This document shows, piece by piece, positions 1 to 64,000 of a stretch of DNA of 64,000 nucleotides. Each line of letters starts with the position of its first letter. Position 1 is the stretch's first letter. The DNA is from Sphingomonas sp. ATCC 31555 (GTDB taxonomy: Bacteria; Pseudomonadota; Alphaproteobacteria; Sphingomonadales; Sphingomonadaceae), in NCBI RefSeq assembly GCF_000282895.1, contig NZ_ALBQ01000014.1, positions 124,001 through 188,000 on the forward strand. The letters are read 5' to 3'. The notes beneath the pieces are model-generated. The model was not told the origin of the DNA, did no database searches, and saw nothing but the letters and a program-made list of their open reading frames with translations. The position numbers were made by a program, and so were the translations under genes.

Positions 1-704
1 AGGGCCTGATCGCCGGCGCCAATGCGGCCGCGCATGCGCTCGGGCTGGCACCGTTAGTGCTGGATCGCGCAACTTCCTATCTTGGGGTAATGATAGACGA
101 TCTCGTGCTGCAGGGCGTCACCGAACCTTATCGAATGCTTACTGCGCGGGCCGAGTTCCGCCTGCGGCTTCGAGCAGACAACGCAGAAACGCGATTGGGC
201 CCGATCGGAGCGACATTGGGATTGCTGGGGCCTGCGCGCCGTGGACGGCTGGAGGCGCGCAGCGCGGGGAGGGCAATGCTTGATTCGCTCTTTGCTGTCG
301 AGCGGACAGCGCATGCGCTGGCTGCACGGGGCGCGCCGGTGGCACAGGATGGTGCGCGGCGTCCTGCGCGCGATTGGCTGCGCTTTCCAAGCGTTACGCT
401 TGATCATGTGCTGGACGATGTACCAGACGTGGATCCTGCGCTGCTCGCCGAATATGTCGAAGATGCCCGCTACGCGCCATATCTGGAGCGCCAGGATGCC
501 GAGGTGGCGCAATTGCGGGCGAATGACGCGGTCCGGTTGCGCGCCGACATGAACTATGCGGCGATACCTGGACTGTCGAACGAGATGGTCGAGCGCCTCA
601 GCGCCGCGGCACCCGAGACGCTGGGCGCCGCCGCGCGCATCCGCGGGATAACGCCGGCGGCGCTATCTGCGATCCTTCTCCACGCGCGGAAGGCAGCTGC
701 ATGA
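1..704 (+). CDS. mnmG: MnmG (GidA), tRNA uridine-5-carboxymethylaminomethyl modification enzyme, C-terminal part
   Basis: The reading frame is already open at base 3, so the gene is cut by the left edge and only about the last 233 residues are present. The visible protein begins with GLIAGANAA, followed by a region reading LVLQGVTEPYRMLTARAEFR, both typical of the C-terminal half of MnmG. The helical tail (YAAIPGLSNEMVERLSAAAPETLG type) is the MnmE/tRNA-binding end. MnmG is an FAD protein that works with MnmE to install the cmnm5 group on wobble uridine 34. Its TGA overlaps the rsmG ATG by 4 nt (ATGA), so the two are translationally coupled. Identification is firm; only the start is missing. 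Confidence 0.95.
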   Translation, partial: GLIAGANAAAHALGLAPLVLDRATSYLGVMIDDLVLQGVTEPYRMLTARAEFRLRLRADNAETRLGPIGATLGLLGPARRGRLEARSAGRAMLDSLFAVERTAHALAARGAPVAQDGARRPARDWLRFPSVTLDHVLDDVPDVDPALLAEYVEDARYAPYLERQDAEVAQLRANDAVRLRADMNYAAIPGLSNEMVERLSAAAPETLGAAARIRGITPAALSAILLHARKAAA

Positions 705-1324
705 CCGAGGATGAGGCACGTGCCTGGGTCCGCGAGCGGTTTGGTGTTTCACGTGAAACACTATTGGCACGATTCGGCGATATTCTCGTAGAGGGAGCAG
801 AGCACCAGAACCTGATCGCACGCTCTACCTTACCGGCGCTTTGGGGGCGCCACCTGGCGGATTCGGCGCAGCTTGTGCTGCTTGCGACCGGAGCGCGCGA
901 GGGCGTGTGGCTAGATGTAGGTAGCGGGGCAGGCCTCCCTGGTATCGTCGTGGCGATCCTTACCGAGCGTCCAATGGTGTTGGTGGAGCCGCGCGCCAAA
1001 CGGGTGGCCTTTCTTCGCGAGTGCGCCGAGACTTTGGGATTGGGCGATCGCGTGCGCGTCGTGCAGAGCAAGGTCGAAGCGTTCCGCCCCGATTCACCTG
1101 TAGCCGTCGTATCGGCGCGCGCGGTCGCGGAATTGTCAGTGCTGTTGTTATCCACAGTGTCGTGCACAGATTCGTCCACGATATGGGTGCTGCCAAAAGG
1201 ACGAAGCGCGCATTCGGAGGTGGATGCCGCGCGTGCGAAATGGCAAGGTCGGTTCCACGTGGAACCCAGCATCACGCAGCCGGACTCGGGCATCGTGGTC
1301 GCAACACAGATAGGCGCCAGATGA
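701..1324 (+). CDS. rsmG: RsmG (GidB), 16S rRNA guanine-527 N7-methyltransferase
   Basis: This 207-residue protein, the usual length for the family, is a SAM-dependent methyltransferase. Motif I reads WLDVGSGAGLPGIV around residues 68-81, and the N-terminal part (VSRETLLARFGD, ARSTLPALWGRHLADS) is the RsmG signature. It methylates G527 of 16S rRNA. The start overlaps the mnmG stop and the stop overlaps the parA start, both as ATGA, giving a coupled mnmG-rsmG-parA-parB operon. The gene also carries two parS sites and a perfect DnaA-box sequence inside its coding region, so it has a second role as a DNA platform near the origin. Confidence 0.95.
   Translation: MTEDEARAWVRERFGVSRETLLARFGDILVEGAEHQNLIARSTLPALWGRHLADSAQLVLLATGAREGVWLDVGSGAGLPGIVVAILTERPMVLVEPRAKRVAFLRECAETLGLGDRVRVVQSKVEAFRPDSPVAVVSARAVAELSVLLLSTVSCTDSSTIWVLPKGRSAHSEVDAARAKWQGRFHVEPSITQPDSGIVVATQIGAR
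745..760. promoter_or_regulatory. parS site 1 (perfect palindrome)
   Basis: The sequence TGTTTCACGTGAAACA is a perfect 16-bp palindrome identical to the canonical chromosomal parS consensus bound by ParB. It lies in the rsmG coding region, where it encodes the residues VSRET. The parAB genes begin about 560 bp downstream. Confidence 0.95.
1148..1156 (+). promoter_or_regulatory. DnaA-box sequence inside rsmG
   Basis: TTATCCACA is a perfect match to the strong DnaA box consensus. It is a single site in coding sequence, followed by weaker partial matches (GTGCACAGA, TTCGTCCAC). The origin-proximal setting makes it plausible as a DnaA-binding site, but one 9-mer can occur by chance and there is no AT-rich unwinding region beside it. 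Confidence 0.4.
1251..1266. promoter_or_regulatory. parS site 2 (GTTCCACGTGGAAC core)
   Basis: GGTTCCACGTGGAACC is a perfect palindrome. Its inner 14 bases fit the parS core GTTnCACGTGnAAC; only the outermost T/A pair of the consensus is replaced by G/C. It sits near the 3' end of rsmG, where it encodes FHVEP, 70 bp before parA. Confidence 0.85.
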
Positions 1325-2103
1325 TCACCATCACGATCGCCAATCAAAAGGGCGGGGTGGGTAAGACCACCACGGCCATCAATGTCGGTACCGCCCTTGC
1401 CGCCACCGGCAAGCGCGTGCTGCTGATCGACCTCGACCCGCAGGGCAACGCATCGACCGGGTTGGGCATCGCCCGATCGCACCGAGAGCATTCGAGCTAC
1501 GATCTGCTGGTCTCCGACGCGCAGCTAGAAGATGTGGCGGTTCCTACGGACGTTCCCGGCCTGGACGTCGTCCCCGCGACACAGGATCTGTCGGGTGCTG
1601 AGATCGAGCTGATCGAGTTCGATGCGCGCACGCATCGGCTCGATGCTGCCATTCGCCGGCATCAGGCGATGCGCTGGGACGTGATCCTGATCGATTGCCC
1701 GCCGTCCCTGGGCTTGCTGACCGTCAACGCCATGGTCGCATGTCATGCGCTGCTGGTGCCGCTCCAGTGCGAGTTCTTTGCGCTCGAAGGGCTCAGCCAG
1801 CTGCTCAACACCGTCGAGCGGATCCGCAGCCGCTTCAATCCAGGCCTGTCGATCCTCGGCGTGGCGCTGACCATGTATGATCGCCGCAATCGTCTGACGG
1901 ATCAGGTTTCGGAAGACGTTCGGGCCGTGCTCGGCCGCGTCGTGTTCGACACTGTCATCCCCCGCAATGTCCGGCTTTCCGAAGCGCCCAGCCACGGCGT
2001 ACCGGCGCTGATCTACGATCATCGATGCGCCGGCTCGGAAGCCTATATCGCGCTCGCGCGTGAAGTGATCGATCGTCTCCCCAACAGCAAGAAAGCTTCA
2101 TGA
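1321..2103 (+). CDS. parA: ParA chromosome-partitioning ATPase
   Basis: This 260-residue protein begins MITITIANQKGGVGKTTTAI, with the deviant Walker A motif (KGGVGKTT, residues 10-17) that defines ParA/MinD/Soj ATPases. LIDLDPQGNAS forms the A' motif and ILIDCPPSLG the Walker B region. ParA forms an ATP-dependent gradient on the nucleoid that pulls ParB-parS complexes toward the poles. The long upstream frame extension lies over rsmG and is not used. The ATG overlaps the rsmG stop, and the parA TGA overlaps the parB ATG (ATGA), so both partition proteins are made together. Confidence 0.97.
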   Translation: MITITIANQKGGVGKTTTAINVGTALAATGKRVLLIDLDPQGNASTGLGIARSHREHSSYDLLVSDAQLEDVAVPTDVPGLDVVPATQDLSGAEIELIEFDARTHRLDAAIRRHQAMRWDVILIDCPPSLGLLTVNAMVACHALLVPLQCEFFALEGLSQLLNTVERIRSRFNPGLSILGVALTMYDRRNRLTDQVSEDVRAVLGRVVFDTVIPRNVRLSEAPSHGVPALIYDHRCAGSEAYIALAREVIDRLPNSKKAS

Positions 2104-2996
2104 CCGATTCCCCCGCCGCCGCCCGCAAGCCCCGCCCCGGTCTCGGCCGAGGTCTGTCCGCGCTGCTCGGCGAAAGCGTTCCCGAAGAGCCGATCAAGGG
2201 TAACCCGACCAGTGCATCGGGGGTGCGGATGTTGCCGATCAGCGCGCTGATCGCCGATCCCAACCAGCCGCGCCGGCATTTCGACGAAGAGGCACTGGAG
2301 ACCCTCGCCGATTCGATCCGCACGCGCGGCATGATTCAGCCGATCTTCGTGCGCCCGCATGGCCAGAATTTCCAGATCGTCGCCGGCGAGCGCCGCTGGC
2401 GGGCGGCGCAGCGGGCGCGGCTGCACGAAGTGCCGGTGATCGTTCGCGAGTTGACCGACGCCGAAACGCTTGAAATCGCGCTGATCGAGAACATCCAGCG
2501 GCAGGATCTGAACGCGATCGAAGAAGCGGAGGGCTATGCGCGGTTGATTCGCGAGTTCGGCCATACCCAGGAGGCGCTGGGCAAGATCGTCCATAAGTCT
2601 CGCAGCCATATCGCCAATCTGCTGCGCCTGCTCGATCTGCCGCCCAGCGTTCGTGAAATGGTGGTGGATCGTTCGCTGGAGATGGGTCACGCCCGTGCTC
2701 TTGTGGGCGCGCCCGATACGGAGAAGCTGGCCAAAGAAGTCGTGGCGAAAGGTCTTTCGGTTCGCGACGCGGAAAAGCTGGCGCGAAACGCGAAGCCCCT
2801 TCCCAAGCGGAAGGCGGGTACGGCGGCCCCGGAACGCGATCCCGACATCGCGGCACTCGAGCGACATCTCGGCGACGTCCTGGGTCTTAACGTGCGCATC
2901 GCGCATGGCGAAAAGGGTGGGGCGCTGACGGTGTCCTACTCAACGCTCGATCAGCTCGACATGGTCTGTCAGCGGCTTTCCGGCGAGCGCATCTAG
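2100..2996 (+). CDS. parB: ParB chromosome-partitioning protein, parS-binding CTPase
   Basis: This 298-residue protein has the N-terminal ParA-stimulating segment (GLGRGLSALLGE). The ParB/Sulfiredoxin-like CTP-binding domain includes the box II motif GERRWRAAQ around residue 97-105 and ENIQRQDLNAIEEA. The central helix-turn-helix (LGKIVHKSRSHIANLLRLL) binds parS, and the C-terminal part is the dimerization domain. It loads at parS and spreads as a CTP-dependent clamp. Three matching parS sites lie at 745, 1251 and 3765. It is the last gene of the mnmG-rsmG-parA-parB operon; the following gene is separated by about 60 bp. Confidence 0.97.
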   Translation: MTDSPAAARKPRPGLGRGLSALLGESVPEEPIKGNPTSASGVRMLPISALIADPNQPRRHFDEEALETLADSIRTRGMIQPIFVRPHGQNFQIVAGERRWRAAQRARLHEVPVIVRELTDAETLEIALIENIQRQDLNAIEEAEGYARLIREFGHTQEALGKIVHKSRSHIANLLRLLDLPPSVREMVVDRSLEMGHARALVGAPDTEKLAKEVVAKGLSVRDAEKLARNAKPLPKRKAGTAAPERDPDIAALERHLGDVLGLNVRIAHGEKGGALTVSYSTLDQLDMVCQRLSGERI

Positions 2997-3060
2997 CAGC
3001 GCCTTCCGATGTCCGAAATGTCAGGTGGGGCGGGCAGGGGGCCTATGGCACCTTTACGCC

Positions 3061-4245
3061 ATGCTGCTCCAGACCTCCGGCGACCGCGCTTCGGTGCTCT
3101 CGTTCGACTTTCCGCTATCGCGCAGCGCAGCGCTCGCGCGGCTTGAAGCGTTCCTGCCCATGGCGGGGCGCAGCTATGCCGAACGTCGCAACGAGGTCGC
3201 AGCCTCTGGTCAGCATGGCGCGGTTTCGCGGCTCTCCGCAGCGCTGCGCCGGCGCCTCATCGGGGAAGACGAAGTTGCGGCGGCAGTGATTGCCGCGCAC
3301 GGACGGGAAGGTGCCGCAGCCTTTCTTCGCGAGCTCACCTGGCGCACCTATTGGAAGGGATGGCTCGAACAGCATCCCTTTGTTTGGGAGTCTTGGAAGG
3401 CGACTGTCCAGTCCTTCCACGATGGCGGACTTCCCGCAGGATACCGCGATGCCGTTGCGGGTACGACCGGCATCGACGCGTTCGATGCTTGGGTCGCCGA
3501 GCTGCGCGCGACCGGCTATCTTCACAACTGGGCGCGCATGCAAGTCGCGTCGATCTGGATCTTCACGCTGGGGCTCCCCTGGGAGCTGGGTGCCGACTTC
3601 CTCTACCGGCAGTTGATCGACGCGGATCCAGCCTCGAATACACTGTCCTGGCGGTGGGTTGCCGGGTTGCACACGCAAGACAAAGCCTATCTGGCCAATG
3701 CCGAACATATTCGCCGACAAACCGGTGGAAGGTTCAATCCCAGAGGGCTCGCGCAAGAGGCGCGTGTTCCACGTGAAACACCCATGCCGCCAGCGCAGCT
3801 GCCGCGAACCATTACTGCGCCGAATATCGAAAAACCGACGCTGCTGCTGTTGACGGCCGAGGATCTGTCGCTGGACGTGCAGCCGGCGACGCAGCCACTG
3901 GCGGTGCGCCGGATCGTAGCGTGCCGGTCCTTGTGCAACGGACCCGCCGACATCGCAGCTACCGCCGACGGTCTTCAACGCGCCCAGGAGCGGTGGGGGG
4001 CACCCTCCGCCTGGGTAGCCTCGCTACAGGACGTGGTGGCCCAGGCCGCGGCAGAAGCGCTCCCGCAGATCGTCACCGGCTACGCGCCGGTCGGTCCGAT
4101 TGCCGATGCGCTGGCGGACGCAAGACGAGAGGGTCTCGCAGTGGCAGAGCATCTGCGCGATTGGGATGCCCAGGCTTGGCCGCATTGCAAGCGCGGCTAC
4201 TTCCACTTTGCCAAACAGGCGTCGACACTGCTCGCAAGCGAGTGA
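3061..4245 (+). CDS. Cryptochrome/photolyase FAD-binding-domain protein with the FAD domain first
   Basis: The first 220 residues resemble the C-terminal FAD-binding domain of photolyases and cryptochromes: LRELTWRTYWKGWLEQHP, WVAELRATGYLHNWARM, and NTLSWRWVAGLHTQDKAYL followed by GRFNP. The usual N-terminal antenna Rossmann domain is missing. A proline-rich linker near residue 240 leads to a 140-residue alpha/beta-like C-terminal part containing TLLLLTAEDLSL and WPHCKRGYFHFAK, which may be a degenerate relocated antenna domain. I chose the ATG at 3061; a GTG at 3025 would add 12 residues. A parS site lies exactly in the linker coding region. Whether it repairs DNA or senses light cannot be told. 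It is convergent with the GH27 gene. Confidence 0.75.
   Translation: MLLQTSGDRASVLSFDFPLSRSAALARLEAFLPMAGRSYAERRNEVAASGQHGAVSRLSAALRRRLIGEDEVAAAVIAAHGREGAAAFLRELTWRTYWKGWLEQHPFVWESWKATVQSFHDGGLPAGYRDAVAGTTGIDAFDAWVAELRATGYLHNWARMQVASIWIFTLGLPWELGADFLYRQLIDADPASNTLSWRWVAGLHTQDKAYLANAEHIRRQTGGRFNPRGLAQEARVPRETPMPPAQLPRTITAPNIEKPTLLLLTAEDLSLDVQPATQPLAVRRIVACRSLCNGPADIAATADGLQRAQERWGAPSAWVASLQDVVAQAAAEALPQIVTGYAPVGPIADALADARREGLAVAEHLRDWDAQAWPHCKRGYFHFAKQASTLLASE
3765..3780. promoter_or_regulatory. parS site 3, inside the photolyase-like gene
   Basis: TGTTCCACGTGAAACA matches parS at every fixed position and is asymmetric only at the variable position on each side (C versus T). It lies about 0.8 kb downstream of the parB stop, within codons for the interdomain linker (VPRET). 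Confidence 0.9.
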
Positions 4246-4255
4246 CCAGCGCGTA

Positions 4256-4280
4256 GCACCGGCATCCTGCTTACCGGTGC
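4256..4280. terminator. Possible bidirectional hairpin between convergent genes
   Basis: GCACCGG and CCGGTGC form a 7-bp stem around an 11-base loop. It lies between the photolyase-like stop and the end of the GH27 gene and takes in the GH27 stop codon. There is no clear T-run on either side, so termination strength is uncertain. Confidence 0.35.
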
Positions 4281-6172
4281 AGCGCGGCGTTCCCCCAGGC
4301 GATCGGATCGGCAAAGCGCGGGTTGCCCGGCGTACGCGCCACCAATTCCACCAGCTTGGCGCCGCGGATATCGGCCTTGAGCATCACCGGTGCCTGGCCG
4401 AATCGCAGGGCGGGACTCTGTGCCCGAAGCTTGCCGTCGGCATAGACGTAGAAGGTAACGGCTTGGCCTCGATCGCGTGCGCTATCGTCCACGCCAACTT
4501 CCGCGCTGAATCGTGCGAAGCCTTCGCTTCGCACTTCGATGCGGGAATTCGCGAGCGCGCCGACGCCGGTTTCGAAGCTGCGGCCGCCTACGCCGAGCGT
4601 CTCGCCATAGACTGCGCGATCGGGCTGGGTGCCGCCCCAGCCGCCATAGCGGGGAGGTTCGCCATTGCCCTTGCTGCCGCGCCAAGGCAGCAGCGAGCGC
4701 CGCACGAGCGGCTCCGCCTGCGGCACGATCACGCCGTCCACCGCGGGGTTCACCCGGCCCGGCATCTCCGACAGATACAAGCCGTCGGCAAGCATGCGGG
4801 CGCCGCGTGCGGTGAAGACGCGGGCTTCGTGCGCAGCGAGGCGAAACGGCTTCTCGCCAGTGAAGCGAAGCGACTCGCCGCTCCACAGGTCGGTGAGTGC
4901 TATTTCAGCGTCGCCGCGCAACTTCAGATGTTGCGCCGTGAGCGTGGCGTCGAGCGGCAAATCCGTGCGATTGAAGATCGCAACGGCCTTGTCGCCATTG
5001 GCCAGTGTCTTGACGAAGATGTCGATATCATCGGAGTCGACTGCCAGGATCGCTTGGTTGCCGGCTGGATCCTGATTGAGCGCTATGATCCGGGCATTGC
5101 CCAGAATGTCGAGCAGTGCAGGGCTCGCCTTGCGCAGATCATAGCCGATCATCAGCGGCGCGTTCAGCATCGCCCATAGGCTGAAGTGCGCCCGCGCCTC
5201 CACCGGATGATCGGCGTCGAACGGTCCGGTGCCGACGAACAGCATATCGGGATCGTTCCAACTGCCGGGATGGGCATAGAAGGGGCGACGGGCCGCGCTG
5301 TCGAGATTGTGTAGCATCCGTCCCCAGCTGGGTGAGATATCCTCGCTGGTGCGCGACATGTTGCCCACTTGCTTGGCCCAGCTTCGCACGTCGGCAGCGC
5401 CCCAGATGCAGAGCGAGAAGACGAAGTCCTGATCCGGATTCCATCGATCGAGTGCCGCACCCACTTCCTCATACAGCCGGCGCACCGCGGCGACGTTCGT
5501 CCTCCCCAGCGAGTCGACATCCACCAGCGGTTCGAACGCGCGATACTGCCCGGCCTTCACGCGCGAGTCGCTCGCGGGGAGCCCGCGAATGCCGCATCCG
5601 TCCACCTTGATGAGATCGAAGCCCCAGTCCGCGAAATAGAGCCGTATGTCCTGGTCGACATGGCCGAACAGCCCCACTTCGCGCTCCAGCACCGTGCCTT
5701 CCGGCTGGCCGGGAAAGGTGGACGTGAAGACCTGGCCGCAGCTGTTCCGGCCGATATCGGAATAGATGCCGGCTTTCAGTCCCATGGCATGAAGCCGATC
5801 GGTGAGCGGACGGAAGCTGGTGGTGCCATCCGCCATCGCCGCTGAAGGGAAGGCCTTGGTGCGGATCACCATACGGCCATCGGGTTGGTTGCGGCGCAGC
5901 CACCAGCCGTCATCGATGTCGATATAGCGGTAGCCCTTGGCCGCCAGCCCGCTGTCCACGATCACTTTAGCCGACGCGAGCAGCTTCTCCTCGTCGATGT
6001 CGCTGGTGAATGCGTTCCAGCTGTTCCAGCCCATTGGCGGCAACGGCGCGGCGCCGCGATGCTGCGCAGTCCAGCGCCCTTTCGCCGCAAGTGGGTCGAC
6101 CGTCTGAGCGGAGGTGGCGGCCGGAAGCGCCAATGCGGCGGCGACGGCGAGAAGTGAGAGGGTGCGGATCAT
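4271..6172 (-). CDS. Secreted GH27 alpha-galactosidase / beta-L-arabinopyranosidase-type glycosidase with NPCBM domain
   Basis: This 633-residue protein has an N-terminal signal peptide (LSLLAVAAALALPAATSAQ). The catalytic barrel shows GH27 motifs: PPMGWNSWNAF (residues 45-55), YIDIDDGWW, LIKVDGCG with probable nucleophile Asp191, SRTSEDIS with probable acid/base Asp278, and HPGSWNDPDML. An antiparallel beta domain follows. The last 140 residues look like an NPCBM carbohydrate-binding module (GVGALANSRIEV, FSAEVGVDD). GH27 covers alpha-galactosidases and beta-L-arabinopyranosidases, and the arabinose-related neighbours make the second worth considering. The ATG overlaps the stop of the upstream esterase gene (ATGA), so the two form an operon transcribed away from GH51. 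Confidence 0.9.
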   Translation of the reverse strand: MIRTLSLLAVAAALALPAATSAQTVDPLAAKGRWTAQHRGAAPLPPMGWNSWNAFTSDIDEEKLLASAKVIVDSGLAAKGYRYIDIDDGWWLRRNQPDGRMVIRTKAFPSAAMADGTTSFRPLTDRLHAMGLKAGIYSDIGRNSCGQVFTSTFPGQPEGTVLEREVGLFGHVDQDIRLYFADWGFDLIKVDGCGIRGLPASDSRVKAGQYRAFEPLVDVDSLGRTNVAAVRRLYEEVGAALDRWNPDQDFVFSLCIWGAADVRSWAKQVGNMSRTSEDISPSWGRMLHNLDSAARRPFYAHPGSWNDPDMLFVGTGPFDADHPVEARAHFSLWAMLNAPLMIGYDLRKASPALLDILGNARIIALNQDPAGNQAILAVDSDDIDIFVKTLANGDKAVAIFNRTDLPLDATLTAQHLKLRGDAEIALTDLWSGESLRFTGEKPFRLAAHEARVFTARGARMLADGLYLSEMPGRVNPAVDGVIVPQAEPLVRRSLLPWRGSKGNGEPPRYGGWGGTQPDRAVYGETLGVGGRSFETGVGALANSRIEVRSEGFARFSAEVGVDDSARDRGQAVTFYVYADGKLRAQSPALRFGQAPVMLKADIRGAKLVELVARTPGNPRFADPIAWGNAALHR

Positions 6173-7245
6173 CGTGCTTCACCGAAAGCAAGGTTGGTGC
6201 TGAAGAAGGGCAGCACATGGTTCTGGAATCGGTCCGCCACGGCGCTGGTATGGTCGCCAGGGTAGACGGTAAACTGGTTGGCTATTCCGTAGCGGTCCAG
6301 TGCCTCGTGCAGCTTCTGTGCATCGAACCGCAGCCCGTCCTTGTCGCCTACGTCGATGGCAATGGCGCGATAGCGGCGCAGGTTACCGACATATTGGTCG
6401 ATAAAGGCCAGCGGCGCGTTTGCTGCCCATTTCGCCAGAACCTCGGCCCGCTGCTTCTCGTCTTTCCCAGGCAGATCGAGGTACAGCGGCGGCGCCTTCG
6501 GATTGGGCGACCAGGCAGCGGCAGCGGCCAGCGTCGCACGCAGGCCCCAGGGCAGCGCGGTGGCGGCTTCGCGCGACTTCACCGCGTTCAGCTGCGCCAG
6601 CGCGGCTTCGTCGAGCATGCCCGCGTCGCGAGCAGAGAGGCAGCAAGGGCTCATCATGTAGACGGCGCCGAATACATCGGCGTGCTTCATGCCGATTCGC
6701 GTCGCGCCATATCCGCCCATCGAATGGCCAACCAGGCCGCGGCTCTCCCGCTTGGCCAGCGTGCGATAATGCCCGTCGATATAGGCGACGAGATCGCGCG
6801 CAACGAATCGCTCGAAGTCTCCCGTGGTGGGCGAGCTCGAATACATCGATCCGTTGTGCAGCGTCCTGCTGTCGGGCAGCACCAGGATGACCGGCTTCGC
6901 GCCCAGTGCGAAGGCGCCTTCCACCACTTGCGGCACATGGATTTCTTGAATCCACTGCTCGACGCCGATCGAATAGCCGTGCAGCGCGTAGACGACCGGG
7001 TAGCGCTTGCGAGGATTGGCGGCGTAGCCGGGGGGAAGCACGACGATGACGTCGCGATCGGCGCTTTCGCCTTCCAGATTGCCTTCGATGGATGGCGCAT
7101 GCACCTTGATCCGCTCGATTGCTACCGGGCGAGCACCGGAGACCACGGCCGGAACCGCTGTCTGCACCTGTGCGGATGCTGGTGGCGAGGCCAGCGCAAC
7201 GCCGGTCAACAGAAGTGCCGCGGCCATATTCTTCAGCGTGCCCAT
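6169..7245 (-). CDS. Secreted esterase, alpha/beta-hydrolase (esterase D/antigen 85 type)
   Basis: This 358-residue protein starts with a signal peptide (MAAALLLTGVALASPPASAQ). A serine-hydrolase fold follows: VVYALHGYSIG carries the oxyanion region, GLVGHSMGGYGA the nucleophile elbow with Ser175, and YPGDHTSAV near the C-terminus the likely catalytic His. Family PF00756 includes feruloyl and acetyl-xylan esterases, so a role in stripping ester groups from hemicellulose is likely here, though the substrate is not readable from sequence. It is the first gene of the leftward esterase-GH27 operon, and its promoter region faces the GH51 gene and contains a LacI-type operator-like palindrome. Confidence 0.8.
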   Translation of the reverse strand: MGTLKNMAAALLLTGVALASPPASAQVQTAVPAVVSGARPVAIERIKVHAPSIEGNLEGESADRDVIVVLPPGYAANPRKRYPVVYALHGYSIGVEQWIQEIHVPQVVEGAFALGAKPVILVLPDSRTLHNGSMYSSSPTTGDFERFVARDLVAYIDGHYRTLAKRESRGLVGHSMGGYGATRIGMKHADVFGAVYMMSPCCLSARDAGMLDEAALAQLNAVKSREAATALPWGLRATLAAAAAWSPNPKAPPLYLDLPGKDEKQRAEVLAKWAANAPLAFIDQYVGNLRRYRAIAIDVGDKDGLRFDAQKLHEALDRYGIANQFTVYPGDHTSAVADRFQNHVLPFFSTNLAFGEAR

Positions 7246-7371
7246 TCTCGCTATCCTCTCTGTCGTGGTTGTCGTTCTTTTGTCCGTGCAAGGATTGGCA
7301 GCATGCCAGGCCGGGGATGCGCCAATTACGCCCCTGATGCAGCCAAGTTATAGAGATGTCGATCAAGTTTA

Positions 7372-7385
7372 CGGTAGCGTTAACA
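7372..7385. promoter_or_regulatory. LacI-family operator-like palindrome, GH51/esterase divergent promoter
   Basis: CGGTAGCGTTAACA is an imperfect palindrome of the type bound by LacI/GalR regulators in proteobacterial sugar loci. Read on the minus strand with its flanks (GTTAACGCTACCGTAAA), it matches a site at 11323 in 13 of 17 positions (GATAGCGCTAACGTAAG). Both are also preceded by TTTGATGTT. It sits in the 191-bp gap between two divergent glycan-degradation units. Confidence 0.55.
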
Positions 7386-7436
7386 TCAAAGACGGCGTAC
7401 AACAGGTAGGAGTAAATAAAAAGAGGGGAGAGGTTC

Positions 7437-9500
7437 ATGGCGCCGTTTCGCACCGCCACGCCTGCGCTCGTGCTCGCGTTCACTATATCGGCTGCGCAAG
7501 GCCAGTCGCTTCAGGCGACGATCGATGCGGGGCGCCGATCGGCGCCCGTTACCAAATATGAATATGGCATGTTCATCGAGCCGATCGGCGGGCTGGTGGC
7601 GCGCACCCTATGGGCGGAAATGCTCGACGATCGGAAATTCTACTATCCTGTCGTGCCAGCCGCGCGGGACGTGCCGCCGCCGCCCAATGCAGAAGGTCGG
7701 CCGGGCGTAGCATATCGTAAGTGGCGGCCGGTCGGCGGCGACGATGCCGTCATCATGGACTCGCGCGATCCCTATGTCGGCACGCAGAGCCCCAGCGTTG
7801 CGGTGGATGCGGCCAATGCCCGCGGTTTGGCCCAGGCCGGGATCGGGGTGGTCGGCGGCAGGCGCTATCTCGGGTCGCTGTGGCTGAGCGGCGATGCCGG
7901 GGCGAAGGTGCAGGTGCGGCTCTCCTCGGGGCAGGGGAGCGATGCGGGCGAGACGGTGGTGCTGCCCGCGCCGGGCAGCGGCTGGCAGAAAGTAACCTTC
8001 GCCTTCACGCCCAAGACCGATTCCGACGATGCGCGGTTCGAAATCACGGGTACCGGCAACGGCCGTTTCCGCGTCGCCGCCGTATCGCTGATGCCGGCGG
8101 ACAATGTCGAGGGTTGGCGTGCGGACACGATTGCGATTGCACGGTCGCTCAATTCGGGCTTCTGGCGGCTGCCCGGTGGCAATTTCCTGTCCGACTGGGA
8201 CTGGCATGAAGCGATCGGCCCGCGCGACAAGCGCCCGCCGATGTTCGACCATGCCTGGAGCGCGATGCAGCCGAACGATCTGGGCATGGACGAATGGATG
8301 ACATTGGCCCGCCTGATCGACGTCGAGCCCTATGTCACGGTCAATGCCGGGCTGGGGGACGCCAATTCTGCGGCCGAGGAGGTCGAATATCTCAACGGCC
8401 CGGCGACGAGCGAATGGGGCGCCAAGCGCGCCGCCAACGGCCATCCCGAACCGTATCGCGTGCGCTTCTGGAACATCGGCAACGAACCTTATGGGTGGTG
8501 GCAGATCGGCCGTACGACGCTCGATTACTTCATGATCAAGCACAATGATTTCGCCCGTGCGATGCGGGCCAAGGACCCGTCGATTGTGCTGATCGGATCG
8601 GGCGCGATGCCGGATCAGATGCATCCAAAGGGAACACAGGAAAATCCGACGCTCGCCAGCATCCAGCACAAGTTCGGCACGGAAGAGGATTGGACCGGCG
8701 GCCTCTTCGCCAAGGCTTGGGGCAATTTCGACGGCGTCAGCGAACATTGGTACGATCGTGCCGAGCAGCGCCCGAACGCACCCGCCGATGCCGAGCTGAT
8801 CGAATATGTCCGCTCGCCGTCGAATCAGGTGCGGATGAAGGCCGAGGAGTGGAAGATCTACGAACAGCGGTTCCCCGCGATCCGGGAGAAGAAGATCTTC
8901 CTGTCGATGGACGAATATGCCTATTTCGGGCCGCCGACGCTGAAGAACGCGCTCGCCTATGCGATGGTGCTGCAGGAAATGCTGCGCCACACTGATTTCC
9001 TGACGATGGGCGCCTTCACTACCGGGGCCTCGACGATGGATATCACGCCGACCGCCTCGGTGCTGAACACCACAGGGCTTGTGTTCAAGCTGTATGGCGA
9101 GCATTTCGGCGCGGGGACGATTCCCGTCGCGCTTGATGGCAACGTGCCACAGCCCGATCCCAAACATGTCGTCGGCTACAGCCATCCCCAGGTTAAGGCG
9201 GGCAGCGCGACCTGGCCGCTCGACATGATTGCCGGGCTCAGTGCCGATGGCCGGACGCTCAAGATCGCAATCGTCAACGCGACCTATCAGCCGCAAAGCG
9301 TTGCGGTGGCGCTGAAAAGCGTGAAGACGCGCGGCGCCGGGCGGCAATGGCTGTTGACCGGCGCCTCGCTCGACGCGGCGAACAAGGTGGGTGCCGCACC
9401 GGGCGTCACCATCCGGGAGATGCCGGCACCGCCGCTCGGCACGCGCCTTACGGTGCCGGCCACGGCGACCGTCGTCTACGAGTTCCCGGTCCAGCCGTGA
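7437..9500 (+). CDS. GH51 alpha-L-arabinofuranosidase, secreted
   Basis: This 687-residue protein has a signal peptide ending near residue 23. The N-terminal beta region (residues about 100-220) resembles a carbohydrate-binding module. The GH51 (beta/alpha)8 domain follows: FRLPGGNF-like GFWRLPGGNFLSDW, acid/base in RFWNIGNEPYGWW (Glu350) and nucleophile in FLSMDEYAYFG (Glu493). A C-terminal beta-sandwich closes the protein. It releases terminal arabinofuranose from arabinoxylan or arabinan side chains. A strong ribosome-binding site (AGAGGGGAGAGG) precedes the ATG. It is divergent from the esterase-GH27 operon with a shared regulatory region, and a strong inverted repeat lies just after its stop. 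Confidence 0.92.
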   Translation: MAPFRTATPALVLAFTISAAQGQSLQATIDAGRRSAPVTKYEYGMFIEPIGGLVARTLWAEMLDDRKFYYPVVPAARDVPPPPNAEGRPGVAYRKWRPVGGDDAVIMDSRDPYVGTQSPSVAVDAANARGLAQAGIGVVGGRRYLGSLWLSGDAGAKVQVRLSSGQGSDAGETVVLPAPGSGWQKVTFAFTPKTDSDDARFEITGTGNGRFRVAAVSLMPADNVEGWRADTIAIARSLNSGFWRLPGGNFLSDWDWHEAIGPRDKRPPMFDHAWSAMQPNDLGMDEWMTLARLIDVEPYVTVNAGLGDANSAAEEVEYLNGPATSEWGAKRAANGHPEPYRVRFWNIGNEPYGWWQIGRTTLDYFMIKHNDFARAMRAKDPSIVLIGSGAMPDQMHPKGTQENPTLASIQHKFGTEEDWTGGLFAKAWGNFDGVSEHWYDRAEQRPNAPADAELIEYVRSPSNQVRMKAEEWKIYEQRFPAIREKKIFLSMDEYAYFGPPTLKNALAYAMVLQEMLRHTDFLTMGAFTTGASTMDITPTASVLNTTGLVFKLYGEHFGAGTIPVALDGNVPQPDPKHVVGYSHPQVKAGSATWPLDMIAGLSADGRTLKIAIVNATYQPQSVAVALKSVKTRGAGRQWLLTGASLDAANKVGAAPGVTIREMPAPPLGTRLTVPATATVVYEFPVQP

Positions 9501-9504
9501 TGCG

Positions 9505-9537
9505 GCTGCGTGGCGGCGCTCTCAGCCGCCACGCAGC
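9505..9537. terminator. Bidirectional hairpin terminator, GH51 / cupin convergence
   Basis: GCTGCGTGGCGGC and GCCGCCACGCAGC form a perfect 13-bp stem with a 7-base loop. It lies 5 bp after the GH51 stop and covers the 3' end of the oppositely transcribed cupin gene. T-runs are poor, so it may rely partly on other factors. Confidence 0.6.
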
Positions 9538-10511
9538 GCCTGCATGACGAACGCACGGATCCGCCCCAGATTTTCGCGCGAGCTCGCGAGGATGCCGTGG
9601 CGTTCGGGTGGTAGGTGGGCGAGCGGGTGTCCGTCCAGGCGAAAGGCATAATGATCGAAATAGGCGCGCCAGGCGGCGCGTTCCGCGGCGGGGCGCTCGG
9701 CCAGCGTGGTCATCGCCAGCAGCATGGCGGTGTAGGGCGAGTCCGGGCCGGTCGCGAACCCGTCCCACCAATAGTTGAGCAGCAGATTGAACGGGGCGGT
9801 TCCCTCCACCGCATGCCACCATAATTTGGGCAGGTAGAGCGCATCGCCCGGCTCCAGCTCCACCGTCTGCGCCCGCGCCCGCGCCGCGGCGAAGCGCGGG
9901 TATCGCGGGTCGTTGTCGGGGGCCATCGCGGCAAGGCTCACCGGCTGGCCCGCCATCGTGTGGTCGATCGGCCCGACATACAGGTCCGCGATCGCGTCCG
10001 GCGGGTAGAGGGTGAATCGCCGCCTACCGGCCATCACGCAGGCCAGATTGTCAAATCGATCATAGTGGCATGCCACGAACGACGCATTGCCCACCCAAAC
10101 CCCCGGCCTGACTCCCAAGGGCGCCAAGGGCAGCGGGTTCGCTTCGGCCAGGCCGGGCAGGTGCACCTCGGCAGGGAGCGAGCCCAGATACAGGGACTCT
10201 CCACCCGGCCCCGTCGCGGCAGCTCGGATCCGAGCCAGTGCAGCAGGCAGCGCCAGCGTCTCGCGGGCGAAGTTGAAGCCGTCCGCTCGATCGCCATAGC
10301 CGTAGCGACCGCCGATATCGGGCGGACCGACAAAGGCCTGTGCCGATGCGCCTGAATCGAAAGTGAGCAGATAGGGGATGAGCGTGTCGATCGAGCGAGC
10401 GGCTTCGTGCAGCGGCAGGTGGGCGCCCAGCCCGCGGAGCACCACCGGCTCGCACGCCAGCCGATGCGTATCGAATGCCGCCCGATCGGCGCCGTGAAGC
10501 GTGGCAATCAT
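9522..10511 (-). CDS. Cupin-like (JmjC-type, cupin_8) protein of the SapC/TonB sugar locus
   Basis: This 329-residue protein of the cupin_8/JmjC fold keeps an HxD...H facial triad: HYDRFDN (His149, Asp151) and LPKLWWHAVEG (His233). These residues would bind Fe(II) in a 2-oxoglutarate-dependent dioxygenase. FTLYPPDAI and the proline/tryptophan-rich strand are also family features. I place the start at the ATG reading MIATLHGADR, 7 nt after the sapC stop, because the longer frame would run into sapC. Relatives are repeatedly found beside SapC, TonB receptors and tryptophan halogenases in sphingomonads, xanthomonads and caulobacters, but the substrate is unknown. It is co-transcribed with sapC. 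Confidence 0.75.
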   Translation of the reverse strand: MIATLHGADRAAFDTHRLACEPVVLRGLGAHLPLHEAARSIDTLIPYLLTFDSGASAQAFVGPPDIGGRYGYGDRADGFNFARETLALPAALARIRAAATGPGGESLYLGSLPAEVHLPGLAEANPLPLAPLGVRPGVWVGNASFVACHYDRFDNLACVMAGRRRFTLYPPDAIADLYVGPIDHTMAGQPVSLAAMAPDNDPRYPRFAAARARAQTVELEPGDALYLPKLWWHAVEGTAPFNLLLNYWWDGFATGPDSPYTAMLLAMTTLAERPAAERAAWRAYFDHYAFRLDGHPLAHLPPERHGILASSRENLGRIRAFVMQALRGG

Positions 10512-10518
10512 CGCGGCA

Positions 10519-11196
10519 CTATGCGGCCAACTGCCGGTTGCGACGTGCGGCGAGAACCGGAATCTGCCGCAGCGAGCCCGCCATCGCATAGATGAGTGCT
10601 AGCTGGCCCGATCGGAACAAGCCCAGCGCCGTTGCATCGTCCAGCGCGTGCACGCCATCCAGGCTCACCGTGTACAACCCAGCCAGTTGCAGCGTGCGAC
10701 CATCGTCGAACCGCAGCGACAGATCGATCGGTTCGACCAGCCCATGAGCAAGCAGCGCGTCAATGAAGAGGGTGCTGGCATCGGCACCGCGATGGAGTTG
10801 CGCCAGCACCTGTTGGATGCGGCGCAATGCGGGAGCGGGGGTGCCGTCGTCTCCAAAGAGCGGTTCCCCTTCTTCGGTACTGAACCGCGCCGCCCGAGCA
10901 TCGATGGCAATCGATTCCCCGGCGATCAGAAAGCCGTCGCGTTCCAGCACCAGCGGCCAAAAGCCGGCATCGGGGCGCAGCTCGACCAGAGTCTCGCCCG
11001 GCTCGAATCCCAGGATCGCGCCGGTATAGAAGCGGCCGGTCTCAGCGTCCTTGGTCAATAGCACGGGGCAGCACGCCGCGGCGGCGGCGAATTCCTCGGG
11101 AACGATCGGGACGAAGTGCGGCAGCGGCTTCGCGCTGGGTCTCAGCCGCAGCCCGCGATGTTCGGCCGAATCGAGCAAAATCATATCCTCTGCCAT
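10519..11196 (-). CDS. SapC family protein
   Basis: This 225-residue protein matches the SapC family: HFVPIVPEEFAAAAACCPVLLTKD near the N-terminus, then FYTGAILGFEPGE, a central DGFLIAGE-type segment, and a C-terminal helical part with GLYTVSLDGVHALDDATALGLFRSGQLALIYA. No signal peptide is visible at the chosen start. The ATG at 11196 follows a GAGAGGA Shine-Dalgarno sequence; the longer frame has no such support. SapC was named after an S-layer-associated gene in Campylobacter, but in this genomic setting its role is unknown. It probably supports the TonB-dependent glycan system encoded divergently. Confidence 0.8.
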   Translation of the reverse strand: MAEDMILLDSAEHRGLRLRPSAKPLPHFVPIVPEEFAAAAACCPVLLTKDAETGRFYTGAILGFEPGETLVELRPDAGFWPLVLERDGFLIAGESIAIDARAARFSTEEGEPLFGDDGTPAPALRRIQQVLAQLHRGADASTLFIDALLAHGLVEPIDLSLRFDDGRTLQLAGLYTVSLDGVHALDDATALGLFRSGQLALIYAMAGSLRQIPVLAARRNRQLAA

Positions 11197-11526
11197 CGCA
11201 GCCATCCTCTCGCGACTTCTTGCCGGGCCGGGACGGCACCGCTTGGCACCTTGCATATCCCTTCGCATGCACGCCGCCAATGCCCCGACTAAAGGGGACG
11301 ACTACGCCGACAAATTTGATGTTGATAGCGCTAACGTAAGACGATACAGTCTCTATAGATTCGCAGAAGAACAATGAATCGGAGAGGATTGCTTGCCGCC
11401 TTTTTGCGGATGCGAAGGCGTATATCTTTTCTCCGACAGCATGAAGCGTGGCCAACGGCGCTGCGCCTGCGAATTGTGGCGTGCAACGACGCGTCAAGTT
11501 TCGAACCCAGAACTGTTGGAGGGGGT
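11197..11526. promoter_or_regulatory. Divergent regulatory region between sapC and the TonB receptor gene
   Basis: These 330 bases separate the sapC-cupin unit from the TonB receptor unit. They hold a LacI-type operator-like palindrome at 11323-11336, a possible -10 element (TCTATAGAT) near 11350, and the Shine-Dalgarno TTGGAGG just before the receptor ATG. An ATG at 11374 is in frame with the receptor and would add 51 residues, but these do not resemble a signal peptide. Confidence 0.6.
11323..11336. promoter_or_regulatory. LacI-family operator-like palindrome, sapC / TonB receptor promoter
   Basis: TGATAGCGCTAACG contains the perfect 8-bp palindrome TAGCGCTA and resembles LacI-family operators. 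It matches the site at 7372, read on the other strand, over about 17 bases. This suggests one regulator, not encoded in this window, controlling both divergent promoters. Confidence 0.55.
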
Positions 11527-14451
11527 ATGAACTTTCGGAACAACAACAATCATTTCGTTCCACGTCGGCGCGCACGTGCTTTGCGCTGGAGCCTGACGGG
11601 TGCGTCTAGTGCACTGGTGCTGGGTATTCTTGCGCCAGCCCACGCCCAAGAGGCGCAGGTCTCCACCACGCCAACCCAGGATGAAGAGATCATCGTCACC
11701 GGCATCCGGGGATCGCTGCAGCGCAACCTGGATGCCAAGCGCAACGCGCCGGGCGTGATCGAACAGATTTCCTCCGAGGATATCGGCAAATTTCCCGATT
11801 CCAACGTCGCGGCGTCGCTGCAACGCCTGCCGGGCATCTCGATCCAGCGCGACGGGCCCCGCGGCGAACCCAATGGCGTGACGATCCGCGGCTTTGGCGG
11901 AGACTTCAACGAAACGCTGGTCGACGGACGCCGCCTTTCCACCGCTACGGGCGGCCGCTCAATCGATTTCTCAACGGTCGGCTCGGACTTTGTCGGCGCG
12001 CTGACGGTCCTCAAGACGCCCGACGTGTCGCTCTCGTCGAGTTCGATCGGTGCGACGATCAACGTCGCCTATCCTAAGCCGTTCGATCGTTCGGGATTCC
12101 ACTTTGCCGCCACCGCATCCGGATCGATCCAGGACGATGCCGGCAAGATCGTGCCCACCGGCGGCATCCTGCTCAGCAAGACCTTCGCCGAAGATACGTT
12201 CGGTGTGCTCGTCAACGCGATCTACACTCGCCACGATACCCAGACGAACAATGTCTTCGTCCGCGGCTGGCCGGGCGGCCGCTATGCGCCATGCCAGCTC
12301 GCCGGCACCACCGCGACGACCTGCAACCCGACCAGCGACGTCAACTCGGCCGCCTATGCGGTCGCAACCAATCGCCAGACGGTCGTTGGCTGGTTCGAAC
12401 AGCAATATGGCGCGCAGCAGCTCTACACGCGCGACGAACGCGTCGATGGCCGCATCGCCCTGCAATGGCGCCCGTCGGACAATGTGCTGCTCACGCTCGA
12501 CAACAACTATTCCGACCAGCGCATCAACACCGAAAGCTTCGGCTTCGGCATCTGGTTCAACCAGGGCAGCCTGCGCAACGTGAAGCTCGACGAGAACGGC
12601 ACGACGGTCGATTTCACCCAGGCGGGATCGCAAACCGACTTCATCGCCGCGACCGACAGCAATCTGCGCCGCACCAATCAGACGGGCTTCAACGTCAAGT
12701 GGGACGTGTCCGATCGGCTGCAGGTGGAAGGCGATGCCAGCCTGTCGAACAGCTGGCTCAATCCGGACGATCGGATCAGCTCGCGCGGCGCCGATGTCGG
12801 CTATGGCTTCGGCATCGGGCCGTCGCTTGGCATTACGATCAGCGGCGACAGCAAGGACGTGATCCCCGAACTGAAGAACTATGGCGCGGGCGGCAGCACC
12901 AGCCGCTGGGCCGATCTGTCCGCAATCGGCAGCCACGTGACCGTCAACATCGCCAACAAGAATCGGGATACGATCAAGCAGGGCCGACTGGGGCTGAAGT
13001 GGGAGCAGGACGATCTGACCCTGCGCGTCGGCGGTTCGTATCTGGACGACAAGTTCGTCTTCCGCAGCGCCAACACCTTCGCCAACAATTTCTGGCAGGC
13101 CTATTCGGGCTATGGCCCGGCGTCGGGCACCAGCGGTGGCGTGGCGATCCCGGCGAGCCTGTTCAAGGGCACGGTAAGCACCGGCAACTTCCTGCCCGGC
13201 TATAGCGGCGCGCTGCCGCCGGTTCTGCTCAACTTCAACGCCATCGACTATCAGAACTTCCTGACCGGCTTGGGCAATCCGCAATCGAGGACGATCCCGG
13301 GCTATAATACCGGTTGCTGCGGCGGTACCTTCAACGGCCAGTTTGCGGTGGCGGACGATGTCGGCAGCACGCGCGACATCGGCGAGAAGACCTGGGCGCT
13401 CTATGTCTCGGCCAATTTCAAGGCCGATCTGTCGGGCATGCCCTTCTTCTTCAACGCCGGTCTTCGCCAGGAAGTGACGCATGTCAGTTCCACTGGCATC
13501 GGGCGGTTGCCGGTATCGATCACGCCCAGCACCACCGATCCGACGCTGTTGACGGTGGCGTTCGGCCAGCAACAGGCGATTACGACCAAGTCGGACTATG
13601 CCTATCTGCTGCCGTCGGTGGACATGCGGCTGGAAGTGACCGACGCTCTGCACCTGCGCTTTGACGCTTCGCGGACGCTCACCCGTCCGACGCTCAATCT
13701 GCTCACACCGGCCCTGAACATCGGCGTCGGCCAGCGGATCGGCGCGCTGACCGCCGATGGCGGCAACCCCGCGCTGCAACCCTATCTTGCCGACAATTTC
13801 GATGCGGCGGTGGAGTGGTATTATGCGCGGAATTCCTATGCGGCGGTGAACTTCTTCCTGAAGAACGTCAGCAACTTCATCGTCCAGGGCACCCAGCGGC
13901 AGACGATCAACGGCGTCGTCGATCCGTCGACCGGGCTGCCGGCGCAGTTCACCGTGTCGCAGCGGATCAACGGCCCCAAAGCCACCGTTCGCGGCGTCGA
14001 ACTGGCGCTGCAGAACACGTTCGGCGACAGCGGCTTCGGCTTCATCGCCAACGCGACCTTCGTCGGCACCAACAAACCCTATGACCCGACCGATATCAGC
14101 CAGAGCGGCTTCGCGGTGACCGGCCTCGCCAACTCGGCCAACTTTGTCGGCTTCTACGACAAGAACGGCATCGAATTCCGCGCCGCCGCCAACTGGCGCG
14201 ACAAATATCTGCTCCAGTTCGGGCAGCTCCAGAACACCAGCGCGTTCGGTGCCGAACCCACCTTCGTCAATTCGAGCCTGCAGATCGATCTGAGCGCGAG
14301 CTATCGGATCAACGATGCGATCAACCTGTTCGGCGAAATCCTGAACATCACCGACGAAGTGCAGAGCACGCATGGCCGGTTCTCCAACCAGCTGCTCGAT
14401 GTCTACGCTTATGGTCGCCGGTTCACCGCAGGCGTGCGCTATCGCTTCTAA
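11527..14451 (+). CDS. TonB-dependent outer-membrane receptor, carbohydrate type
   Basis: This 974-residue protein has an N-terminal signal (WSLTGASSALVLGILAPAHAQ) and a TonB-box-like EEIIVTGIRGSL. The plug domain includes APGVIEQISSEDIGKFPDSN, the signature of the large proteobacterial sugar TonB-receptor subfamily, and GVTIRGFGGDFNETLVDGR. A long beta-barrel ends in RRFTAGVRYRF with the C-terminal Phe typical of BamA substrates. It likely imports oligosaccharides released by the neighbouring GH27, GH51 and GH3 enzymes. The start at 11527 was chosen for its GGAGGGGGT ribosome-binding site. A strong terminator follows. Confidence 0.93.
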   Translation: MNFRNNNNHFVPRRRARALRWSLTGASSALVLGILAPAHAQEAQVSTTPTQDEEIIVTGIRGSLQRNLDAKRNAPGVIEQISSEDIGKFPDSNVAASLQRLPGISIQRDGPRGEPNGVTIRGFGGDFNETLVDGRRLSTATGGRSIDFSTVGSDFVGALTVLKTPDVSLSSSSIGATINVAYPKPFDRSGFHFAATASGSIQDDAGKIVPTGGILLSKTFAEDTFGVLVNAIYTRHDTQTNNVFVRGWPGGRYAPCQLAGTTATTCNPTSDVNSAAYAVATNRQTVVGWFEQQYGAQQLYTRDERVDGRIALQWRPSDNVLLTLDNNYSDQRINTESFGFGIWFNQGSLRNVKLDENGTTVDFTQAGSQTDFIAATDSNLRRTNQTGFNVKWDVSDRLQVEGDASLSNSWLNPDDRISSRGADVGYGFGIGPSLGITISGDSKDVIPELKNYGAGGSTSRWADLSAIGSHVTVNIANKNRDTIKQGRLGLKWEQDDLTLRVGGSYLDDKFVFRSANTFANNFWQAYSGYGPASGTSGGVAIPASLFKGTVSTGNFLPGYSGALPPVLLNFNAIDYQNFLTGLGNPQSRTIPGYNTGCCGGTFNGQFAVADDVGSTRDIGEKTWALYVSANFKADLSGMPFFFNAGLRQEVTHVSSTGIGRLPVSITPSTTDPTLLTVAFGQQQAITTKSDYAYLLPSVDMRLEVTDALHLRFDASRTLTRPTLNLLTPALNIGVGQRIGALTADGGNPALQPYLADNFDAAVEWYYARNSYAAVNFFLKNVSNFIVQGTQRQTINGVVDPSTGLPAQFTVSQRINGPKATVRGVELALQNTFGDSGFGFIANATFVGTNKPYDPTDISQSGFAVTGLANSANFVGFYDKNGIEFRAAANWRDKYLLQFGQLQNTSAFGAEPTFVNSSLQIDLSASYRINDAINLFGEILNITDEVQSTHGRFSNQLLDVYAYGRRFTAGVRYRF

Positions 14452-14469
14452 GTTCTCTTCCCACGACTG

Positions 14470-14504
14470 GGGATGCCGGTATCGTCCGGCATCCCTTCTT
14501 TTTG
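14470..14504 (+). terminator. Rho-independent terminator after the TonB receptor gene
   Basis: GGGATGCCGG pairs perfectly with CCGGCATCCC around a 6-base loop and is followed by TTCTTTTTG. The hairpin starts 19 bp after the receptor stop and ends just before the halogenase start. Halogenase expression therefore depends on read-through or on a promoter within the hairpin region. Confidence 0.85.
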
Positions 14505-14519
14505 CACGGGTCGAAACGG

Positions 14520-16061
14520 GTGAAACGGGTTCGTAACATCGTCATCGTCGGGGGCGGCACCGCCGGTTGGCTTGCTGCGGGAGTCATTGCCGCCCGGCAC
14601 CAGAGCCGGATGCCCGGCGGTTTCACCGTAACCCTGGTCGAATCGCCCAATACGCCGATCATCGGGGTGGGCGAGGGGACCTGGCCCACGCTTCGGACGA
14701 CGCTCGCCAAGATCGGCGTCTCCGAAACCGACTTCTTCCGCGAGTGCGATGCCGCCTTCAAGCAGGGCGCGCTGTTCGCCCGCTGGACCACCGGCGCCGA
14801 GGACGACGCCTATTACCACCCGCTCATGCTGCCCCAGGGCTTCCACCAGCTGAGCCTGGTGCCGCACTGGATCGCCAACGCACAGGGTCGCAGCTTCTGC
14901 GACACGGTCACGCCGCAGGGCCGGATCTGCGACGCGGGGCTTGCCCCCAAGACGATCGCGACGCCCGAATATGACGGGCAGGCCAACTATGCCTACCACC
15001 TGGATGCCGGCAAGTTCGCGCCGTTCCTGACCCGCCACTGCACCACCAAGCTGGGCGTGCGCCACGTGCTCGCCGATGTCCGCTCGGTCGAGCAGGCCGA
15101 GAATGGCGATATCGTCGCGATCGACACCGAGCAGGCGGGGCGGATCGAAGGCGATCTGTTCGTCGACTGCACCGGCTTCCGCTCGCTGCTGCTCGGCCAG
15201 ACGATGGGGGTGCCGTTCAAGGATTGCGGAGACGTACTGTTCTGCGACGCCGCGCTGGCCGCGCAGGTACCGTATCCGGAAGAGAACGCCCCGATCGCTA
15301 CCCACACGCTGTCGACCGCGCAGGATTCCGGCTGGATTTGGGACATCGGCCTGCCGACCCGACGCGGCACCGGCTATGTCTATTCTACCCGCCACACCAG
15401 CGACGACCAGGCCGAGGCGACGCTGCGCGCCTATCTGGGGCCGGCCGGCGCCGACGCGAGCGTCCGCCGCATCCCGATCCGCTCGGGGCATCGCGAGATC
15501 TTCTGGAAGAACAATGTCGTCGCAGTCGGCCTTGCCGCCGGCTTTCTCGAGCCGCTGGAGGCCTCCGCGATCGTGCTGATCGAGCTCTCGGCCAAGCTGA
15601 TCGCCGAACAGATGCCAGCGGTGCGCGAAGTGATGGACGTGGTGGCGAAGCGCTTCAACGCCACCACGCTCTATCGCTGGGGCCGGATCATCGACTTCCT
15701 CAAGCTGCACTATGTGCTCACGCAGCGCACCGATTCGGCCTTCTGGCGCGACAATCTGCTGCCCGAGACGATCCCGGAGCGGCTGCAGGAGCTGCTCACG
15801 CTGTGGCGCTACCAGCCGCCCTGGTTCCATGACGAGTTCGATCGGGTGGAGGAGGTGTTTCCGCCTGCCAGCTACCAATATGTCCTCTACGGCATGGGCT
15901 TCCGCAGCGAAGTCGAGCCGGAGTCCCTGTCGAGCGACCAGCGCCTCGCCGAGCGTGCGATGCGCGAGAATGCCGCGCAGACCGAACGGCTCTGCGCCGG
16001 CCTGCCGCGGCACCGCGACCTGATCCGCAAGATTCACAAACACGGGCTGCAATCGGTCTGA
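14520..16061 (+). CDS. Flavin-dependent tryptophan halogenase family protein
   Basis: This 513-residue protein of the Trp_halogenase family (PF04820) has the FAD-binding GGGTAGW at residues 11-17 and GVGEGTWP. A lysine in CDAAFKQGALF (Lys81) fits the catalytic Lys79 of RebH/PrnA. The second halogenase motif WxWxIP appears as WIWDIGLP (272-279), so Pro is replaced by Gly. I start it at the GTG at 14520; an in-frame TTG at 14502 would lie in the terminator. Homologues are common next to TonB receptors in sphingomonads, xanthomonads and caulobacters with no known substrate. Halogenation of tryptophan is not assured. It precedes GH3 by 22 bp, suggesting one operon. Confidence 0.85.
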   Translation: MKRVRNIVIVGGGTAGWLAAGVIAARHQSRMPGGFTVTLVESPNTPIIGVGEGTWPTLRTTLAKIGVSETDFFRECDAAFKQGALFARWTTGAEDDAYYHPLMLPQGFHQLSLVPHWIANAQGRSFCDTVTPQGRICDAGLAPKTIATPEYDGQANYAYHLDAGKFAPFLTRHCTTKLGVRHVLADVRSVEQAENGDIVAIDTEQAGRIEGDLFVDCTGFRSLLLGQTMGVPFKDCGDVLFCDAALAAQVPYPEENAPIATHTLSTAQDSGWIWDIGLPTRRGTGYVYSTRHTSDDQAEATLRAYLGPAGADASVRRIPIRSGHREIFWKNNVVAVGLAAGFLEPLEASAIVLIELSAKLIAEQMPAVREVMDVVAKRFNATTLYRWGRIIDFLKLHYVLTQRTDSAFWRDNLLPETIPERLQELLTLWRYQPPWFHDEFDRVEEVFPPASYQYVLYGMGFRSEVEPESLSSDQRLAERAMRENAAQTERLCAGLPRHRDLIRKIHKHGLQSV

Positions 16062-16083
16062 CGACCGCAGAAGGGATTATCAG

Positions 16084-18714
16084 ATGAACCGCACGATTCG
16101 CGCCGCCCTGCTGGCCGCTGTGCTCACGCCGCTGCCTGCGCTGGCGCAGACCGCAAGCGAGGCCGATGCGAAGGCGGCCGCCATCGTCGCGCAGCTCACG
16201 CCCGACGAGAAGATCGGCCAGTTGCTCAACGCCGCACCCGCGATCCCGCGTCTCGGCATCCCGCGCTACAACTGGTGGACCGAGTCGCTCCATGGGGCGC
16301 TCGGCACACTACCGACCACCAATTTCCCGGAGCCGATCGGCCTTGCCGCCAGCTTCGATGCGCCGCTCGTTCATGACGTCGCCGCTGCGATCAGCCGCGA
16401 GGTGCGCGGCCTTCACGCGCTTGCCCGCGAAACCGGAAGAATGGGGAGGATCGGCACCGGGCTCGACACTTGGTCGCCCAACATCAACATCTTCCGGGAT
16501 CCGCGCTGGGGGCGCGGGCAGGAAACCTATGGGGAGGATCCGTTCCTCGCCGCGCGGATGGGTGTCGCCTTCGTGGCCGGCATGCAGGGGCCGAATCCGG
16601 ACCTCCCCAATGTGATCGCCACGCCCAAGCATTATGCGGTGCATAGCGGGCCCGAATCGACGCGCCACGAAGCCAATGTGTTCGTCTCGCGCCACGATCT
16701 GGAGGATACCTATCTGCCGGCGTTCCGCGCCGCGATCGTCGAGGGCAAGGCGGGATCGGTGATGTGCGCTTATAACCGCATCGACGGCCAGCCCGCCTGC
16801 GCCAGCGACATGTTGCTGAAGGAGCATCTGCGCGGCGCCTGGGGCTTCAAGGGATTCGTCGTGTCCGATTGCGACGCGGTGAAGGATATCAGCGACAACC
16901 ATCATTATGCTCCCGATGGTGCAGCGGCGGTAGCGGCGGCGATCCGCGCGGGCGTCGACAATGAATGCAACGGCGCCACGCTTACCGACACGGCGGGGCT
17001 GGGCGATCGCTACCGCGAAGCGCTGGCTCGGGGCCTGATCACGCAAGGCGACATCGATCGCACGCTGGTGCGGCTGTTCTCCGCCCGATTGCGTGTCGGC
17101 GATCTTCCGGGCATCCGCGCGGCGACGGGCAAGCGCAGCGATGTCGGCGCCCCGGCGCACCGCGCCCTGGCGCTCGATGCGGCCGAAAAGAGCCTGGTGC
17201 TGCTCAAGAATGATGGCCTGTTGCCGCTGAAACGCGGCAGCCGCATTGCCGTGATCGGCCCGCTTGGCGATGCCCCGCGCGTGCTGCGCGGCAATTACTC
17301 TTCGCCGCAGTCGGGCGAGCCGATCTCGGTGGTGGAAGGGCTGCGTCGCGCCTTCCCGCGCGCCAATGTCCGCTACGCACCCTTCGGTGCCTCGGTCACC
17401 GATGGCGACCCGGTGCCCGGATCGGCGCTGCGCACGCCGGACGGCAAGCCTGGACTTCTCGCCCGCTACTTCAACCCGGTGACGCCGCCGCCTGCGGAGT
17501 TCGCCCCCGGCACCTTCCGCGACATCACCGCCAAGATGCAGTTCGCCGACACGCCGGTGGTGACTCGCGTCGAGGCCGATGTCTCCGCCCGCAGCCTCGA
17601 TCTGCCGACCGTCTCCGAGCATCACCGCACGATCTGGACCGGCTTCCTCGTGCCGCCCGAGACCGGCACCTACCGCCTGGGCCTGACCGGCTTTGGCGGC
17701 GCGATGACCTTCGAGGGCAAGCCCTTTGTCGACCTCACCAAATCCGGTTGGGGCAGCCTGCCGACGATGCGCGAGGTGCGGCTGGTCAAGGGCAAGCGCT
17801 ACCCGATCGAGGTGCGAACCGACGAGCATGTCCTCTCCGGCATCGACCTCGTCTGGAAGCGCATTGTCGCCGATCCGATGGCGGAGATGAAGGCGGCCGC
17901 CGCAAGGGCCGATGTGCTCGTGGCGGTGGTCGGCATCACGTCCGATCTAGAGGCCGAGGAGTCCCCGGTGCAGATCCCCGGCTTCAAGGGGGGCGACAAG
18001 ACCAGCCTCGATCTGTTGCCGGATCAGCAGGCGCTGCTGGAAGCGGCCAGGGCAACCGGCAAGCCGCTCGTCGTGGTGGCGATGAACGGCAGCCCGATCA
18101 ACCTCAGCTGGGCCAAGGACCATGCCGCCGCGATTCTGGAGGCCTGGTATCCGGGCGAAGTGGGCGGCACCGCGATCGCCAATGTGCTGTCGGGCAAGAC
18201 CAGCCCCTCGGGCCGCCTGCCGCTAACCTTCTATCGCAGCGTCGACGATCTGCCGCCCTTCGGCGATTACAGCATGCAGGGGCGTACCTATCGCTATTTC
18301 ACCGGTACGCCGGTCTATCCGTTCGGCCACGGCCTCAGCTACACCCGCTTCGCCTATGCCGCGCCGCTGGTGGAGAAGGACGGGGCAGGGGTGACGATCA
18401 CGGCGGAGGTGCGCAATAGCGGCGCCCGCGCAGGCGACGAAGTGGCGCAGCTCTATCTCGACTTCCCCGAGGATCCGGGTGCTCCGCGGCTGGCGCTGCG
18501 CGGCTTCCAGCGCGTGTCGCTGAAGCCGGGGGAGGCGCGGCAACTGCGCTTCGCCCTCGCCCCGCGCGATCTGAGCGCCGTGACGGTGGAGGGGCAGCAT
18601 CGGGTGCTGGCGGGCCGTTACCGCGTGACCGTCGGCGGCGGGCAACCGGGCACCGGTGCGCCAAGCGCGTCGGCGGACTTCACGATCGAGGAACCGGTCG
18701 ACCTGCCCGATTGA
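16084..18714 (+). CDS. GH3 beta-xylosidase/beta-glucosidase with PA14 insertion, secreted
   Basis: This 876-residue protein has a signal peptide ending ALAQ (residue 22). The first GH3 domain contains YNWWTESLHGALG, the WSPNINIFRDPRWGRGQETYGEDP block and the nucleophile in GFVVSDCDAV (Asp262). The second GH3 domain is interrupted by a PA14-like module, roughly residues 455-600 (GLLARYFNP to DLVWKRI). An FnIII-like domain ends the protein (YPFGHGLSYTRF, then RGFQRVSLKPGEARQLRFAL). PA14 inserts in GH3 shape substrate specificity. Beside arabinofuranosidase and esterase it fits xylan side-chain or oligosaccharide cleavage. ATG start with AAGGGAT upstream; likely co-transcribed with the halogenase. 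Confidence 0.92.
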   Translation: MNRTIRAALLAAVLTPLPALAQTASEADAKAAAIVAQLTPDEKIGQLLNAAPAIPRLGIPRYNWWTESLHGALGTLPTTNFPEPIGLAASFDAPLVHDVAAAISREVRGLHALARETGRMGRIGTGLDTWSPNINIFRDPRWGRGQETYGEDPFLAARMGVAFVAGMQGPNPDLPNVIATPKHYAVHSGPESTRHEANVFVSRHDLEDTYLPAFRAAIVEGKAGSVMCAYNRIDGQPACASDMLLKEHLRGAWGFKGFVVSDCDAVKDISDNHHYAPDGAAAVAAAIRAGVDNECNGATLTDTAGLGDRYREALARGLITQGDIDRTLVRLFSARLRVGDLPGIRAATGKRSDVGAPAHRALALDAAEKSLVLLKNDGLLPLKRGSRIAVIGPLGDAPRVLRGNYSSPQSGEPISVVEGLRRAFPRANVRYAPFGASVTDGDPVPGSALRTPDGKPGLLARYFNPVTPPPAEFAPGTFRDITAKMQFADTPVVTRVEADVSARSLDLPTVSEHHRTIWTGFLVPPETGTYRLGLTGFGGAMTFEGKPFVDLTKSGWGSLPTMREVRLVKGKRYPIEVRTDEHVLSGIDLVWKRIVADPMAEMKAAAARADVLVAVVGITSDLEAEESPVQIPGFKGGDKTSLDLLPDQQALLEAARATGKPLVVVAMNGSPINLSWAKDHAAAILEAWYPGEVGGTAIANVLSGKTSPSGRLPLTFYRSVDDLPPFGDYSMQGRTYRYFTGTPVYPFGHGLSYTRFAYAAPLVEKDGAGVTITAEVRNSGARAGDEVAQLYLDFPEDPGAPRLALRGFQRVSLKPGEARQLRFALAPRDLSAVTVEGQHRVLAGRYRVTVGGGQPGTGAPSASADFTIEEPVDLPD

Positions 18715-18760
18715 TCGCGCCGTGATGGGGCGCCGAAGGGGCCGCCCCACACCCCAACGC

Positions 18761-18789
18761 TTCATTTCCGCGAAGGCGGGGAGTCTATC
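18761..18789. repeat. Copy of a CCGCGAAGGCGGG-type palindromic intergenic repeat
   Basis: TTCATTTCCGCGAAGGCGGG followed by GAGTCTATC resembles the short palindromic element (TTCCCGCGAAGGCGGGAA-like) often scattered in alphaproteobacterial intergenic DNA. One copy lies between the GH3 stop and DUF808. Recognition rests on its general pattern; no second full copy was seen in this window. Confidence 0.45.
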
Positions 18790-18876
18790 GGCGCTGAAGC
18801 CGATGGGATCTGACATAGCCCCCGTGCATTTCCGCTGCATCTCGGCTAGCCCAGCCGAAACACGAGGGGGATTTGC

Positions 18877-19815
18877 ATGGCGGGTGGCCTGGTCGCATTG
18901 CTGGACGATATCGCGGCGCTGGCGAAGCTGGCGGCGGCGTCGCTGGACGACGTTGGCGCGGCGGCGGGCCGCGCTGGGGTGAAGGCTGCCGGCGTGGTGA
19001 TCGACGACACCGCGGTCACGCCGCGCTATGTCGTCGCGCTGCCGCCCGAGCGCGAACTGCCGATCATCGGCAAGATCGCGCTTGGATCGATCGCCAACAA
19101 GCTGCTGGTGATCCTGCCGCTGGCACTGCTGCTCAGTGCGTTCGCACCCTGGGCATTGACGCCGATCCTGATGCTGGGCGGCGCCTATCTCTGTTTCGAA
19201 GCGACCGAGAAGGTCATCGAAGCGGTGCGCGGCGAGCATCATGCCGAGGAAGTTGCCGAGATCACCGATCCCAAGGCGCTGGAAAAGCGCCAGGTGCTGG
19301 GCGCCATCCGCACCGACCTGATTTTGTCGGCCGAAATCATGGTGATCGCGCTGTCGCAGCTGCCGGCGGACATGTCGTTCGCGACGCGCGCCGGCGCGCT
19401 CGTGCTTGTGGCGCTGGCGATCACGGTGGGGGTCTATGGCGTGGTCGCGCTGATCGTGAAGATGGACGATATCGGGCTGCACCTTAGCCGCGCCGGCAGC
19501 GGTGGCGGCACCGCCGCGTTCGGGCGCGGGCTGGTCACGGCGATGCCGGTGCTGCTCTCCGCGCTGTCGCACATCGGGGTGGCGGCGATGATCTGGGTGG
19601 GCGGCGGCATCCTGCTGCATGGACTGGAGGAATTCGGATTCGGCGCGCTCCCGCACATGCTGCATCATTGGTCCGAAGCAACGGGCGCCGCGACCGGCGC
19701 GCTGGGCGCTGTCGTCGCCTGGCTCGTCTATGCGCTTGGCTCGGCCGTGGCCGGGCTGGTGGTGGGCGGCGTTATTGTCGCTCTGCTCCACGTGATTCCG
19801 CGCAAGGGGCATTGA
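18877..19815 (+). CDS. DUF808 family inner-membrane protein (YedI-like)
   Basis: This 312-residue protein matches the DUF808/YedI family: AGGLVALLDDIAALAKLAAASLDDVGAAAG at the N-terminus, then VIDDTAVTPRYV and the conserved PIIGKIALGSIANK. It has about six hydrophobic segments (around residues 80-110, 145-190, 205-225 and 255-305). Function is unknown in the family; members are described as inner-membrane proteins. The ATG follows GAGGGGG. It stands alone with its own upstream region after the GH3 gene. Confidence 0.85.
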   Translation: MAGGLVALLDDIAALAKLAAASLDDVGAAAGRAGVKAAGVVIDDTAVTPRYVVALPPERELPIIGKIALGSIANKLLVILPLALLLSAFAPWALTPILMLGGAYLCFEATEKVIEAVRGEHHAEEVAEITDPKALEKRQVLGAIRTDLILSAEIMVIALSQLPADMSFATRAGALVLVALAITVGVYGVVALIVKMDDIGLHLSRAGSGGGTAAFGRGLVTAMPVLLSALSHIGVAAMIWVGGGILLHGLEEFGFGALPHMLHHWSEATGAATGALGAVVAWLVYALGSAVAGLVVGGVIVALLHVIPRKGH

Positions 19816-19929
19816 CGACCGGTTCGGCAGAAAGCCTAGCCTTCATAAAGTGTTAGATATTAGCTACGTTGTCCGGGCGATTGCCAGCCGAAGCGCCCGC
19901 CGCTAATCGTCGCTGTGGGGAAGGCCGAC

Positions 19930-20736
19930 ATGCAACGGCCACGCCTTTCAGGCAAAGTGTGGACGGCGAACGGGCCGTCTCATCGGGGAGCATCGGGCTT
20001 GCAGGAATTTCCGTTAACGCGGTTCGATGATTTGGTAACGCTATCACCTGCAGAAGCGGAGGTGCTGCGCAGCCTGGGGAAAGACGCCGTCCTGTATCGC
20101 CGCAACGCCGTGATCCGGCGGGATCGCGAACCGGTGGGCGCGATCTACATGCTGCTCGAGGGCTGGGCGAGTTCCGCCATCCGCCTGCCCAACGGCCAGC
20201 GCCAGATCATCAAGGTCCATATCCCAGGTGACATGATGGGCACGCCCAGCATGGCGCTGGAAACCGCGGCCGACACGCTGACCGCGATCACCGAATGCCG
20301 TGTCTCGGCAGTCCCGTTGACGCGGCTTCGCGAGCTGCTCGTCGCCTATCCCCGATTGGGCGGGGTGCTGTTCCTGTTCGTGCAGATCGAGCGGATCGCG
20401 CTGATGGATATCGTGGCGTCGATGGGCAAATCCTCGGCACGAGAGCGGCTGGTGCGGTTGCTGCTCGATTTGCACGATCGCTTGAGCACGATCGGCGTAG
20501 TGGCGGATGGGACATTCGATCTGCCGTTGACGCAGGAGCAGATCGGCGACGTGCTGGGGCTCACTTCGGTGCATGTGAACCGGACGATGCGGCTGCTGGA
20601 GCGCGAAGGTCTGGTCGTACGCGAAGGCCACCGCATCGTGCTGTGCGATCTGGCGGCGTTGCGCCAGATTTCCCCGCTGCCGCCGCGCCGCCTTCGCGCC
20701 GATCCGCCGTGGTTGCCGCAGCCGGGCGAGCTCTGA
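19930..20736 (+). CDS. Crp/Fnr-family transcriptional regulator
   Basis: This 268-residue protein has a cyclic-nucleotide-binding-type beta-roll (residues about 30-140, with AIYMLLEGWASSAIRLPNGQ and IHIPGDMMG-like KVHIPGDMMG). A dimerization helix (VQIERIALMDIV) and a winged helix-turn-helix of the Crp type (LTQEQIGDVLGLTSVHVNRT) follow. No cysteine cluster for an Fe-S centre is visible, so it is not an oxygen-sensing Fnr proper. The ATG at 19930 has a GGGGAAGG Shine-Dalgarno; the GTG at 19915 would overlap it. It is convergent with the histidine kinase gene, so pairing between them is only a matter of proximity. Confidence 0.9.
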   Translation: MQRPRLSGKVWTANGPSHRGASGLQEFPLTRFDDLVTLSPAEAEVLRSLGKDAVLYRRNAVIRRDREPVGAIYMLLEGWASSAIRLPNGQRQIIKVHIPGDMMGTPSMALETAADTLTAITECRVSAVPLTRLRELLVAYPRLGGVLFLFVQIERIALMDIVASMGKSSARERLVRLLLDLHDRLSTIGVVADGTFDLPLTQEQIGDVLGLTSVHVNRTMRLLEREGLVVREGHRIVLCDLAALRQISPLPPRRLRADPPWLPQPGEL

Positions 20737-20747
20737 TCGGATCGGCC

Positions 20748-22685
20748 TCAGCCGAGCAACGCATCCACCGCGTGAAGCAATTCGCGCTCGCGAAATGGCT
20801 TTCGCAGCTGCGGCACGCCCGCCGGCAGATCCTCGGTCGAATCCATATAGCCGGTGAGCACCAGGAAGGGCTGACGCAGCCCCGCGGCGCGGGCGCGGGT
20901 GATGAATGCGCCCCCCGTGCCGCCGGGCATCATATAATCGGTGATCACCACGCCGATCGCCGCATCCTGCAGCAGCGCTGCCATGCCCTGGACCAGCGAA
21001 TCGGCTTCTGCAACGGCGTGGCCATGGGTCCGCAGCACTTCGGCCGCCGCCTCGCGCACCGCGGGATCGTCGTCGACCAGCAGGATCCGCGTAGTCCGCG
21101 TCGGTCGGGCCTGTTGGATGCGGGTTTCGGCGACTGCATCGGCCGTTGCCGGTAGCACCAGCGTCACCGTCGTTCCCTCGCCCGGCGCGCTTTCGATCAG
21201 CAGCCGGCCGGCCGACTGTTCGGCGAAGCCGTGGACCATCGACAGGCCCAGCCCGGTGCCGCGATCGCTCGCTTTGGTGGTGAAGAACGGCTCGACCGCA
21301 CGCCGCAGCGTCACCGCGTCCATCCCGCAGCCGTCGTCCGCTACGGCGATGGCCAGATAGTCGCCGCGTGGCAGCCCGCGCGCCTCGTCGCGCCGCGCCG
21401 CGCGGGCTTGGATCGCGATGCGGCCGCCCGGGCGATCGCCCGCCTGAATCGCATCGCGTGCATTGATCACCAGGTTCAGGATCGCCAGTTCGAGTTGATG
21501 CCGATCTGCGGAAATCGGCGGCAGCGGCGGGACGGCGGCGATCGTGCAGCCGATCGACGGGCCCACCGATCGCTGCAGCAATTCGTGCAGCTCGTGCAGC
21601 ATCGCCGGCACGTCGATTGCTTCCGGGGTCAGGGCCTGCCGCCGCGAATAGGCGAGCAGCCGCGCCACCAGCCCGCGTGCCCGCTCCGCGCTTTGCGTCG
21701 CGCTGTCGATATAGCGCATCGCCTTCGCATCCTCGGCGCAGCGGCCGCGCAGCAGGTCCAGTCCGCCGAGCACGGGCGTCAGCAGATTGTTCAGGTCGTG
21801 CGCCACGCCGCCGGTCAGGCGACCCAGCGCCTCCAGCCGCTGCGCCTGCACCGCCGCCGCTTCGCGCTGGCGAAACCGGCGCAGTTCGCGCGCCAGCAGC
21901 AGCGCGAGCGCCGCGAACAGCAGCAGTGCGACAATGCCGCCGGCAATCAGCACCATCCGCGCCTGCCGCGTCAGCGCCGCAAAGGTGCCGCCGGGTACTT
22001 CCACCCGCACTTCGCCGCCGCCCAGCTCGGGTACGCGGGTACGCACGGCATGGACGGGGCCCGCCGGCGCCTTGCCCGCCTGGGCGACAAGGGTGCCGCG
22101 ACGATCGAATAGCCGCACCCGCCAGCTGGGCGGCACATCCTCGTTCACCAGCAGTGGCCGCATTGCCTCGACGCGGAGCACTGCAGATACGACATAGCGG
22201 ACGCCCGAAGCCCGGGCTGCCGGCGCACGAATGGCGAAGGCCTTTCCGCCGCCCGGGCCCGCCGCGACGATGCCCACCTGCGGCTGGCCGGTGCGCACCG
22301 CCGCCGCCAGGCTTTCCGGCTCGACGACCTTGCCCAGCCGCCCGCCGATCGGCTCGGGCAGGTCCAGCACGCGATTGCCACCCGCATCTGCGACGCTGAT
22401 CCGGGACCAGTTGGGGTGATCCTCCATCAGCCGCATGCCCAATCGCGTAAAGCGATCCAGGTCCAAAGGCCTATCGAGGGTCGGTGATCGCCCGATCATC
22501 TTCACCGCGTCCAGGTTGGCGGCGATTTCGCGCCCCACCAGCCGGGCGGTGGATCGGCTGGCGATCACGGCCTGGCGATCCAGCGCGTTCCGCTGTTCGC
22601 GCAACGAGACCGCCGTATAGACGGCCCCCAGCAAGACGATCGGCAACAGCCCGGTCAGGCCCATCAGGATCAGCGAACGTTGCAC
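20748..22685 (-). CDS. Hybrid sensor histidine kinase with C-terminal receiver domain
   Basis: This 645-residue membrane protein has a first transmembrane segment (LILMGLTGLLPIVLLGAVY), a periplasmic sensor region to about residue 240 and a second transmembrane segment (VLIAGGIVALLLFAALALLL). The kinase core has the phospho-accepting His296 in GGVAHDLNNLL, an N box (LNLVINARDAIQ), DDGCGMD and GTGLGLSMVHGF. A receiver domain (from about 530) carries the acceptor Asp583 in VITDYMMPG and Lys629 in LRKPF. Relatives often signal through a separate phosphotransfer partner. No such partner is encoded next to it. The periplasmic ligand is unknown. Confidence 0.92.
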   Translation of the reverse strand: MQRSLILMGLTGLLPIVLLGAVYTAVSLREQRNALDRQAVIASRSTARLVGREIAANLDAVKMIGRSPTLDRPLDLDRFTRLGMRLMEDHPNWSRISVADAGGNRVLDLPEPIGGRLGKVVEPESLAAAVRTGQPQVGIVAAGPGGGKAFAIRAPAARASGVRYVVSAVLRVEAMRPLLVNEDVPPSWRVRLFDRRGTLVAQAGKAPAGPVHAVRTRVPELGGGEVRVEVPGGTFAALTRQARMVLIAGGIVALLLFAALALLLARELRRFRQREAAAVQAQRLEALGRLTGGVAHDLNNLLTPVLGGLDLLRGRCAEDAKAMRYIDSATQSAERARGLVARLLAYSRRQALTPEAIDVPAMLHELHELLQRSVGPSIGCTIAAVPPLPPISADRHQLELAILNLVINARDAIQAGDRPGGRIAIQARAARRDEARGLPRGDYLAIAVADDGCGMDAVTLRRAVEPFFTTKASDRGTGLGLSMVHGFAEQSAGRLLIESAPGEGTTVTLVLPATADAVAETRIQQARPTRTTRILLVDDDPAVREAAAEVLRTHGHAVAEADSLVQGMAALLQDAAIGVVITDYMMPGGTGGAFITRARAAGLRQPFLVLTGYMDSTEDLPAGVPQLRKPFRERELLHAVDALLG

Positions 22686-22941
22686 GCAGAACGGCCCCTA
22701 TTGCCGTGGCCGTGTTTGGCCATCTTTTGCAACAGACGAGTACTTCCGTCTGAAAGTCAAATGCATCGCTTGGAAGGTAGCGGCGCTTCGGGGTGGAGGT
22801 GCTGCGGTCGTCGCGCTTCGGTGGTGCCGAAAGCGGCACTAGGCAAGTTTTTCCTATCGTCGTCGGCCAGCCGGTGCGTGCTGTTCCTATAAGGTACGGG
22901 TGGGCGCCGAAAATGTGCCTTCACCGCGCAACGGAGTAGGC

Positions 22942-23007
22942 ATGGCGGAGCAGATCCAACGTACCGGCGGCAAGCCGACATCGACGCGGGCGGGCGCCCG
23001 CGCGTGA
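22942..23007 (+). CDS. Possible 21-residue leader ORF of the ulosonate cassette
   Basis: An ATG preceded by GGAGTAGGC opens a 21-codon frame (begins MAEQIQRTGG, ends ARA) whose TGA overlaps the GTG start of the next gene as GTGA. The strong ribosome-binding site here, and the lack of one at the GTG, suggest that translation of the downstream gene is coupled to this short frame. No homology is recognizable. It could equally be a non-conserved upstream ORF, or the true start region of the next gene in another frame. Confidence 0.45.
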   Translation: MAEQIQRTGGKPTSTRAGARA

Positions 23008-24188
23008 GGATTCTCTTCTATCTGCCCGTCGTCACGCCCTGGTGGTTCGAACATATCGTCGAGCCGCTCCTCCGGCGCGTCGCCAGCGTCGCGGAGGTGC
23101 ATGTTCTCGCGCCCGCTCCCTGGCGCAACACCGGCCTGGGCGAGGACGAACTGCGCCGCTGCACCGATCTGCCATCGGTGCAATGGGCGATCGTCGATGG
23201 CGAGGATCACCCGACCCTGCGTACCGTTCCCGCCGACCGCGACGGGCTGATTGCCTATGTTCGCGGGTTGGCGCCCGATCTTGTACTGTGCCGCACCGCC
23301 GACTTCGATACGCCGCGCGCTTTCCCGGGCGTGGTGCGCTACATCATGGAAGCGGTGACGACGCCGTTCGATCTCGTCTCGGCAGCCAACACCGTCCATT
23401 TCACCGACAGCCCGTTCGTCAATGGCGCGATGCCGGAGTTGGCCCCCGGCGATGCGGCCCGGCTGGAGGCGCTGTTCGCGCCGGCCTGGGCCGACATGCA
23501 GGCTTATTGGCAGGCCGCCTGTCTCGATCGCGTGGACGTGTACCGCACGCTGGGCTTGCACGAGGGTCGCCCCACGCTGCTGCTTCCGCTCGAATATGAG
23601 CATGAGGAGAATTTCTACCTCCAGCACCGCCCCGGCGGCGCAAGCAATCGCGATCTTGTTGCGCAGGCGGCGGCCGCGGTGAAGGGCCGCGCCACGCTTC
23701 TCGTAACCGATCATCCGCTCAACGCGCTGCATGTCGAGCGCGACGCGTTCCTCGATTACGTCCTTGCGCTGGACGATGTCGTCTATGTCGAAGATCCGAT
23801 CTTCGATGTATCGCCCACCACCGCGCTGGCGCGGCATGTCGATGGCGTGCTGCTCCACGATTCGAAGAGCTTCGCGCTGGCGGCGGCATTCGGCCGGCCG
23901 ATGCTGCGCCATTCGCGTTTCGCCAGCGCCGACTGGCTGCGCGATCGAGGCGACCTGGCGGCGTTCGTGAAGGCGGTGGCAACCGGGAAGGCCGCTCGGG
24001 CAGAGGACGCGGCTGCCCGCCGCTGGTTCGCCTACCACCTCGCGAACGAAGCCTTTTATCCCACCGATCCGGCGCTTACCGGCGCGACGGTCATCGATCG
24101 GGCGCTCCGTCCGGTCGATCCCGGCCGCTGGGATGCGGCGATCGCTCGCATCAACGTGCGCAACCCCGCGCTGGAGGTGGCGGCATGA
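23004..24188 (+). CDS. Putative glycosyltransferase, capsule (KpsC/KpsS-like) type
   Basis: This 394-residue soluble protein begins with a GT-B-like strand (MRILFYLPVVTPWWFEHIVEPL). Its second half reads LLVTDHPLNALHVERD, then VVYVEDPIFDVSP, then DGVLLHDSKSFALAAAFGRPML. That order, a His-Pro motif followed by a Ser-rich turn before a glycine-proline loop, recalls the capsule polysaccharide biosynthesis family (PF05159) that includes the KpsC/KpsS Kdo transferases. No signal or membrane segment is visible. The GTG start overlaps the leader ORF stop, and its TGA overlaps the kpsF ATG. With KpsF, a cytidylyltransferase and KdsA following, transfer of Kdo or a related ulosonate is a reasonable inference. 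Direct family membership is uncertain. Confidence 0.5.
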   Translation: MRILFYLPVVTPWWFEHIVEPLLRRVASVAEVHVLAPAPWRNTGLGEDELRRCTDLPSVQWAIVDGEDHPTLRTVPADRDGLIAYVRGLAPDLVLCRTADFDTPRAFPGVVRYIMEAVTTPFDLVSAANTVHFTDSPFVNGAMPELAPGDAARLEALFAPAWADMQAYWQAACLDRVDVYRTLGLHEGRPTLLLPLEYEHEENFYLQHRPGGASNRDLVAQAAAAVKGRATLLVTDHPLNALHVERDAFLDYVLALDDVVYVEDPIFDVSPTTALARHVDGVLLHDSKSFALAAAFGRPMLRHSRFASADWLRDRGDLAAFVKAVATGKAARAEDAAARRWFAYHLANEAFYPTDPALTGATVIDRALRPVDPGRWDAAIARINVRNPALEVAA

Positions 24189-25180
24189 AGCTCGGTGCCG
24201 TTGCGCGCACGCGGGAGGCCGCCTCGCCGGCGCTCGCCTGGGCCGGCGAGGTGATCGCCGCCGAACGCCGCGCGCTCGAGGCGTTCGAAGCGGTGCTGCC
24301 GCCGTCGCTCGGCGACGCTGTGGCGGTGATTGCCGGCCATGCCAGCCCGCTGACGTGCCTCGGCATGGGCAAGTCGGGCCTGATCGCCGCCAAGGTCGCT
24401 GCCACCTTTTCCAGCCTGGGCACGCCCGCCTTCGCGCTCAACGCCGGCGAGGCCGCGCATGGTGATCTCGGCGCGGTGCAGGACGGCAATGTCGTGCTGC
24501 TCTTCTCGAACAGCGGCACCACCGATGAGATTCTGCGCATCCTGCCGCTGCTCAAGGCGCGGGCATGCGTGCTGATCGGTGTGGTCGGCAGGCCCGACTC
24601 GCCGCTCGGCCGCGCGGTCGATATCCTCATTCCCGCGGTGATCGCAGGCGAGGCCGATCATATCGGCATGGCGCCCACCGCCAGCACGACGCTGCAACTC
24701 GCGATCGGCGATGCGTTGGCGGTGGCGGTCAGCCAGACACGCGGCTTCACTCGCATGGATTTCCTGCGCCATCATCCCGCCGGCCTGCTCGGCCGCCAGT
24801 CGATTCCGGTGCGCACGCTAATGCGCGTTGGGGACGATCTGCCGACCGTGCTGCCCGATGCGCCGGTGGCCGATCTGCTCGCCGTCATGTCGATGCGGCG
24901 GATGGGTGCTGCCTGCGTCGTCGATCGGGACGGCCTGCTGCTCGGCCTGGTGGTCGACGGCGATGTCCGCCGCCACTTTCAGTCGCGCCGCGACGTGTAC
25001 GATACGCCCGCCGCTACGCTGATGCAGCCGCATCCGCAGGTGATCGATATCGCCGCCACGCTCGGCGATGCGATGCTGATGCTGCGCGAGCGCGAAGGGG
25101 GATTTCTGGTGCTGCCCGTGGTCGACGGTGAGGGACGTCTGCACGGCATGGTCCATGCCAAGGATATGTTGAATGGCTAA
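24185..25180 (+). CDS. kpsF: KpsF/KdsD-type arabinose 5-phosphate isomerase
   Basis: This 331-residue protein has an N-terminal SIS sugar-isomerase domain (LTCLGMGKSGLIAAK, NAGEAAHGDLG, LLFSNSGTTDEILRILP). TASTTLQLAIGDALAVA and FLRHHPAGLLGR then lead into two CBS domains (from about residue 200). This order is that of arabinose-5-phosphate isomerases, which convert ribulose 5-phosphate to arabinose 5-phosphate, the first step to Kdo. HGD after the Gly-Glu turn keeps the catalytic His region. The ATG overlaps the preceding TGA, and the stop overlaps the next start by 8 nt, so the cassette is translated as one unit. Confidence 0.9.
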   Translation: MKLGAVARTREAASPALAWAGEVIAAERRALEAFEAVLPPSLGDAVAVIAGHASPLTCLGMGKSGLIAAKVAATFSSLGTPAFALNAGEAAHGDLGAVQDGNVVLLFSNSGTTDEILRILPLLKARACVLIGVVGRPDSPLGRAVDILIPAVIAGEADHIGMAPTASTTLQLAIGDALAVAVSQTRGFTRMDFLRHHPAGLLGRQSIPVRTLMRVGDDLPTVLPDAPVADLLAVMSMRRMGAACVVDRDGLLLGLVVDGDVRRHFQSRRDVYDTPAATLMQPHPQVIDIAATLGDAMLMLREREGGFLVLPVVDGEGRLHGMVHAKDMLNG

Positions 25181-26501
25181 GCCTCTGAAGATCGTCGCCT
25201 TCGTGCCTGCCAAGGGCAGCAGTGAGCGGGTGGCGGACAAGAACACCCGCATTCTGGATGGCGAACACTTGTTCAAGCGCAAGCTTGTTCAGGCGCTCGA
25301 CTGCACGGCGATCACCGAAGTGTGCCTGGACACCGAAAGCGCGGGCATCGCAGCGCTTGCGGACGACCTGCCGGTCACCTGGCTGCAACGCCCCGCCGAG
25401 CTGGCCAGCAACGCCACCGACGGGCATGCCATGTTCGCCTGGGAATGTTCGCAGCGCCCCGATGCGGATATCTGGATCCAGCTGCTCTGCACCGCGCCGT
25501 TCGTCACCGCCGAGACGATCGGCCGCGCGATCGAACGCCTGCTTGCCGATCCGGAGGCGGACAGCCTCGTCGCGGTCACGCGCGCCAAGCAATATTGCTG
25601 GACCGGGCAGGGCCCCGCCTATGGCACCGGCCGCATTCCCAACAGTGTCGAGCTGCCGGAAACGATCGTGGAGGCGATGAGCCTCTACATCGTCCGCCGC
25701 ACCGGCGAGGGCGCCGCCACGCGCCGCTTCGGCACCCGGCCGATCCTGTTCGATCTCGATCCGATCGAACAGATCGACATCAACCACCATCATGATCTGG
25801 TGATCGCAGAGACGGTCGCCGCAGGCTATCGCCAGGCGGAGGTGACGCGCTTCCGCGCGATGCTGCCGCACCTCTCTTCGCCGGTATTGTCGGATATCCT
25901 CAAGGAGCGCGGCCACCGCGTCGTCCTGCCCAAGGCGCTGCGCCCGACCAGCGGCGGCAAGTTCCTCGGTCGCGCCAAGACTGTCCAGCTCGGCGCGCTG
26001 CCGGAGCGGCCGGATCGCTCGCCCGATGGGCCGTGGAACGGCATCTATGGCGCGCTGCAATCCTATCGCTTCGTGCGGCCGGGCGACGTCATCATGGTCG
26101 CCACCGATCTGCCCGAATATGCCTATTTCGGCGATCTCAACGCCAATCTCGCGATCCGCTCGGGCGCGGTCGGCGCGGTGATCGACGGGGCGACACGCGA
26201 TACCGCCGATGTGCGCACGCTGGGGCTGCCCGTCTATGCCCGCGGCCAGACCTGCGACGACATCAAGTACGAAGGCACGCTGAAGGCAATGAACCGCCCG
26301 ATTGTTATGGGCGACGTCACCATCGCCAACGGCGATGTGGTATTTGCCGATGCGGATGGGATAGTGGCGGTCCCGCGGGCGCTGTGGCCCGAGATCGAGG
26401 AAGCCGCCTGGAACGTGCTGTCGAACGAGGCACGCATCCGGATGCAGGCGGCGCGCGGTCGCGACGTGGATGCGATCCTCGCCGAATGCGGGGCGTTTTG
26501 A
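25173..26501 (+). CDS. Fusion of a CMP-sugar (NeuA/KdsB-like) cytidylyltransferase and an RraA-like aldolase domain
   Basis: This is a 442-residue two-domain protein. Residues 1-225 resemble acylneuraminate/Kdo cytidylyltransferases: the nucleotide loop FVPAKGSSERVADKN (10-24), ELASNATDGHAMF, and LLCTAPFVTAETI. Residues about 230-440 resemble RraA and HMG/CHA class II aldolases. AYFGDLNANLAIRSG leads to VIDGATRDTAD, giving an exact D-x20-R-D-x2-D pattern, the metal/substrate signature reported for that family. LPVYARGQTCDD and VFADADGIVAVP also fit. Context (KpsF before, KdsA after) assigns the first domain to activating Kdo or another 3-deoxy-ulosonate as a CMP sugar. What the aldolase-type domain does is unknown. 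There is no KdsC-like phosphatase in the cassette. Confidence 0.85.
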   Translation: MAKPLKIVAFVPAKGSSERVADKNTRILDGEHLFKRKLVQALDCTAITEVCLDTESAGIAALADDLPVTWLQRPAELASNATDGHAMFAWECSQRPDADIWIQLLCTAPFVTAETIGRAIERLLADPEADSLVAVTRAKQYCWTGQGPAYGTGRIPNSVELPETIVEAMSLYIVRRTGEGAATRRFGTRPILFDLDPIEQIDINHHHDLVIAETVAAGYRQAEVTRFRAMLPHLSSPVLSDILKERGHRVVLPKALRPTSGGKFLGRAKTVQLGALPERPDRSPDGPWNGIYGALQSYRFVRPGDVIMVATDLPEYAYFGDLNANLAIRSGAVGAVIDGATRDTADVRTLGLPVYARGQTCDDIKYEGTLKAMNRPIVMGDVTIANGDVVFADADGIVAVPRALWPEIEEAAWNVLSNEARIRMQAARGRDVDAILAECGAF

Positions 26502-26512
26502 AGGATTTGAAG

Positions 26513-27334
26513 ATGAAGACGGTCAAGGTCGGTGCTCTTGAAATCGCCAACGACAAGCCGGTCGTGCTTGTCGCAGGCCCCTGTGCGATGGAAAGCCGCG
26601 AACACGCCTTCGAAATGGCCGAGGCGCTGACCGATCTCTGCGCCGATCTCGGCATCGGCTTCATCTACAAGAGCTCGTTCGACAAGGGGAACCGCACCTC
26701 GATCGACGCGCCGCGCGGCATCGGCATGAGCGCGGCGCTCCAGGTCTTCGCCGATCTGAAGGCGAAGTTCGGCTGCCCGGTGCTGACCGACGTGCACGAT
26801 GCCGGCCAGTGCGCGCCGGTTGCGGAAGCAGTCGACGTGCTCCAGATCCCCGCCTTTCTCTGCCGCCAGACCGACCTGCTCGTCGCCGCCGCCCAGACCG
26901 GCCGTGCGATCAACGTCAAGAAGGGCCAGTTCCTCGCGCCCTGGGACATGAAGAACGTCGCGAAGAAGCTCGCGTCCTCGGGCAACGAGAACATCATCCT
27001 GTGCGAGCGCGGCGCCAGTTTCGGCTACAACACGCTGGTCAGTGACATGCGCGCGCTGCCGATCATGGCGCAGACCGGCTATCCGGTGATGTTCGATGCC
27101 ACCCATTCGGTGCAGCAGCCGGGCGGGCAGGGCACCAGTTCGGGTGGTCAGCGCGAATTCGTACCGGCGCTCGCCCGCGCTGCTGTCGCCGTGGGCGTCG
27201 CGGCGGTGTTCATCGAAACCCATGAAAAGCCGGACACCGCGCCCAGCGACGGCCCGAACATGGTGCCGCTCGCGGAAATGCCGGCGTTGCTTGCCCGGCT
27301 GAAGGCGTTCGACGCCCTCGCCAAGGCGGGCTGA
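26513..27334 (+). CDS. kdsA: 3-deoxy-8-phosphooctulonate synthase (Kdo-8-phosphate synthase)
   Basis: This 273-residue TIM-barrel protein condenses arabinose 5-phosphate with phosphoenolpyruvate. Motifs are VAGPCAMESREHA, IYKSSFDKGNRTS, DAPRGIGM, LTDVHDA, QIPAFLCRQTDLL and FDATHSVQQPGG. The Cys at position 24 in AGPCAMES places it with the metal-dependent class, which has Cys where the metal-free class has Asn. The ATG at 26513 follows AAGGATTTGAAG and begins 11 bp after the fusion gene. The longer upstream frame is the fusion gene read in another phase. It is the last gene of the cassette and convergent with holA. Confidence 0.95.
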   Translation: MKTVKVGALEIANDKPVVLVAGPCAMESREHAFEMAEALTDLCADLGIGFIYKSSFDKGNRTSIDAPRGIGMSAALQVFADLKAKFGCPVLTDVHDAGQCAPVAEAVDVLQIPAFLCRQTDLLVAAAQTGRAINVKKGQFLAPWDMKNVAKKLASSGNENIILCERGASFGYNTLVSDMRALPIMAQTGYPVMFDATHSVQQPGGQGTSSGGQREFVPALARAAVAVGVAAVFIETHEKPDTAPSDGPNMVPLAEMPALLARLKAFDALAKAG

Positions 27335-27339
27335 GGCCC

Positions 27340-28362
27340 CTAGCCCTTCGCCCGTGCCGCGGCGCGGGCGATGGCGACGCATTCCACTTCGGCCAGCAAT
27401 TCCCCGGCACTGCCGCTGCGCATCATCGCACGCTCGGCCAGCCTGACCCGTTCGATCGCCCGCGCGATCTGGGGGGCGGACCAGCGGCGGAGCGCGCGGC
27501 CGGTGGCGGGGCGTTCCTTGAAGAACACGCGGTGGCGCTCCATCGCGTCGTCGACGCTGGCGCCCTGGTCCATCTCGGCGCGCAACTCGGCCAGCGTCAT
27601 CAATCGGCGGACCAGCTGCCGCATCAGCGGGATCGCCGATCCGCCGCTTTCGCCCATCTTGGCCAGTTCCTCGCCGACTTCCGCCACGCGTCCGTCGAGC
27701 ACCGCCTCGATCGCCCCGAACAGCTCGCCTTCGCCCAGATCGGCGCCGATCGCGTCCAGCGCCGTACCGTCGGCGTCGCGCGGATGTTCGGGATCGGCGT
27801 CGAGAAACAGCGCCAGCTTCTCGATCTCGCGCGTCAGGATTGCGCGGTCGCCATTGGCGGCGCTCGCCATCCGATGCGGCACGTCGCCGGTCAGGCGCAG
27901 CCCGTGCTCGCGCGCAATCGTGCCCGCCAGCTGCGCCGCGCCCGCGCCTTCGGGAACATAGCAGGCGAAGGCCATGGCGCTGGGCGCGGCGATCGCCGCC
28001 TTCACCAGCTTGCCGCTGGTCTTCAGGTTCGGGCCGATCGCCACCACCGGATTGCCCGCGCGCTCGGCGCCGAGCAGCAGCGCCACTGCTTCGGCCGCGC
28101 CTTCCTCGATACCCTGCACGCGAATGTACCGCGCACCGCCGAACAGCGAGAGTGACGCAGCTTCGTCGGCGAGTAGCCCGGGCTGGTCGCGCAGCGCCTT
28201 CATGTCGATGTCGATTCGCTCCGCCTCCGGGCCCAGCGCCTTGCCGAGCCGCGCCGCCAGATCGGCCGCGCCGGCCTCGTCAGGGCCATGGAGCAGGTAC
28301 AGCCGGATGTCCGGCTTTGGCGCCTCTACCGCCGCGCGGATTTGGCCCGCATTGGCCTTCAT
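27340..28362 (-). CDS. holA: DNA polymerase III subunit delta
   Basis: This 340-residue protein matches HolA: the start [39 protein letters not shown], where delta has a non-functional P-loop-like region, then SLFGGARYIRV and DRAILTREIEKLALF. A C-terminal domain carries AIPLMRQLVRRLMTL and FKERPATGRALRRW. Delta opens the beta sliding clamp within the clamp-loader complex. The start overlaps the lptE stop by 4 nt, continuing the leuS-lptE-holA unit. In many alphaproteobacteria this unit lies close to parB; here about 24 kb separates them. Confidence 0.92.
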   Translation of the reverse strand: MKANAGQIRAAVEAPKPDIRLYLLHGPDEAGAADLAARLGKALGPEAERIDIDMKALRDQPGLLADEAASLSLFGGARYIRVQGIEEGAAEAVALLLGAERAGNPVVAIGPNLKTSGKLVKAAIAAPSAMAFACYVPEGAGAAQLAGTIAREHGLRLTGDVPHRMASAANGDRAILTREIEKLALFLDADPEHPRDADGTALDAIGADLGEGELFGAIEAVLDGRVAEVGEELAKMGESGGSAIPLMRQLVRRLMTLAELRAEMDQGASVDDAMERHRVFFKERPATGRALRRWSAPQIARAIERVRLAERAMMRSGSAGELLAEVECVAIARAAARAKG

Positions 28363-28865
28363 TGCGCCGGCGGGGTGCCGCCATTGCGCACATAGCGGGC
28401 GATGCGCGCTACGATCTGGTCTGCGACGATGCCGGAAAGCCGCTCCAGCGCACTCTTCTCGGCTGCGATCGTCGCATATTCGGATCCGACCACGTCGATG
28501 CCGGCATCCGATCCGGCGGTGGCGTCGAGCACCACCTGGCCGTTCCGCACGTCGATCAACTGGTAGCGCGCGCGCAGCGTCCGCCGCTCGCGCGACACCG
28601 AATCGTCGCGCCGCACGCCCAGCCCGATGATCCGGTCGTCGAGCCGCACTTCAAGGCGATAGGCTGCGGCGGTGCCGCGATTATCCAGCCGGTCCTTCAG
28701 CGCGTTCGTCACCAGCCAGCCGGACTGGCCCTCGATCGGGGCGACTTCCACTGCCGCCAGCGTCGAGGCGACCGTGCCTCCGCTGCCCCCCTGGTACATC
28801 GGATGCAGCCCGCACGCGGAGAGCGCCAGGGCAAGGGGAGCGAGCAGGGCAGGGGCCTTTGTCAT
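28359..28865 (-). CDS. lptE: LptE-type outer-membrane assembly lipoprotein
   Basis: This 168-residue lipoprotein has a short signal and lipobox ([13 protein letters not shown]). [10 protein letters not shown] and a beta-rich body follow with [29 protein letters not shown] and a C-terminal helix [13 protein letters not shown]. These, and its place between leuS and holA, are typical of alphaproteobacterial LptE, which plugs the LptD barrel during lipopolysaccharide insertion. Sphingomonads are known for glycosphingolipid instead of LPS, so the cargo here is an open question. The start at 28865 overlaps the leuS stop (ATGA). The longer frame lies over leuS. Confidence 0.85.
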
Positions 28866-31393
28866 GCGACGATGTTCACCAATCGATCGGGCACCACGAT
28901 GATCTTGCGCGGCGCGTTGCCTTCGAGCAGCCGAACGATCTTGTCCGACGCAAGTGCCGCGGCCTCGACGACGTCCTTGGCGGCGCCCTTCGGCATGACC
29001 AGCGTGTCGCGCAGCTTGCCGTTGACCTGCACCGCGATCGTCACTTCGTCGTCGATCAGCAGCGCCGGATCGACCGCCGGCCATTCGGCGTCGGCGATCA
29101 TGCCGGTCTCGCCCATCGCGGCCCAGGCCTCTTCGGCGATGTGCGGGACCATCGGCGCAACGATGCGGACCAGCGTGCGGATCGCGGCGGTGCGCGAGGC
29201 GGAGGGCTTGGCCTTCTCGATCGCCGCGGTCAGCTCGTAGAGCTTGGCGACGGCCTTGTTGAAGGTCAGCGCCTCGATGTCCTCGGCGACACCGGCGATG
29301 GTGCGGTGGAGCTTGCGGTCGAGATCCTTGTCCTCGCCCTCAGCGGCTTCCAGGCCGTCGAACAGGCGCCACAAGCGGTTGACGAAGCGCCAGGCGCCTT
29401 CGATGCCGCTCTCGCTCCACTCCAGGTCGCGCTCGGGCGGGCTGTCGGAGAGCACGAACCAGCGGGTCGCGTCGGCGCCATACTGGTCGACGATCTCGGT
29501 CGGATCGACGGTGTTCTTCTTCGACTTCGACATCTTCTCGACGCGGCCGACGATGACCTCGGCGCCGGTGTCGGTCAGATAGGCCGATCCGTCGGCGCGG
29601 AATGAGACCTGGGACGGCTCGAAATAGACCTTCCGCTCCAGCCCCTCATGCTCTTCGAGCTGATAATAGCTGGCGTGGGTGACCATGCCCTGGGTGAACA
29701 GTCCCGCGAACGGCTCGGCCACGTCGATGCGGCCGATATGGCGCAGCGCGCGGGTGAAGAAGCGCGCGTAGAGCAGGTGCAGGATCGCATGCTCGACGCC
29801 ACCGATATACTGGCCGACCGGCAGCCACTGCTCTGCCACCGCCTTGTCGAAAGGCTGGTCGCTCGGCTGGCTGGCGAAACGCAGGAAATACCAGCTCGAA
29901 TCGACGAAGGTGTCGAGCGTGTCGGTCTCGCGCCGCGCGGGCTTGCCGCATTTCGGGCAATCGACATGCTTCCACGTCGCGTGGCGGTCGAGCGGGTTGC
30001 CGGGGACGTCGAACGACACGTCTTCGGGCAGCGTGACCGGCAGCTGTTCCTTCGGCACGCCGACGGGGCCGCAATCCTCGCAATGGATGATCGGGATCGG
30101 GGTGCCCCAATAGCGCTGGCGGCTGACGCCCCAGTCGCGCAGGCGCCACACGGTGCTGCCGGTGCCCCAATTGCCTTCCTCGGCGCGGCGGATCACTTCG
30201 CGCTTGGCATCGACCACGTCGAGACCGTCGAGGAAGTGCGAGTTCACCAGCGTGCCGGGGCCGGTATAGGCCTCGGTGCCGTCGAACGCAGGCGCGGTCT
30301 TGTCGCCTTCGGAGACGACGCGACGGATCGGCAGCGCGTACTTGGTCGCGAATTCGAAGTCGCGCTGATCATGCGCCGGCACGCCGAACACCGCGCCGGT
30401 GCCATAGTCCATCAGCACGAAGTTCGCGATATAGACCGGCACCTGCCAGCTCGCGTCGAACGGATGCTGCGCGGTGAGCCCGGTGTTCCAGCCGAGTTTT
30501 TCCTGCGTCTCCAGCTCGGCCGCGGTGGTGCCGCCCTGCTTGCAGCGCTCGATGAACGCCTGCACTTGCGGGTCGCCCGCGGCGAGCGCTTGCGCGATCG
30601 GGTGGTCCGCCGCGATCGCGACGAAGCTCGCGCCGAAGATCGTGTCCGGCCGCGTGGTGTAGACGGTCAGCCCTTCGCCGTTGGACAGGCTCCAGGTGAA
30701 CTGCAGGCCTTCCGACTTGCCGATCCAGTTTTCCTGCATCAGCTTCACCTTGTCCGGCCAATGCTCGAGGCCCTTCAGCCCTTCGAGCAGGTCGTCGGCG
30801 AAATCGGTGATCTTGAGGAACCACTGGTTGAGCTTGCGCCGCTCGACCAGCGCGCCCGAGCGCCAGCCGCGCCCGTCGATCACCTGCTCGTTGGCGAGCA
30901 CGGTCATGTCGACCGGGTCCCAGTTGACCGCGCTTTCCTTGCGATAGACCAGCCCGGCTTCGTACAGGTCGAGGAACAGCGCCTGTTCCTGGCCGTAATA
31001 GTCGGGCTCGCAGGTGGCGATCTCGCGCGTCCAGTCGAGCGCGAAGCCGAGGCGCTTGAGCTGCGCCTTCATCGTCGCGATGTTCTGGCGGGTCCAGGCG
31101 CCGGGATGGACCTTCTTTTCCATCGCGGCATTTTCGGCGGGCATGCCGAAGGCGTCCCAGCCCATCGGATGGAGCACTTCCATGCCCTTCATCCGGCGGA
31201 AGCGCGCCAGCACGTCGCCCATCGTGTAGTTGCGCACATGGCCCATATGGATGCGCCCCGAGGGATAGGGGAACATCTCGAGCACATAGGACTTCGGCTT
31301 GGGCGAATCGTCGCGGGCGGCGAAGGTGCGGTTTTCCTCCCACGCCTTCTGCCACGCCGCGTCCGCCTTCAAGGGATTGAAGCGAGACGCCAT
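28862..31393 (-). CDS. leuS: Leucyl-tRNA synthetase
   Basis: This 843-residue class I synthetase has the HIGH-type motif HMGH (residues 49-52) in [15 protein letters not shown], a large CP1 editing domain ([29 protein letters not shown]), and KMSKS at residues 620-624. The LeuRS anticodon/C-terminal region ([16 protein letters not shown]) closes it. It charges tRNA-Leu. The length is normal. It is followed by lptE with a 4-nt overlap and preceded by a DUF3576 lipoprotein 13 bp upstream, forming the DUF3576-leuS-lptE-holA operon. Confidence 0.97.
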
Positions 31394-31406
31394 GATGGGA
31401 TTCCGA

Positions 31407-31841
31407 TTAGTTGGTCGCGACGGCCGCGCGGCGCAGGTCGCGTGCGCGGGTCAGGATGATGTCCTCGAGCTTCTGGACGGTGGCTGCCTGCACGGGGGCC
31501 GAGACCCAGGCGCCGTTGCGGTTCACTTCGCGCAGCGCCGCGACCCGCAGCGCATCGGCGCGCAGATCCTGGTCCAGCACGGTCACCGTCACCTTCATCC
31601 GTTCGGTCGGGACGTTGGGGTTCACATACCAGTCGGTGACGATCACGCCGCCGTTCGAATCGGTCTGGAGCAGCGGCATGAAGCTCAGCGTGTCGAGGCT
31701 GGCACGCCAAAGATAAGCGTTGACGCCGATGGTGGTGACCTTGGACGCCGCCAGATCGGCTTGCGGGCGCCCCTTGCCACCGCAGGCGGAGACGGAAACA
31801 GCGAGCGACCCCAGGATCGCAAAGCGCAACAGGCGGTTCAT
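31407..31841 (-). CDS. DUF3576 lipoprotein
   Basis: This 144-residue protein has a lipoprotein signal ([16 protein letters not shown]). [40 protein letters not shown] is the hallmark of DUF3576, followed by a C-terminal helix ([17 protein letters not shown]). Function is unknown. The family is conserved upstream of leuS in alphaproteobacteria, which suggests an envelope role tied to the LptE gene downstream. The ATG at 31841 was chosen because the lipobox follows it at the right distance. Confidence 0.88.
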
Positions 31842-32049
31842 GGACGTCGTACTTCCTACCGGGCAAGGGAATGAGTGCGAGCATCTATAGGGTGTGATGT
31901 GGCGGGAGCAAGGCGCGACGCGACGGGCACCGTTGGACGATTTCTGCTTGAATCTGTGGGTATGCTGCAACACTTGGCGGAAAATCGCTGTCACCGGTGG
32001 AACGTCGGCTTCGTTTCGTGGTACGGGCACCCATAAGAGAGGAATGCAG

Positions 32050-32778
32050 ATGCGTTTGGTTCGCTGGATGACGGGACTTGGGGTGGGGGCGCTTTGCGTC
32101 GCCGGCCTCGCCGTGTCTCCGGCGCTTCAGGCGCAAGAACGAGACCGCCTGGCAAGGGCTGCCGTTCGTTCCACGCCGCTGACGCTGAATGGCGCCGGTG
32201 GTTTCACGCCCGCCGCGGCCGATCCGAAGCTGGCTGCCGTGCTCGCGCGCAGCGGCCTCGCCGATTCGGGTTTCCGCTTCACTCCGGCCGATTCGCGTAC
32301 CGGTTCAAATCGTGCGCTGATGGTCGCTGTCCGCGCCCGCTCGACGCGCGCGGTCGAAGTCGACAGCCGGATCCCCGCCGCCAAGCCCAGCGCCGTCAGT
32401 CTCGCTCCGATCGCCTATAATCTGGGCGTCTCGGTAGGTTGGCGCCGTGTCGCCCTGTCCGGGGATGTCACGCGCGTCGATCTCGTCGACCAGCCGGGCA
32501 GCCGCGAGCGCAAGGAAGTTGGCGTCAGCTACAGCGGCAAGCGCGTGAGTGGCCGGATCGCGGCGATCGACGATCGGCCGCTGGTGCAGGCGCCCGTGCT
32601 GATCGGCGAGAAGCCGAGCTATGCGCTCGATCTCGGTGGATCCTATTCGGTGTCGCGTAACCTCGCGCTGACGGCCGGCGTTCGGTACAAGAGCGAGCGC
32701 GATCGCCTGCAGCAGCTGACGAACGACAATCGCCGCGACAGCCAGGCGATCTATATCGGCACCGCCTTCCGCTTCTGA
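32050..32778 (+). CDS. Small outer-membrane beta-barrel protein, unknown function
   Basis: This 242-residue protein has a signal peptide (MTGLGVGALCVAGLAVSPALQAQ). The mature region is rich in alternating beta strands in its last 110 residues (LGVSVGWRRVALSGDV, YALDLGGSYSVSRNLALTAGVRY) and ends AIYIGTAFRF, with a terminal Phe as in outer-membrane barrels. The N-terminal half is lower in predicted strand. No family name can be given with confidence; similar proteins occur beside leuS in sphingomonads. The ATG at 32050 is placed 7 bases after AGAGGA. Confidence 0.7.
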   Translation: MRLVRWMTGLGVGALCVAGLAVSPALQAQERDRLARAAVRSTPLTLNGAGGFTPAAADPKLAAVLARSGLADSGFRFTPADSRTGSNRALMVAVRARSTRAVEVDSRIPAAKPSAVSLAPIAYNLGVSVGWRRVALSGDVTRVDLVDQPGSRERKEVGVSYSGKRVSGRIAAIDDRPLVQAPVLIGEKPSYALDLGGSYSVSRNLALTAGVRYKSERDRLQQLTNDNRRDSQAIYIGTAFRF

Positions 32779-32783
32779 TCGGT

Positions 32784-33314
32784 TCAGGCCGGCGCCCACG
32801 CGTCGATCGCCGCCCATCCGCGAATTCCAAACGGCTGCAGGCGTTTCGCCCGCGCCGCGTTCATTCCTCCAAGCGCGATCACCGGCCTGTCTAGCCCGCG
32901 CACCAGCAGGCCGAATCGCACCGGGCCTAGCGCCGCCGCGCCTGGGTGCGAACGTGTCGGAAAGGCGGGGGAAACGAGCAGCGCGTCCGCGCCCGCCCGG
33001 ATCGCCGCCACCGCTTCGCGCCGCGAGTGCACCGGCCAGGTCGTCAGTCCGCGCCCGCGCCGGCCGTGCGTGCCCGCCTCGCCGCGCATCGGATGCGCCC
33101 CGGCGCGCAGCAGCACCAGCCTGCGCCGCCGCGCTACCTGCGCGATCCGCGCGAACAGGGCGCGTCGCTGGTCCAGGGGCAGCTGATAATGACGGAAGAT
33201 GATGCCGCTGCCGCGCGGCAGCCGCTCCAGCGCATCCCATAGCCCGTCGCCCAAGCGAGGGTCGGTCATCAGCCACAGGCGCGGGATTGGGGGGTGGCGG
33301 GTCGGCATCACCAT
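32784..33314 (-). CDS. Thiamine-phosphate synthase-like (ThiE/TenI) protein
   Basis: This protein of about 176 residues has a TIM-barrel half resembling ThiE/TenI: PRLWLMTDPRLGD at the start, GSGIIFRHYQLP, and HSRREAVAAIRAGADALLVSPAFPTRSHPGA. The last is the variant of the ThiE SPvF.T.SHPg segment. RPVIALGGMNAARA is the phosphate-binding end. The catalytic diphosphate-binding Lys and Asp residues of true ThiE are not clearly present, so it may be a TenI-like or repurposed paralogue. The start is uncertain (33314, 33308 or 33332). It is divergent from yggS with almost no intergenic space. Confidence 0.65.
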   Translation of the reverse strand: MVMPTRHPPIPRLWLMTDPRLGDGLWDALERLPRGSGIIFRHYQLPLDQRRALFARIAQVARRRRLVLLRAGAHPMRGEAGTHGRRGRGLTTWPVHSRREAVAAIRAGADALLVSPAFPTRSHPGAAALGPVRFGLLVRGLDRPVIALGGMNAARAKRLQPFGIRGWAAIDAWAPA

Positions 33315-33330
33315 GCCTATAGCCCGCCCC

Positions 33331-33999
33331 ATGCTTCAAGACGATGCCAGCCAGCGGCTCGCCGCGGTGCAGACCGCGATCGCCCGCGCCGCCAAGATCG
33401 CCGGCCGCCAGCCTGCCGACATCACCCTCATCGCCGTTTCCAAGACGCGCGACGCCGCGACGATCCAGCCGCTGATCGATGCCGGGCAGCGCGTGTTCGG
33501 CGAGAACCGCGTACAGGAAGCACAGGGCAAGTGGCCGCAGTTGCGCGAGACAACTTCCGGCATTGAACTGCACCTGGTCGGCCAGCTCCAGTCGAACAAG
33601 GCAGACGAAGCCGTTGCCCTGTTCGACGCGATCCACGGCGTCGACCGGCCGTCGCTGGTGGCGGCGCTGGCCAAGGCGATGGACAAGACGGATCGCCGCC
33701 CGGCCTGCTTCCTCCAGGTCAATATCGGCGACGAGCCGCAAAAGGGCGGCTGCCCGGTTGCCGATCTGCCCGCGCTGCTCGGCGAGGCAAAGACCGCCAG
33801 CCTGCCGGTCGCCGGCCTGATGTGCGTGCCGCCTGCGGGTCTGGAAGCCGCCCCCTATTTCGCGCTGCTCGCCAAGCTGGCGCGCGACCACGGGCTGGGC
33901 GGGCTCAGCATGGGCATGTCGAGCGACTACGAAACCGCGGTGACGCTCGGCGCCACCCATATCCGCGTCGGCACGGCGCTGTTCGGAGACCGCGCATGA
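33331..33999 (+). CDS. YggS-family pyridoxal phosphate homeostasis protein
   Basis: This 222-residue protein of the YggS/PROSC fold binds PLP: LIAVSKTRDAATIQPLIDAGQRVFGENRVQEA, LHLVGQLQSNKADEA, then GLMCVPPAG and GLSMGMSSDYETAVTLGATHIRVGTALFG. The lysine in AVSKT is the PLP attachment site. It keeps PLP pools balanced and has no known enzymatic activity. The ATG at 33331 was chosen by alignment with the usual YggS start. The stop overlaps the next ATG (ATGA), coupling it to a HAD phosphatase. Confidence 0.93.
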   Translation: MLQDDASQRLAAVQTAIARAAKIAGRQPADITLIAVSKTRDAATIQPLIDAGQRVFGENRVQEAQGKWPQLRETTSGIELHLVGQLQSNKADEAVALFDAIHGVDRPSLVAALAKAMDKTDRRPACFLQVNIGDEPQKGGCPVADLPALLGEAKTASLPVAGLMCVPPAGLEAAPYFALLAKLARDHGLGGLSMGMSSDYETAVTLGATHIRVGTALFGDRA

Positions 34000-34694
34000 A
34001 CGAGATGACTCGCCTGCCCACCACGATCCCTGTGCGCTTCGCCGGCCTCATCTTTGACTTCGACGGGGTGCTGCTGGAGAGCGAATATGCCGGCAACAAG
34101 CAGATCGCCGACTATCTGACCAGCATCGGCCATCCGACCACGCCCGAACATTCGATGGCGAACTTCATGGGGCTGGCGGGACATGATTTCCTCGCCGCGA
34201 TCGAGAACTGGATCGGCCGCGCGATCCCCGAGGGCTTCCATGAGGCCCGTGCGGAGGAAGATGCCCGCGCCTTGGCGGAGGGGCTGCCGGCGGTGGCCGG
34301 TGCGCTGCGCTTCCTCGAGAGCCTGCCCAAGGATCTGCCCAAGGCGATCGCCTCGTCGAGCCCAAGCCACTGGCTCGACACGCATCTCCGCCATCTCGGC
34401 GTCCGCGATCTGTTCGGCGACAAGCTGTTCAGCGGCCGCGAGCATGTTGCCAACGGCAAGCCGGCACCCGATCTCTACCTCCACGCTGCCGCCGCGCTGG
34501 GCGTGCCGATCGAGGATTGCGTGATCCTCGAGGATTCGCCGGTTGGCGTGACGGGCGCCGTCGCCTCGGGCGCGACGGTGATCGGGCTATGTGCGGGCGC
34601 GCACTGCGCGGCCGATCACGGCGAGCGGCTCAAGGCGCTGGGCGTGCAGCACATCGCCCATGATTTCGACGAGGTCGCCCGGCTGATCGGCTGA
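33996..34694 (+). CDS. HAD-superfamily phosphatase (beta-phosphoglucomutase-like)
   Basis: This 232-residue HAD subfamily IA hydrolase has motif I FDFDGVLLESE with nucleophile and acid Asp, a helical cap (GLAGHDFLAAIENWIG), motif II in AIASSSPSHWL, motif III Lys in ANGKPAPDLY, and motif IV VILEDSPVGVTGAVASGATVIGL. Such enzymes dephosphorylate or isomerize small phosphometabolites; the exact substrate is unknown. It is translationally coupled to yggS. A strong hairpin follows its stop. Confidence 0.88.
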   Translation: MNEMTRLPTTIPVRFAGLIFDFDGVLLESEYAGNKQIADYLTSIGHPTTPEHSMANFMGLAGHDFLAAIENWIGRAIPEGFHEARAEEDARALAEGLPAVAGALRFLESLPKDLPKAIASSSPSHWLDTHLRHLGVRDLFGDKLFSGREHVANGKPAPDLYLHAAAALGVPIEDCVILEDSPVGVTGAVASGATVIGLCAGAHCAADHGERLKALGVQHIAHDFDEVARLIG

Positions 34695-34702
34695 CGGCCT
34701 TG

Positions 34703-34729
34703 CCGTGCTCCTGTTTCGCAGGAGCACGG
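34703..34729. terminator. Bidirectional terminator hairpin, HAD gene / ribA
   Basis: CCGTGCTCCTG and CAGGAGCACGG form a perfect 11-bp stem with a 5-base loop (TTTCG). It lies between the stops of two convergent genes. The downstream tract on the plus strand (TCAGTTCAAAAC) is only weakly T-rich. Confidence 0.7.
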
Positions 34730-34734
34730 TCAGT

Positions 34735-35793
34735 TCAAAACTCGTGCCCGGTCCGGTCGCGCTTGGTCGCCAGATACCGCGCATTGTGCGGGTTCGCCGG
34801 CAGCACGTGCGGCACGCGCTCCAGCACGTCGACACCGGCGGCGCGCAGCGTCTCCACCTTTTGCGGGTTGTTGGTGAGCAGCCGGATGCGCGGTTGGCCG
34901 AGCAGGTTCAGCATCCGCGCCGCCACCCGGAAGTTGCGCGCGTCGATCGCGAAGCCGAGCCGGGTGTTGGCGTCGACCGTGTCGAAGCCCTGGTCCTGCA
35001 GCGCATAGGCGCGCAGCTTGTTGATCAGGCCGATGCCGCGCCCTTCCTGGCGCAGATAGAGCAAGATGCCCCAGCCGCTCTTCGATATCTCCGCGATCGC
35101 GGCCTTCAGCTGCGGTCCGCAATCGCATTTCAGACTGCCGAGCATGTCTCCGGTCAGGCATTCGCTGTGCAGCCGCACCAGCGGCGCCTCGCCGTTCGGC
35201 TGGCCGATCAGCAGCGCGATATGCTCGCCCGGCATCTCGTCGGTGCGGAAGGCCACGATTTCGGCGTCCTCGGCGGCTTCAACCGGCAGTCGCGCGCGAC
35301 CGACGATCCGCAGGCGATCGGCATCCTCATGTGCGTCGATATCGGCGAGGGTGATTGCGTCCCCCGCATCGCCTTCCAGCACGAAGAAGGCGGGGAGCAG
35401 CCCAGCGATCCGCGCCAGCCGCAGCGCCGCCGCCGCGGCGTCGGCCTGCACCACCGGAATCGCGCGGAAGGGGCCCTTGAGCGGCGTCGCGAGATCGAAT
35501 TGCGGATCGGCGAGCGCGGTCGCCGCGTCGAAATCGAGCCAGTCGACCCGCTCGATGAGCACCGGCGCGTCCGGCGTTGCCGCATCGCGCTGGTTGGCCA
35601 GCTTCAGCGTCGCCGCGCGGCCGGCCGAGAGCAGCACCGGCGCAGCCCCGGCCGGGTCGAAATCCCTCAGCCGCGCACCGTCGGCGGTCTCGATCGCGAG
35701 CAGCCGGAGGGTGCCTTCCACGCCCCGAATGGCGATCGGCCAACCGCGGCGCAGTGCGTCCACGGCTTCGGCGGCGGCGCGCGGATTGCTCAA
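34735..35793 (-). CDS. ribA: GTP cyclohydrolase II (RibA) with N-terminal extension
   Basis: This 352-residue protein has its C-terminal 185 residues as GTP cyclohydrolase II: VRLHSECLTGDMLGS with the zinc Cys at 212, then KCDCG with Cys223 and Cys225, and RQEGRGIGLINKLRAYALQD. The N-terminal 165 residues are a RibB-like region seen in sphingomonad RibA proteins; the RibB catalytic residues are not evident. It makes the first riboflavin precursor from GTP. I start it at TTG 35793, overlapping the xthA stop as TTGA. The longer upstream frame is xthA in another phase. Confidence 0.88.
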   Translation of the reverse strand: MSNPRAAAEAVDALRRGWPIAIRGVEGTLRLLAIETADGARLRDFDPAGAAPVLLSAGRAATLKLANQRDAATPDAPVLIERVDWLDFDAATALADPQFDLATPLKGPFRAIPVVQADAAAAALRLARIAGLLPAFFVLEGDAGDAITLADIDAHEDADRLRIVGRARLPVEAAEDAEIVAFRTDEMPGEHIALLIGQPNGEAPLVRLHSECLTGDMLGSLKCDCGPQLKAAIAEISKSGWGILLYLRQEGRGIGLINKLRAYALQDQGFDTVDANTRLGFAIDARNFRVAARMLNLLGQPRIRLLTNNPQKVETLRAAGVDVLERVPHVLPANPHNARYLATKRDRTGHEF

Positions 35794-36572
35794 AAGTCGA
35801 ACTCCGTCACGATCGGTACATGGTCCGAGGGCTTGATCCAGGAGCGGCACGGCTCGCACACCTTGTGCGCCACCGCCTTCTCGGCGATCTCGGGGCTGGC
35901 CCACATATGGTCGAGCCGCCGCCCGCGATCGGAGGCAGCCCAGTCTTTCGCGCGGTAGCTCCACCAGGTGTAGCAGCGCGCCGGTGCCGGGATGAACTTG
36001 CGGCCGAGATCCACCCACCCATGCGCCGCCTGGAGGCGGCCCAGCGCCTCCACCTCGATCGGCGTATGGCTGACCACGTCGAGCAGCTGCTTGTGGCTCC
36101 ACACGTCCGATTCGAGCGGCGCGATGTTGAAATCGCCGGTCAGGATCGTCGGCACGTCGAGTTGGGCGGACCATTCCGTCATCCGTGCCACAAAATCGAG
36201 CTTCTGGCCGAACTTCGGGTTCACCGCTCGGTCGGGCACGTCGCCACCGGCGGGAACATAGACATTCTCGAGTCGCACGCCGTTCGGCAGCCGCACGCCG
36301 ACATGGCGGGCTTCCTGGTTGGCCTGCCAGTCGAGTCGATCGTCCTCGGCCACAGGCACGCGGGCGATGATCGCCACGCCGTGGTGCATCCGCTGGCCGT
36401 GCTTGATGATGTGGGTATAGCCGAGGTCGCGGAACGGCGCTTCGGGGAAGTCGCCGTCGATCACCTTGGTCTCCTGCAGGCACAGGATGTCAGGCACCTC
36501 CTCGCGCAGGAACTGCTCGACGATGGCGATGCGAAAGCGGACGGAATTGATGTTCCAGGAGGCGATCTTCAC
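35790..36572 (-). CDS. xthA: Exodeoxyribonuclease III (XthA)
   Basis: This 260-residue protein of the endonuclease/exonuclease/phosphatase fold has MKIASWNINSVRFR, the metal-binding Glu34 in LCLQETK, PTILTGDFNIAPLESD with catalytic Asp and Asn, and the C-terminal PSDHVPIV with the catalytic His. It is an AP endonuclease and 3' exonuclease in base-excision repair. Length is normal. It overlaps ribA by 4 nt and lies downstream of lolA and ftsK, the usual alphaproteobacterial ftsK-lolA-xthA order. Confidence 0.94.
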   Translation of the reverse strand: MKIASWNINSVRFRIAIVEQFLREEVPDILCLQETKVIDGDFPEAPFRDLGYTHIIKHGQRMHHGVAIIARVPVAEDDRLDWQANQEARHVGVRLPNGVRLENVYVPAGGDVPDRAVNPKFGQKLDFVARMTEWSAQLDVPTILTGDFNIAPLESDVWSHKQLLDVVSHTPIEVEALGRLQAAHGWVDLGRKFIPAPARCYTWWSYRAKDWAASDRGRRLDHMWASPEIAEKAVAHKVCEPCRSWIKPSDHVPIVTEFDF

Positions 36573-36629
36573 GCGCGCCGATGTAGCAAGTCCGCGCCGA
36601 AGTACCAGTATATCATGGATGGGCCGCCC

Positions 36630-36656
36630 AAAAGGAAAGGCCCCCGCTCCGGGGGC
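36630..36656 (-). terminator. Rho-independent terminator (minus strand) between lolA and xthA
   Basis: Read on the minus strand, GCCCCCGGAGCGGGGGC forms a GC-rich hairpin followed by CTTTCCTTTT. It stands about 150 bp after the lolA stop and about 60 bp before the xthA start, so it probably ends ftsK-lolA transcripts. The bases between it and lolA hold no recognizable gene. Confidence 0.6.
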
Positions 36657-36810
36657 AATGGAGCGAGGGCCGACCTAGCGTTCGTCACGCAGGGGGAGGG
36701 GGCATGAAGCCGGGCAACAGGGGGAAAAATCCCGGGCAGCAACCCCTTCCGCCTTGCCCTGATAGACGAGCAAACCTGTCGCTTGGATGAACGATTGCGC
36801 TATACGAAAA

Positions 36811-37425
36811 TTAATGCGTGCGGACCTGGGTCCGCGGGTCGTTCCAGCGAAAGGCCGAGTCCGCCACCGGCCCGTTGAAGCGCTGGCTGGCCAGCCGGAT
36901 CGTGGTGCGGTTGTTCTGCGCGTCCAGCGCCACCCAGCCCTGCAGCTTCAGCCCGGCCGGAGCCGTGCCGTCCTTCTGAAACACCATGGTGATGCGTCCG
37001 TATTCCGGGTGCTTCGGATCATGGATTTCGACAGAGATCACGCGCGAGTCGGCGGTTGGCTTCACCTGCGCATAGCCGCTGATGTCGCGGCCGGGATCCA
37101 GCAGCACCCGCAGCGGCGAATTGCCGGTGGGCCAGCGCTGCACCTGGCGCACCTGATAATCGATAAAATACAGGCTCTTGCCGTCGGCGACGATCAGTTG
37201 CGGCACGCCTTTCTCATATTGAAAGCGGATCTTGCCGGGTTGCTTCAGCGTCAGCACGCCGGTCACAACCCGGCCGTTGCGGTCCTCCTGCGTGAAATCG
37301 GCGGTCATCGTCGAAATGCCCTTCAGATGCTGCTGCACCTGGGCGAGCTCGGGCGCGGGGGCGGGCGCCGCCGCCACCAGCAGCGGCGCGGCGAGCATGG
37401 AAAGGGCCAAGGGGCGCGAAAACAC
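36811..37425 (-). CDS. lolA: LolA-type outer-membrane lipoprotein carrier
   Basis: This 204-residue periplasmic protein has a signal peptide (LALSMLAAPLLVAAAP). The LolA fold follows: STMTADFTQEDRNGRVVTGVLTLKQPGKIRFQYE, then VADGKSLYFIDYQVRQV and a C-terminal beta region GITMVFQ-like GRITMVFQKDG. It shuttles lipoproteins from LolCDE to the outer membrane. I take the GTG at 37425, preceded by GGAG at 8 bases; an ATG further upstream would give an awkward N-terminus. It lies 89 bp after ftsK, as is common in alphaproteobacteria. Confidence 0.88.
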   Translation of the reverse strand: MFSRPLALSMLAAPLLVAAAPAPAPELAQVQQHLKGISTMTADFTQEDRNGRVVTGVLTLKQPGKIRFQYEKGVPQLIVADGKSLYFIDYQVRQVQRWPTGNSPLRVLLDPGRDISGYAQVKPTADSRVISVEIHDPKHPEYGRITMVFQKDGTAPAGLKLQGWVALDAQNNRTTIRLASQRFNGPVADSAFRWNDPRTQVRTH

Positions 37426-37514
37426 GGGGTTCTTCTCCGAATTGCAGATCGCCGGCATAAGCGCAGCGGCTTGAATGGGCCGTGAACCCATTACCGCAGC
37501 GATTCGATCCGCCT

Positions 37515-39902
37515 TTAGAGCGGCCGCCCCTCGGTATCCATCAACACCTCGCGCCGGCCGACATGGTCCGGCTTGGACACCAGATTCTCGCGCTCCATCC
37601 GTTCGATCAGCCGTGCCGCCGAGTTGTAGCCGACGCGCAGCTGGCGCTGCAGCCACGAGGTCGAGGCCTTCTGGCTCTCTGCGACCAGCTGCACCGCGCG
37701 GCGATAGGTCTGCTCCTCGGGGCTGTCCTCGCCATCGGGCGCGCCCTCGAGGGTGAAGCCGCCGTCCTCGGGCTCCTCGGTAACCGCCGAGATGTAATCC
37801 GGCGCGCCCTGCGCCCGCCAGAAATCGGTGACCGCCTGGACCTCGTCGTCGCTGACGAAGGGCCCGTGGACGCGGGTGATGCCCTTGCCGCCGGACATGT
37901 ACAGCATGTCGCCCTTGCCCAGCAGCTGCTCGGCGCCCTGTTCGCCCAGGATGGTACGCGAATCGATTTTCGAGGTGACGTGGAAGCTGATCCGGGTCGG
38001 CAGGTTCGCCTTGATCACGCCGGTGATGACGTCGACCGAGGGGCGCTGCGTCGCCATGATCAGGTGGATGCCCGCCGCGCGCGCCTTCTGCGCGAGGCGC
38101 TGGATGAGGAATTCGACTTCCTTGCCCGCGGTCATCATCAGGTCGGCCAGCTCGTCGACGATGACGACGATCAGCGGCAGCACCTGCAGATCGAGCGTCT
38201 CTTCCTCGTAGATCGGCTTGCCGGTCTCCGGATCATAGCCGACCTGCACCTTGCGGCCGAGCGTCTGGCCCTTGGCCTTGGCGGTGCGCACCTTGTCGTT
38301 GTAGCTCGCCAGACTGCGGACGTTGACCGAGGCCATCATCCGGTAGCGATCCTCCATCTGCTCGACCGCCCATTTGAGCGCGCGCACCGCCTTGGGCGGA
38401 TCGGTCACCACGTCGGCGAGCAGGTGGGGGATGTCCTTGTACATGCTGAGTTCCAGCATCTTCGGATCGATCATGATCAGCCGGCACTGCTCGGGCGTGA
38501 GCCGATAGAGCAGCGACAGGATCATGCAGTTGAGCCCCACCGACTTGCCCGAGCCGGTGGTGCCGGCGACGAGCAGATGCGGCATAGGCGCGAGATCCGC
38601 GATCACCGGCTCGCCGGCGATGTTCTTGCCGAGCACCACGGGCAGGGTGGCGCCCTGTTCCTCGAACTGCTGGCTGCCGATCAGCTCGTGCAGGCTCACG
38701 CTTTCCCGAGTGGCGTTGGGCAGCTCGATGCCCATCACGGTGCGGCCGGGGATGGTGGCGACGCGGGCGGAGATCGCGCTCATGTTGCGGGCGATGTCGT
38801 CGGCCAGCTGGATCACACGGCTGGCCTTGATGCCGCTTGCCGGCTCCAGCTCGTACATGGTGACGACCGGGCCGGGGCGGACCTCGACAATCTCGCCCTT
38901 CACATGGAAGTCCTCGAGCACGCTTTCGAGCAGCCGGGCGTTGCGCTCCAGCGCGGCCTTGTCGACCGTCGAGGTGCGGTTGGCGGGCGGCGGGGTGAGC
39001 AGGTCGAGCGGGGGCAGCTGGTAGCTGTCCTTGAAGTCGAGCGCGGCCTGCACCGGCGGCTTCGCGCGGGCGGGGGCGGTGGAGATGGTGCGGTCGGCGA
39101 TCACTGGCCCGGGGCGGTTGTCCGGGATCACCACGCGGCGCGGCTCGGCGGCGCGGGGCGGATCGCGGTCGAAGGGCAGGTCGTCGTCGTCATCGGGATC
39201 TGCCTCGAAGGCGGACACGCTCTGCGGCCGGGCGCGGAAGCCGGTGCCTTCGGGGGCGGTGACAATGCGTTCCTCACCGGTCGAGCGGGTGAAGCGTGGC
39301 ATGCGGAACAGGCGCAGCGGCGAGCTGAACTCCAGCCGCATCCACCATAGCCACAACCCGCCGAGCAGCAGCAGCAGCCCGATCCCGCGCCCGACCCAGA
39401 AGGACACGGCGGGGTCTCCGGCGAGCCCGATCAGCCAGTCCACGCCGCCGGCGATCGACAGCCCGATCAGCCCGCCCATGCCGGCGGGCAGCCGCCAGTC
39501 GAGCGGCAGCGACCAGTCGAAATGGAGCAGCCCGAGCCCGATCGCGGCCAGCGCGGCAGCAACCGCCGCGCTGCCGATCATCCGGCGGGGGCGCTCGATC
39601 GGCCGGTCAATCATCATCCGATGCGCGGAGAGCAAGCCGACGGGGGCGAGCAGCAGCACCGGCAGGCCGATCAGCGTGTAGAGAATGTCGGCGATCCAGG
39701 CGCCCACCGGGCCCAGCCAGTTGCGCGCCGGGCCGCCAGCGGCGGTGTTCAGCGCCGGATCCGAGGCATGGTAGCTGACCAGCGCCAGCACCAGCGCGAC
39801 CGTCAGCACGAACAGTGCCGTGCCCGCCAGGACGAATCCGCCGCGACGGACGCCCGCCTTCATCGTGTCGCGCCAATGCGGCGCCTCTGCGCGGGACGCC
39901 AT
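37515..39902 (-). CDS. ftsK: FtsK/SpoIIIE DNA translocase
   Basis: This 795-residue protein has four hydrophobic segments in the first 190 residues (for example GFVLAGTALFVLTVALVLALV), a short linker rich in Asp and Pro, and the translocase motor. Walker A reads GTTGSGKSVGLN (about residues 447-458) and Walker B is in LIVVIVDELADLM. The C-terminal gamma winged helix (SWLQRQLRVGYNSAARLIERM) reads orienting sequences. It pumps chromosomal DNA through the septum and activates dimer resolution. The ATG at 39902 has GGAGG 7 bases upstream. The linker is much shorter than in E. coli FtsK, as usual outside the enterics. Confidence 0.95.
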   Translation of the reverse strand: MASRAEAPHWRDTMKAGVRRGGFVLAGTALFVLTVALVLALVSYHASDPALNTAAGGPARNWLGPVGAWIADILYTLIGLPVLLLAPVGLLSAHRMMIDRPIERPRRMIGSAAVAAALAAIGLGLLHFDWSLPLDWRLPAGMGGLIGLSIAGGVDWLIGLAGDPAVSFWVGRGIGLLLLLGGLWLWWMRLEFSSPLRLFRMPRFTRSTGEERIVTAPEGTGFRARPQSVSAFEADPDDDDDLPFDRDPPRAAEPRRVVIPDNRPGPVIADRTISTAPARAKPPVQAALDFKDSYQLPPLDLLTPPPANRTSTVDKAALERNARLLESVLEDFHVKGEIVEVRPGPVVTMYELEPASGIKASRVIQLADDIARNMSAISARVATIPGRTVMGIELPNATRESVSLHELIGSQQFEEQGATLPVVLGKNIAGEPVIADLAPMPHLLVAGTTGSGKSVGLNCMILSLLYRLTPEQCRLIMIDPKMLELSMYKDIPHLLADVVTDPPKAVRALKWAVEQMEDRYRMMASVNVRSLASYNDKVRTAKAKGQTLGRKVQVGYDPETGKPIYEEETLDLQVLPLIVVIVDELADLMMTAGKEVEFLIQRLAQKARAAGIHLIMATQRPSVDVITGVIKANLPTRISFHVTSKIDSRTILGEQGAEQLLGKGDMLYMSGGKGITRVHGPFVSDDEVQAVTDFWRAQGAPDYISAVTEEPEDGGFTLEGAPDGEDSPEEQTYRRAVQLVAESQKASTSWLQRQLRVGYNSAARLIERMERENLVSKPDHVGRREVLMDTEGRPL

Positions 39903-40043
39903 CGTCCAGCCTCCGGATCTGCAAGGAAAACTCTCGGAATCATCGCGCCTGCGGAGTCCGGCGTCAAGGCAGGGCCCCTCCGTTCGCCGCCCTGCACCTG
40001 TTGACGGCTGGCAGGGGCGTGCGAACCTGCTAGGGCGGTCTTT

Positions 40044-41261
40044 ATGGACCAGGCGGACATTCTCATCCTCGGCGGCGGGCTGGTCGGCAGCGCGCTGGCG
40101 GTTGCGCTCGACGCGCATGGCATCAGTTCGATCGTGATCGATCCGGCGGACCCGGAAACCATCCTCGCCGCGAGCTTCGACGGCCGCGCCTCGGCGATCG
40201 CGAGCGCGCCGATGCGGATGTTCGAGGCGATCGGCGTCGCCGGGCGGCTGGCGGGGAAGGGGTGCCCGATCGAGGGCATCCGCGTCTCCGACGGGCTGGC
40301 GCCGGGCAAGCTCGACTTCGCGCCGGACGCCGATGACGGCGCGCTCGGCCATATGTTCGAGAACCGCGTGCTACGCACCGCGCTGTTCGAGGCGGCGCAG
40401 GCGGCGCCGCTGGCAGACGTGCGGATGCAGACGCGCGCAGTCTCGGTCGAACGCGGCCCGCACGGCGTGGTGGCGACGCTCGATTCGGGCGCGACGGTGC
40501 GTGCGCAGCTGCTGATCGCGGCGGAGGGACGCAATTCGCCCACCCGCGATTCGGCGGGCTTCAAGGTCGCGCGCTGGACCTATGACCATGCCGCGATGAT
40601 CGCGACGCTGGGCCACGAGCGCAGCCACGAGAATATCGCCTTCGAGATCTTCTACCCCCAGGGCCCGTTCGCCATCTTGCCGCTGCTCGACGACGAAAAC
40701 GGCCATCGCTCGGCGGTGGTGTGGACCGTCCATGCCCGCGACGCGGCGGCGATGCACAAGATCTCGGACCGCGCCTATCTGGCCGAGGCCGAGAAGAAGA
40801 TGGGCGGATTTCTCGGCAAGCTGGGGCCGCTGTCGGCGCGCTCCTCCTATCCGCTGGGATTCCACCACGCCGCCTGGATCACCGCCGAGCGGCTGGCGCT
40901 GGTCGGCGACGCGGCGCACGGCATCCATCCGATCGCGGGGCAGGGCGTCAATGTCGGCTTCCGCGACGTGGCGACCTTGGTCGAGGTGCTGGTCGACGGC
41001 AAAAGGCTGGGGCTCGACATGGGCGATCCCGAGCTGCTCGCCCGCTACCAGCGCTGGCGTGGGCTCGACACCTTCATGGTTTCGCTGGCAACCGACGGGC
41101 TCACCCGGCTGTTCGGCATCCCCGGCGCGCTGCCCAATGCGGTGCGGCGCTTCGGCCTGTCGGCGGTGGACCGGATCCCGCCGCTCAAGTCCTGGTTCAT
41201 GGGCGAGGCGCGCGGCGAGAGCGGCGACGTGCCCAAGCTGCTCCAGGGGATTACGGCGTAG
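40044..41261 (+). CDS. UbiH/UbiF/Coq6-family FAD-dependent hydroxylase
   Basis: This 405-residue flavoprotein monooxygenase has the dinucleotide fold ILGGGLVGSALAVAL, the DG-type motif (AAEGRNSPTRDSAG), and the GD motif LVGDAAHGIHPIAGQGVNVGFRD. These are typical of ubiquinone-ring hydroxylases, and the HPIAGQG is close to the UbiH signature. It would hydroxylate a ubiquinone intermediate, but which carbon (C1, C5 or C6) cannot be read from sequence. It is divergent from ftsK, and its last 11 bases overlap the oppositely transcribed DUF2007 gene. Confidence 0.88.
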   Translation: MDQADILILGGGLVGSALAVALDAHGISSIVIDPADPETILAASFDGRASAIASAPMRMFEAIGVAGRLAGKGCPIEGIRVSDGLAPGKLDFAPDADDGALGHMFENRVLRTALFEAAQAAPLADVRMQTRAVSVERGPHGVVATLDSGATVRAQLLIAAEGRNSPTRDSAGFKVARWTYDHAAMIATLGHERSHENIAFEIFYPQGPFAILPLLDDENGHRSAVVWTVHARDAAAMHKISDRAYLAEAEKKMGGFLGKLGPLSARSSYPLGFHHAAWITAERLALVGDAAHGIHPIAGQGVNVGFRDVATLVEVLVDGKRLGLDMGDPELLARYQRWRGLDTFMVSLATDGLTRLFGIPGALPNAVRRFGLSAVDRIPPLKSWFMGEARGESGDVPKLLQGITA

Positions 41262-41466
41262 GGCCACCCGCCGCGTCGACGATGGCACGGGCGGCGGCGA
41301 GGTCCTCGTCGTCGACCATCACCCGCACCGGGATCAGCAGATAGCTGCCGTCGGCGATGCTGGCGCCGGCGTCGAACACGAAGCTGGGGATGTCCTCATC
41401 CTCCAGCCGCCCCTGGACGATGAAGGCTTCCTGCCGGTTGAACCGGCCGAGTTCGACGAGTGCCAT
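41251..41466 (-). CDS. DUF2007 small protein (putative signal-transducing protein)
   Basis: This 71-residue protein begins MALVELGRFNRQEAFIVQGRLEDEDIPSFVFDAG, which fits the DUF2007 fold also found near GlnB-like proteins, and has a C-terminal half with VRVMVDDEDLAAARAIVD. Its function is not established. The start at 41466 was chosen because the upstream 13 codons run into the promoter region shared with ccdA. It converges on the ubiH-like gene. Confidence 0.75.
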   Translation of the reverse strand: MALVELGRFNRQEAFIVQGRLEDEDIPSFVFDAGASIADGSYLLIPVRVMVDDEDLAAARAIVDAAGGPTP

Positions 41467-41516
41467 GCCGGCCTCCGATGATTGACGCGCATGGGGCATG
41501 CGCATAGCTTATCCGC

Positions 41517-41762
41517 ATGAAGCACGATCCGATCGCGTCCGGCAAGCGCAAGGCGGTGAACCTGTCGCTCGACACGGGCGTGGTGGCTGCGGGGCGTGAA
41601 GTGGGCCTGAATCTCTCCCAGGTCTGCGAAGCCGCAATCCGCGCCGCCGCCAAGGCAGAGCGCGACCGGCGTTGGCAGGAAGAGAATCGCGAATGGGCCG
41701 AAGCCCATAACCGCTGGGTCGAAGAGAATGGATTGCCGCTCGAGCGCTATCGTCTGTTCTGA
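41517..41762 (+). CDS. ccdA: CcdA-family antitoxin
   Basis: This 81-residue protein has an N-terminal ribbon-helix-helix DNA-binding part (KAVNLSLDTGVVAAGREVGLNLSQVCEAAI). Its C-terminal toxin-binding tail (WQEENREWAEAHNRWVEENGLPLERYRLF) is the CcdA hallmark. It should neutralize CcdB and repress the shared promoter. The last base of its TGA is the first base of the ccdB ATG, so the pair is coupled. Confidence 0.9.
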   Translation: MKHDPIASGKRKAVNLSLDTGVVAAGREVGLNLSQVCEAAIRAAAKAERDRRWQEENREWAEAHNRWVEENGLPLERYRLF

Positions 41763-42058
41763 TGGCGCAATTCGACGTGCATCGACTGGCGGGCGGTGGT
41801 CTGGTGATCGACTGCCAGGCCGATGGTCTCGCAACGATCGGTACGCGCTTCGTCATTCCGCTCGCGAAGCCTGGCGAAAGCGCCCCGACGACGCCGCGAC
41901 TGCATCCGCAATTCGACGTGAACGGTGAGACGTGGGTGCTGATGACGGAATTCGCCGCCGCGATTCGCACCGCCGAGTTGCGCGAGCGGGTCGGATCGCT
42001 GGCCGAGGAGCGTTTCCGCATCCTCGGCGCGATCGACGTGCTTACCGGTAGCGGCTGA
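41762..42058 (+). CDS. ccdB: CcdB-family toxin, altered C-terminus
   Basis: This 98-residue protein follows CcdB along its length: AQFDVHRLAGGGLVIDCQAD, GTRFVIPLAKPG, LHPQFDVNGETWVLMTEFAA and RFRILGAIDVL. F-plasmid CcdB ends in Trp-Gly-Ile, the residues that contact GyrA and are needed for killing. This protein ends VLTGSG, with no Trp and no Ile. It may be inactive, weakened, or aimed at a different surface. It follows ccdA with a 1-nt overlap, and its stop directly abuts the tldD stop. Confidence 0.85.
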   Translation: MAQFDVHRLAGGGLVIDCQADGLATIGTRFVIPLAKPGESAPTTPRLHPQFDVNGETWVLMTEFAAAIRTAELRERVGSLAEERFRILGAIDVLTGSG

Positions 42059-43486
42059 TCACGCCGCCGTCCCGCCCACCGTCAGTCCTTCCACCAGCAG
42101 CGTCGGCTGACCGACACCGGCGGGGACCGACTGGCCCCCCTTGCCGCACATGCCAATGCCCTCGTCGAGCGCGAAGTCGTTGCCGATGCCGGTCACGCGG
42201 TGGAGCACGGTCGGCCCGTCGCCGATCAGCGTCGCGCCCTTGATCGGGGCGCCGAGCTTGCCGTTCTCGATGAGGTACGCCTCGGTGCACGAAAATACGA
42301 ACTTGCCCGAGACAATGTCGACCTGCCCGCCGCCGAAGCTCTTGGCATAGATGCCCTTCTTCACGCGCGTGAGCAGCTCGGCGGGATCGTCCTTGCCGCC
42401 CTTCATGAAGGTGTTGGTCATCCGCGGCATCGGCGCGTGCTGGAACGACTCACGACGCCCGTTGCCGGTCGGCTCGACGCCCATCAGCCGGGCGTTGAGG
42501 CGGTCCTGCATATAGCCCTTGAGGATGCCGTCCTCGATCAGCACCGTCTCGCGCGTCGGCGTGCCTTCGTCGTCGATCGAGAGCGAGCCGCGGCGATCAT
42601 GGATCGAGCCGTCGTCGACCACGGTCACGCCCGGTGCCGCGACGCGCTCGCCGATGCGGCCGGAAAAGGCGCTGGTGCCCTTGCGATTGAAATCGCCCTC
42701 CAGGCCATGGCCCACCGCCTCGTGCAGCAGCACGCCCGGCCAGCCGGGGCCGCACAGCACGGTCATGTCGCCTGCCGGCGCTGCAACGGCATCGAGATTG
42801 ACCACCGCCTGCGCCAGCGCCTCGTCGATCGCACGGTTCCAGGTCTCGGGCTGGAACAGCCGGTCATAGACCACCCGCCTGCCGGTGCCGAAGCTGCCCG
42901 TCTCGCGGCGGCCATTCTGCTCGACCACGACGGAAACGTTGAGCCGCACCAGCGGCCGCACATCGGTGGCGACGAAGCCGTCGGCGCGCACCACTTCCAC
43001 GACGCTCCACTGGCCGGTGAGGCTCACCGACACCTGCTTCACCCGCGGATCGCGCGCGCGGGCGGCGGCGTCGATCGTCTGGCACAAATTCACCTTGTCG
43101 GCGAAGGGCACCAGGTCGAGCGGATCCGCATCGGTGTAGAGGTGGCGGTTGTTGCCCTGCGGCGGCGGCGCCTTGCCCTGCTTGGCCGGATCGATCAGCG
43201 CCATCGTTTCGGCAGCGCGGCGGATCGCGGCGGCGCTGATCTCGTTGGCGTGCGCGAACGCCGTCGTCTCGCCCGAGACCGCGCGCAGGCCGAAGCCCGA
43301 CTGCGTGTCATAGGCGGCGGTCTTCAGCCGGCCGTCGTCGAAGCCGAATGCTTCGGACTTGCGATATTGCAGATAGAGCTCGCCATCCTCGGCCTGGCCC
43401 AGCGCATCGGCGGTCAGGCGAACGGCAGCGTCGGGATCGAGCCCGTCGCGATAGAGGAAGGCGCGGGGATCGGTGGGAATGCTCAT
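42059..43486 (-). CDS. tldD: TldD metalloprotease
   Basis: This 475-residue protein of the TldD/PmbA family has the HEXXXH zinc motif HEAVGH (residues 255-260) in GVLLHEAVGHGLEGDFNRKG, and TPTRETVLIEDGILKGYMQDRLNA, FQHAPMPRMTNTFMKGG and the C-terminal glycine-rich end. With its partner PmbA, encoded elsewhere, it degrades unfolded peptides and matures microcin or CcdA in enterics. TldD-type proteases cleave CcdA in E. coli, so its place beside ccdAB is notable. Length is normal. Confidence 0.93.
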   Translation of the reverse strand: MSIPTDPRAFLYRDGLDPDAAVRLTADALGQAEDGELYLQYRKSEAFGFDDGRLKTAAYDTQSGFGLRAVSGETTAFAHANEISAAAIRRAAETMALIDPAKQGKAPPPQGNNRHLYTDADPLDLVPFADKVNLCQTIDAAARARDPRVKQVSVSLTGQWSVVEVVRADGFVATDVRPLVRLNVSVVVEQNGRRETGSFGTGRRVVYDRLFQPETWNRAIDEALAQAVVNLDAVAAPAGDMTVLCGPGWPGVLLHEAVGHGLEGDFNRKGTSAFSGRIGERVAAPGVTVVDDGSIHDRRGSLSIDDEGTPTRETVLIEDGILKGYMQDRLNARLMGVEPTGNGRRESFQHAPMPRMTNTFMKGGKDDPAELLTRVKKGIYAKSFGGGQVDIVSGKFVFSCTEAYLIENGKLGAPIKGATLIGDGPTVLHRVTGIGNDFALDEGIGMCGKGGQSVPAGVGQPTLLVEGLTVGGTAA

Positions 43487-43535
43487 CCACCCGATATAGG
43501 AGGCGCGTGCGCAGAGTCACGCGCTCCCGCGACGA

Positions 43536-43766
43536 TCAGATGCTGGCGCCTGCCGGATGATCGGGCAGCTGGCTCTGGTCGGCGCCGTCGGCGGGGCCGC
43601 CGATCAGCACGAAGCGGCGGTCGCAATAGCCGCAATCGACATAGCCGCTCTCGTCGATCTGAAGATAGACGCGCGGATGGCCGAGCGCTGCGGGCAGGCC
43701 GGGGCCGGTGCCGTCGCAGGCAACGCGGGCGTGGGCGGTACGGATGACTTCGGGCGGGGCGATCAT
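43536..43766 (-). CDS. Small zinc-finger protein (zf-CHCC type)
   Basis: This 76-residue protein carries Cys and His residues spaced as in the zf-CHCC family (PF10276): VACDGTGPGLPAALGHPRVYLQIDESGYVDCGYCDRRFVL. It resembles the NDUFS6 subunit of complex I. Bacterial members are small proteins of unclear function. The start at 43766 leaves the family domain complete. It precedes tldD by 49 bp on the same strand. Confidence 0.75.
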   Translation of the reverse strand: MIAPPEVIRTAHARVACDGTGPGLPAALGHPRVYLQIDESGYVDCGYCDRRFVLIGGPADGADQSQLPDHPAGASI

Positions 43767-43833
43767 GTCCCGCGCCTTAGCAAAGCGCGCGGGGGCTCGC
43801 AATCGGATGCGCAGGGTCTTAAAGCTGCGCCCC

Positions 43834-44751
43834 ATGACCCAGGCTGCGATCGCGATCGACACTCTCTGCAAGACCTATTCCGGCGGCAAGCGCGCGCTGG
43901 ACGGGGTGAGCTTCGAGGTGCCGCGCGGGCAGATCTTCGGCCTGCTCGGCCCCAATGGCGCCGGCAAGTCGACGCTGATCAACATCCTGGCGGGGCTGGT
44001 CAACAAGACCGACGGCAAGGTCTCGATCTGGGGCTTCGACATCGATGCGCACCCGCGCAATGCCAAGGCGAGCATCGGCATCGTCAACCAGGAGATCCTG
44101 TTCGATCCCTTCTTCACGCCCAAGGAGACGCTGGAGATCCAGGCGGGGCTGTACGGCGTGACCAAGGACAGGTTCGATGCGATGGCGCTGCTCCGCGCGG
44201 TGCATCTGGAAGACAAGGCCCATGCCTATTCGCGCACGCTTTCGGGCGGCATGAAGCGGCGGCTGATGGTCGCCAAGGCAATGGTCCATTCGCCGCCGAT
44301 CATCGTGCTCGACGAGCCGACCGCGGGCGTCGACGTGGAACTGCGCCAGCAGCTCTGGGCCTATGTGAAGCAGCTCAACCAGCGCGGCGTCACGGTGGTG
44401 CTGACGACGCACTATCTGGAGGAAGCCGAGGAGCTGTGCGACCGCATCGCGATCATCAACCACGGCCAGCTGATCGCCAACAAGCCCACGCGCGAGCTGG
44501 TCGGCATGGCGCAGGAAAAGGTGGTCGAGGTGACGGTGGACCGCGACATCGCCGCGGCACCGGACAATGCCTGCTTCCAGAAGGTGGAGCTGAAGGGCGA
44601 GCGGGTGCTGGTGATCACCTATCGCAAGGATCAGGCGAACGCCGGCGAAGTGCTGGGCGCGGTGCAGGCGGCGGGGCTGGGGATCGTCGATGTGTCGACG
44701 CGCGAGGCGGATCTGGAGGATGTGTTCCTGAACCTGACGCGGGCGGCGTAG
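43834..44751 (+). CDS. ABC transporter ATP-binding protein
   Basis: This 305-residue protein has Walker A GPNGAGKST (residues 39-47), a signature LSGGMKRRLMVAK and Walker B IIVLDEPTAGVD, then a C-terminal extension of about 90 residues. It resembles the drug/polysaccharide ABC-2 export family. No permease gene is adjacent; the next gene converges on it after 3 bases, so the partner must be elsewhere. The ATG at 43834 was chosen over a longer upstream frame. It is divergent from the zf-CHCC gene. Confidence 0.88.
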   Translation: MTQAAIAIDTLCKTYSGGKRALDGVSFEVPRGQIFGLLGPNGAGKSTLINILAGLVNKTDGKVSIWGFDIDAHPRNAKASIGIVNQEILFDPFFTPKETLEIQAGLYGVTKDRFDAMALLRAVHLEDKAHAYSRTLSGGMKRRLMVAKAMVHSPPIIVLDEPTAGVDVELRQQLWAYVKQLNQRGVTVVLTTHYLEEAEELCDRIAIINHGQLIANKPTRELVGMAQEKVVEVTVDRDIAAAPDNACFQKVELKGERVLVITYRKDQANAGEVLGAVQAAGLGIVDVSTREADLEDVFLNLTRAA

Positions 44752-44754
44752 GGC

Positions 44755-45171
44755 TCAATCGACTGCGGGCGCTGAAAGCGGATCACTCGCCTTGTAGGTG
44801 ATGTTTGCTCCCTTTGCAGAAGACAGCTGCTTGAAGACGCGCGCTTTCGAAGCGCGGGCGACGGATAGCTTGCCGGGTGCGACCCAGGCGACGCTCGTCC
44901 AGACCGCCCCACCGCCGGCATCAGCGGCGGCTCCATGGTCGCTATCGGCAACAAAGACATCGATCGCTGCGCTTGGAGAGTCACTAGCGCGACGAATGCT
45001 AACTACCGTTGCGTAATCGGACGTTGCGCCGCAGTTTCTGACAGACGTGACGGCGATACGATTGCTCCCCGGATCACGAGCGACATGCAACGTTTCCGAG
45101 GAGCAAAGCGAATCCCTGCCGCAACCGCTGGGAAGGATCAGCACGCCGCAAAGAAGAAGTCTCGTCTTCAT
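44755..45171 (-). CDS. Hypothetical lipoprotein
   Basis: This 138-residue protein has a lipobox (LLLCGVLILPSGCG) and no family I recognize. The body reads as beta-rich, with a cysteine pair (CSSETL and RNCGA) that could form a disulfide. The ATG overlaps the TGA of the EF-Tu-like gene upstream (ATGA), so it is the third gene of an esterase-EFTuD3-lipoprotein unit. It may be surface or periplasmic. Confidence 0.6.
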   Translation of the reverse strand: MKTRLLLCGVLILPSGCGRDSLCSSETLHVARDPGSNRIAVTSVRNCGATSDYATVVSIRRASDSPSAAIDVFVADSDHGAAADAGGGAVWTSVAWVAPGKLSVARASKARVFKQLSSAKGANITYKASDPLSAPAVD

Positions 45172-45503
45172 AGGGTGCTCGCGTCGGTAGCAGCTATTGA
45201 GCCTTCGCCGATGATGCGCCCATCCCAGAGGTAGAAATGTCCAGCCTCCGCAAGCGCTGGCACCGCCTGTTCGGGGCTGAGGAATGCAAAGCCGATCCGT
45301 CGCCGTTCGCCCGGATGTAGCGGTTGGTCGCGCAGCAGGAGAAGCGAGTCCCATCCGGATATCGGTTGCTCCTTTGATACGATCAGGAGGCACCCGAAGC
45401 CCGGGAGGGCGGGGCCGGCCCTCCCGCCATTCGCGGTTTCGTACAGCCAGATATCCGCAACGAGGTGCGGCTCGGCGTCCCGCTGAACGTCAAGCTTGCT
45501 CAC
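45168..45503 (-). CDS. Stand-alone EF-Tu domain-3-like protein
   Basis: This 111-residue protein starts at a GTG that overlaps the esterase stop (GTGA). Its core reads ADIWLYETANGGRAGP, SLLLLRDQPLHPGERRRIGF, FLSPEQAVPAL and GRIIGEGSI. This closely follows the third beta-barrel domain of EF-Tu, including the PGE and the GxGxV-type end, but with no GTPase domain. Similar free domain-3 proteins exist as small paralogues of unknown role. It is co-transcribed with the PHB-type esterase and a lipoprotein. It does not come from a nearby tuf gene. Confidence 0.7.
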   Translation of the reverse strand: MSKLDVQRDAEPHLVADIWLYETANGGRAGPALPGFGCLLIVSKEQPISGWDSLLLLRDQPLHPGERRRIGFAFLSPEQAVPALAEAGHFYLWDGRIIGEGSIAATDASTL

Positions 45504-46393
45504 TGCCGATGCTTCACGAAGAAGCCCCACATCGCCTCGTTGTCCGCCACCCAGACGTGACCGGCGCCGTGCTTCACCCGGCCGGCCACCTCCGCGCCGC
45601 CCGAGCAGCGGCTGAATCGTTCCTCCTTCACGTCGGTCGAAACTTCGCGCTCCACCGGCCCAACACGGCACCCGTTCAGGTCCGCCCAGCGGGCCAGCGC
45701 GGTGTGCATCGTGTACTGCCAATAGCCCGCGCCGCCGCCCTGCACCGGGTTGGTGGTGTCGGCGTCGCCGGCGAAGGCCAGCACCGGCATCGGACGCGCG
45801 GGCGTGCAGGTCGCCGGATCGGGGACGCGGGGCAGGTCCTTGCGCGGATTGCCGGCGCGCAGGCCGACCACCGGCGCGATCGCGGCGAAGCGGTCCGCCG
45901 CGACGCAGCCGAGCCAGGAGGTCATCCGCCCGCCGCCCGAATAGCCCGTGGCGTAGATGCGCGCGCGATCCACGCAGCCCTTGGTCGCCAGCTGGTCGAT
46001 CGCGGTCTGCACGAAGGCGACGTCGTCGGCGTCGGCCGGTCCGGGAACCTTGCCGGTCACCGTCGGCACGCCCGGGATGTTCCACACAAAACCGCCTTCC
46101 GCCGGGATGCCGCCATCGGGCGCGGCGAGAAGGAAGCCGTGGCGGTCCGCGGTCGCCTCCAGCTTCGACTGGGCGAGGATGTCGCGGCCCTTGCCGGTGC
46201 TGCCGTGGAACACGAACACCAAAGGCAGCCGGGCGGCGCTGCGACCGGCAGGCACATGCACCAGCATCGAGCGCCCGGTGCCTTCGATCGCCACCGGCAC
46301 CGTCGTCCCCGCTGGCCCAAGCCGGCATGTCGCCGCCTGCGCCGAGCCGCTGCCGAACAGCGCCGCCACTCCGATCCACCAGCCTAACCGCAT
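45500..46393 (-). CDS. Secreted PHB-depolymerase-type esterase
   Basis: This 297-residue protein has a signal peptide (GVAALFGSGSAQAA). An alpha/beta-hydrolase of the LpqC/PHB depolymerase type follows: PLVFVFHGSTGKGRD, AAPDGGIPAEGGFVWN, the nucleophile Ser152 in ATGYSGGGRMT, an acidic residue in AFAGDADTTNP, and the His in GAGHVWV. Members hydrolyse polyhydroxyalkanoate, feruloyl or acetyl esters. A strong Shine-Dalgarno (GAGGAGAG) precedes the ATG. It is the first gene of the three-gene minus-strand unit and divergent from nadB. Confidence 0.82.
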   Translation of the reverse strand: MRLGWWIGVAALFGSGSAQAATCRLGPAGTTVPVAIEGTGRSMLVHVPAGRSAARLPLVFVFHGSTGKGRDILAQSKLEATADRHGFLLAAPDGGIPAEGGFVWNIPGVPTVTGKVPGPADADDVAFVQTAIDQLATKGCVDRARIYATGYSGGGRMTSWLGCVAADRFAAIAPVVGLRAGNPRKDLPRVPDPATCTPARPMPVLAFAGDADTTNPVQGGGAGYWQYTMHTALARWADLNGCRVGPVEREVSTDVKEERFSRCSGGAEVAGRVKHGAGHVWVADNEAMWGFFVKHRQ

Positions 46394-46486
46394 GCATCTC
46401 TCCTCTTCGCTAACCCCTATGGTCCAAGGGTAGGGATTGCGGAACCCGCCCCATGCGGGCTTAAAGCGCCGCAAAGGAGTGCCTCT

Positions 46487-48091
46487 TTGTCCGACACCAC
46501 CCACCAAAGCGATGTCCTGGTCCTCGGTTCCGGCGCGGCGGGGCTCACCACCGCGCTCCATCTGGCCGACCGGTTCAAGGTGACGGTGCTGGCCAAGGGG
46601 GGCTTCGCCGAGGGCTCGACCGCCTGGGCGCAGGGCGGCATCGCCGCGGTGCTGGAAGACGGCGACACCTTCGAAAGCCATATCGAGGACACGATGGTCG
46701 CCGGTGCCGGCCTCAACGACCGCGCGACGGTGGAGATGGTGGTCGAGAACGCGCCCGCCGCGATCGAGCGGCTGGTGAAACTGGGCGTGCCGTTCAACAC
46801 CGAGGGCAATGCGCTCCACCTCACCCGCGAGGGCGGCCACAGCCATCGGCGTATTGCCCATGTCGACGATGCCACCGGCCTCGCCGTGCAGACCGCTTTG
46901 CTCCGCGCCGCGCAGGCGCATCCGAACATCACGCTGGTGCCCGACATGGTGGTGATCGACCTCGCCACCAGCCGGCACGAACTCCGCTATTCGGGCGCGG
47001 GCAACGTCTGGGGCGTCTATGCCTTCAACCGCGCGACCAACCGCGTCGAGCTGTTCACCGCGCGCGCGACGGTGCTGGCGACGGGCGGGGCGGGGCGCAC
47101 CTATCTCTTCTCCACCGCCCCGCGCGGCGCGACCGGCGACGGCATTGCGATGGCGTGGCGCGCGGGCTGCCGCATCTCGAACATGGAGATGATGCAGTTC
47201 CACCCGACCTGCCTCTACAATCTCGACGTCAAGAACTTCCTGATCACCGAGGCGGTGCGCGGCGAGGGCGGGCATCTGCTGCTGCCCCCCGATGCCGGCG
47301 AGGAAGCGGGCCACCGCTTCATGCCCGATTTCGATCCCCGGCTGGAGCTGGCCCCGCGCGACATCGTGGCGCGGGCGATCGACCATGAGATTAAGCGGCT
47401 CGGCCTCGACTATGTCCATCTCGACATCAGTCACATGGGTGCCGAATTCGTCCAGCACCATTTCCCGACCATCTACCACCGGCTGCTCGACCTCGACATC
47501 GACATGACCAAGGAGCCGATTCCCGTGGTCCCCGCCCAGCATTACACCTGTGGCGGCGTGGTGATCGATCGCGACGGGCGCACCGATCTGCCGGGCCTCT
47601 ATGCGGCGGGCGAGGTAAGCCAGTCGGGCCTGCACGGGGCCAATCGCCTGGCGTCCAACTCGCTGCTCGAGTGCTTCGTGTTCGGCGAGGCGGTGGCGAA
47701 TCACATCAGCGCGCATTGGGGCGATCTCGCGCCGCCGCCGGCGATCCGGCCCTGGGACGAAAGCCGCGTGACAGACTCCGACGAGGAAGTCGTCATCAAG
47801 CAGAACTGGACCGAGATCCGCCGGTTCATGTGGAACTATGTCGGCATCGTCCGGTCGACCAAGCGGCTGGAACGCGCCGCGCACCGCATCAAGCTGCTGC
47901 GCGAGGAAGTCGCCGACTATTACGGCCATTTCCGCGTTACGCCGGATCTGATCGAACTGCGCAATCTGCTCGAAAGCGCCGACCTGATCGTCCGCTCCGC
48001 GCTGCATCGCAAGGAAAGTCGCGGCCTGCACTATACGCTCGATTACCCGGACACGCTGGCGGAGGCGGTGGATACGGTGCTGGTGCCGTGA
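46487..48091 (+). CDS. nadB: L-aspartate oxidase
   Basis: This 534-residue flavoprotein has the FAD fold VLGSGAAGLTTALHLAD and GGFAEGSTAWAQGGIAAVL. The segment GEGGHLLLPPDAGEEAGHRFMP, HYTCGGVVIDRDGRTDLPGLYAAGE and RLASNSLLECFVFGE are typical of NadB. It oxidizes aspartate to iminoaspartate for NAD synthesis. The start is TTG, supported by an excellent AAAGGAG ribosome-binding site 8 bases upstream. nadA and nadC are not next to it. Confidence 0.94.
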   Translation: MSDTTHQSDVLVLGSGAAGLTTALHLADRFKVTVLAKGGFAEGSTAWAQGGIAAVLEDGDTFESHIEDTMVAGAGLNDRATVEMVVENAPAAIERLVKLGVPFNTEGNALHLTREGGHSHRRIAHVDDATGLAVQTALLRAAQAHPNITLVPDMVVIDLATSRHELRYSGAGNVWGVYAFNRATNRVELFTARATVLATGGAGRTYLFSTAPRGATGDGIAMAWRAGCRISNMEMMQFHPTCLYNLDVKNFLITEAVRGEGGHLLLPPDAGEEAGHRFMPDFDPRLELAPRDIVARAIDHEIKRLGLDYVHLDISHMGAEFVQHHFPTIYHRLLDLDIDMTKEPIPVVPAQHYTCGGVVIDRDGRTDLPGLYAAGEVSQSGLHGANRLASNSLLECFVFGEAVANHISAHWGDLAPPPAIRPWDESRVTDSDEEVVIKQNWTEIRRFMWNYVGIVRSTKRLERAAHRIKLLREEVADYYGHFRVTPDLIELRNLLESADLIVRSALHRKESRGLHYTLDYPDTLAEAVDTVLVP

Positions 48092-48215
48092 TCGCGCGGC
48101 GGGCGGCCGCACATCTCGTCGCTCCCTCGACTCGGTTCGTCGTATTGCGGGAAGCCCGCGCTTTGCCCATCTTCGGTGCAGACGCATGATGGGAGTGGGC
48201 AAGAGGTTGGTTGCG

Positions 48216-49334
48216 GTGCGTAAAATGCGGTTCTCCAAGGTCGAGCGTGCGCTGACCGTCGCGGGACTAGGGCCGGCGGTGCTGCTGGGCTGCGCGGTGC
48301 ACGAACGTCCCGAACTCGCCGCCTATCTGCCTGCCCCCAGTTACGGCGTGCTGCTGCCGATCCCGCCCGCCCATGCCGCGCCGCGCCCCGAAGTGCCCGC
48401 GCCGACAGGGCTGGTGAATCGCCTCGCCGATCTCGCCCATGGGTTCGAGGGCGTCGTCGGCATCGCGGTGACCAGCGTCGACCGCAACTGGACCGCGTCG
48501 CAAGGCGGCGCGCGCAAGCTGCCGCAGCAGAGCGTCTCGAAGCTGTGGGTGGCGATGACCGTGCTCGACCAGGTCGATCAGGGCCGCATCCGGCTCGAGG
48601 ATCCGCTGGTCATCACCCGTGCCGATTTCACCTTGTTCCATCAGCCGGTCGCCTCGCTGGTCAAGGGCGACCAAGGCTATCACAGCACCGTGGGCGAAAT
48701 CCTGCGCCGCGCGCTGACGATGAGCGACAATACCTGCAACGACAAGCTGCTGCGGCTGGTCGGCGGGCCGCCGGCGGTGCGCTCGTTCATCGCGCGCAAC
48801 GCGCTGGGGCCGATCCGCTTCGGCCCGGGCGAGAAGCTGCTCCAGCTCGGCACCTCGGGGCTGCCCGCCTGGAAGCCCGAATATTCGATGGGCAACACCT
48901 TCGCCGTCGCGCGTGCCCAGCTGCCGCGCGCCACCCGCGTCGCCGCCTTCCAGTCCTATGTCGCCGACCCGCCCGATGGCGCGGCGCCGCTCGCCATCGC
49001 CGGCGCGCTCGCCCGGCTGAAGCGCGGCGAACTGCTCTCGCCCGTCTCCACGCAGTGGCTGATCGCGACGATGCAGGCCTCGCACACCGGCAAGTATCGC
49101 CTGCGCGGCGCGCTGCCGCCGGGGTGGCAGCTCGCCCACAAGACCGGCACCGGGCAGGATCTGTTCGGCCGCACGGCGGGCTATAACGACGTCGCGCTGC
49201 TCACCGCGCCGGACGGCCGTTCCTATGCGCTGGCGGTGATGATCGGCGATACGCCGCGGCCGATCAACGAGCGCCAGCTGCTGATGCAGGGCGTGGTGCG
49301 CGCGATCGTCGCCGAGCATCAGGCAGGCGTCTGA
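48216..49334 (+). CDS. Class A beta-lactamase-like serine hydrolase
   Basis: This protein of about 372 residues has the beta-lactamase/PBP order: SxxK as QSVSK (Ser106, Lys109), SDN (170-172) in MSDNTCND, and KTG (309-311) in LAHKTGTG. The omega-loop Glu is not clear; GEKLLQ at 206-210 has the E-x-x-L spacing but Gln where Asn is usual. The N-terminus has a lipobox-like VLLGC followed by a proline-rich linker, so it may be membrane-anchored. I start at GTG 48216 with AAGAGG upstream; ATG 48186 or 48225 are alternatives. Whether it hydrolyses beta-lactams is unknown. Confidence 0.75.
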   Translation: MRKMRFSKVERALTVAGLGPAVLLGCAVHERPELAAYLPAPSYGVLLPIPPAHAAPRPEVPAPTGLVNRLADLAHGFEGVVGIAVTSVDRNWTASQGGARKLPQQSVSKLWVAMTVLDQVDQGRIRLEDPLVITRADFTLFHQPVASLVKGDQGYHSTVGEILRRALTMSDNTCNDKLLRLVGGPPAVRSFIARNALGPIRFGPGEKLLQLGTSGLPAWKPEYSMGNTFAVARAQLPRATRVAAFQSYVADPPDGAAPLAIAGALARLKRGELLSPVSTQWLIATMQASHTGKYRLRGALPPGWQLAHKTGTGQDLFGRTAGYNDVALLTAPDGRSYALAVMIGDTPRPINERQLLMQGVVRAIVAEHQAGV

Positions 49335-49389
49335 AAACAAGGGCCCGGCGGGATGACGCGGGGCCCGTGCGCTGCTATCTCCCGCTCGC

Positions 49390-52146
49390 ATGCCCCACCT
49401 CTATCTCGTCGACGGCTCCAGCTATATCTTCCGCGCCTATCACCGGCTGCCGCCGCTGACGAACAAGCATGGCGAACCGGTGGGCGCGGTCTATGGCTAC
49501 ACCGCCATGCTGTGGAAGCTGGTCGATGCGCTGCACAAGGCCGACGGTCCCACCCATATGGCGGTGATTCTCGACAAGTCCGAGCACACCTTCCGCAACG
49601 ATCTCTACGATCAGTACAAGGCACACCGGCCGCCGGCTCCGGAAGATCTGGTCCCCCAGTTCCCGATGATCCGCGACGCCACGCGCGCCTTCAGCCTGCC
49701 TTGCATTGAGGAACTGGGCTGGGAGGCCGATGATCTGATCGCCAGCTATACCAAGGCGGCGCTGGCGCAGGGCTGGGCGGTGACGATCGTCAGCTCCGAC
49801 AAGGATCTGATGCAGCTGATGACCGATCCGTCCGTCGACATGCTCGATACGATGAACAACAAGCGCATGGGCCCGGACGACACGCGCGAGAAGTTCGGCG
49901 TCGGGCCCGAGAAGCTCGGCGAAGTGCTCGCGTTGATGGGCGACAGCGTCGACAATGTTCCCGGCGTGCCCGGCATCGGCCCCAAGACCGCCGCCAAGCT
50001 GATCCTGGAGCATGGCGATCTCGAATCGGTGCTCGCCGCCGCGCCCGACATGAAGAAGGGCAAGCTGCGCGACAATCTGATCGAGCATGCCGAGATGGCG
50101 CGGCTCAGCCACCAGCTCGTCACGCTCGCCTGCGACGTGCCGCTGCCCGAACCGCTCGACGCGCTGGAGCTGCAGGGCATCCCCGACGCGCCGCTGCGCG
50201 CGTTCCTGGAGCATCACGGCTTCAAGACATTGCTCTCTCGCCTGTCCTCTGTCGCCGATGCGCCGGTGGAGACACACGACGCGCCCGGCGTCGAGGAAGA
50301 CCCGCCCTGCGCGCATGACGGCTATGAGACCGTCACCGATCTGACCGCGCTCGATCGCTGGATCACCGTCTCGCGCCATCAGGGCTGGGTGGCGATCGAC
50401 ACCGAGACGACCGGGCTCGACGCGACCCAGGCCGATCTCGTCGGGGTCAGCATGGCGCTGGCGCCCAACCTCGCCTGCTATATCCCGCTCGGCCATGGCG
50501 GCACCGACATGTTCGCCGAGAAGCCGGTGCAGATCGATCGGGCCAAGGCGCTCGCCCGATTGAAGCCGCTGCTGGAGGACCCCGCCGTTCTCAAGATCGG
50601 CCACAACCTGAAGTACGACATGATTGTGCTCGGCCGCGCGGGCATCCGCGTGGCGCCCTATGACGACACGATCGTGATGAGCTTCGATCTCGATGCCGGC
50701 CTGCACGGCCACGGCATGGACGAGCTCGCCGCCACCCATCTCGCGCACAGCTGCATCGCCTATAAGGACGTGGTCGGCACGGGGAAGAGCCAGCTCCATT
50801 TCGGCCAGGTCGATCTCAAGGCCGCGACACGCTACGCCGCCGAGGATGCCGACGTCACGCTGCGGCTGTGGCGGCGGCTCAAGCCGCGGCTCGCCTATGA
50901 GAGCGTGACCCGCGTCTATGAGAGCGTCGATCGCCCGCTCGTCACGGTGCTCGCCGAGATGGAGAGCACCGGCATCAAGGTCGATGCCGCGGTGCTTTCG
51001 AAGCTCTCGTCCGACTTTGCGCAGCAGATCGCGACCCTGGAGGAAGAGATCCACGCGATCGCGGGGTTCAAGTTCACCATCGGCAGCCCGAAGCAGCTCG
51101 GCGACGTGCTGTTCGACAAGATGGGGATCAAGGGCGGGCGCAAGGGCAAGTCGGGCGTCTATTCCACCGACGTCAACGAGCTGGAGCGCATCGCCGCCGA
51201 TAAGGATTCGCCCGGCCGCGAGATGGTGCTCAAGGTGCTCGACTGGCGCCAGCTCTCCAAGCTCAAGTCCACCTATACCGATGCGCTGCAGGCGCAGATC
51301 AATCCGCAGACGGGCCGGGTCCACACCAGCTACAGCCTCACCGGCGCGCAGACCGGGCGGCTCTCCTCGACCGACCCGAATCTGCAGAACATTCCCGTTC
51401 GCACCGAAACCGGCCGCCAGATCCGCGACGCCTTCGTGGCCGAGCCGGGCAATGTCATCCTCTCGGCCGACTATTCGCAGATCGAGCTGCGTCTCGCCGC
51501 GCACATCGCCGACGTGCCGGCGCTGCGCACCGCGTTCGCGAACGGCGACGACATCCACAGCATGACCGCGATGGAGCTGTTCGGCGAAGTGAACCGCGAT
51601 ACCCGCGGTCGCGCCAAGACGATCAACTTCGCGATCCTCTACGGCATCTCGCGCTGGGGCCTGGCCGGTCGGCTCGACGTGACGCCGGACGAGGCACAGG
51701 CGATGATCAATCGCTATTTCGAGCGCTTCCCGGGCATCAATCGCTACATCGCCGACACGCTGCGCGAGGCGAAGGAGCGCGGCTACACCACCACCTTGTT
51801 CGGCCGGAAGACGCACTTCCCGAGGCTCAAGTCGCCCAATCCCAACGAGCGCGCCGGCAGCGAGCGTGCCGCGATCAACGCGCCGATCCAGGGCACCAGC
51901 GCCGACATCATCAAGCGTGCCATGGCCCGGATGGGGCCCGCGCTGCGCGAGGCGGGGCTGCACAACGTCCGCATGCTCCTCCAGGTGCACGACGAACTGG
52001 TGTTCGAGCTGCCCGAGGGCGATGTCGAGGCCGCCCGGCCGATCATCGAGCGGGTGATGGCCACCGCTGCCGAACCCGCGATCCGGCTGACCGTGCCGCT
52101 CGGCGTCGAAATCGGCGTCGGGCCCAGCTGGGGCGCCGCGCATTGA
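49390..52146 (+). CDS. polA: DNA polymerase I
   Basis: This 918-residue, full-length protein has an N-terminal 5'-3' exonuclease (YLVDGSSYIFRAYH, DSVDNVPGVPGIGPKTA). The 3'-5' exonuclease has its metal residues intact in AIDTETTGLD (Asp337, Glu339), so proofreading is retained. The polymerase has motif A in DYSQIELR (Asp694) and motif C in VHDE (Asp868, Glu869). It fills gaps after repair and removes RNA primers. Its TGA overlaps the TTG of the flippase gene. Confidence 0.97.
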   Translation: MPHLYLVDGSSYIFRAYHRLPPLTNKHGEPVGAVYGYTAMLWKLVDALHKADGPTHMAVILDKSEHTFRNDLYDQYKAHRPPAPEDLVPQFPMIRDATRAFSLPCIEELGWEADDLIASYTKAALAQGWAVTIVSSDKDLMQLMTDPSVDMLDTMNNKRMGPDDTREKFGVGPEKLGEVLALMGDSVDNVPGVPGIGPKTAAKLILEHGDLESVLAAAPDMKKGKLRDNLIEHAEMARLSHQLVTLACDVPLPEPLDALELQGIPDAPLRAFLEHHGFKTLLSRLSSVADAPVETHDAPGVEEDPPCAHDGYETVTDLTALDRWITVSRHQGWVAIDTETTGLDATQADLVGVSMALAPNLACYIPLGHGGTDMFAEKPVQIDRAKALARLKPLLEDPAVLKIGHNLKYDMIVLGRAGIRVAPYDDTIVMSFDLDAGLHGHGMDELAATHLAHSCIAYKDVVGTGKSQLHFGQVDLKAATRYAAEDADVTLRLWRRLKPRLAYESVTRVYESVDRPLVTVLAEMESTGIKVDAAVLSKLSSDFAQQIATLEEEIHAIAGFKFTIGSPKQLGDVLFDKMGIKGGRKGKSGVYSTDVNELERIAADKDSPGREMVLKVLDWRQLSKLKSTYTDALQAQINPQTGRVHTSYSLTGAQTGRLSSTDPNLQNIPVRTETGRQIRDAFVAEPGNVILSADYSQIELRLAAHIADVPALRTAFANGDDIHSMTAMELFGEVNRDTRGRAKTINFAILYGISRWGLAGRLDVTPDEAQAMINRYFERFPGINRYIADTLREAKERGYTTTLFGRKTHFPRLKSPNPNERAGSERAAINAPIQGTSADIIKRAMARMGPALREAGLHNVRMLLQVHDELVFELPEGDVEAARPIIERVMATAAEPAIRLTVPLGVEIGVGPSWGAAH

Positions 52147-53651
52147 GCCAGGCAGAAGCGTCCAAGGACATCAACGCGCTCGCCAAGGGCGGGCGCACCA
52201 ACATGCTTGGCTTCCTGATCCGGCTGGTCGCGCGGCTGCCCTTCCTGTTCATCGCCGGTCGCGCCTATGGGCCGGAGATTGTCGGTCGTTACGCCATTGT
52301 CGTGCTGGTGGTGGAATTCGTCGCGCTCGTCGCCACCCTGGGCCTCAAGCGCGGCCTCGCCCAGGCGCTGTCGAGCACCAGCCGCCCGCACACCCATGTC
52401 GTGTGGGATGCGATGATGGTGGCGCTGGTTGCCGGCCTGATCGCCAGCTTCGTGCTGATCCTTTTCCCCCAGGCGCTGTTTCCCAACAGCGCCGTAATGG
52501 GGCTGGAACGCTTCCTGCCGCTGGTGGTGATCGCGATCGCCCTGTCGGATGTGTCGCTGTCTGCGCTCGCCTATCGTCACAATATCGGCGCCTCGGTCAC
52601 CGCGCGGGCGATCGTCGAGCCTTGGACGATCAGCATCGCCGCCTGGGCCTTCTCCTTCGTGTCGACGCGCGACGGGCTGCTGATGGCCTATGTCCTGTCG
52701 ATGAGCGCGGCGCTGATCGCCTCGATCGTGCCGTTCGTGCGCGAATATGGCCTGCCGGTCGGCTGGCGGCCGCGGCTCGCGGAAATCTGGGGCCTTGCTC
52801 GGCTGAACGCCCCGCTCGCGGGCGCGGACGCGATCGAATGGGCGACGCGCAACGTCGATCGCTTCATCCTCGGCCTGCTCTTCGCGCCATCGGTGGTCGG
52901 CATCTATTACATGGCGCAGCAGGTCGCCTCGGTGCCGCAGCGGCTGAAATCGAGCTTCGATCCGATCCTCGGCCCGGTCATCACCCAAAGCCTGGCGGCT
53001 GGCGATCGGCCGGCGGTGGCGCGTCAGGTGCGCCAGGTCGGCTTCTGGATCCTGTGCGCGCAGGCCGGGCTGGCGGTGCTGTTCTCTGTTCCCGCCGAAG
53101 GGGTGATGGGCCTGCTCGGCCGCGAATTCGTGATCGGCGCCGGCGTGCTGTGCATCCTGCTGTTCGCCGAGGTGTTCGCTTCGCCCGGCGCAGTCTGCGA
53201 AACCGCTTTGGTCTATATCGCCCGGCACACCAATCTGATGATCTCGGTCGGCGTGCTGCTGCTCCAGATCGGCCTCAGCTTCGCACTGATTGTCGTCGCG
53301 CGTGGCCAGGGCTGGTCGGTGCCGATCCAGTCGGCGGCGCCGGCGGTGGCGCTGGCGCTGGCGCTGACGATCGGATCGGTGGCCAAGGGCTTGCTGCTGC
53401 AGGCCAAGCTCGGCGCGCCGGTGGTGACCATCCGTCCGAGCTTCTTCGCGGCGATCGCGATCGCCGGGCTGGTCGGCGCGGCCTTCATGTCGTTGCCGCA
53501 CCACTATGAATGGGCGGAAATGACCTTCGGCATGCCGGCCATGGTGGCGACATTCCTCTACGTCATCATCCGCTTCGGCTTCGGCCCCGAAGACCGCGCG
53601 CTGTTCCGCAAGGTGCCGCGCGCCGAGGCGGTCGCGGCGGAAGCGGCCTGA
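52143..53651 (+). CDS. Polysaccharide flippase (Wzx/MATE-like) membrane protein
   Basis: This 502-residue protein has about twelve to fourteen transmembrane segments and begins MSQAEASKDINALAKGGRTN, an N-terminus seen in the oligosaccharide flippase family. ATRNVDRFILGLLFAPSVVGIYYMAQQVA is a recognizable central part. It likely flips lipid-linked glycan units. The start is TTG, overlapping the polA stop by 4 bases (TTGA), an unusual coupling of a repair polymerase to a membrane protein. A region of tandem repeats follows. Confidence 0.82.
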   Translation: MSQAEASKDINALAKGGRTNMLGFLIRLVARLPFLFIAGRAYGPEIVGRYAIVVLVVEFVALVATLGLKRGLAQALSSTSRPHTHVVWDAMMVALVAGLIASFVLILFPQALFPNSAVMGLERFLPLVVIAIALSDVSLSALAYRHNIGASVTARAIVEPWTISIAAWAFSFVSTRDGLLMAYVLSMSAALIASIVPFVREYGLPVGWRPRLAEIWGLARLNAPLAGADAIEWATRNVDRFILGLLFAPSVVGIYYMAQQVASVPQRLKSSFDPILGPVITQSLAAGDRPAVARQVRQVGFWILCAQAGLAVLFSVPAEGVMGLLGREFVIGAGVLCILLFAEVFASPGAVCETALVYIARHTNLMISVGVLLLQIGLSFALIVVARGQGWSVPIQSAAPAVALALALTIGSVAKGLLLQAKLGAPVVTIRPSFFAAIAIAGLVGAAFMSLPHHYEWAEMTFGMPAMVATFLYVIIRFGFGPEDRALFRKVPRAEAVAAEAA

Positions 53652-53981
53652 GCGTTTCCCCCCGGCAGCGCTGGGTAAGGGCCCCCATTCGGCGCGACGC
53701 GTGTAGGGGCAGGCGGTACTGGCGCCTGACGGCAGCCACTCCCAATTCGGGCGAAAGCCGCAATCCTTGGGGTCTCCATATCGGCGCCTGCTCGCAGCGA
53801 AAGGCAAATGGAACCCGGCGGCGCCGGGAGGGCGGCGGAGAGCGGAGCGCACCAACCTTGTTCCGCCCCCGCTGATCCCCATATGTTCTTCTTCGCTCTT
53901 TGAACCCGTGAGCCACCCTGTCGCGCGCGTTCCGCACACGCGCGATATCCCGAACTGCACCCCCGCACGATCGCGCGAGAG

Positions 53982-54087
53982 CCTAAACTTCCTAAACTTA
54001 AGCTCGGCCGAAAACTGCGCAGGCGCCTAAACTTCGTAAACTTAGGCTCGGCCAAAAACCGCACACGAACCTAAACTTCCTAAACTT
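53982..54087 (+). repeat. Three tandem 44-bp units of the AAGTTTAGG element
   Basis: CCTAAACTTCCTAAACTT occurs at 53982 and 54070, and as CCTAAACTTCGTAAACTT at 54026. The period is exactly 44 bp. The second half of the unit (GCTCGGCC, then AAAAC, then GCGCA or GCACA) is shared by the first two units with about five to eight differences; the third unit diverges after about 22 bases. On the other strand the core is the doubled 9-mer AAGTTTAGG. Confidence 0.9.
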
Positions 54088-54096
54088 AAGGCTGCA

Positions 54097-54121
54097 CGCC
54101 GCGCCCATCAGAGGCGCGGCG
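54097..54121. terminator. Hairpin between the tandem repeats and purH
   Basis: CGCCGCGCC and GGCGCGGCG make a 9-bp stem with a 7-base loop. It stands 10 bases after the purH stop, and the minus-strand bases beyond it are not strongly T-rich (TGCAGCCTTAAGTTT). Confidence 0.5.
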
Positions 54122-54130
54122 CCCGCTGCC

Positions 54131-55699
54131 TTAATGCCGGAAGTGGCGCATGCCGGTGAACACCATCGCCAGCCCTGCTTCGTCGGCCGCGGCAATGACT
54201 TCGTCGTCGCGGATCGAGCCGCCCGGCTGGATCACCGCGGTCGCGCCGGCTTCTACTGCCGCCAGCAGGCCGTCGGCGAAGGGGAAGAAGGCGTCCGACG
54301 CCACCGCCGAGCCGATCGTGCGCGGCGTGGCCCAGCCGGCCTTGTCCGCTGCGTCCTTCGCCTTCCACGCCGCGATGCGGGCGCTTTCCAGGCGATTCAT
54401 CTGGCCGGCGCCGACGCCTGCCGTGCTGCCGTCCTTGGCATAGACGATCGCGTTCGACTTGACGTGCTTGGCCACCGTCCAGGCGAACAGGCAGTCGGCC
54501 AGTTCCTGCTCGGTCGGCTGGCGCTTGGTGACGACCTTGAGCTGGTCGCGCGTGACGATGCCGTTGTCGCGGCCCTGGACCAGCCAGCCGCCGGCGATCG
54601 ACTTGGCGAACAAACCTGCACGAGCGGGGTCCGGCAGTTCGCCGGTCAGCAGCAGGCGGAGATTCTTCTTCGCCGCGAACAGCGCCAGCGCTTCCTCGTC
54701 GGCGTCGGGCGCCACCACCACTTCGGTGAAGATGCCGGTGATCTGCTCGGCGGTCGCGCGGTCGAGCGGGCGGTTCACCGCGATGATGCCGCCGAACGCC
54801 GAGACGGTGTCGCAGGCGAACGCCGCCGCATAGGCCTCGGCGAGGGTCGCGCTGCTCGCCACGCCGCAGGGATTGGCGTGCTTCACGATCACCGCGGTCG
54901 GCGGGCCGTCGCGGAATTCGCTGACCAGCTCGAGCGCCGCATCGGCGTCGTTATAGTTGTTGTAGCTCAGCTCCTTGCCCTGCACCTGCCGGGCCTGGCC
55001 GATGCCGCGCGCCGACGCACCGGTCGCAGCGTAGAAGGCCGCCTGCTGGTGCGGGTTCTCGCCATAGCGCAGCGCCTGTCCGCGGTTGAGCGAGATATTG
55101 AGCGTTTCCGGGAAGGCTTCGCCCTGGTCGGCGAAGGCGAACCAGCTGGAGATCATCGCGTCATACGCCGCGGTGGCGGCATAGGCCTTGGCGGCGAATT
55201 TGCGGCGCTGCTCCAGCGTCGTCGTGCCGCCCATCACCAGTGCATAGTCCGCCGGGTCGGTGACGATCGCCACCGATTCATGGTTCTTGGCGGCCGAGCG
55301 GACCATCGACGGGCCGCCGATGTCGATATTCTCGATGATCTCGTCCCGGTCGGCACCCTTGGCGACGGTCTGGGCGAAGGGATAGAGGTTCACCACGACG
55401 AGATCGATCGGTGCGATCTCGTGCTCGGCCATCGATGCCTGATGCTCGGGATTGGTGCGCACCGAGAGCAGGCCGCCATGCACCTTGGGATGCAGCGTCT
55501 TCACCCGGCCGTCCATCATCTCGGGGAAGCCGGTCAGGTCCGAGATGTCGCGGACTTCCAGTCCGGCATTACGCAGGGCGGTAGCGGTGCCGCCGGTCGA
55601 GACGAGCTCGACGCCCTGGGCGGCCAGAGCCTGGCCGAGTTCGACGATCCCGGTCTTGTCGGAGACCGAGAGGAGTGCGCGGGTGATCTTGATGTCCAT
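54131..55699 (-). CDS. purH: Bifunctional purine biosynthesis protein PurH
   Basis: This 522-residue protein is normal for PurH. The N-terminal IMP cyclohydrolase ([30 protein letters not shown]) is followed by the AICAR transformylase ([23 protein letters not shown], and the C-terminal [34 protein letters not shown]). It carries out the last two steps to IMP. The start at 55699 follows GGGAGAGG. It lies after the heparinase gene with 53 bp between, and the longer upstream frame lies in the 3' end of that gene. Confidence 0.95.
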
Positions 55700-55752
55700 G
55701 GCCCGCCCCTCTCCCGGATCAGGCCGCGCGGGGCAAGCCCTATTTGGAGCGC

Positions 55753-57483
55753 CTATTTCGAACGGTGGAACACCCAGGTCAGGCTGGCGCCGCCCGCCGG
55801 AGTCTCGCCCTGGATCACCAACTGCTGCGTGGCGTGCGGACGGCCCCGCGCGTCGATCCACAGGCTTTCCTCGATGCTGAGCGTGCCGCCCCTGGCGCGG
55901 AACTGCCAGAGCATGCCCGAGGCAGTGCGCAGGATCGCGCCATGCCCGTCGGCGGTGGGCGATACCTCCACTTGCGGGGCAAGGTGGAAGCGCAGCGCGA
56001 AGGGCTTGGAGTCGATGCGTCGCTTGCCGGAGGGCAGCAGCAGATCCTCGCCGCGCAGGTCGCGCCCGTCGTGGGAGAGGGTGAGTTCGCGGCGGTGGAG
56101 CAGCCCGAAGCGGCGGACATAGCCGTCATGCGCCGCCTCGATCCGGCTGGCATGCTCGGTTTCCTGCCGGACCAACTCGACCTCGCTTACGCCGCGGCCG
56201 AGCGTGCCATCGGCATGGATCGCAGTGGAGTTACTGTCGCCCAGCACCAGCGTAGAATGCGCGGCGGTGGTGCGCAGGCCCTGCACCAGTTCGGCGGGAA
56301 GCCGCGCATCGGCGGCGCGGCTGCCGCCGCAATTGACGATGATCCGGTCTGCGCCGTCCGAAAGTTCGAAAGCGAGCGTGGAAGCGCAACCGGTCTGGGC
56401 TACCCTGGCGTCGGGCGGCGGCGCAGCGTCGAGGATCAGTACCGTGCCGGCCGAGGCGAGGCGCTGATAGCCCCACTCTCGCGCCTGTTTGAGCGGGCGT
56501 GTGCGGACACCGGTCGCCTCGATCGCCTGCTCGATCCACTCGCCGCTGACGGGCGCGCAGCCCTGCCAGCTGGCCAGCCCCCCATCCCCGTGGCACACGC
56601 CGAGCAGCGCCGCGACCATCCGGTTGAGCGCGCCGAGCACGAAGGCGGGCGGCTCGATGCGACGGGCGGCATAGGTTTCGCAAAGCAGGGTGAGCAGCTG
56701 GATCGCGTCGAGCTGGCCATCCGGCGAGCGGCCGACCGTGCCGCCATCCTCATGGACCGAGGCGGTGATCGCGCGGTTCAGCCCCGCCTCGGCAAAGGCG
56801 CGGCGCGGATCGCCGCCGGGCAGCACCAGCCCCGCGACGGTCAGGCCTGCCCAGGCCGCCAGCCGGGGGACGCCCGCCGGCACCTTGTCGGCACTGCGGT
56901 CGAGATGGCGGGCACCGCGCGCCAGCGCGTGCATCACGCCCGAGCGATAGACCTGGTCGGTGGAGGAGAGGATGAGCGGCGCATGCGCCACCCAGGCGAG
57001 GATGCGCCGGCCGACCAGATCGGGGCGCCAGGCCGGGTCCGCGACCTGCTCGCCATGCACCTTCAGCCAGCGGCGCATGATGTCCTCGGCGATCGGCGCG
57101 CCCTGCTGGCGGGTGGGGACGCTGGACAGGTCGCGCAGCCAGGCGAAACCCTGGAGATGCTGGGTGAAGGCGGGCGACCAATCGGGCTTGGCGAAGTCGA
57201 GCGTCTCGATCACGCGAACCTCGCCGCACAGCTGCAGCTCGCCGTCGAGCAGCGCATTGCCACGCCGCGGGTCGCCAAAAAAGGGATCGTCGGCGACGGT
57301 TAGCAGCTTGAGCGGATGCCGCCCCTTCAGCCGCATGGCATAGAAAGGCGAGCGCCAGGCGAGACGCTGGAAGCGATCGGCGATCCGGTCGGCCAATGAC
57401 AGGCCCCGATCGCCGCCTACCCGGATCAGCCGCTTGCCTTCCTCGACTCCGTCGGCGGCGGAGTCCGGCGTCGGATCGGTCAA
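55753..57483 (-). CDS. Heparinase II/III-family protein
   Basis: This 576-residue protein of the heparinase II/III family has an N-terminal alpha/alpha toroid ([28 protein letters not shown]) and a C-terminal beta domain with [20 protein letters not shown] and [21 protein letters not shown]. Family members are polysaccharide lyases, but alphaproteobacterial copies between rpe and purH have unknown substrate. No signal peptide is visible. The start is TTG, overlapping the rpe stop (TTGA). Confidence 0.82.
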
Positions 57484-58136
57484 GCCCCTCGGAGGCCTGC
57501 GATATTGGCGGCGTACTGGCTTGGCCCGCCGGTGAAGGTCGCGGTGCCAGCTACCAGCGCATCTGCACCGGCAGCGATCACCCGGGGCGCAGTCTCGCGG
57601 TCGACGCCGCCATCCACCTCCAGATCGATTGCCCGGCCGCTCGCTTCGATGCGGCGGCGCAGCTCGGTGATCTTGGGCAGCTGGCTCTCGATGAACTTTT
57701 GGCCGCCAAAACCGGGATTGACGCTCATCACCAGGATCAGATCGACCATGTCCATCACATGGTCGATCACGTCGACCGGCGTCGCCGGGTTGAGCACTAC
57801 GCCGGCGCGTTTGCCCAGCGCCTTGATCGTCTGGAGCGTGCGGTGGAGGTGAGGACCGGCTTCCGGATGGACCGAGATCGTGTCCGCGCCGGCCTCGGCG
57901 AAAGCGGCGAGCATCGGATCCACCGGCGCGATCATCAGGTGGACGTCGAACGGTTTGGCGGTGTGCGGGCGCAGCGCCTTAATCACCGCGGGACCGATGG
58001 TGATGTTCGGCACGAAATGCCCGTCCATCACATCGACATGGATCCAGTCGGCGCCGGCGGCGTCGATGGCGCGGATCTCCTCGCCGAGCCGTGAAAAATC
58101 GGCCGAGAGGATCGAAGGGGCGATGCGGACGGACAT
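57480..58136 (-). CDS. rpe: Ribulose-phosphate 3-epimerase
   Basis: This 218-residue TIM-barrel enzyme has [61 protein letters not shown] and [25 protein letters not shown]. These include the metal-binding His and Asp residues. It interconverts ribulose and xylulose 5-phosphate. The length is normal. It sits between rsmB and the heparinase gene, as is usual in this order. Confidence 0.96.
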
Positions 58137-58218
58137 GGTCGTCTCCTAGGCAAGGGGCGAGTCGGGCGCAACCGGAGGGGACGGGGACCCACGGGTTGCG
58201 CACCAATTCTCCACAGAT

Positions 58219-58227
58219 TTATCCACA
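58219..58227 (+). promoter_or_regulatory. DnaA-box sequence between rsmB and rpe
   Basis: TTATCCACA matches the DnaA consensus, with a one-mismatch copy (TTCTCCACA) 11 bases upstream. It lies in the 131-bp gap before rpe. Regulation of rpe or a chance match are both possible. Confidence 0.35.
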
Positions 58228-58267
58228 GCTTGCTGCGCGACGGGGACGAAGGGCCCCGGACGTGCGA

Positions 58268-59548
58268 TCAGCGACGGCGGAAGCGGGAGATGAAGAAGCC
58301 GTCGAGCCCGCCTTGCTCCGCCAGCATGCCCGGCAGGACGCGCACCGAACCGTCCTCGCGGGGCGAAATACCCGCCGGAAGCTCGTCGGCGGTGGCCGGC
58401 ACCAGCGCGAAATCGGGATGGGCGGCGAGGAAGGGCGCGAGGTGGGCTTCGCCTTCCTTGGGCTCCAGCGAGCAGGTGGCGAAGACCAATGTCCCGCTTG
58501 GCTTTACCCAGGCGGCGGCGCGGTCGAGCAGCTTGGCCTGGAGCTCCGCCATCTCGGCGATCAGCGCGGGGCGGACGCGGTGGAGCACGTCCGGGTGACG
58601 GCGGAAGATCCCGGTGGCGCTGCACGGCGCGTCGAGCAGCACCGCGTCGACCGGGGCGGCGGGGCTCCAGCTCAGCAGATCGGCGGTGACGATCTGTGCC
58701 GTCAGGCCAGTGCGCTCCAGATTTTCGCGGAGGCGTGCGAGGCGGTTCTCGGCAACATCCACGGCCGTCACTTGCCAGCCGGCGGCGGCGAGCTGGAGCG
58801 TCTTGCCGCCGGGGGCGGCGCAGAGGTCCAGCACGGTGCCGGTGCCCGCACCGATCAGCCGGGCGGGGATCGAGGCGGCGAGGTCCTGCACCCACCAGTC
58901 GCCCTCGGCGAAGCCGGGCAGCTCGGGAACGCTGGTGCCGGGTTCGAGCCGGGCGTGGCGCGGGGCAAGGCTGGTCGCGCTGGGGACCGTCACCGCATCG
59001 CTCTTCAGGCTCAGGTCGAGCGGGGGCGGGGAGGCGATCGCCTCGCAGGCTGCCTGTACCATCGCATCGCCCCAATGCGCCTGCCAGCGCAGCGCCACCG
59101 GATCGGGGAGCATCGGCACGTCGGGCAGCGTGGCATTGCCGCGCATCAGCGTGCCGAACACGCCGTGTACGAGCTTGCGCGGGCCGCCATCCACCAGCGG
59201 CAGAACGGTCGAGATCGCAGCATGGCCCGGCGTGCCGAGCGCGATTGCCTGGACCAGCGCGATCCGCAGCGCGAACCGGGCCTTGGCGTCGTCGGGCAGG
59301 CGCTGGCGGGTGGCGGAATCGATGAGCGCGTCTAGATCGGGGAGGCGGCGCAGCGCCTCGGCGGCGATGGCGTGGGCGAGGCCGCGGTCGTTCGGCGCCA
59401 AGCCTTGCGCGGCGGAGTCGAGGGCCTGTTCGAGTGCGAGACCGCGGCGTAGCACCGCATCGAGCAGCTTCAGCGCCGCGCGGCGGGCGGGGACGCCGGG
59501 AGCATCGGGTTCGGCGCCGGCCGGGCGGCGGGTGTTCGGACGGGCCAT
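58268..59548 (-). CDS. rsmB: RsmB, 16S rRNA cytosine-967 C5-methyltransferase
   Basis: This 426-residue protein has an N-terminal NusB-like helical domain (RRAALKLLDAVLRRGLALEQAL, GPRKLVHGVFGTLMRG) and a C-terminal methyltransferase. Motif I is LDLCAAPGGKT, the active-site Cys is in LDAPCSATG, and the second Cys is in FATCSLEPKEGE. It methylates C967 of 16S rRNA. The start at 59548 was chosen because the upstream 40 codons overlap the opposing DUF1674 gene. It is divergent from that gene. Confidence 0.93.
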   Translation of the reverse strand: MARPNTRRPAGAEPDAPGVPARRAALKLLDAVLRRGLALEQALDSAAQGLAPNDRGLAHAIAAEALRRLPDLDALIDSATRQRLPDDAKARFALRIALVQAIALGTPGHAAISTVLPLVDGGPRKLVHGVFGTLMRGNATLPDVPMLPDPVALRWQAHWGDAMVQAACEAIASPPPLDLSLKSDAVTVPSATSLAPRHARLEPGTSVPELPGFAEGDWWVQDLAASIPARLIGAGTGTVLDLCAAPGGKTLQLAAAGWQVTAVDVAENRLARLRENLERTGLTAQIVTADLLSWSPAAPVDAVLLDAPCSATGIFRRHPDVLHRVRPALIAEMAELQAKLLDRAAAWVKPSGTLVFATCSLEPKEGEAHLAPFLAAHPDFALVPATADELPAGISPREDGSVRVLPGMLAEQGGLDGFFISRFRRR

Positions 59549-59660
59549 GATCAGCGCGCTCCCATCGAAACTTCTACTCGTACCTGCGCTACCCAAGGGT
59601 TCACTTGACCATGCTCCTTCGGCCGCCGACATGGGCCGGGCAACCAAGGAAGGCAACCCG

Positions 59661-59822
59661 ATGGGCAAGCGACCCGAGCATGTGAAGCCGCCGGCATATC
59701 TTTCGAAGAGCCCCCCCGTGCCCCAGCCCGAACCGATGCAGCGGCCCGAAAAGGACCCGTTGGAGAAGGACCCGGTGCGCTATGGCGACTGGGAATTGAA
59801 GGGCATTGCGATCGACTTCTGA
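59661..59822 (+). CDS. DUF1674 (SDHAF4-like) small protein
   Basis: This 53-residue protein ends in DPVRYGDWELKGIAIDF, which fits the DUF1674/SDHAF4 C-terminal motif (RYGDWE.KG...DF). Eukaryotic SDHAF4 assists succinate dehydrogenase assembly. The N-terminal half is proline-rich and probably flexible. The ATG at 59661 has AAGGAAGG 6 bases upstream; another ATG at 59630 is possible. It is divergent from rsmB. Confidence 0.8.
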   Translation: MGKRPEHVKPPAYLSKSPPVPQPEPMQRPEKDPLEKDPVRYGDWELKGIAIDF

Positions 59823-59839
59823 CATCTGCACGATTTGCT

Positions 59840-59857
59840 AAGTTTAGGAAGTTTAGG
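59840..59857 (-). repeat. Single copy of the AAGTTTAGG doubled element
   Basis: The plus strand reads AAGTTTAGGAAGTTTAGG, so the element is inverted relative to the tandem array at 54 kb. It lies between the DUF1674 and hydrolase stops. Flanks GCTCGTGAGC on the right match the other single copies (CTCGTGCGC). Confidence 0.85.
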
Positions 59858-59885
59858 CTCGTGAGCATATTTCTGGCGGGCGCCA

Positions 59886-60716
59886 CTATTCCGAGGCGCG
59901 GCGCATAAAGCCTTGTAGCGCCTCGCGTCCCTGCGGCGATGCCAATGCCTTGCCATGATCGCCGGGTACTTCGACGAAGGTCACCGCCGCACCGGCGCTC
60001 CGCAGCCGCTCCGCGAAGCGCCGCACGATCCGGGGCCTGACAGTCTTGTCCTCGCTCCCCGCCAAGACGAGTATCGGCGCGCGGGCGGCAAGGGCATAGC
60101 CGGCATAGTCATAGCGCCGGATTTCCTTGGACACCTTCACCCACAGAAACGGCTTGAGCAGGGTGGGCACCATGTTGCGGGCCACCGCACCGATATCCGC
60201 CGCAGTCGCTTCGAGGATCAGCCCCGAGAAGCCGCCGGTGCGTGCCATGTTCGACGCCATCGCGCCCCCGAACGAGAAGCCATGGGCATAGAGCGGCCCG
60301 TTGCCGATCCACCCTTCCTGCCGCAATGCTGCCACCAGCGCGGGACCGAAGGCGATCAGGGCATCGGTGGTCTTGGGCACCGTCGTCCCGCCGCGATCGG
60401 GATAGTCGAAGGTCACGATGTCTGCGCCGGTCATCGCCGCGAGTTCATTCAGGCGGTTGCCGGTATAGGCGATCAGATAGCGGTTGCCGCCGCTGTAGAG
60501 GATTGTCGTGCGATTGCCCGGCTTCGCCAGCCGCACGACATGGACGTTGCCGAGATCGGGCAGGGTGAGGATGCGATCCTGCCGGCTATAGCCCGCCAGC
60601 GGCGCCACCGCGTCGCGCGGCTTTTCCTGGATGGCCGGCAGCAGCGAGGATTGCCCGACCGTGACGGTGCATCCGCACAGGGCGAGCGCCAAGAAGAGAG
60701 ACGTCAGAAAACGCAA
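59886..60716 (-). CDS. Lipoprotein alpha/beta-hydrolase
   Basis: This 276-residue protein begins LRFLTSLFLALALCGC-like with the start codon TTG at 60716 (GGAG 8 bases upstream), giving a lipobox; the ATG at 60779 is an alternative. The alpha/beta-hydrolase fold has ATILYSGGN-like RTTILYSGGN, TFDYPDRGGT, the nucleophile in HGFSFGGAMA, an acid in LVLAGSEDKTV and the His in VPGDHGKAL. The substrate is unknown. It lies in a stretch with four copies of the AAGTTTAGG repeat. Confidence 0.75.
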   Translation of the reverse strand: MRFLTSLFLALALCGCTVTVGQSSLLPAIQEKPRDAVAPLAGYSRQDRILTLPDLGNVHVVRLAKPGNRTTILYSGGNRYLIAYTGNRLNELAAMTGADIVTFDYPDRGGTTVPKTTDALIAFGPALVAALRQEGWIGNGPLYAHGFSFGGAMASNMARTGGFSGLILEATAADIGAVARNMVPTLLKPFLWVKVSKEIRRYDYAGYALAARAPILVLAGSEDKTVRPRIVRRFAERLRSAGAAVTFVEVPGDHGKALASPQGREALQGFMRRASE

Positions 60717-60809
60717 CGGGGGGTCTCCGCAAGCTTTGGTGCCGCCACGCCAACGAACGCCTGCTGCGATCTGTCCCACGGCCGATATTGGCGACCTGCA
60801 TCAATCGCT

Positions 60810-60827
60810 AAGTTTAGGAAGTTTAGG
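60810..60827 (-). repeat. Single copy of the AAGTTTAGG doubled element
   Basis: AAGTTTAGGAAGTTTAGG followed by CTCGTGCGCG. It lies in the 193-bp gap between the hydrolase start and the zinc-ribbon gene end. The flanks agree with the 59840 copy for 4 bases before (GCTA shared) and about 6 after. Confidence 0.85.
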
Positions 60828-60909
60828 CTCGTGCGCGTTGCAGCGGCGGTTGGGAGCCGGTGATCAGCTGTCGTTCGGAATGTCCTTACCCAGAGTGATG
60901 CACGCGATT

Positions 60910-61182
60910 CTACGCCCTCCGCGGGCGTAGAAACAATCGCGACATGACGAGAACCGCGACAACAAGACCGGCAATCAGCATCACCGTCTGGGCCGGCGAA
61001 GTCATTCGATGTTCCAAGAGCCAGAAGGCCACAACCGCGCCCACGCCAATCCAAAGGTTCTTCGGAATGACAAGTTGTATCCCACAGCCCTTGCAGGCAA
61101 ACGGTGTACCAAGGCTCCATTGGGTCTTCATGAATGGAACTGGTTTGCCACAGGTGGGACATGGAGGCGCCAGAGAAACCAT
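60910..61182 (-). CDS. Small zinc-ribbon membrane protein
   Basis: This 90-residue protein has two CxxC pairs near the N-terminus (CPTCGK and CKGCG), which would make a zinc ribbon, then two hydrophobic segments (WIGVGAVVAFWLLEH and TVMLIAGLVVAVLVMSRLFL). Small proteins of this shape are common in soil bacteria and lack assigned function. The ATG at 61182 was chosen over a TTG 9 bases further out. No ribosome-binding site stands out. Confidence 0.6.
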   Translation of the reverse strand: MVSLAPPCPTCGKPVPFMKTQWSLGTPFACKGCGIQLVIPKNLWIGVGAVVAFWLLEHRMTSPAQTVMLIAGLVVAVLVMSRLFLRPRRA

Positions 61183-61258
61183 GTCCGGCAATTTATCGAC
61201 ACTTCAAATGTCTGCAAGCGGACGAGAACCGCCGCGCCTGAGAGGTGCCCACCGACCG

Positions 61259-61276
61259 AAGTTTAGGAAGTTTAGG
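61259..61276 (-). repeat. Single copy of the AAGTTTAGG doubled element
   Basis: AAGTTTAGGAAGTTTAGG with the left flank differing from the other copies (GACCG rather than GCT) but the right flank GCGTGTGCGCG keeping the shared pattern. Confidence 0.85.
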
Positions 61277-61323
61277 CGTGTGCGCGTTTCGGCGGGTTCG
61301 GCAATGGCCCGGCGAGGAGATGC

Positions 61324-61341
61324 AAGTTTAGGACGTTTACG
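61324..61341 (-). repeat. Degenerate copy of the AAGTTTAGG element
   Basis: AAGTTTAGGACGTTTACG keeps the first 9-mer and changes two bases in the second. It starts 65 bp after the previous copy. Confidence 0.7.
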
Positions 61342-61621
61342 CGCATGACCATGCGCGCGCGGACCGCCTCAACAATGGCCGGGTTCACGAGGTGTGTCGC
61401 TTCGCGCGCACGAGGACGTTGCCAAACGCTATCAAAGAGCGGCCGCCCCCAGAAGGACAGTCTGGTGGATATGGGAAACAGCGCAGCAGGCGCAAGTCGG
61501 CCGCTGCAAGGATCGGTGCGGGCGATGATTTCCGCCAATGGCCGAATGTGGTGTGCAAAGCGGACTAGTAGAGCTTCGCGCCGGCGCGTATGAAGGCTGC
61601 CAACTCGCCGGAGTATGGCAG

Positions 61622-62275
61622 GTGATCACGCTAGCGTTCTTACTGGGGCAGGCCGCTCCTACTCTCACGTTCGCGCAGGTTCGGGCGTTGCCGCCCGCAG
61701 TGGCAGGCGACGCCATATTGCCTGATCAGCAGCACGGCCCGATCGAAACGTTCGAGGCGCCGCATGGTGGGGTGAACGCTCCAGGCGTTATCGAACGGCA
61801 GCTGGTGGAGCGGCCCGTGGCAAACGGCCCGGGGTGCGTCCGAAAGCGTTGGACTGTGCGATTCCGGGCCGTGCCCGGGGCAGATATCCGAACTGCTACC
61901 GTCGACAGCATGTACAGCACGCAGGAAATTGCCCCGGCGTCTAATGCTATCTGCGCATCTCGGGGATATGTGCGCCTGAACCCCGGCGTCAGCCTAGAGG
62001 GGGGATGGAAAGTACTTGCCACTCTTAAAGAATTTATCGACGGCAGGGGGCACGCGCAGGTCCGTTGTTCTGACACTACATCGTCCAAGCTCTGCACCGA
62101 CAGCAACGCCATCAGGTCTTCGCTACGGACATTATCGCCTTGGGCAATCACCCGCGATGCCAATGACACGCTCGTCTGGATGGGTGTGCCCGGTGGCATC
62201 GTCACCGAGGTCCGCTTCAACGCAGCCCGACCGCCTTACATTACTATACGGCGGGACGTGCCCGCACCGTTTTGA
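61622..62275 (+). CDS. Hypothetical secreted protein
   Basis: This 217-residue protein starts at a GTG with GGAG 8 bases upstream, giving a signal-like N-terminus (MITLAFLLGQAAPTLTFAQ). The remainder has no family I recognize. Two features are an RKRWTVRFRAVPG segment and cysteines spread at CVRK, CASRG, RCSD and LCTD, which could form two disulfides. The long frame would extend 28 codons upstream. Codon choice looks less GC-biased than its neighbours, which would fit acquisition, but I have not counted it. Confidence 0.5.
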   Translation: MITLAFLLGQAAPTLTFAQVRALPPAVAGDAILPDQQHGPIETFEAPHGGVNAPGVIERQLVERPVANGPGCVRKRWTVRFRAVPGADIRTATVDSMYSTQEIAPASNAICASRGYVRLNPGVSLEGGWKVLATLKEFIDGRGHAQVRCSDTTSSKLCTDSNAIRSSLRTLSPWAITRDANDTLVWMGVPGGIVTEVRFNAARPPYITIRRDVPAPF

Positions 62276-62448
62276 GAGATCGTGTGGAATGCGTCGCAGC
62301 GCGTTTCGCGGCACCAGGTCCGCATTGCGACCCGATCTCCGGCGGCGGAACGCGGGGCGCGAGCCGACTTCCAGCTTCCGCGTCGTTCCTACCCACCCTT
62401 GTCAACGACCGATGCGGAGCATGTAGCGATCGCCGCAGGTAGGAAATC

Positions 62449-63426
62449 CTACACTGCCTCCGGCTTGAGCGGGCGGCTGAGCAGCGCTTCGATCACTTCT
62501 GCCACCGGCGCGCCTTCGAGCAGGGCGTTGACCGCCGCCGTGACCGGCATGTCGACGCCCGCTTCGGCCGCGGCTTCGCGCAGCACCGGGGCGGTGAAGG
62601 CGCCTTCTGCTACCGTCTTGCGATCGGCCAGCAGCTCGGCGGCGCTGCGGCCCTGGCCCAGGCCGACGCCGAGCGAGAAGTTGCGCGAATTGGTGGAGGA
62701 ACAGGTGAGGACGAGGTCGCCGAGGCCCGACAGCCCGGTCAGCGTTTCCGCCTGCGCGCCGCGCGCCAGGCCGAAGCGGGTCATTTCGGCAAAGCCGCGC
62801 GCGATCAGCGCGGCGCGGGCGTTGAGGCCCAGGCCGGCGCCTTCGACGACGCCGCAGGCGATGGCGAGGACGTTCTTCACCGCGCCGCCAATCTCCGCGC
62901 CGGTGACGTCGGCCGAGGCATAGGGGCGGAAGGCGGGGGCGCCGAGGCGCTCGACCAGCCGGGTGCGCAGGGCTTCATCGTCGCAGGCGAGGGTGACGGC
63001 GGTTGGCTTACCGGCGGCGACTTCATGCGCGAAGGTGGGACCCGAGAGCACGGCGATCGGCGCATCGGGCGCTGCGCTACGCGCGACTTCGCCGACGAGC
63101 AGCCGGGTGCCCGCCTCGATCCCCTTGGCGCAGAGCACCAGCGGGGTCGCACCCGGCGCGGCCTGGGCGAGGACCGCGCGGACATGCTGGGCGGGGGCGA
63201 CGACGAGCAGCGCGTCGAGGCCGGCAAGATCGGCCAGGCTGCCGGTCGCGCGAATCGTGGGGGAGAGCGGCACGCCGGGCAGGAAGGCACGGTTTTCGTG
63301 GGCGGTGTTGATGCTTTCCACCACCTCCGCCTCGCGTGCCCAGAGCAGCACCGGTTCGCTGCCCCGTGCCGCCACCTGCGCCAAGGCAGTGCCCCAGGCG
63401 CCGCCGCCGATCACGCCGATCTTCAT
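62449..63426 (-). CDS. gpsA: Glycerol-3-phosphate dehydrogenase [NAD(P)+]
   Basis: This 325-residue protein has the Rossmann start [72 protein letters not shown] (with the catalytic Lys) and [13 protein letters not shown]. It makes sn-glycerol 3-phosphate for phospholipids. The start overlaps the tsaD stop by 4 bases. The length fits GpsA. Confidence 0.95.
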
Positions 63427-64000
63427 GCCTTCACTCCCGCGCCGCGCACCTTTTCGGCATCCGGATCCAGCGGCCAGCGCGGGCGGGCCGGGACATCGAG
63501 CGGATCGGTAAGCCCCTGGGCGAAGCGCTCGGCGCCGGCCCAGGCGATCATCGCGGCATTGTCGGTGCACAGCCACAAGGGCGGCGCGACGAAGGGCAGA
63601 TCATGCGCATGGGCCAGCGCCTCCAGCGCGGTGCGCACCGCGGTGTTCGCGGCGACACCGCCGGCGACGACGAGCGCAGTCGGGCGGGTGACGGCGAGTG
63701 CCAGCCGGGTGCGATCGACCAGGCAATCGACCACCGCCTGCTGGAACGAGGCGGCAAGATCCTCGGCGCTATAGTCGTTCACCGCCCGGGCGACGGCGCT
63801 CTTGAGGCCGGCGAAGGAGAAATGCGGCTCGCCCGAACCGACCAGCGGGCGGGGCAGGGGCACGGCGCGGGGATTGCCGCGCGCGGCGGCGACTTCCACC
63901 GCCGGACCGCCGGGAAAGCCGAGGCCGAGCAGCTTGGCGGTCTTGTCGAACGCCTCGCCCGCGGCATCGTCGATCGTGGTGGCGAGACGGCGATAGCGGC
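63423..64000 (-). CDS. tsaD: TsaD, tRNA threonylcarbamoyladenosine synthesis protein, C-terminal part
   Basis: The frame stays open to the right edge, so only about the last 192 residues are present. Reading [48 protein letters not shown] and [14 protein letters not shown], it is TsaD (Gcp), which transfers the threonylcarbamoyl group to A37 with TsaB and Tsa[18 protein letters not shown] holds the conserved metal-site Asp of the family. It is the first gene of the tsaD-gpsA unit. Confidence 0.94.

Follow-up and report, generated by a model that had tools for sequence, protein, structure and literature searches.

A cytidylyltransferase-RraA fusion gene in a Kdo operon

The 64,000-nucleotide window that we analysed, part of contig NZ_ALBQ01000014.1 of Sphingomonas sp. 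ATCC 31555, contains a gene (25173..26501, + strand) for a 442-aa protein whose first half (residues ~1-224) is of the CMP-ulosonate synthetase type and whose second half (residues ~225-442) is of the RraA/class II aldolase type. The first-pass annotation had read two domains in this single 442-codon frame and had proposed a profile search with each half and a count of the fusion across genomes; the open frame and the Pfam matches bear out its reading. All 442 codons are open and the terminal stop is the only one, the remaining two frames of the + strand over 25173-26501 hold 8 and 3 stops, and GC by codon position stays level throughout, without a jump at the domain junction. Both profiles matched above their gathering cut-offs, PF02348 (CTP_transf_3) at residues 9-137 (25197..25583, + strand) with 43.6 bits against 22.6, and PF03737 (RraA-like) at residues 238-398 (25884..26366, + strand) with 99.5 bits against 24.5 and an E value of 2.9e-28. 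The structure predicted for the fusion (pLDDT 52, 9 close sequences) was of too low quality for use. Counting one genome per species, the full-length fusion is present in 17 of 295 genomes of the genus, and it also occurs on 33 viral contigs, as one open frame at every locus. The annotation had been wary of a spurious RraA-like match and of a frameshift between ordinary genes; the match is strong, and because the fusion recurs in genus genomes and viral loci we reject a sequencing frameshift or chimera. The joining of PF02348 and PF03737 in one protein is real.

Upstream of the fusion, a gene for a KpsF/KdsD-type arabinose-5-phosphate isomerase (kpsF; 24185..25180, + strand; TIGR00393, 226.5 bits against 203.7; PF01380 and PF00571) overlaps its start by 8 bases. 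Downstream, kdsA for Kdo-8-phosphate synthase (26513..27334, + strand) begins 11 bases past the fusion stop and reached 402.5 bits against a cut-off of 314 for TIGR01362, in a profile test that began at codon 4 (26522), the ATG being at 26513. As each start is the first start codon of its frame, starts and overlaps are approximate. Among the 17 genus copies, kpsF precedes the fusion in all and kdsA follows it in 16. The Kdo cassette claimed in the first-pass annotation is thus confirmed by its KpsF and KdsA neighbours, with a KdsA equivalog in the same operon.

Ahead of kpsF, and overlapping it by 4 bases, lies unkA (23004..24188, + strand; 394 aa), which has a counterpart in 15 of the 17 genus copies of the locus and gave no Pfam or NCBIfam match. 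Its structure model (pLDDT 65) is GT-B-like, with Z scores tied among several GT-B proteins, making unkA a possible GT-B glycosyltransferase of the operon. The lowest r.m.s.d. among the listed matches with at least 240 aligned residues was to WbbB (8cse; Z 11.6, 280 aligned, 5.4 Å). Foldseek TM-scores for the best unkA rows were low (0.2-0.35), and a PDB profile search with unkA returned nothing (best E 0.49). By hhalign, unkA gave E 1.7e-5 and probability 78.5 against a gene of the G058 cluster; no match was obtained with the KpsC-type protein of genome G000 or with the gene beside the fusion in G515 (probability 2.4). E116, E202 and H237-P238 are invariant in the unkA alignment (A3).

The first half belongs to the cytidylyltransferases and is inherited with the second

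The PF02348 match contains a PAKGSSERV..KN loop; a PNS..LP..E.M motif follows, and these residues are invariant among the 10 fusions of alignment A4. We take the motif to sit at the place of the NeuA sugar pocket. The first half had initially been likened to NeuA and KdsB. The assignment to cytidylyltransferases holds, and both NCBIfam and the tree place this half closer to enzymes of the PseF type than to KdsB: its best NCBIfam model was PseF (TIGR03584; 43.1 bits, under the cut-off of 205.7), no match of the fusion protein to TIGR00466 (KdsB, cut-off 155.2) was found at E 0.01, and the two KdsB rows of the cytidylyltransferase tree lie far from the first half. The fusions form one clade there (support 99/96; 10 included, of 21 bacterial ones), and closest to it lie the cytidylyltransferases of G058 and G856, in whose clusters RraA is a gene of its own. 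For the other 20 non-KdsB cytidylyltransferases of the tree, the flanks (mostly 1.5 kb) gave no RraA match. In a sister clade, an HpcH/HpaI aldolase gene immediately precedes the cytidylyltransferase gene at one locus (L073). The two halves of the fusion are co-inherited.

The RraA half keeps the metal and enolate residues

No NCBIfam equivalog was reached above its cut-off by the RraA half, which scored 74.3 bits with HMG/CHA aldolase (TIGR02798; cut-off 304.5), 29.1 bits with the RNase E regulator model TIGR01935 (cut-off 123.8) and 35.5 bits with PRK09372 (cut-off 136). Residues 301-427 align with 81-209 of the HMG/CHA aldolase LigK/PcmE (3noj; E 2.4e-14), with D-x20-R-D kept. The longer D-x20-R-D-x2-D pattern noted at first sight is exact in the fusion protein (D321, R342, D343 and D346). 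It also appeared in 51 of 5000 shuffles of the protein and, with D or E as final residue, four times, the fusion's included, in the 77,001 residues of open frames in the window; the pattern alone therefore carries little weight, and the case rests on the Pfam match and on conservation. The last acid of the pattern is not constant in the family: of 33 viral homologues, 31 have R, K or A there.

In the P. putida HMG/CHA aldolase, Asp-124 and Glu-199 are metal ligands and Arg-123 serves to stabilise the enolate (PMC5065237). R342 and D343 align to R123 and D124, and E419, which lies beyond the PF03737 match, meets E199 only within two residues. D/E321, R342, D343 and E419 are kept in all 33 viral homologues (identical copies included), and the metal and enolate residues are also invariant in the six bacterial proteins compared, except for E419 in one truncated frame. 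Median dN/dS over 66 pairs was 0.161 for the first half and 0.193 for the RraA half, which is thus under purifying selection of much the same strength. In the RraA tree, some branches are long and were flagged as joins that may be false. Because its metal and enolate residues are conserved and it is under purifying selection, the second domain is likely catalytic, in support of what the first-pass annotation had expected.

The fusion is tied to KdsA in bacteria, with no KdsA match in the near flanks of viral loci

Apart from the genus, the fusion was found in three distant relatives, in one of them with a frame-shifted end. KdsA is present in all 17 genus fusion genomes and in all three distant hosts, there elsewhere in the genome; next to the fusion itself, G515, G741 and G874 gave no match to KdsA, KpsF or NeuB. 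For comparison, 9 genomes chosen from the 63 that have KdsA and no fusion were tested for KdsB-like proteins and KdsC. A KdsB-like protein was present in all nine, and 11 of the 17 genus fusion genomes have KdsA and none. Because all 11 keep KdsA, the fusion probably does KdsB's job in them. It occurs together with a KdsB-like protein in the other six genus genomes and in the three distant ones, a coexistence that hints at a product other than CMP-Kdo. The KdsB-like proteins of the genus score under the TIGR00466 cut-off, save one of G364, and the G000 protein exceeds the cut-off of a KdsB subfamily model (270.3 against 234 bits).

The first-pass annotation had also argued for a catalytic second domain from the missing phosphatase of the cassette. 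No KdsC match over 29 bits (cut-off 106.95) was found in the 17 genus fusion genomes, and KdsC is equally missing in 7 of the 9 tested KdsA genomes without fusion. RraA as a substitute for the phosphatase is rejected, since this gap is not fusion-specific and since G856, in which a KdsC-type phosphatase domain (98 bits, under 106.95) is fused to the cytidylyltransferase, still has a separate RraA gene next to it. Thus, of the original interpretation, the two domains, the Kdo cassette and the likely catalytic second domain stand, and the phosphatase argument is not borne out.

The viral set includes identical copies (17 distinct among 30). No KdsA, KpsF or NeuB match was found in the flanks (≤5 kb) of the 33 viral fusion loci, and no RraA match in the 5-8 kb flanks of viral KdsA (best 80 of 577 confirmed), KpsF (21) or NeuB (best 80 of 439) genes; given this cap and these flank lengths, the genes may co-occur farther off on a contig. 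Among cultured phages (INPHARED), neither the Sphingomonas fusion protein nor a viral one retrieved a fusion; with the viral query, two records of Acinetobacter phage MD-2021a matched, and these over RraA-type stretches alone. On plasmids, 722 records matched, none covering over 80% of the query, and four viral fusions tried against PHROGs gave no match.

A putative enzyme that reshapes and activates a sugar acid

What the computation establishes is the domain make-up, the conserved residues, the operon, the joint inheritance of the halves and the tie to KdsA. That the same fusion occurs in distantly related bacteria and in bacterial viruses suggests for the second domain a part in making or reshaping the sugar. 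Judging from sequence, we give an even chance to a bifunctional surface-glycan enzyme whose RraA half would alter an existing ulosonate by aldol chemistry and whose other half would activate it. The N-terminal half would join CMP to an ulosonic acid (a 2-keto-3-deoxy sugar acid), and the C-terminal half, as a metal-dependent enzyme of the class II pyruvate-aldolase type, would alter the pyruvyl end (C1-C4) before activation. In the Sphingomonas operon, KpsF and KdsA would supply Kdo-8-phosphate, a phosphatase encoded elsewhere would free Kdo, the fusion would alter and then activate it, and unkA would transfer the activated sugar. The likeliest change would be at C4, by retro-aldol cleavage and re-addition; the activated sugar would therefore not be plain CMP-Kdo. 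Points against this tailoring enzyme are that the RraA half reaches no NCBIfam equivalog cut-off, that an aldolase acting freely next to KdsA could break Kdo down, that 31 of 33 viral proteins have lost the last acid of the pattern, that the structure model is poor, and that in the 11 genomes lacking a KdsB-like protein the fusion may be a plain KdsB with CMP-Kdo as product.

Were the RraA half instead to join pyruvate and an aldehyde sugar into the ulosonate, with the first half trapping it as a CMP-sugar, no PEP-dependent synthase would be needed. The viral loci, which lack KdsA, KpsF and NeuB matches in those flanks, are as compatible with such a synthetic aldolase as with a tailoring one, and the same absence beside the fusion in G515, G741 and G874 and the aldolase gene at L073 also speak for it; we nevertheless think it unlikely, given that kdsA adjoins nearly all Sphingomonas copies, that the G058 and G856 clusters hold synthases of their own and that the distant hosts have KdsA elsewhere. 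RraA-fold proteins form oligomers. The RraA half might be non-catalytic, setting the oligomeric state, regulating the synthetase or acting on RNA turnover like E. coli RraA, which binds and modulates the RNA degradosome (PMC5065237). The near-invariance of the metal and enolate residues and scores far below the regulator cut-offs make this improbable. In formal terms, Kdo is the aldol product of D-arabinose with pyruvate. A half that split free or wrong ulosonate into pyruvate and aldose, leaving just the correct acid for activation, would use the aldol cleavage known from HMG/CHA aldolase (PMC5065237); as the PEP spent by the adjoining KdsA would be wasted and retention of the fusion by phages would be left unexplained, we regard this as quite improbable. 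An ordinary CMP-Kdo synthetase with a passenger RraA half accords with KdsA being kept in the 11 KdsB-less genomes and is very doubtful, because the first half is far from the KdsB rows, KdsB-like proteins coexist with the fusion in six genus genomes and three distant ones, and the constraint on the RraA half is close to that on the first.

Across the tailoring and the synthetic reading, we consider it somewhat short of even that RraA aldol chemistry at C3-C4 is a regular biosynthetic step towards a CMP-ulosonate other than CMP-Kdo, common to Sphingomonas without WaaA, further proteobacteria and T4-like phages, which would decorate glycans of the host or the virion with it. Either Kdo would be remade as another ulosonate (for example, the C4 epimer) or the acid would be built from pyruvate without PEP. 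We place this below the two aldol readings taken together because it demands both that the product differ from CMP-Kdo and that all three groups share the step. No WaaA match was found in the 27 Sphingomonas genomes tested; in this genus the fusion points to a Kdo-type pathway outside the usual lipid A core. A catalytic second half would imply that bacteria and phages make a class of activated sugar acids so far unrecognised, and would give a biosynthetic role to a fold familiar from the regulation of RNase and from the catabolism of aromatics. The fusion offers a clean handle, as its halves can be assayed and mutated separately.

Comparison with known systems

A search of open-licence papers returned none on RraA joined to a cytidylyltransferase. 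With KdsB (TIGR00466) the fusion shares a probable role beside KdsA and KpsF, those genus genomes in which KdsA but no KdsB-like protein was found carrying the fusion, but it differs in profile and in tree position. PseF and acylneuraminate cytidylyltransferases have the fold family and the nucleotide-binding loop of its first half in common, whereas the fusion adds the RraA half and scores far under the PseF cut-off. HMG/CHA aldolase (LigK/PcmE; 3noj) shares D-x20-R-D with the RraA half; unlike it, the fusion is far under equivalog cut-offs and has no aromatic-degradation gene that we noticed nearby. For unkA, the lowest-r.m.s.d. fold likeness among the longer listed matches, from a model of modest pLDDT with Z tied among GT-B proteins, is WbbB, a GT99 retaining beta-Kdo transferase. 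Its residues E158, D232 and H265, as given in PMC9587256, occur in the same order as E116, E202 and H237 of unkA, a likeness of order only, with Glu rather than Asp at 202. A precedent for an RraA-family enzyme acting on a 2-keto-3-deoxy sugar acid is FlDet, a 2-keto-3-deoxy-hexarate dehydratase/decarboxylase (PMC8563752), which is catabolic and is likened here by description, not by sequence. Finally, the cytidylyltransferase-KdsC phosphatase fusions of G125, G294 and G856 likewise join a cytidylyltransferase of the same broad family to another pathway enzyme, but there the partner is a HAD phosphatase, and in G856 RraA stands beside the fusion as a separate gene.

A cytidylyltransferase fused to an RraA-type domain in a Kdo operon

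The fusion gene (25173–26501, + strand) is a single frame open for 442 codons. Both halves proposed in the first-pass annotation were borne out by Pfam: the cytidylyltransferase family PF02348 matches residues 9–137 (43.6 bits) and the RraA/aldolase family PF03737 residues 238–398 (99.5 bits), each over cut-off. The nearest solved structures are NeuA chains for the first half (9t4z, E 2.8e-12) and, for the second, the RraA-fold chains 3k4i, 3noj and 5x15 (best E 4.4e-15), with 3noj being an HMG/CHA-type aldolase. GC by codon position is unbroken across the junction. The exact D-x20-R-D-x2-D pattern reported earlier for the second half is indeed there; as 51 of 5000 shuffles of the fusion protein also hold it, the pattern alone is no proof. 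In the window's source genome (G000), the single further match to the fusion protein is an RraA-type stretch on the same contig (34% identity).

Upstream, kpsF (24185–25180, + strand; TIGR00393, 226.5 bits versus a cut-off of 203.7) overlaps the fusion start and is preceded by unkA (23004–24188, + strand), which has no Pfam or NCBIfam match. The kdsA ATG lies at 26513 (+ strand), 11 bases 3′ of the fusion (TIGR01362, 402.5 bits versus 314). We found the full fusion in 17 of 295 genus genomes, adjoined by kpsF in all 17, by kdsA in 16 and by an unkA match in 15. The exception for kdsA, genome G364, has the gene elsewhere, near KdsB-like and KpsF-like genes; in genome G203 (L040/L097), kdsA matches as two consecutive pieces, which suggests a broken frame in this fusion-adjacent copy. 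An eighteenth genome (G292:C21, L047) and an S. pituitosa record (L025:7440–8435) carry a copy in which an internal deletion fuses a kpsF remnant to the fusion's last third; the kdsA beside it matches full length in both. Nine genome_contigs records carry the gene: a MAG labelled Erythrobacter and eight records labelled Sphingomonas, among them the S. pituitosa copy with the deletion.

Two Sphingomonas loci (L022:4919–5728 and L096, ~10362–11120) and the distant genome G515 (L067:2453–3202; 63% identity) have a TylF-type methyltransferase gene close to the fusion, with PF05711 in L022 and L067 and a stop within the L096 match region. The window encodes a tryptophan halogenase family protein at 14502–16061 (PF04820, E 1.8e-120), followed by a long frame, glycosidase-like by eye, at 16084–18714. 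In genome G333, one stretch (L093, G333:C4:472000–486000) retains a 93% identical kdsA next to HK and crp genes and has no unkA, kpsF or fusion match; the KdsB-like gene and capsule genes of G333 are located elsewhere.

Kdo genes and the product of the fusion

KdsA is encoded in 81 of the 295 genus genomes, including all 17 with the fusion. Among these 17, six encode a KdsB-like protein (at least 116 bits, all below the TIGR00466 cut-off of 155.2 save one of G364), and the remaining 11 lack one (45 bits at most). A KdsB-like protein was present in all nine genomes tested from the 63 that have KdsA and no fusion remnant, and absent from all four tested genus genomes without KdsA. Capsule_synth proteins (PF05159) track KdsB, with strong matches in the same six fusion genomes, a weak match in G312 and none in ten; they occur in eight of the nine tested KdsA genomes without fusion. 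WaaA was found in none of 27 genus genomes tested. In 11 fusion genomes, therefore, the cassette is the sole outlet for KdsA's product among the outlets we looked for, and the enzyme activating that product would most naturally be the fusion. In the source genome G000, a capsule locus on contig 17 (L091:7381–12124) contains kpsF, kdsB and two PF05159 genes, with no kdsA within the 18 kb read; the window's kdsA is the genome's only kdsA match, and the capsule locus apparently depends on it.

KdsA accompanies the fusion in all 20 bacterial genomes tested, and in the WaaA-less genus the supply genes travel with it. The distant genomes G515, G741 and G874 encode KdsA, KdsB (over cut-off) and WaaA, all away from the fusion. 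The fusion thus persists even where CMP-Kdo already comes from KdsB; read most simply, this suggests that it yields something other than CMP-Kdo.

The missing phosphatase, previously taken to favour a catalytic role for the RraA half, says nothing about it: KdsC scored 29 bits or less (cut-off 106.95) in every one of the 17 genomes with the fusion, as it did in seven of the nine tested KdsA genomes without fusion. In the other two of the nine, G125 and G294, KdsC reaches 99 and 98 bits, in one frame with another cytidylyltransferase.

The fusion in viral contigs

Scanning with an alignment of fusions revealed 33 IMG/VR loci with a full fusion (42–48% identity), each in one frame of 429–445 codons; both Pfam domains were over cut-off in three of three tested. 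Using families checked on the viral loci L135 and L144, we found, within the flanks searched (5 kb or less), relatives of L135's UvsX, UvsY or gp32-like proteins at 12 loci and a DnaB-like helicase at nine others. Therefore, at least 12 loci look T4-like and 21 are clearly viral; for the other 12, the viral assignment is that of IMG/VR. Four flanking genes served as references, and 24 of the 33 loci have a relative of one of them in the searched flank. Two of the four are weakly MptE-like, scoring under the Pfam cut-off, one (L143) matches nothing in Pfam, and the fourth, an L140 gene common to L141, has a PF00777 sialyltransferase match over cut-off. Firm evidence for a sialyltransferase-type partner comes only from this fourth gene.

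A whole-fusion tree places the 17 distinct sequences of the main viral group (L140, L141 and L143 left out) with the Sphingomonas group (98/99) and separate from G515, G874 and G741; very long outgroup branches leave the root unsure. Separately, a KdsA relative is encoded on 577 or more stretches of viral_contigs, and in the best 80 of these (L147–L226) the searched flanks contain neither this cytidylyltransferase nor this RraA type.

Distant bacteria and order of events

First-half relatives at E 1e-12 or better occur in 16 of 385 class genomes (including G000), two of which, G515 and G741, carry the class-level fusions besides G000; the end of the G741 frame is shifted. At E 1e-14, 7 of 398 phylum genomes match (including G000), with one fusion besides G000, in G874. 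Among matches listed from 196 order genomes, both halves fall in one match in G000 only.

In genome G058, the halves are separate genes ~900 bases apart, in a cluster of RraA, a NeuB-family synthase, cytidylyltransferase and a histidine-type phosphatase. The G856 cluster encodes a ribulose-phosphate-epimerase::CBS protein (L071:1504–2514), whose CBS part resembles that of KpsF, together with a DAHP-synthase-type protein, a cytidylyltransferase::KdsC-type protein and RraA; the cluster parallels kpsF-kdsA-fusion. In a cytidylyltransferase tree of 34 rows, in which 10 of 21 available bacterial fusions were included, the fusions form one clade (99/96), which G058 and G856 join (12 rows, 99/94), and the tree's two KdsB rows lie far outside. 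The fusions also group in an RraA tree (84/80), with G856 next, though long branches may mislead. Since G058 and G856, with their separate RraA genes, join the fusion clade, the partnership probably predates the fusion.

In genome G566, an HpcH/HpaI aldolase gene lies directly 5′ of a sister-clade cytidylyltransferase gene (L073:6177–6953). Flagellin genes lie ~5 kb from the fusion in a MAG (L023:2028–2912) and ~11 kb from it in G874 (L089:234–1418), hinting at flagellin glycosylation in these two.

Proposed role and comparison with known enzymes

In the open-licence literature searched, we found no paper treating RraA together with a cytidylyltransferase, no joint mention of RraA with octulosonate or nonulosonic, and no description of the pairing, its phage spread or its co-inheritance. 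Taken singly, each half is a domain of a known kind.

Kdo is a 4-hydroxy-2-keto acid. The HMG/CHA aldolase class opens and closes the bond type found in Kdo via a pyruvate enolate (PMC5065237), and FlDet, an enzyme of the RraA family, has a different 2-keto-3-deoxy sugar acid as its substrate (PMC8563752). On these grounds, we propose that the RraA half would change the ulosonate at C3–C4 and the cytidylyltransferase half would then activate the altered acid. The main rival, in which the RraA half synthesises the ulosonate from pyruvate, draws on the lack of a synthase near viral and distant fusions; KdsA, KpsF and NeuB had no match in the searched flank (5 kb or less) of any of the 33 viral loci.

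Alongside alteration and activation, unkA may possibly supply the pathway's transferase. Its predicted model is GT-B-like (pLDDT 65), and the β-Kdo transferase WbbB (8cse; Z 11.6, 280 aligned, 5.4 Å) gives the lowest rmsd among listed matches with at least 240 aligned residues; as other GT-B proteins tie with it in Z, this likeness is a lead only.

The RraA half itself is likely active. D/E321, N323, R342, D343, D363 and E419 are conserved in all 33 viral proteins (identical copies counted) and in the six bacterial proteins compared, except E419 in the broken G741 frame. At the position of the third acid of D-x20-R-D-x2-D, 31 of the 33 viral proteins (copies counted) have R, K or A. Across 66 pairs drawn from 12 sequences, the first half has a median dN/dS of 0.161, the second one of 0.193. 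Compared with the P. putida HMG/CHA aldolase, E419 matches Glu-199 approximately only, and R342 and D343 align with Arg-123, which stabilises the pyruvate enolate, and Asp-124, which binds the metal together with Glu-199 (PMC5065237).
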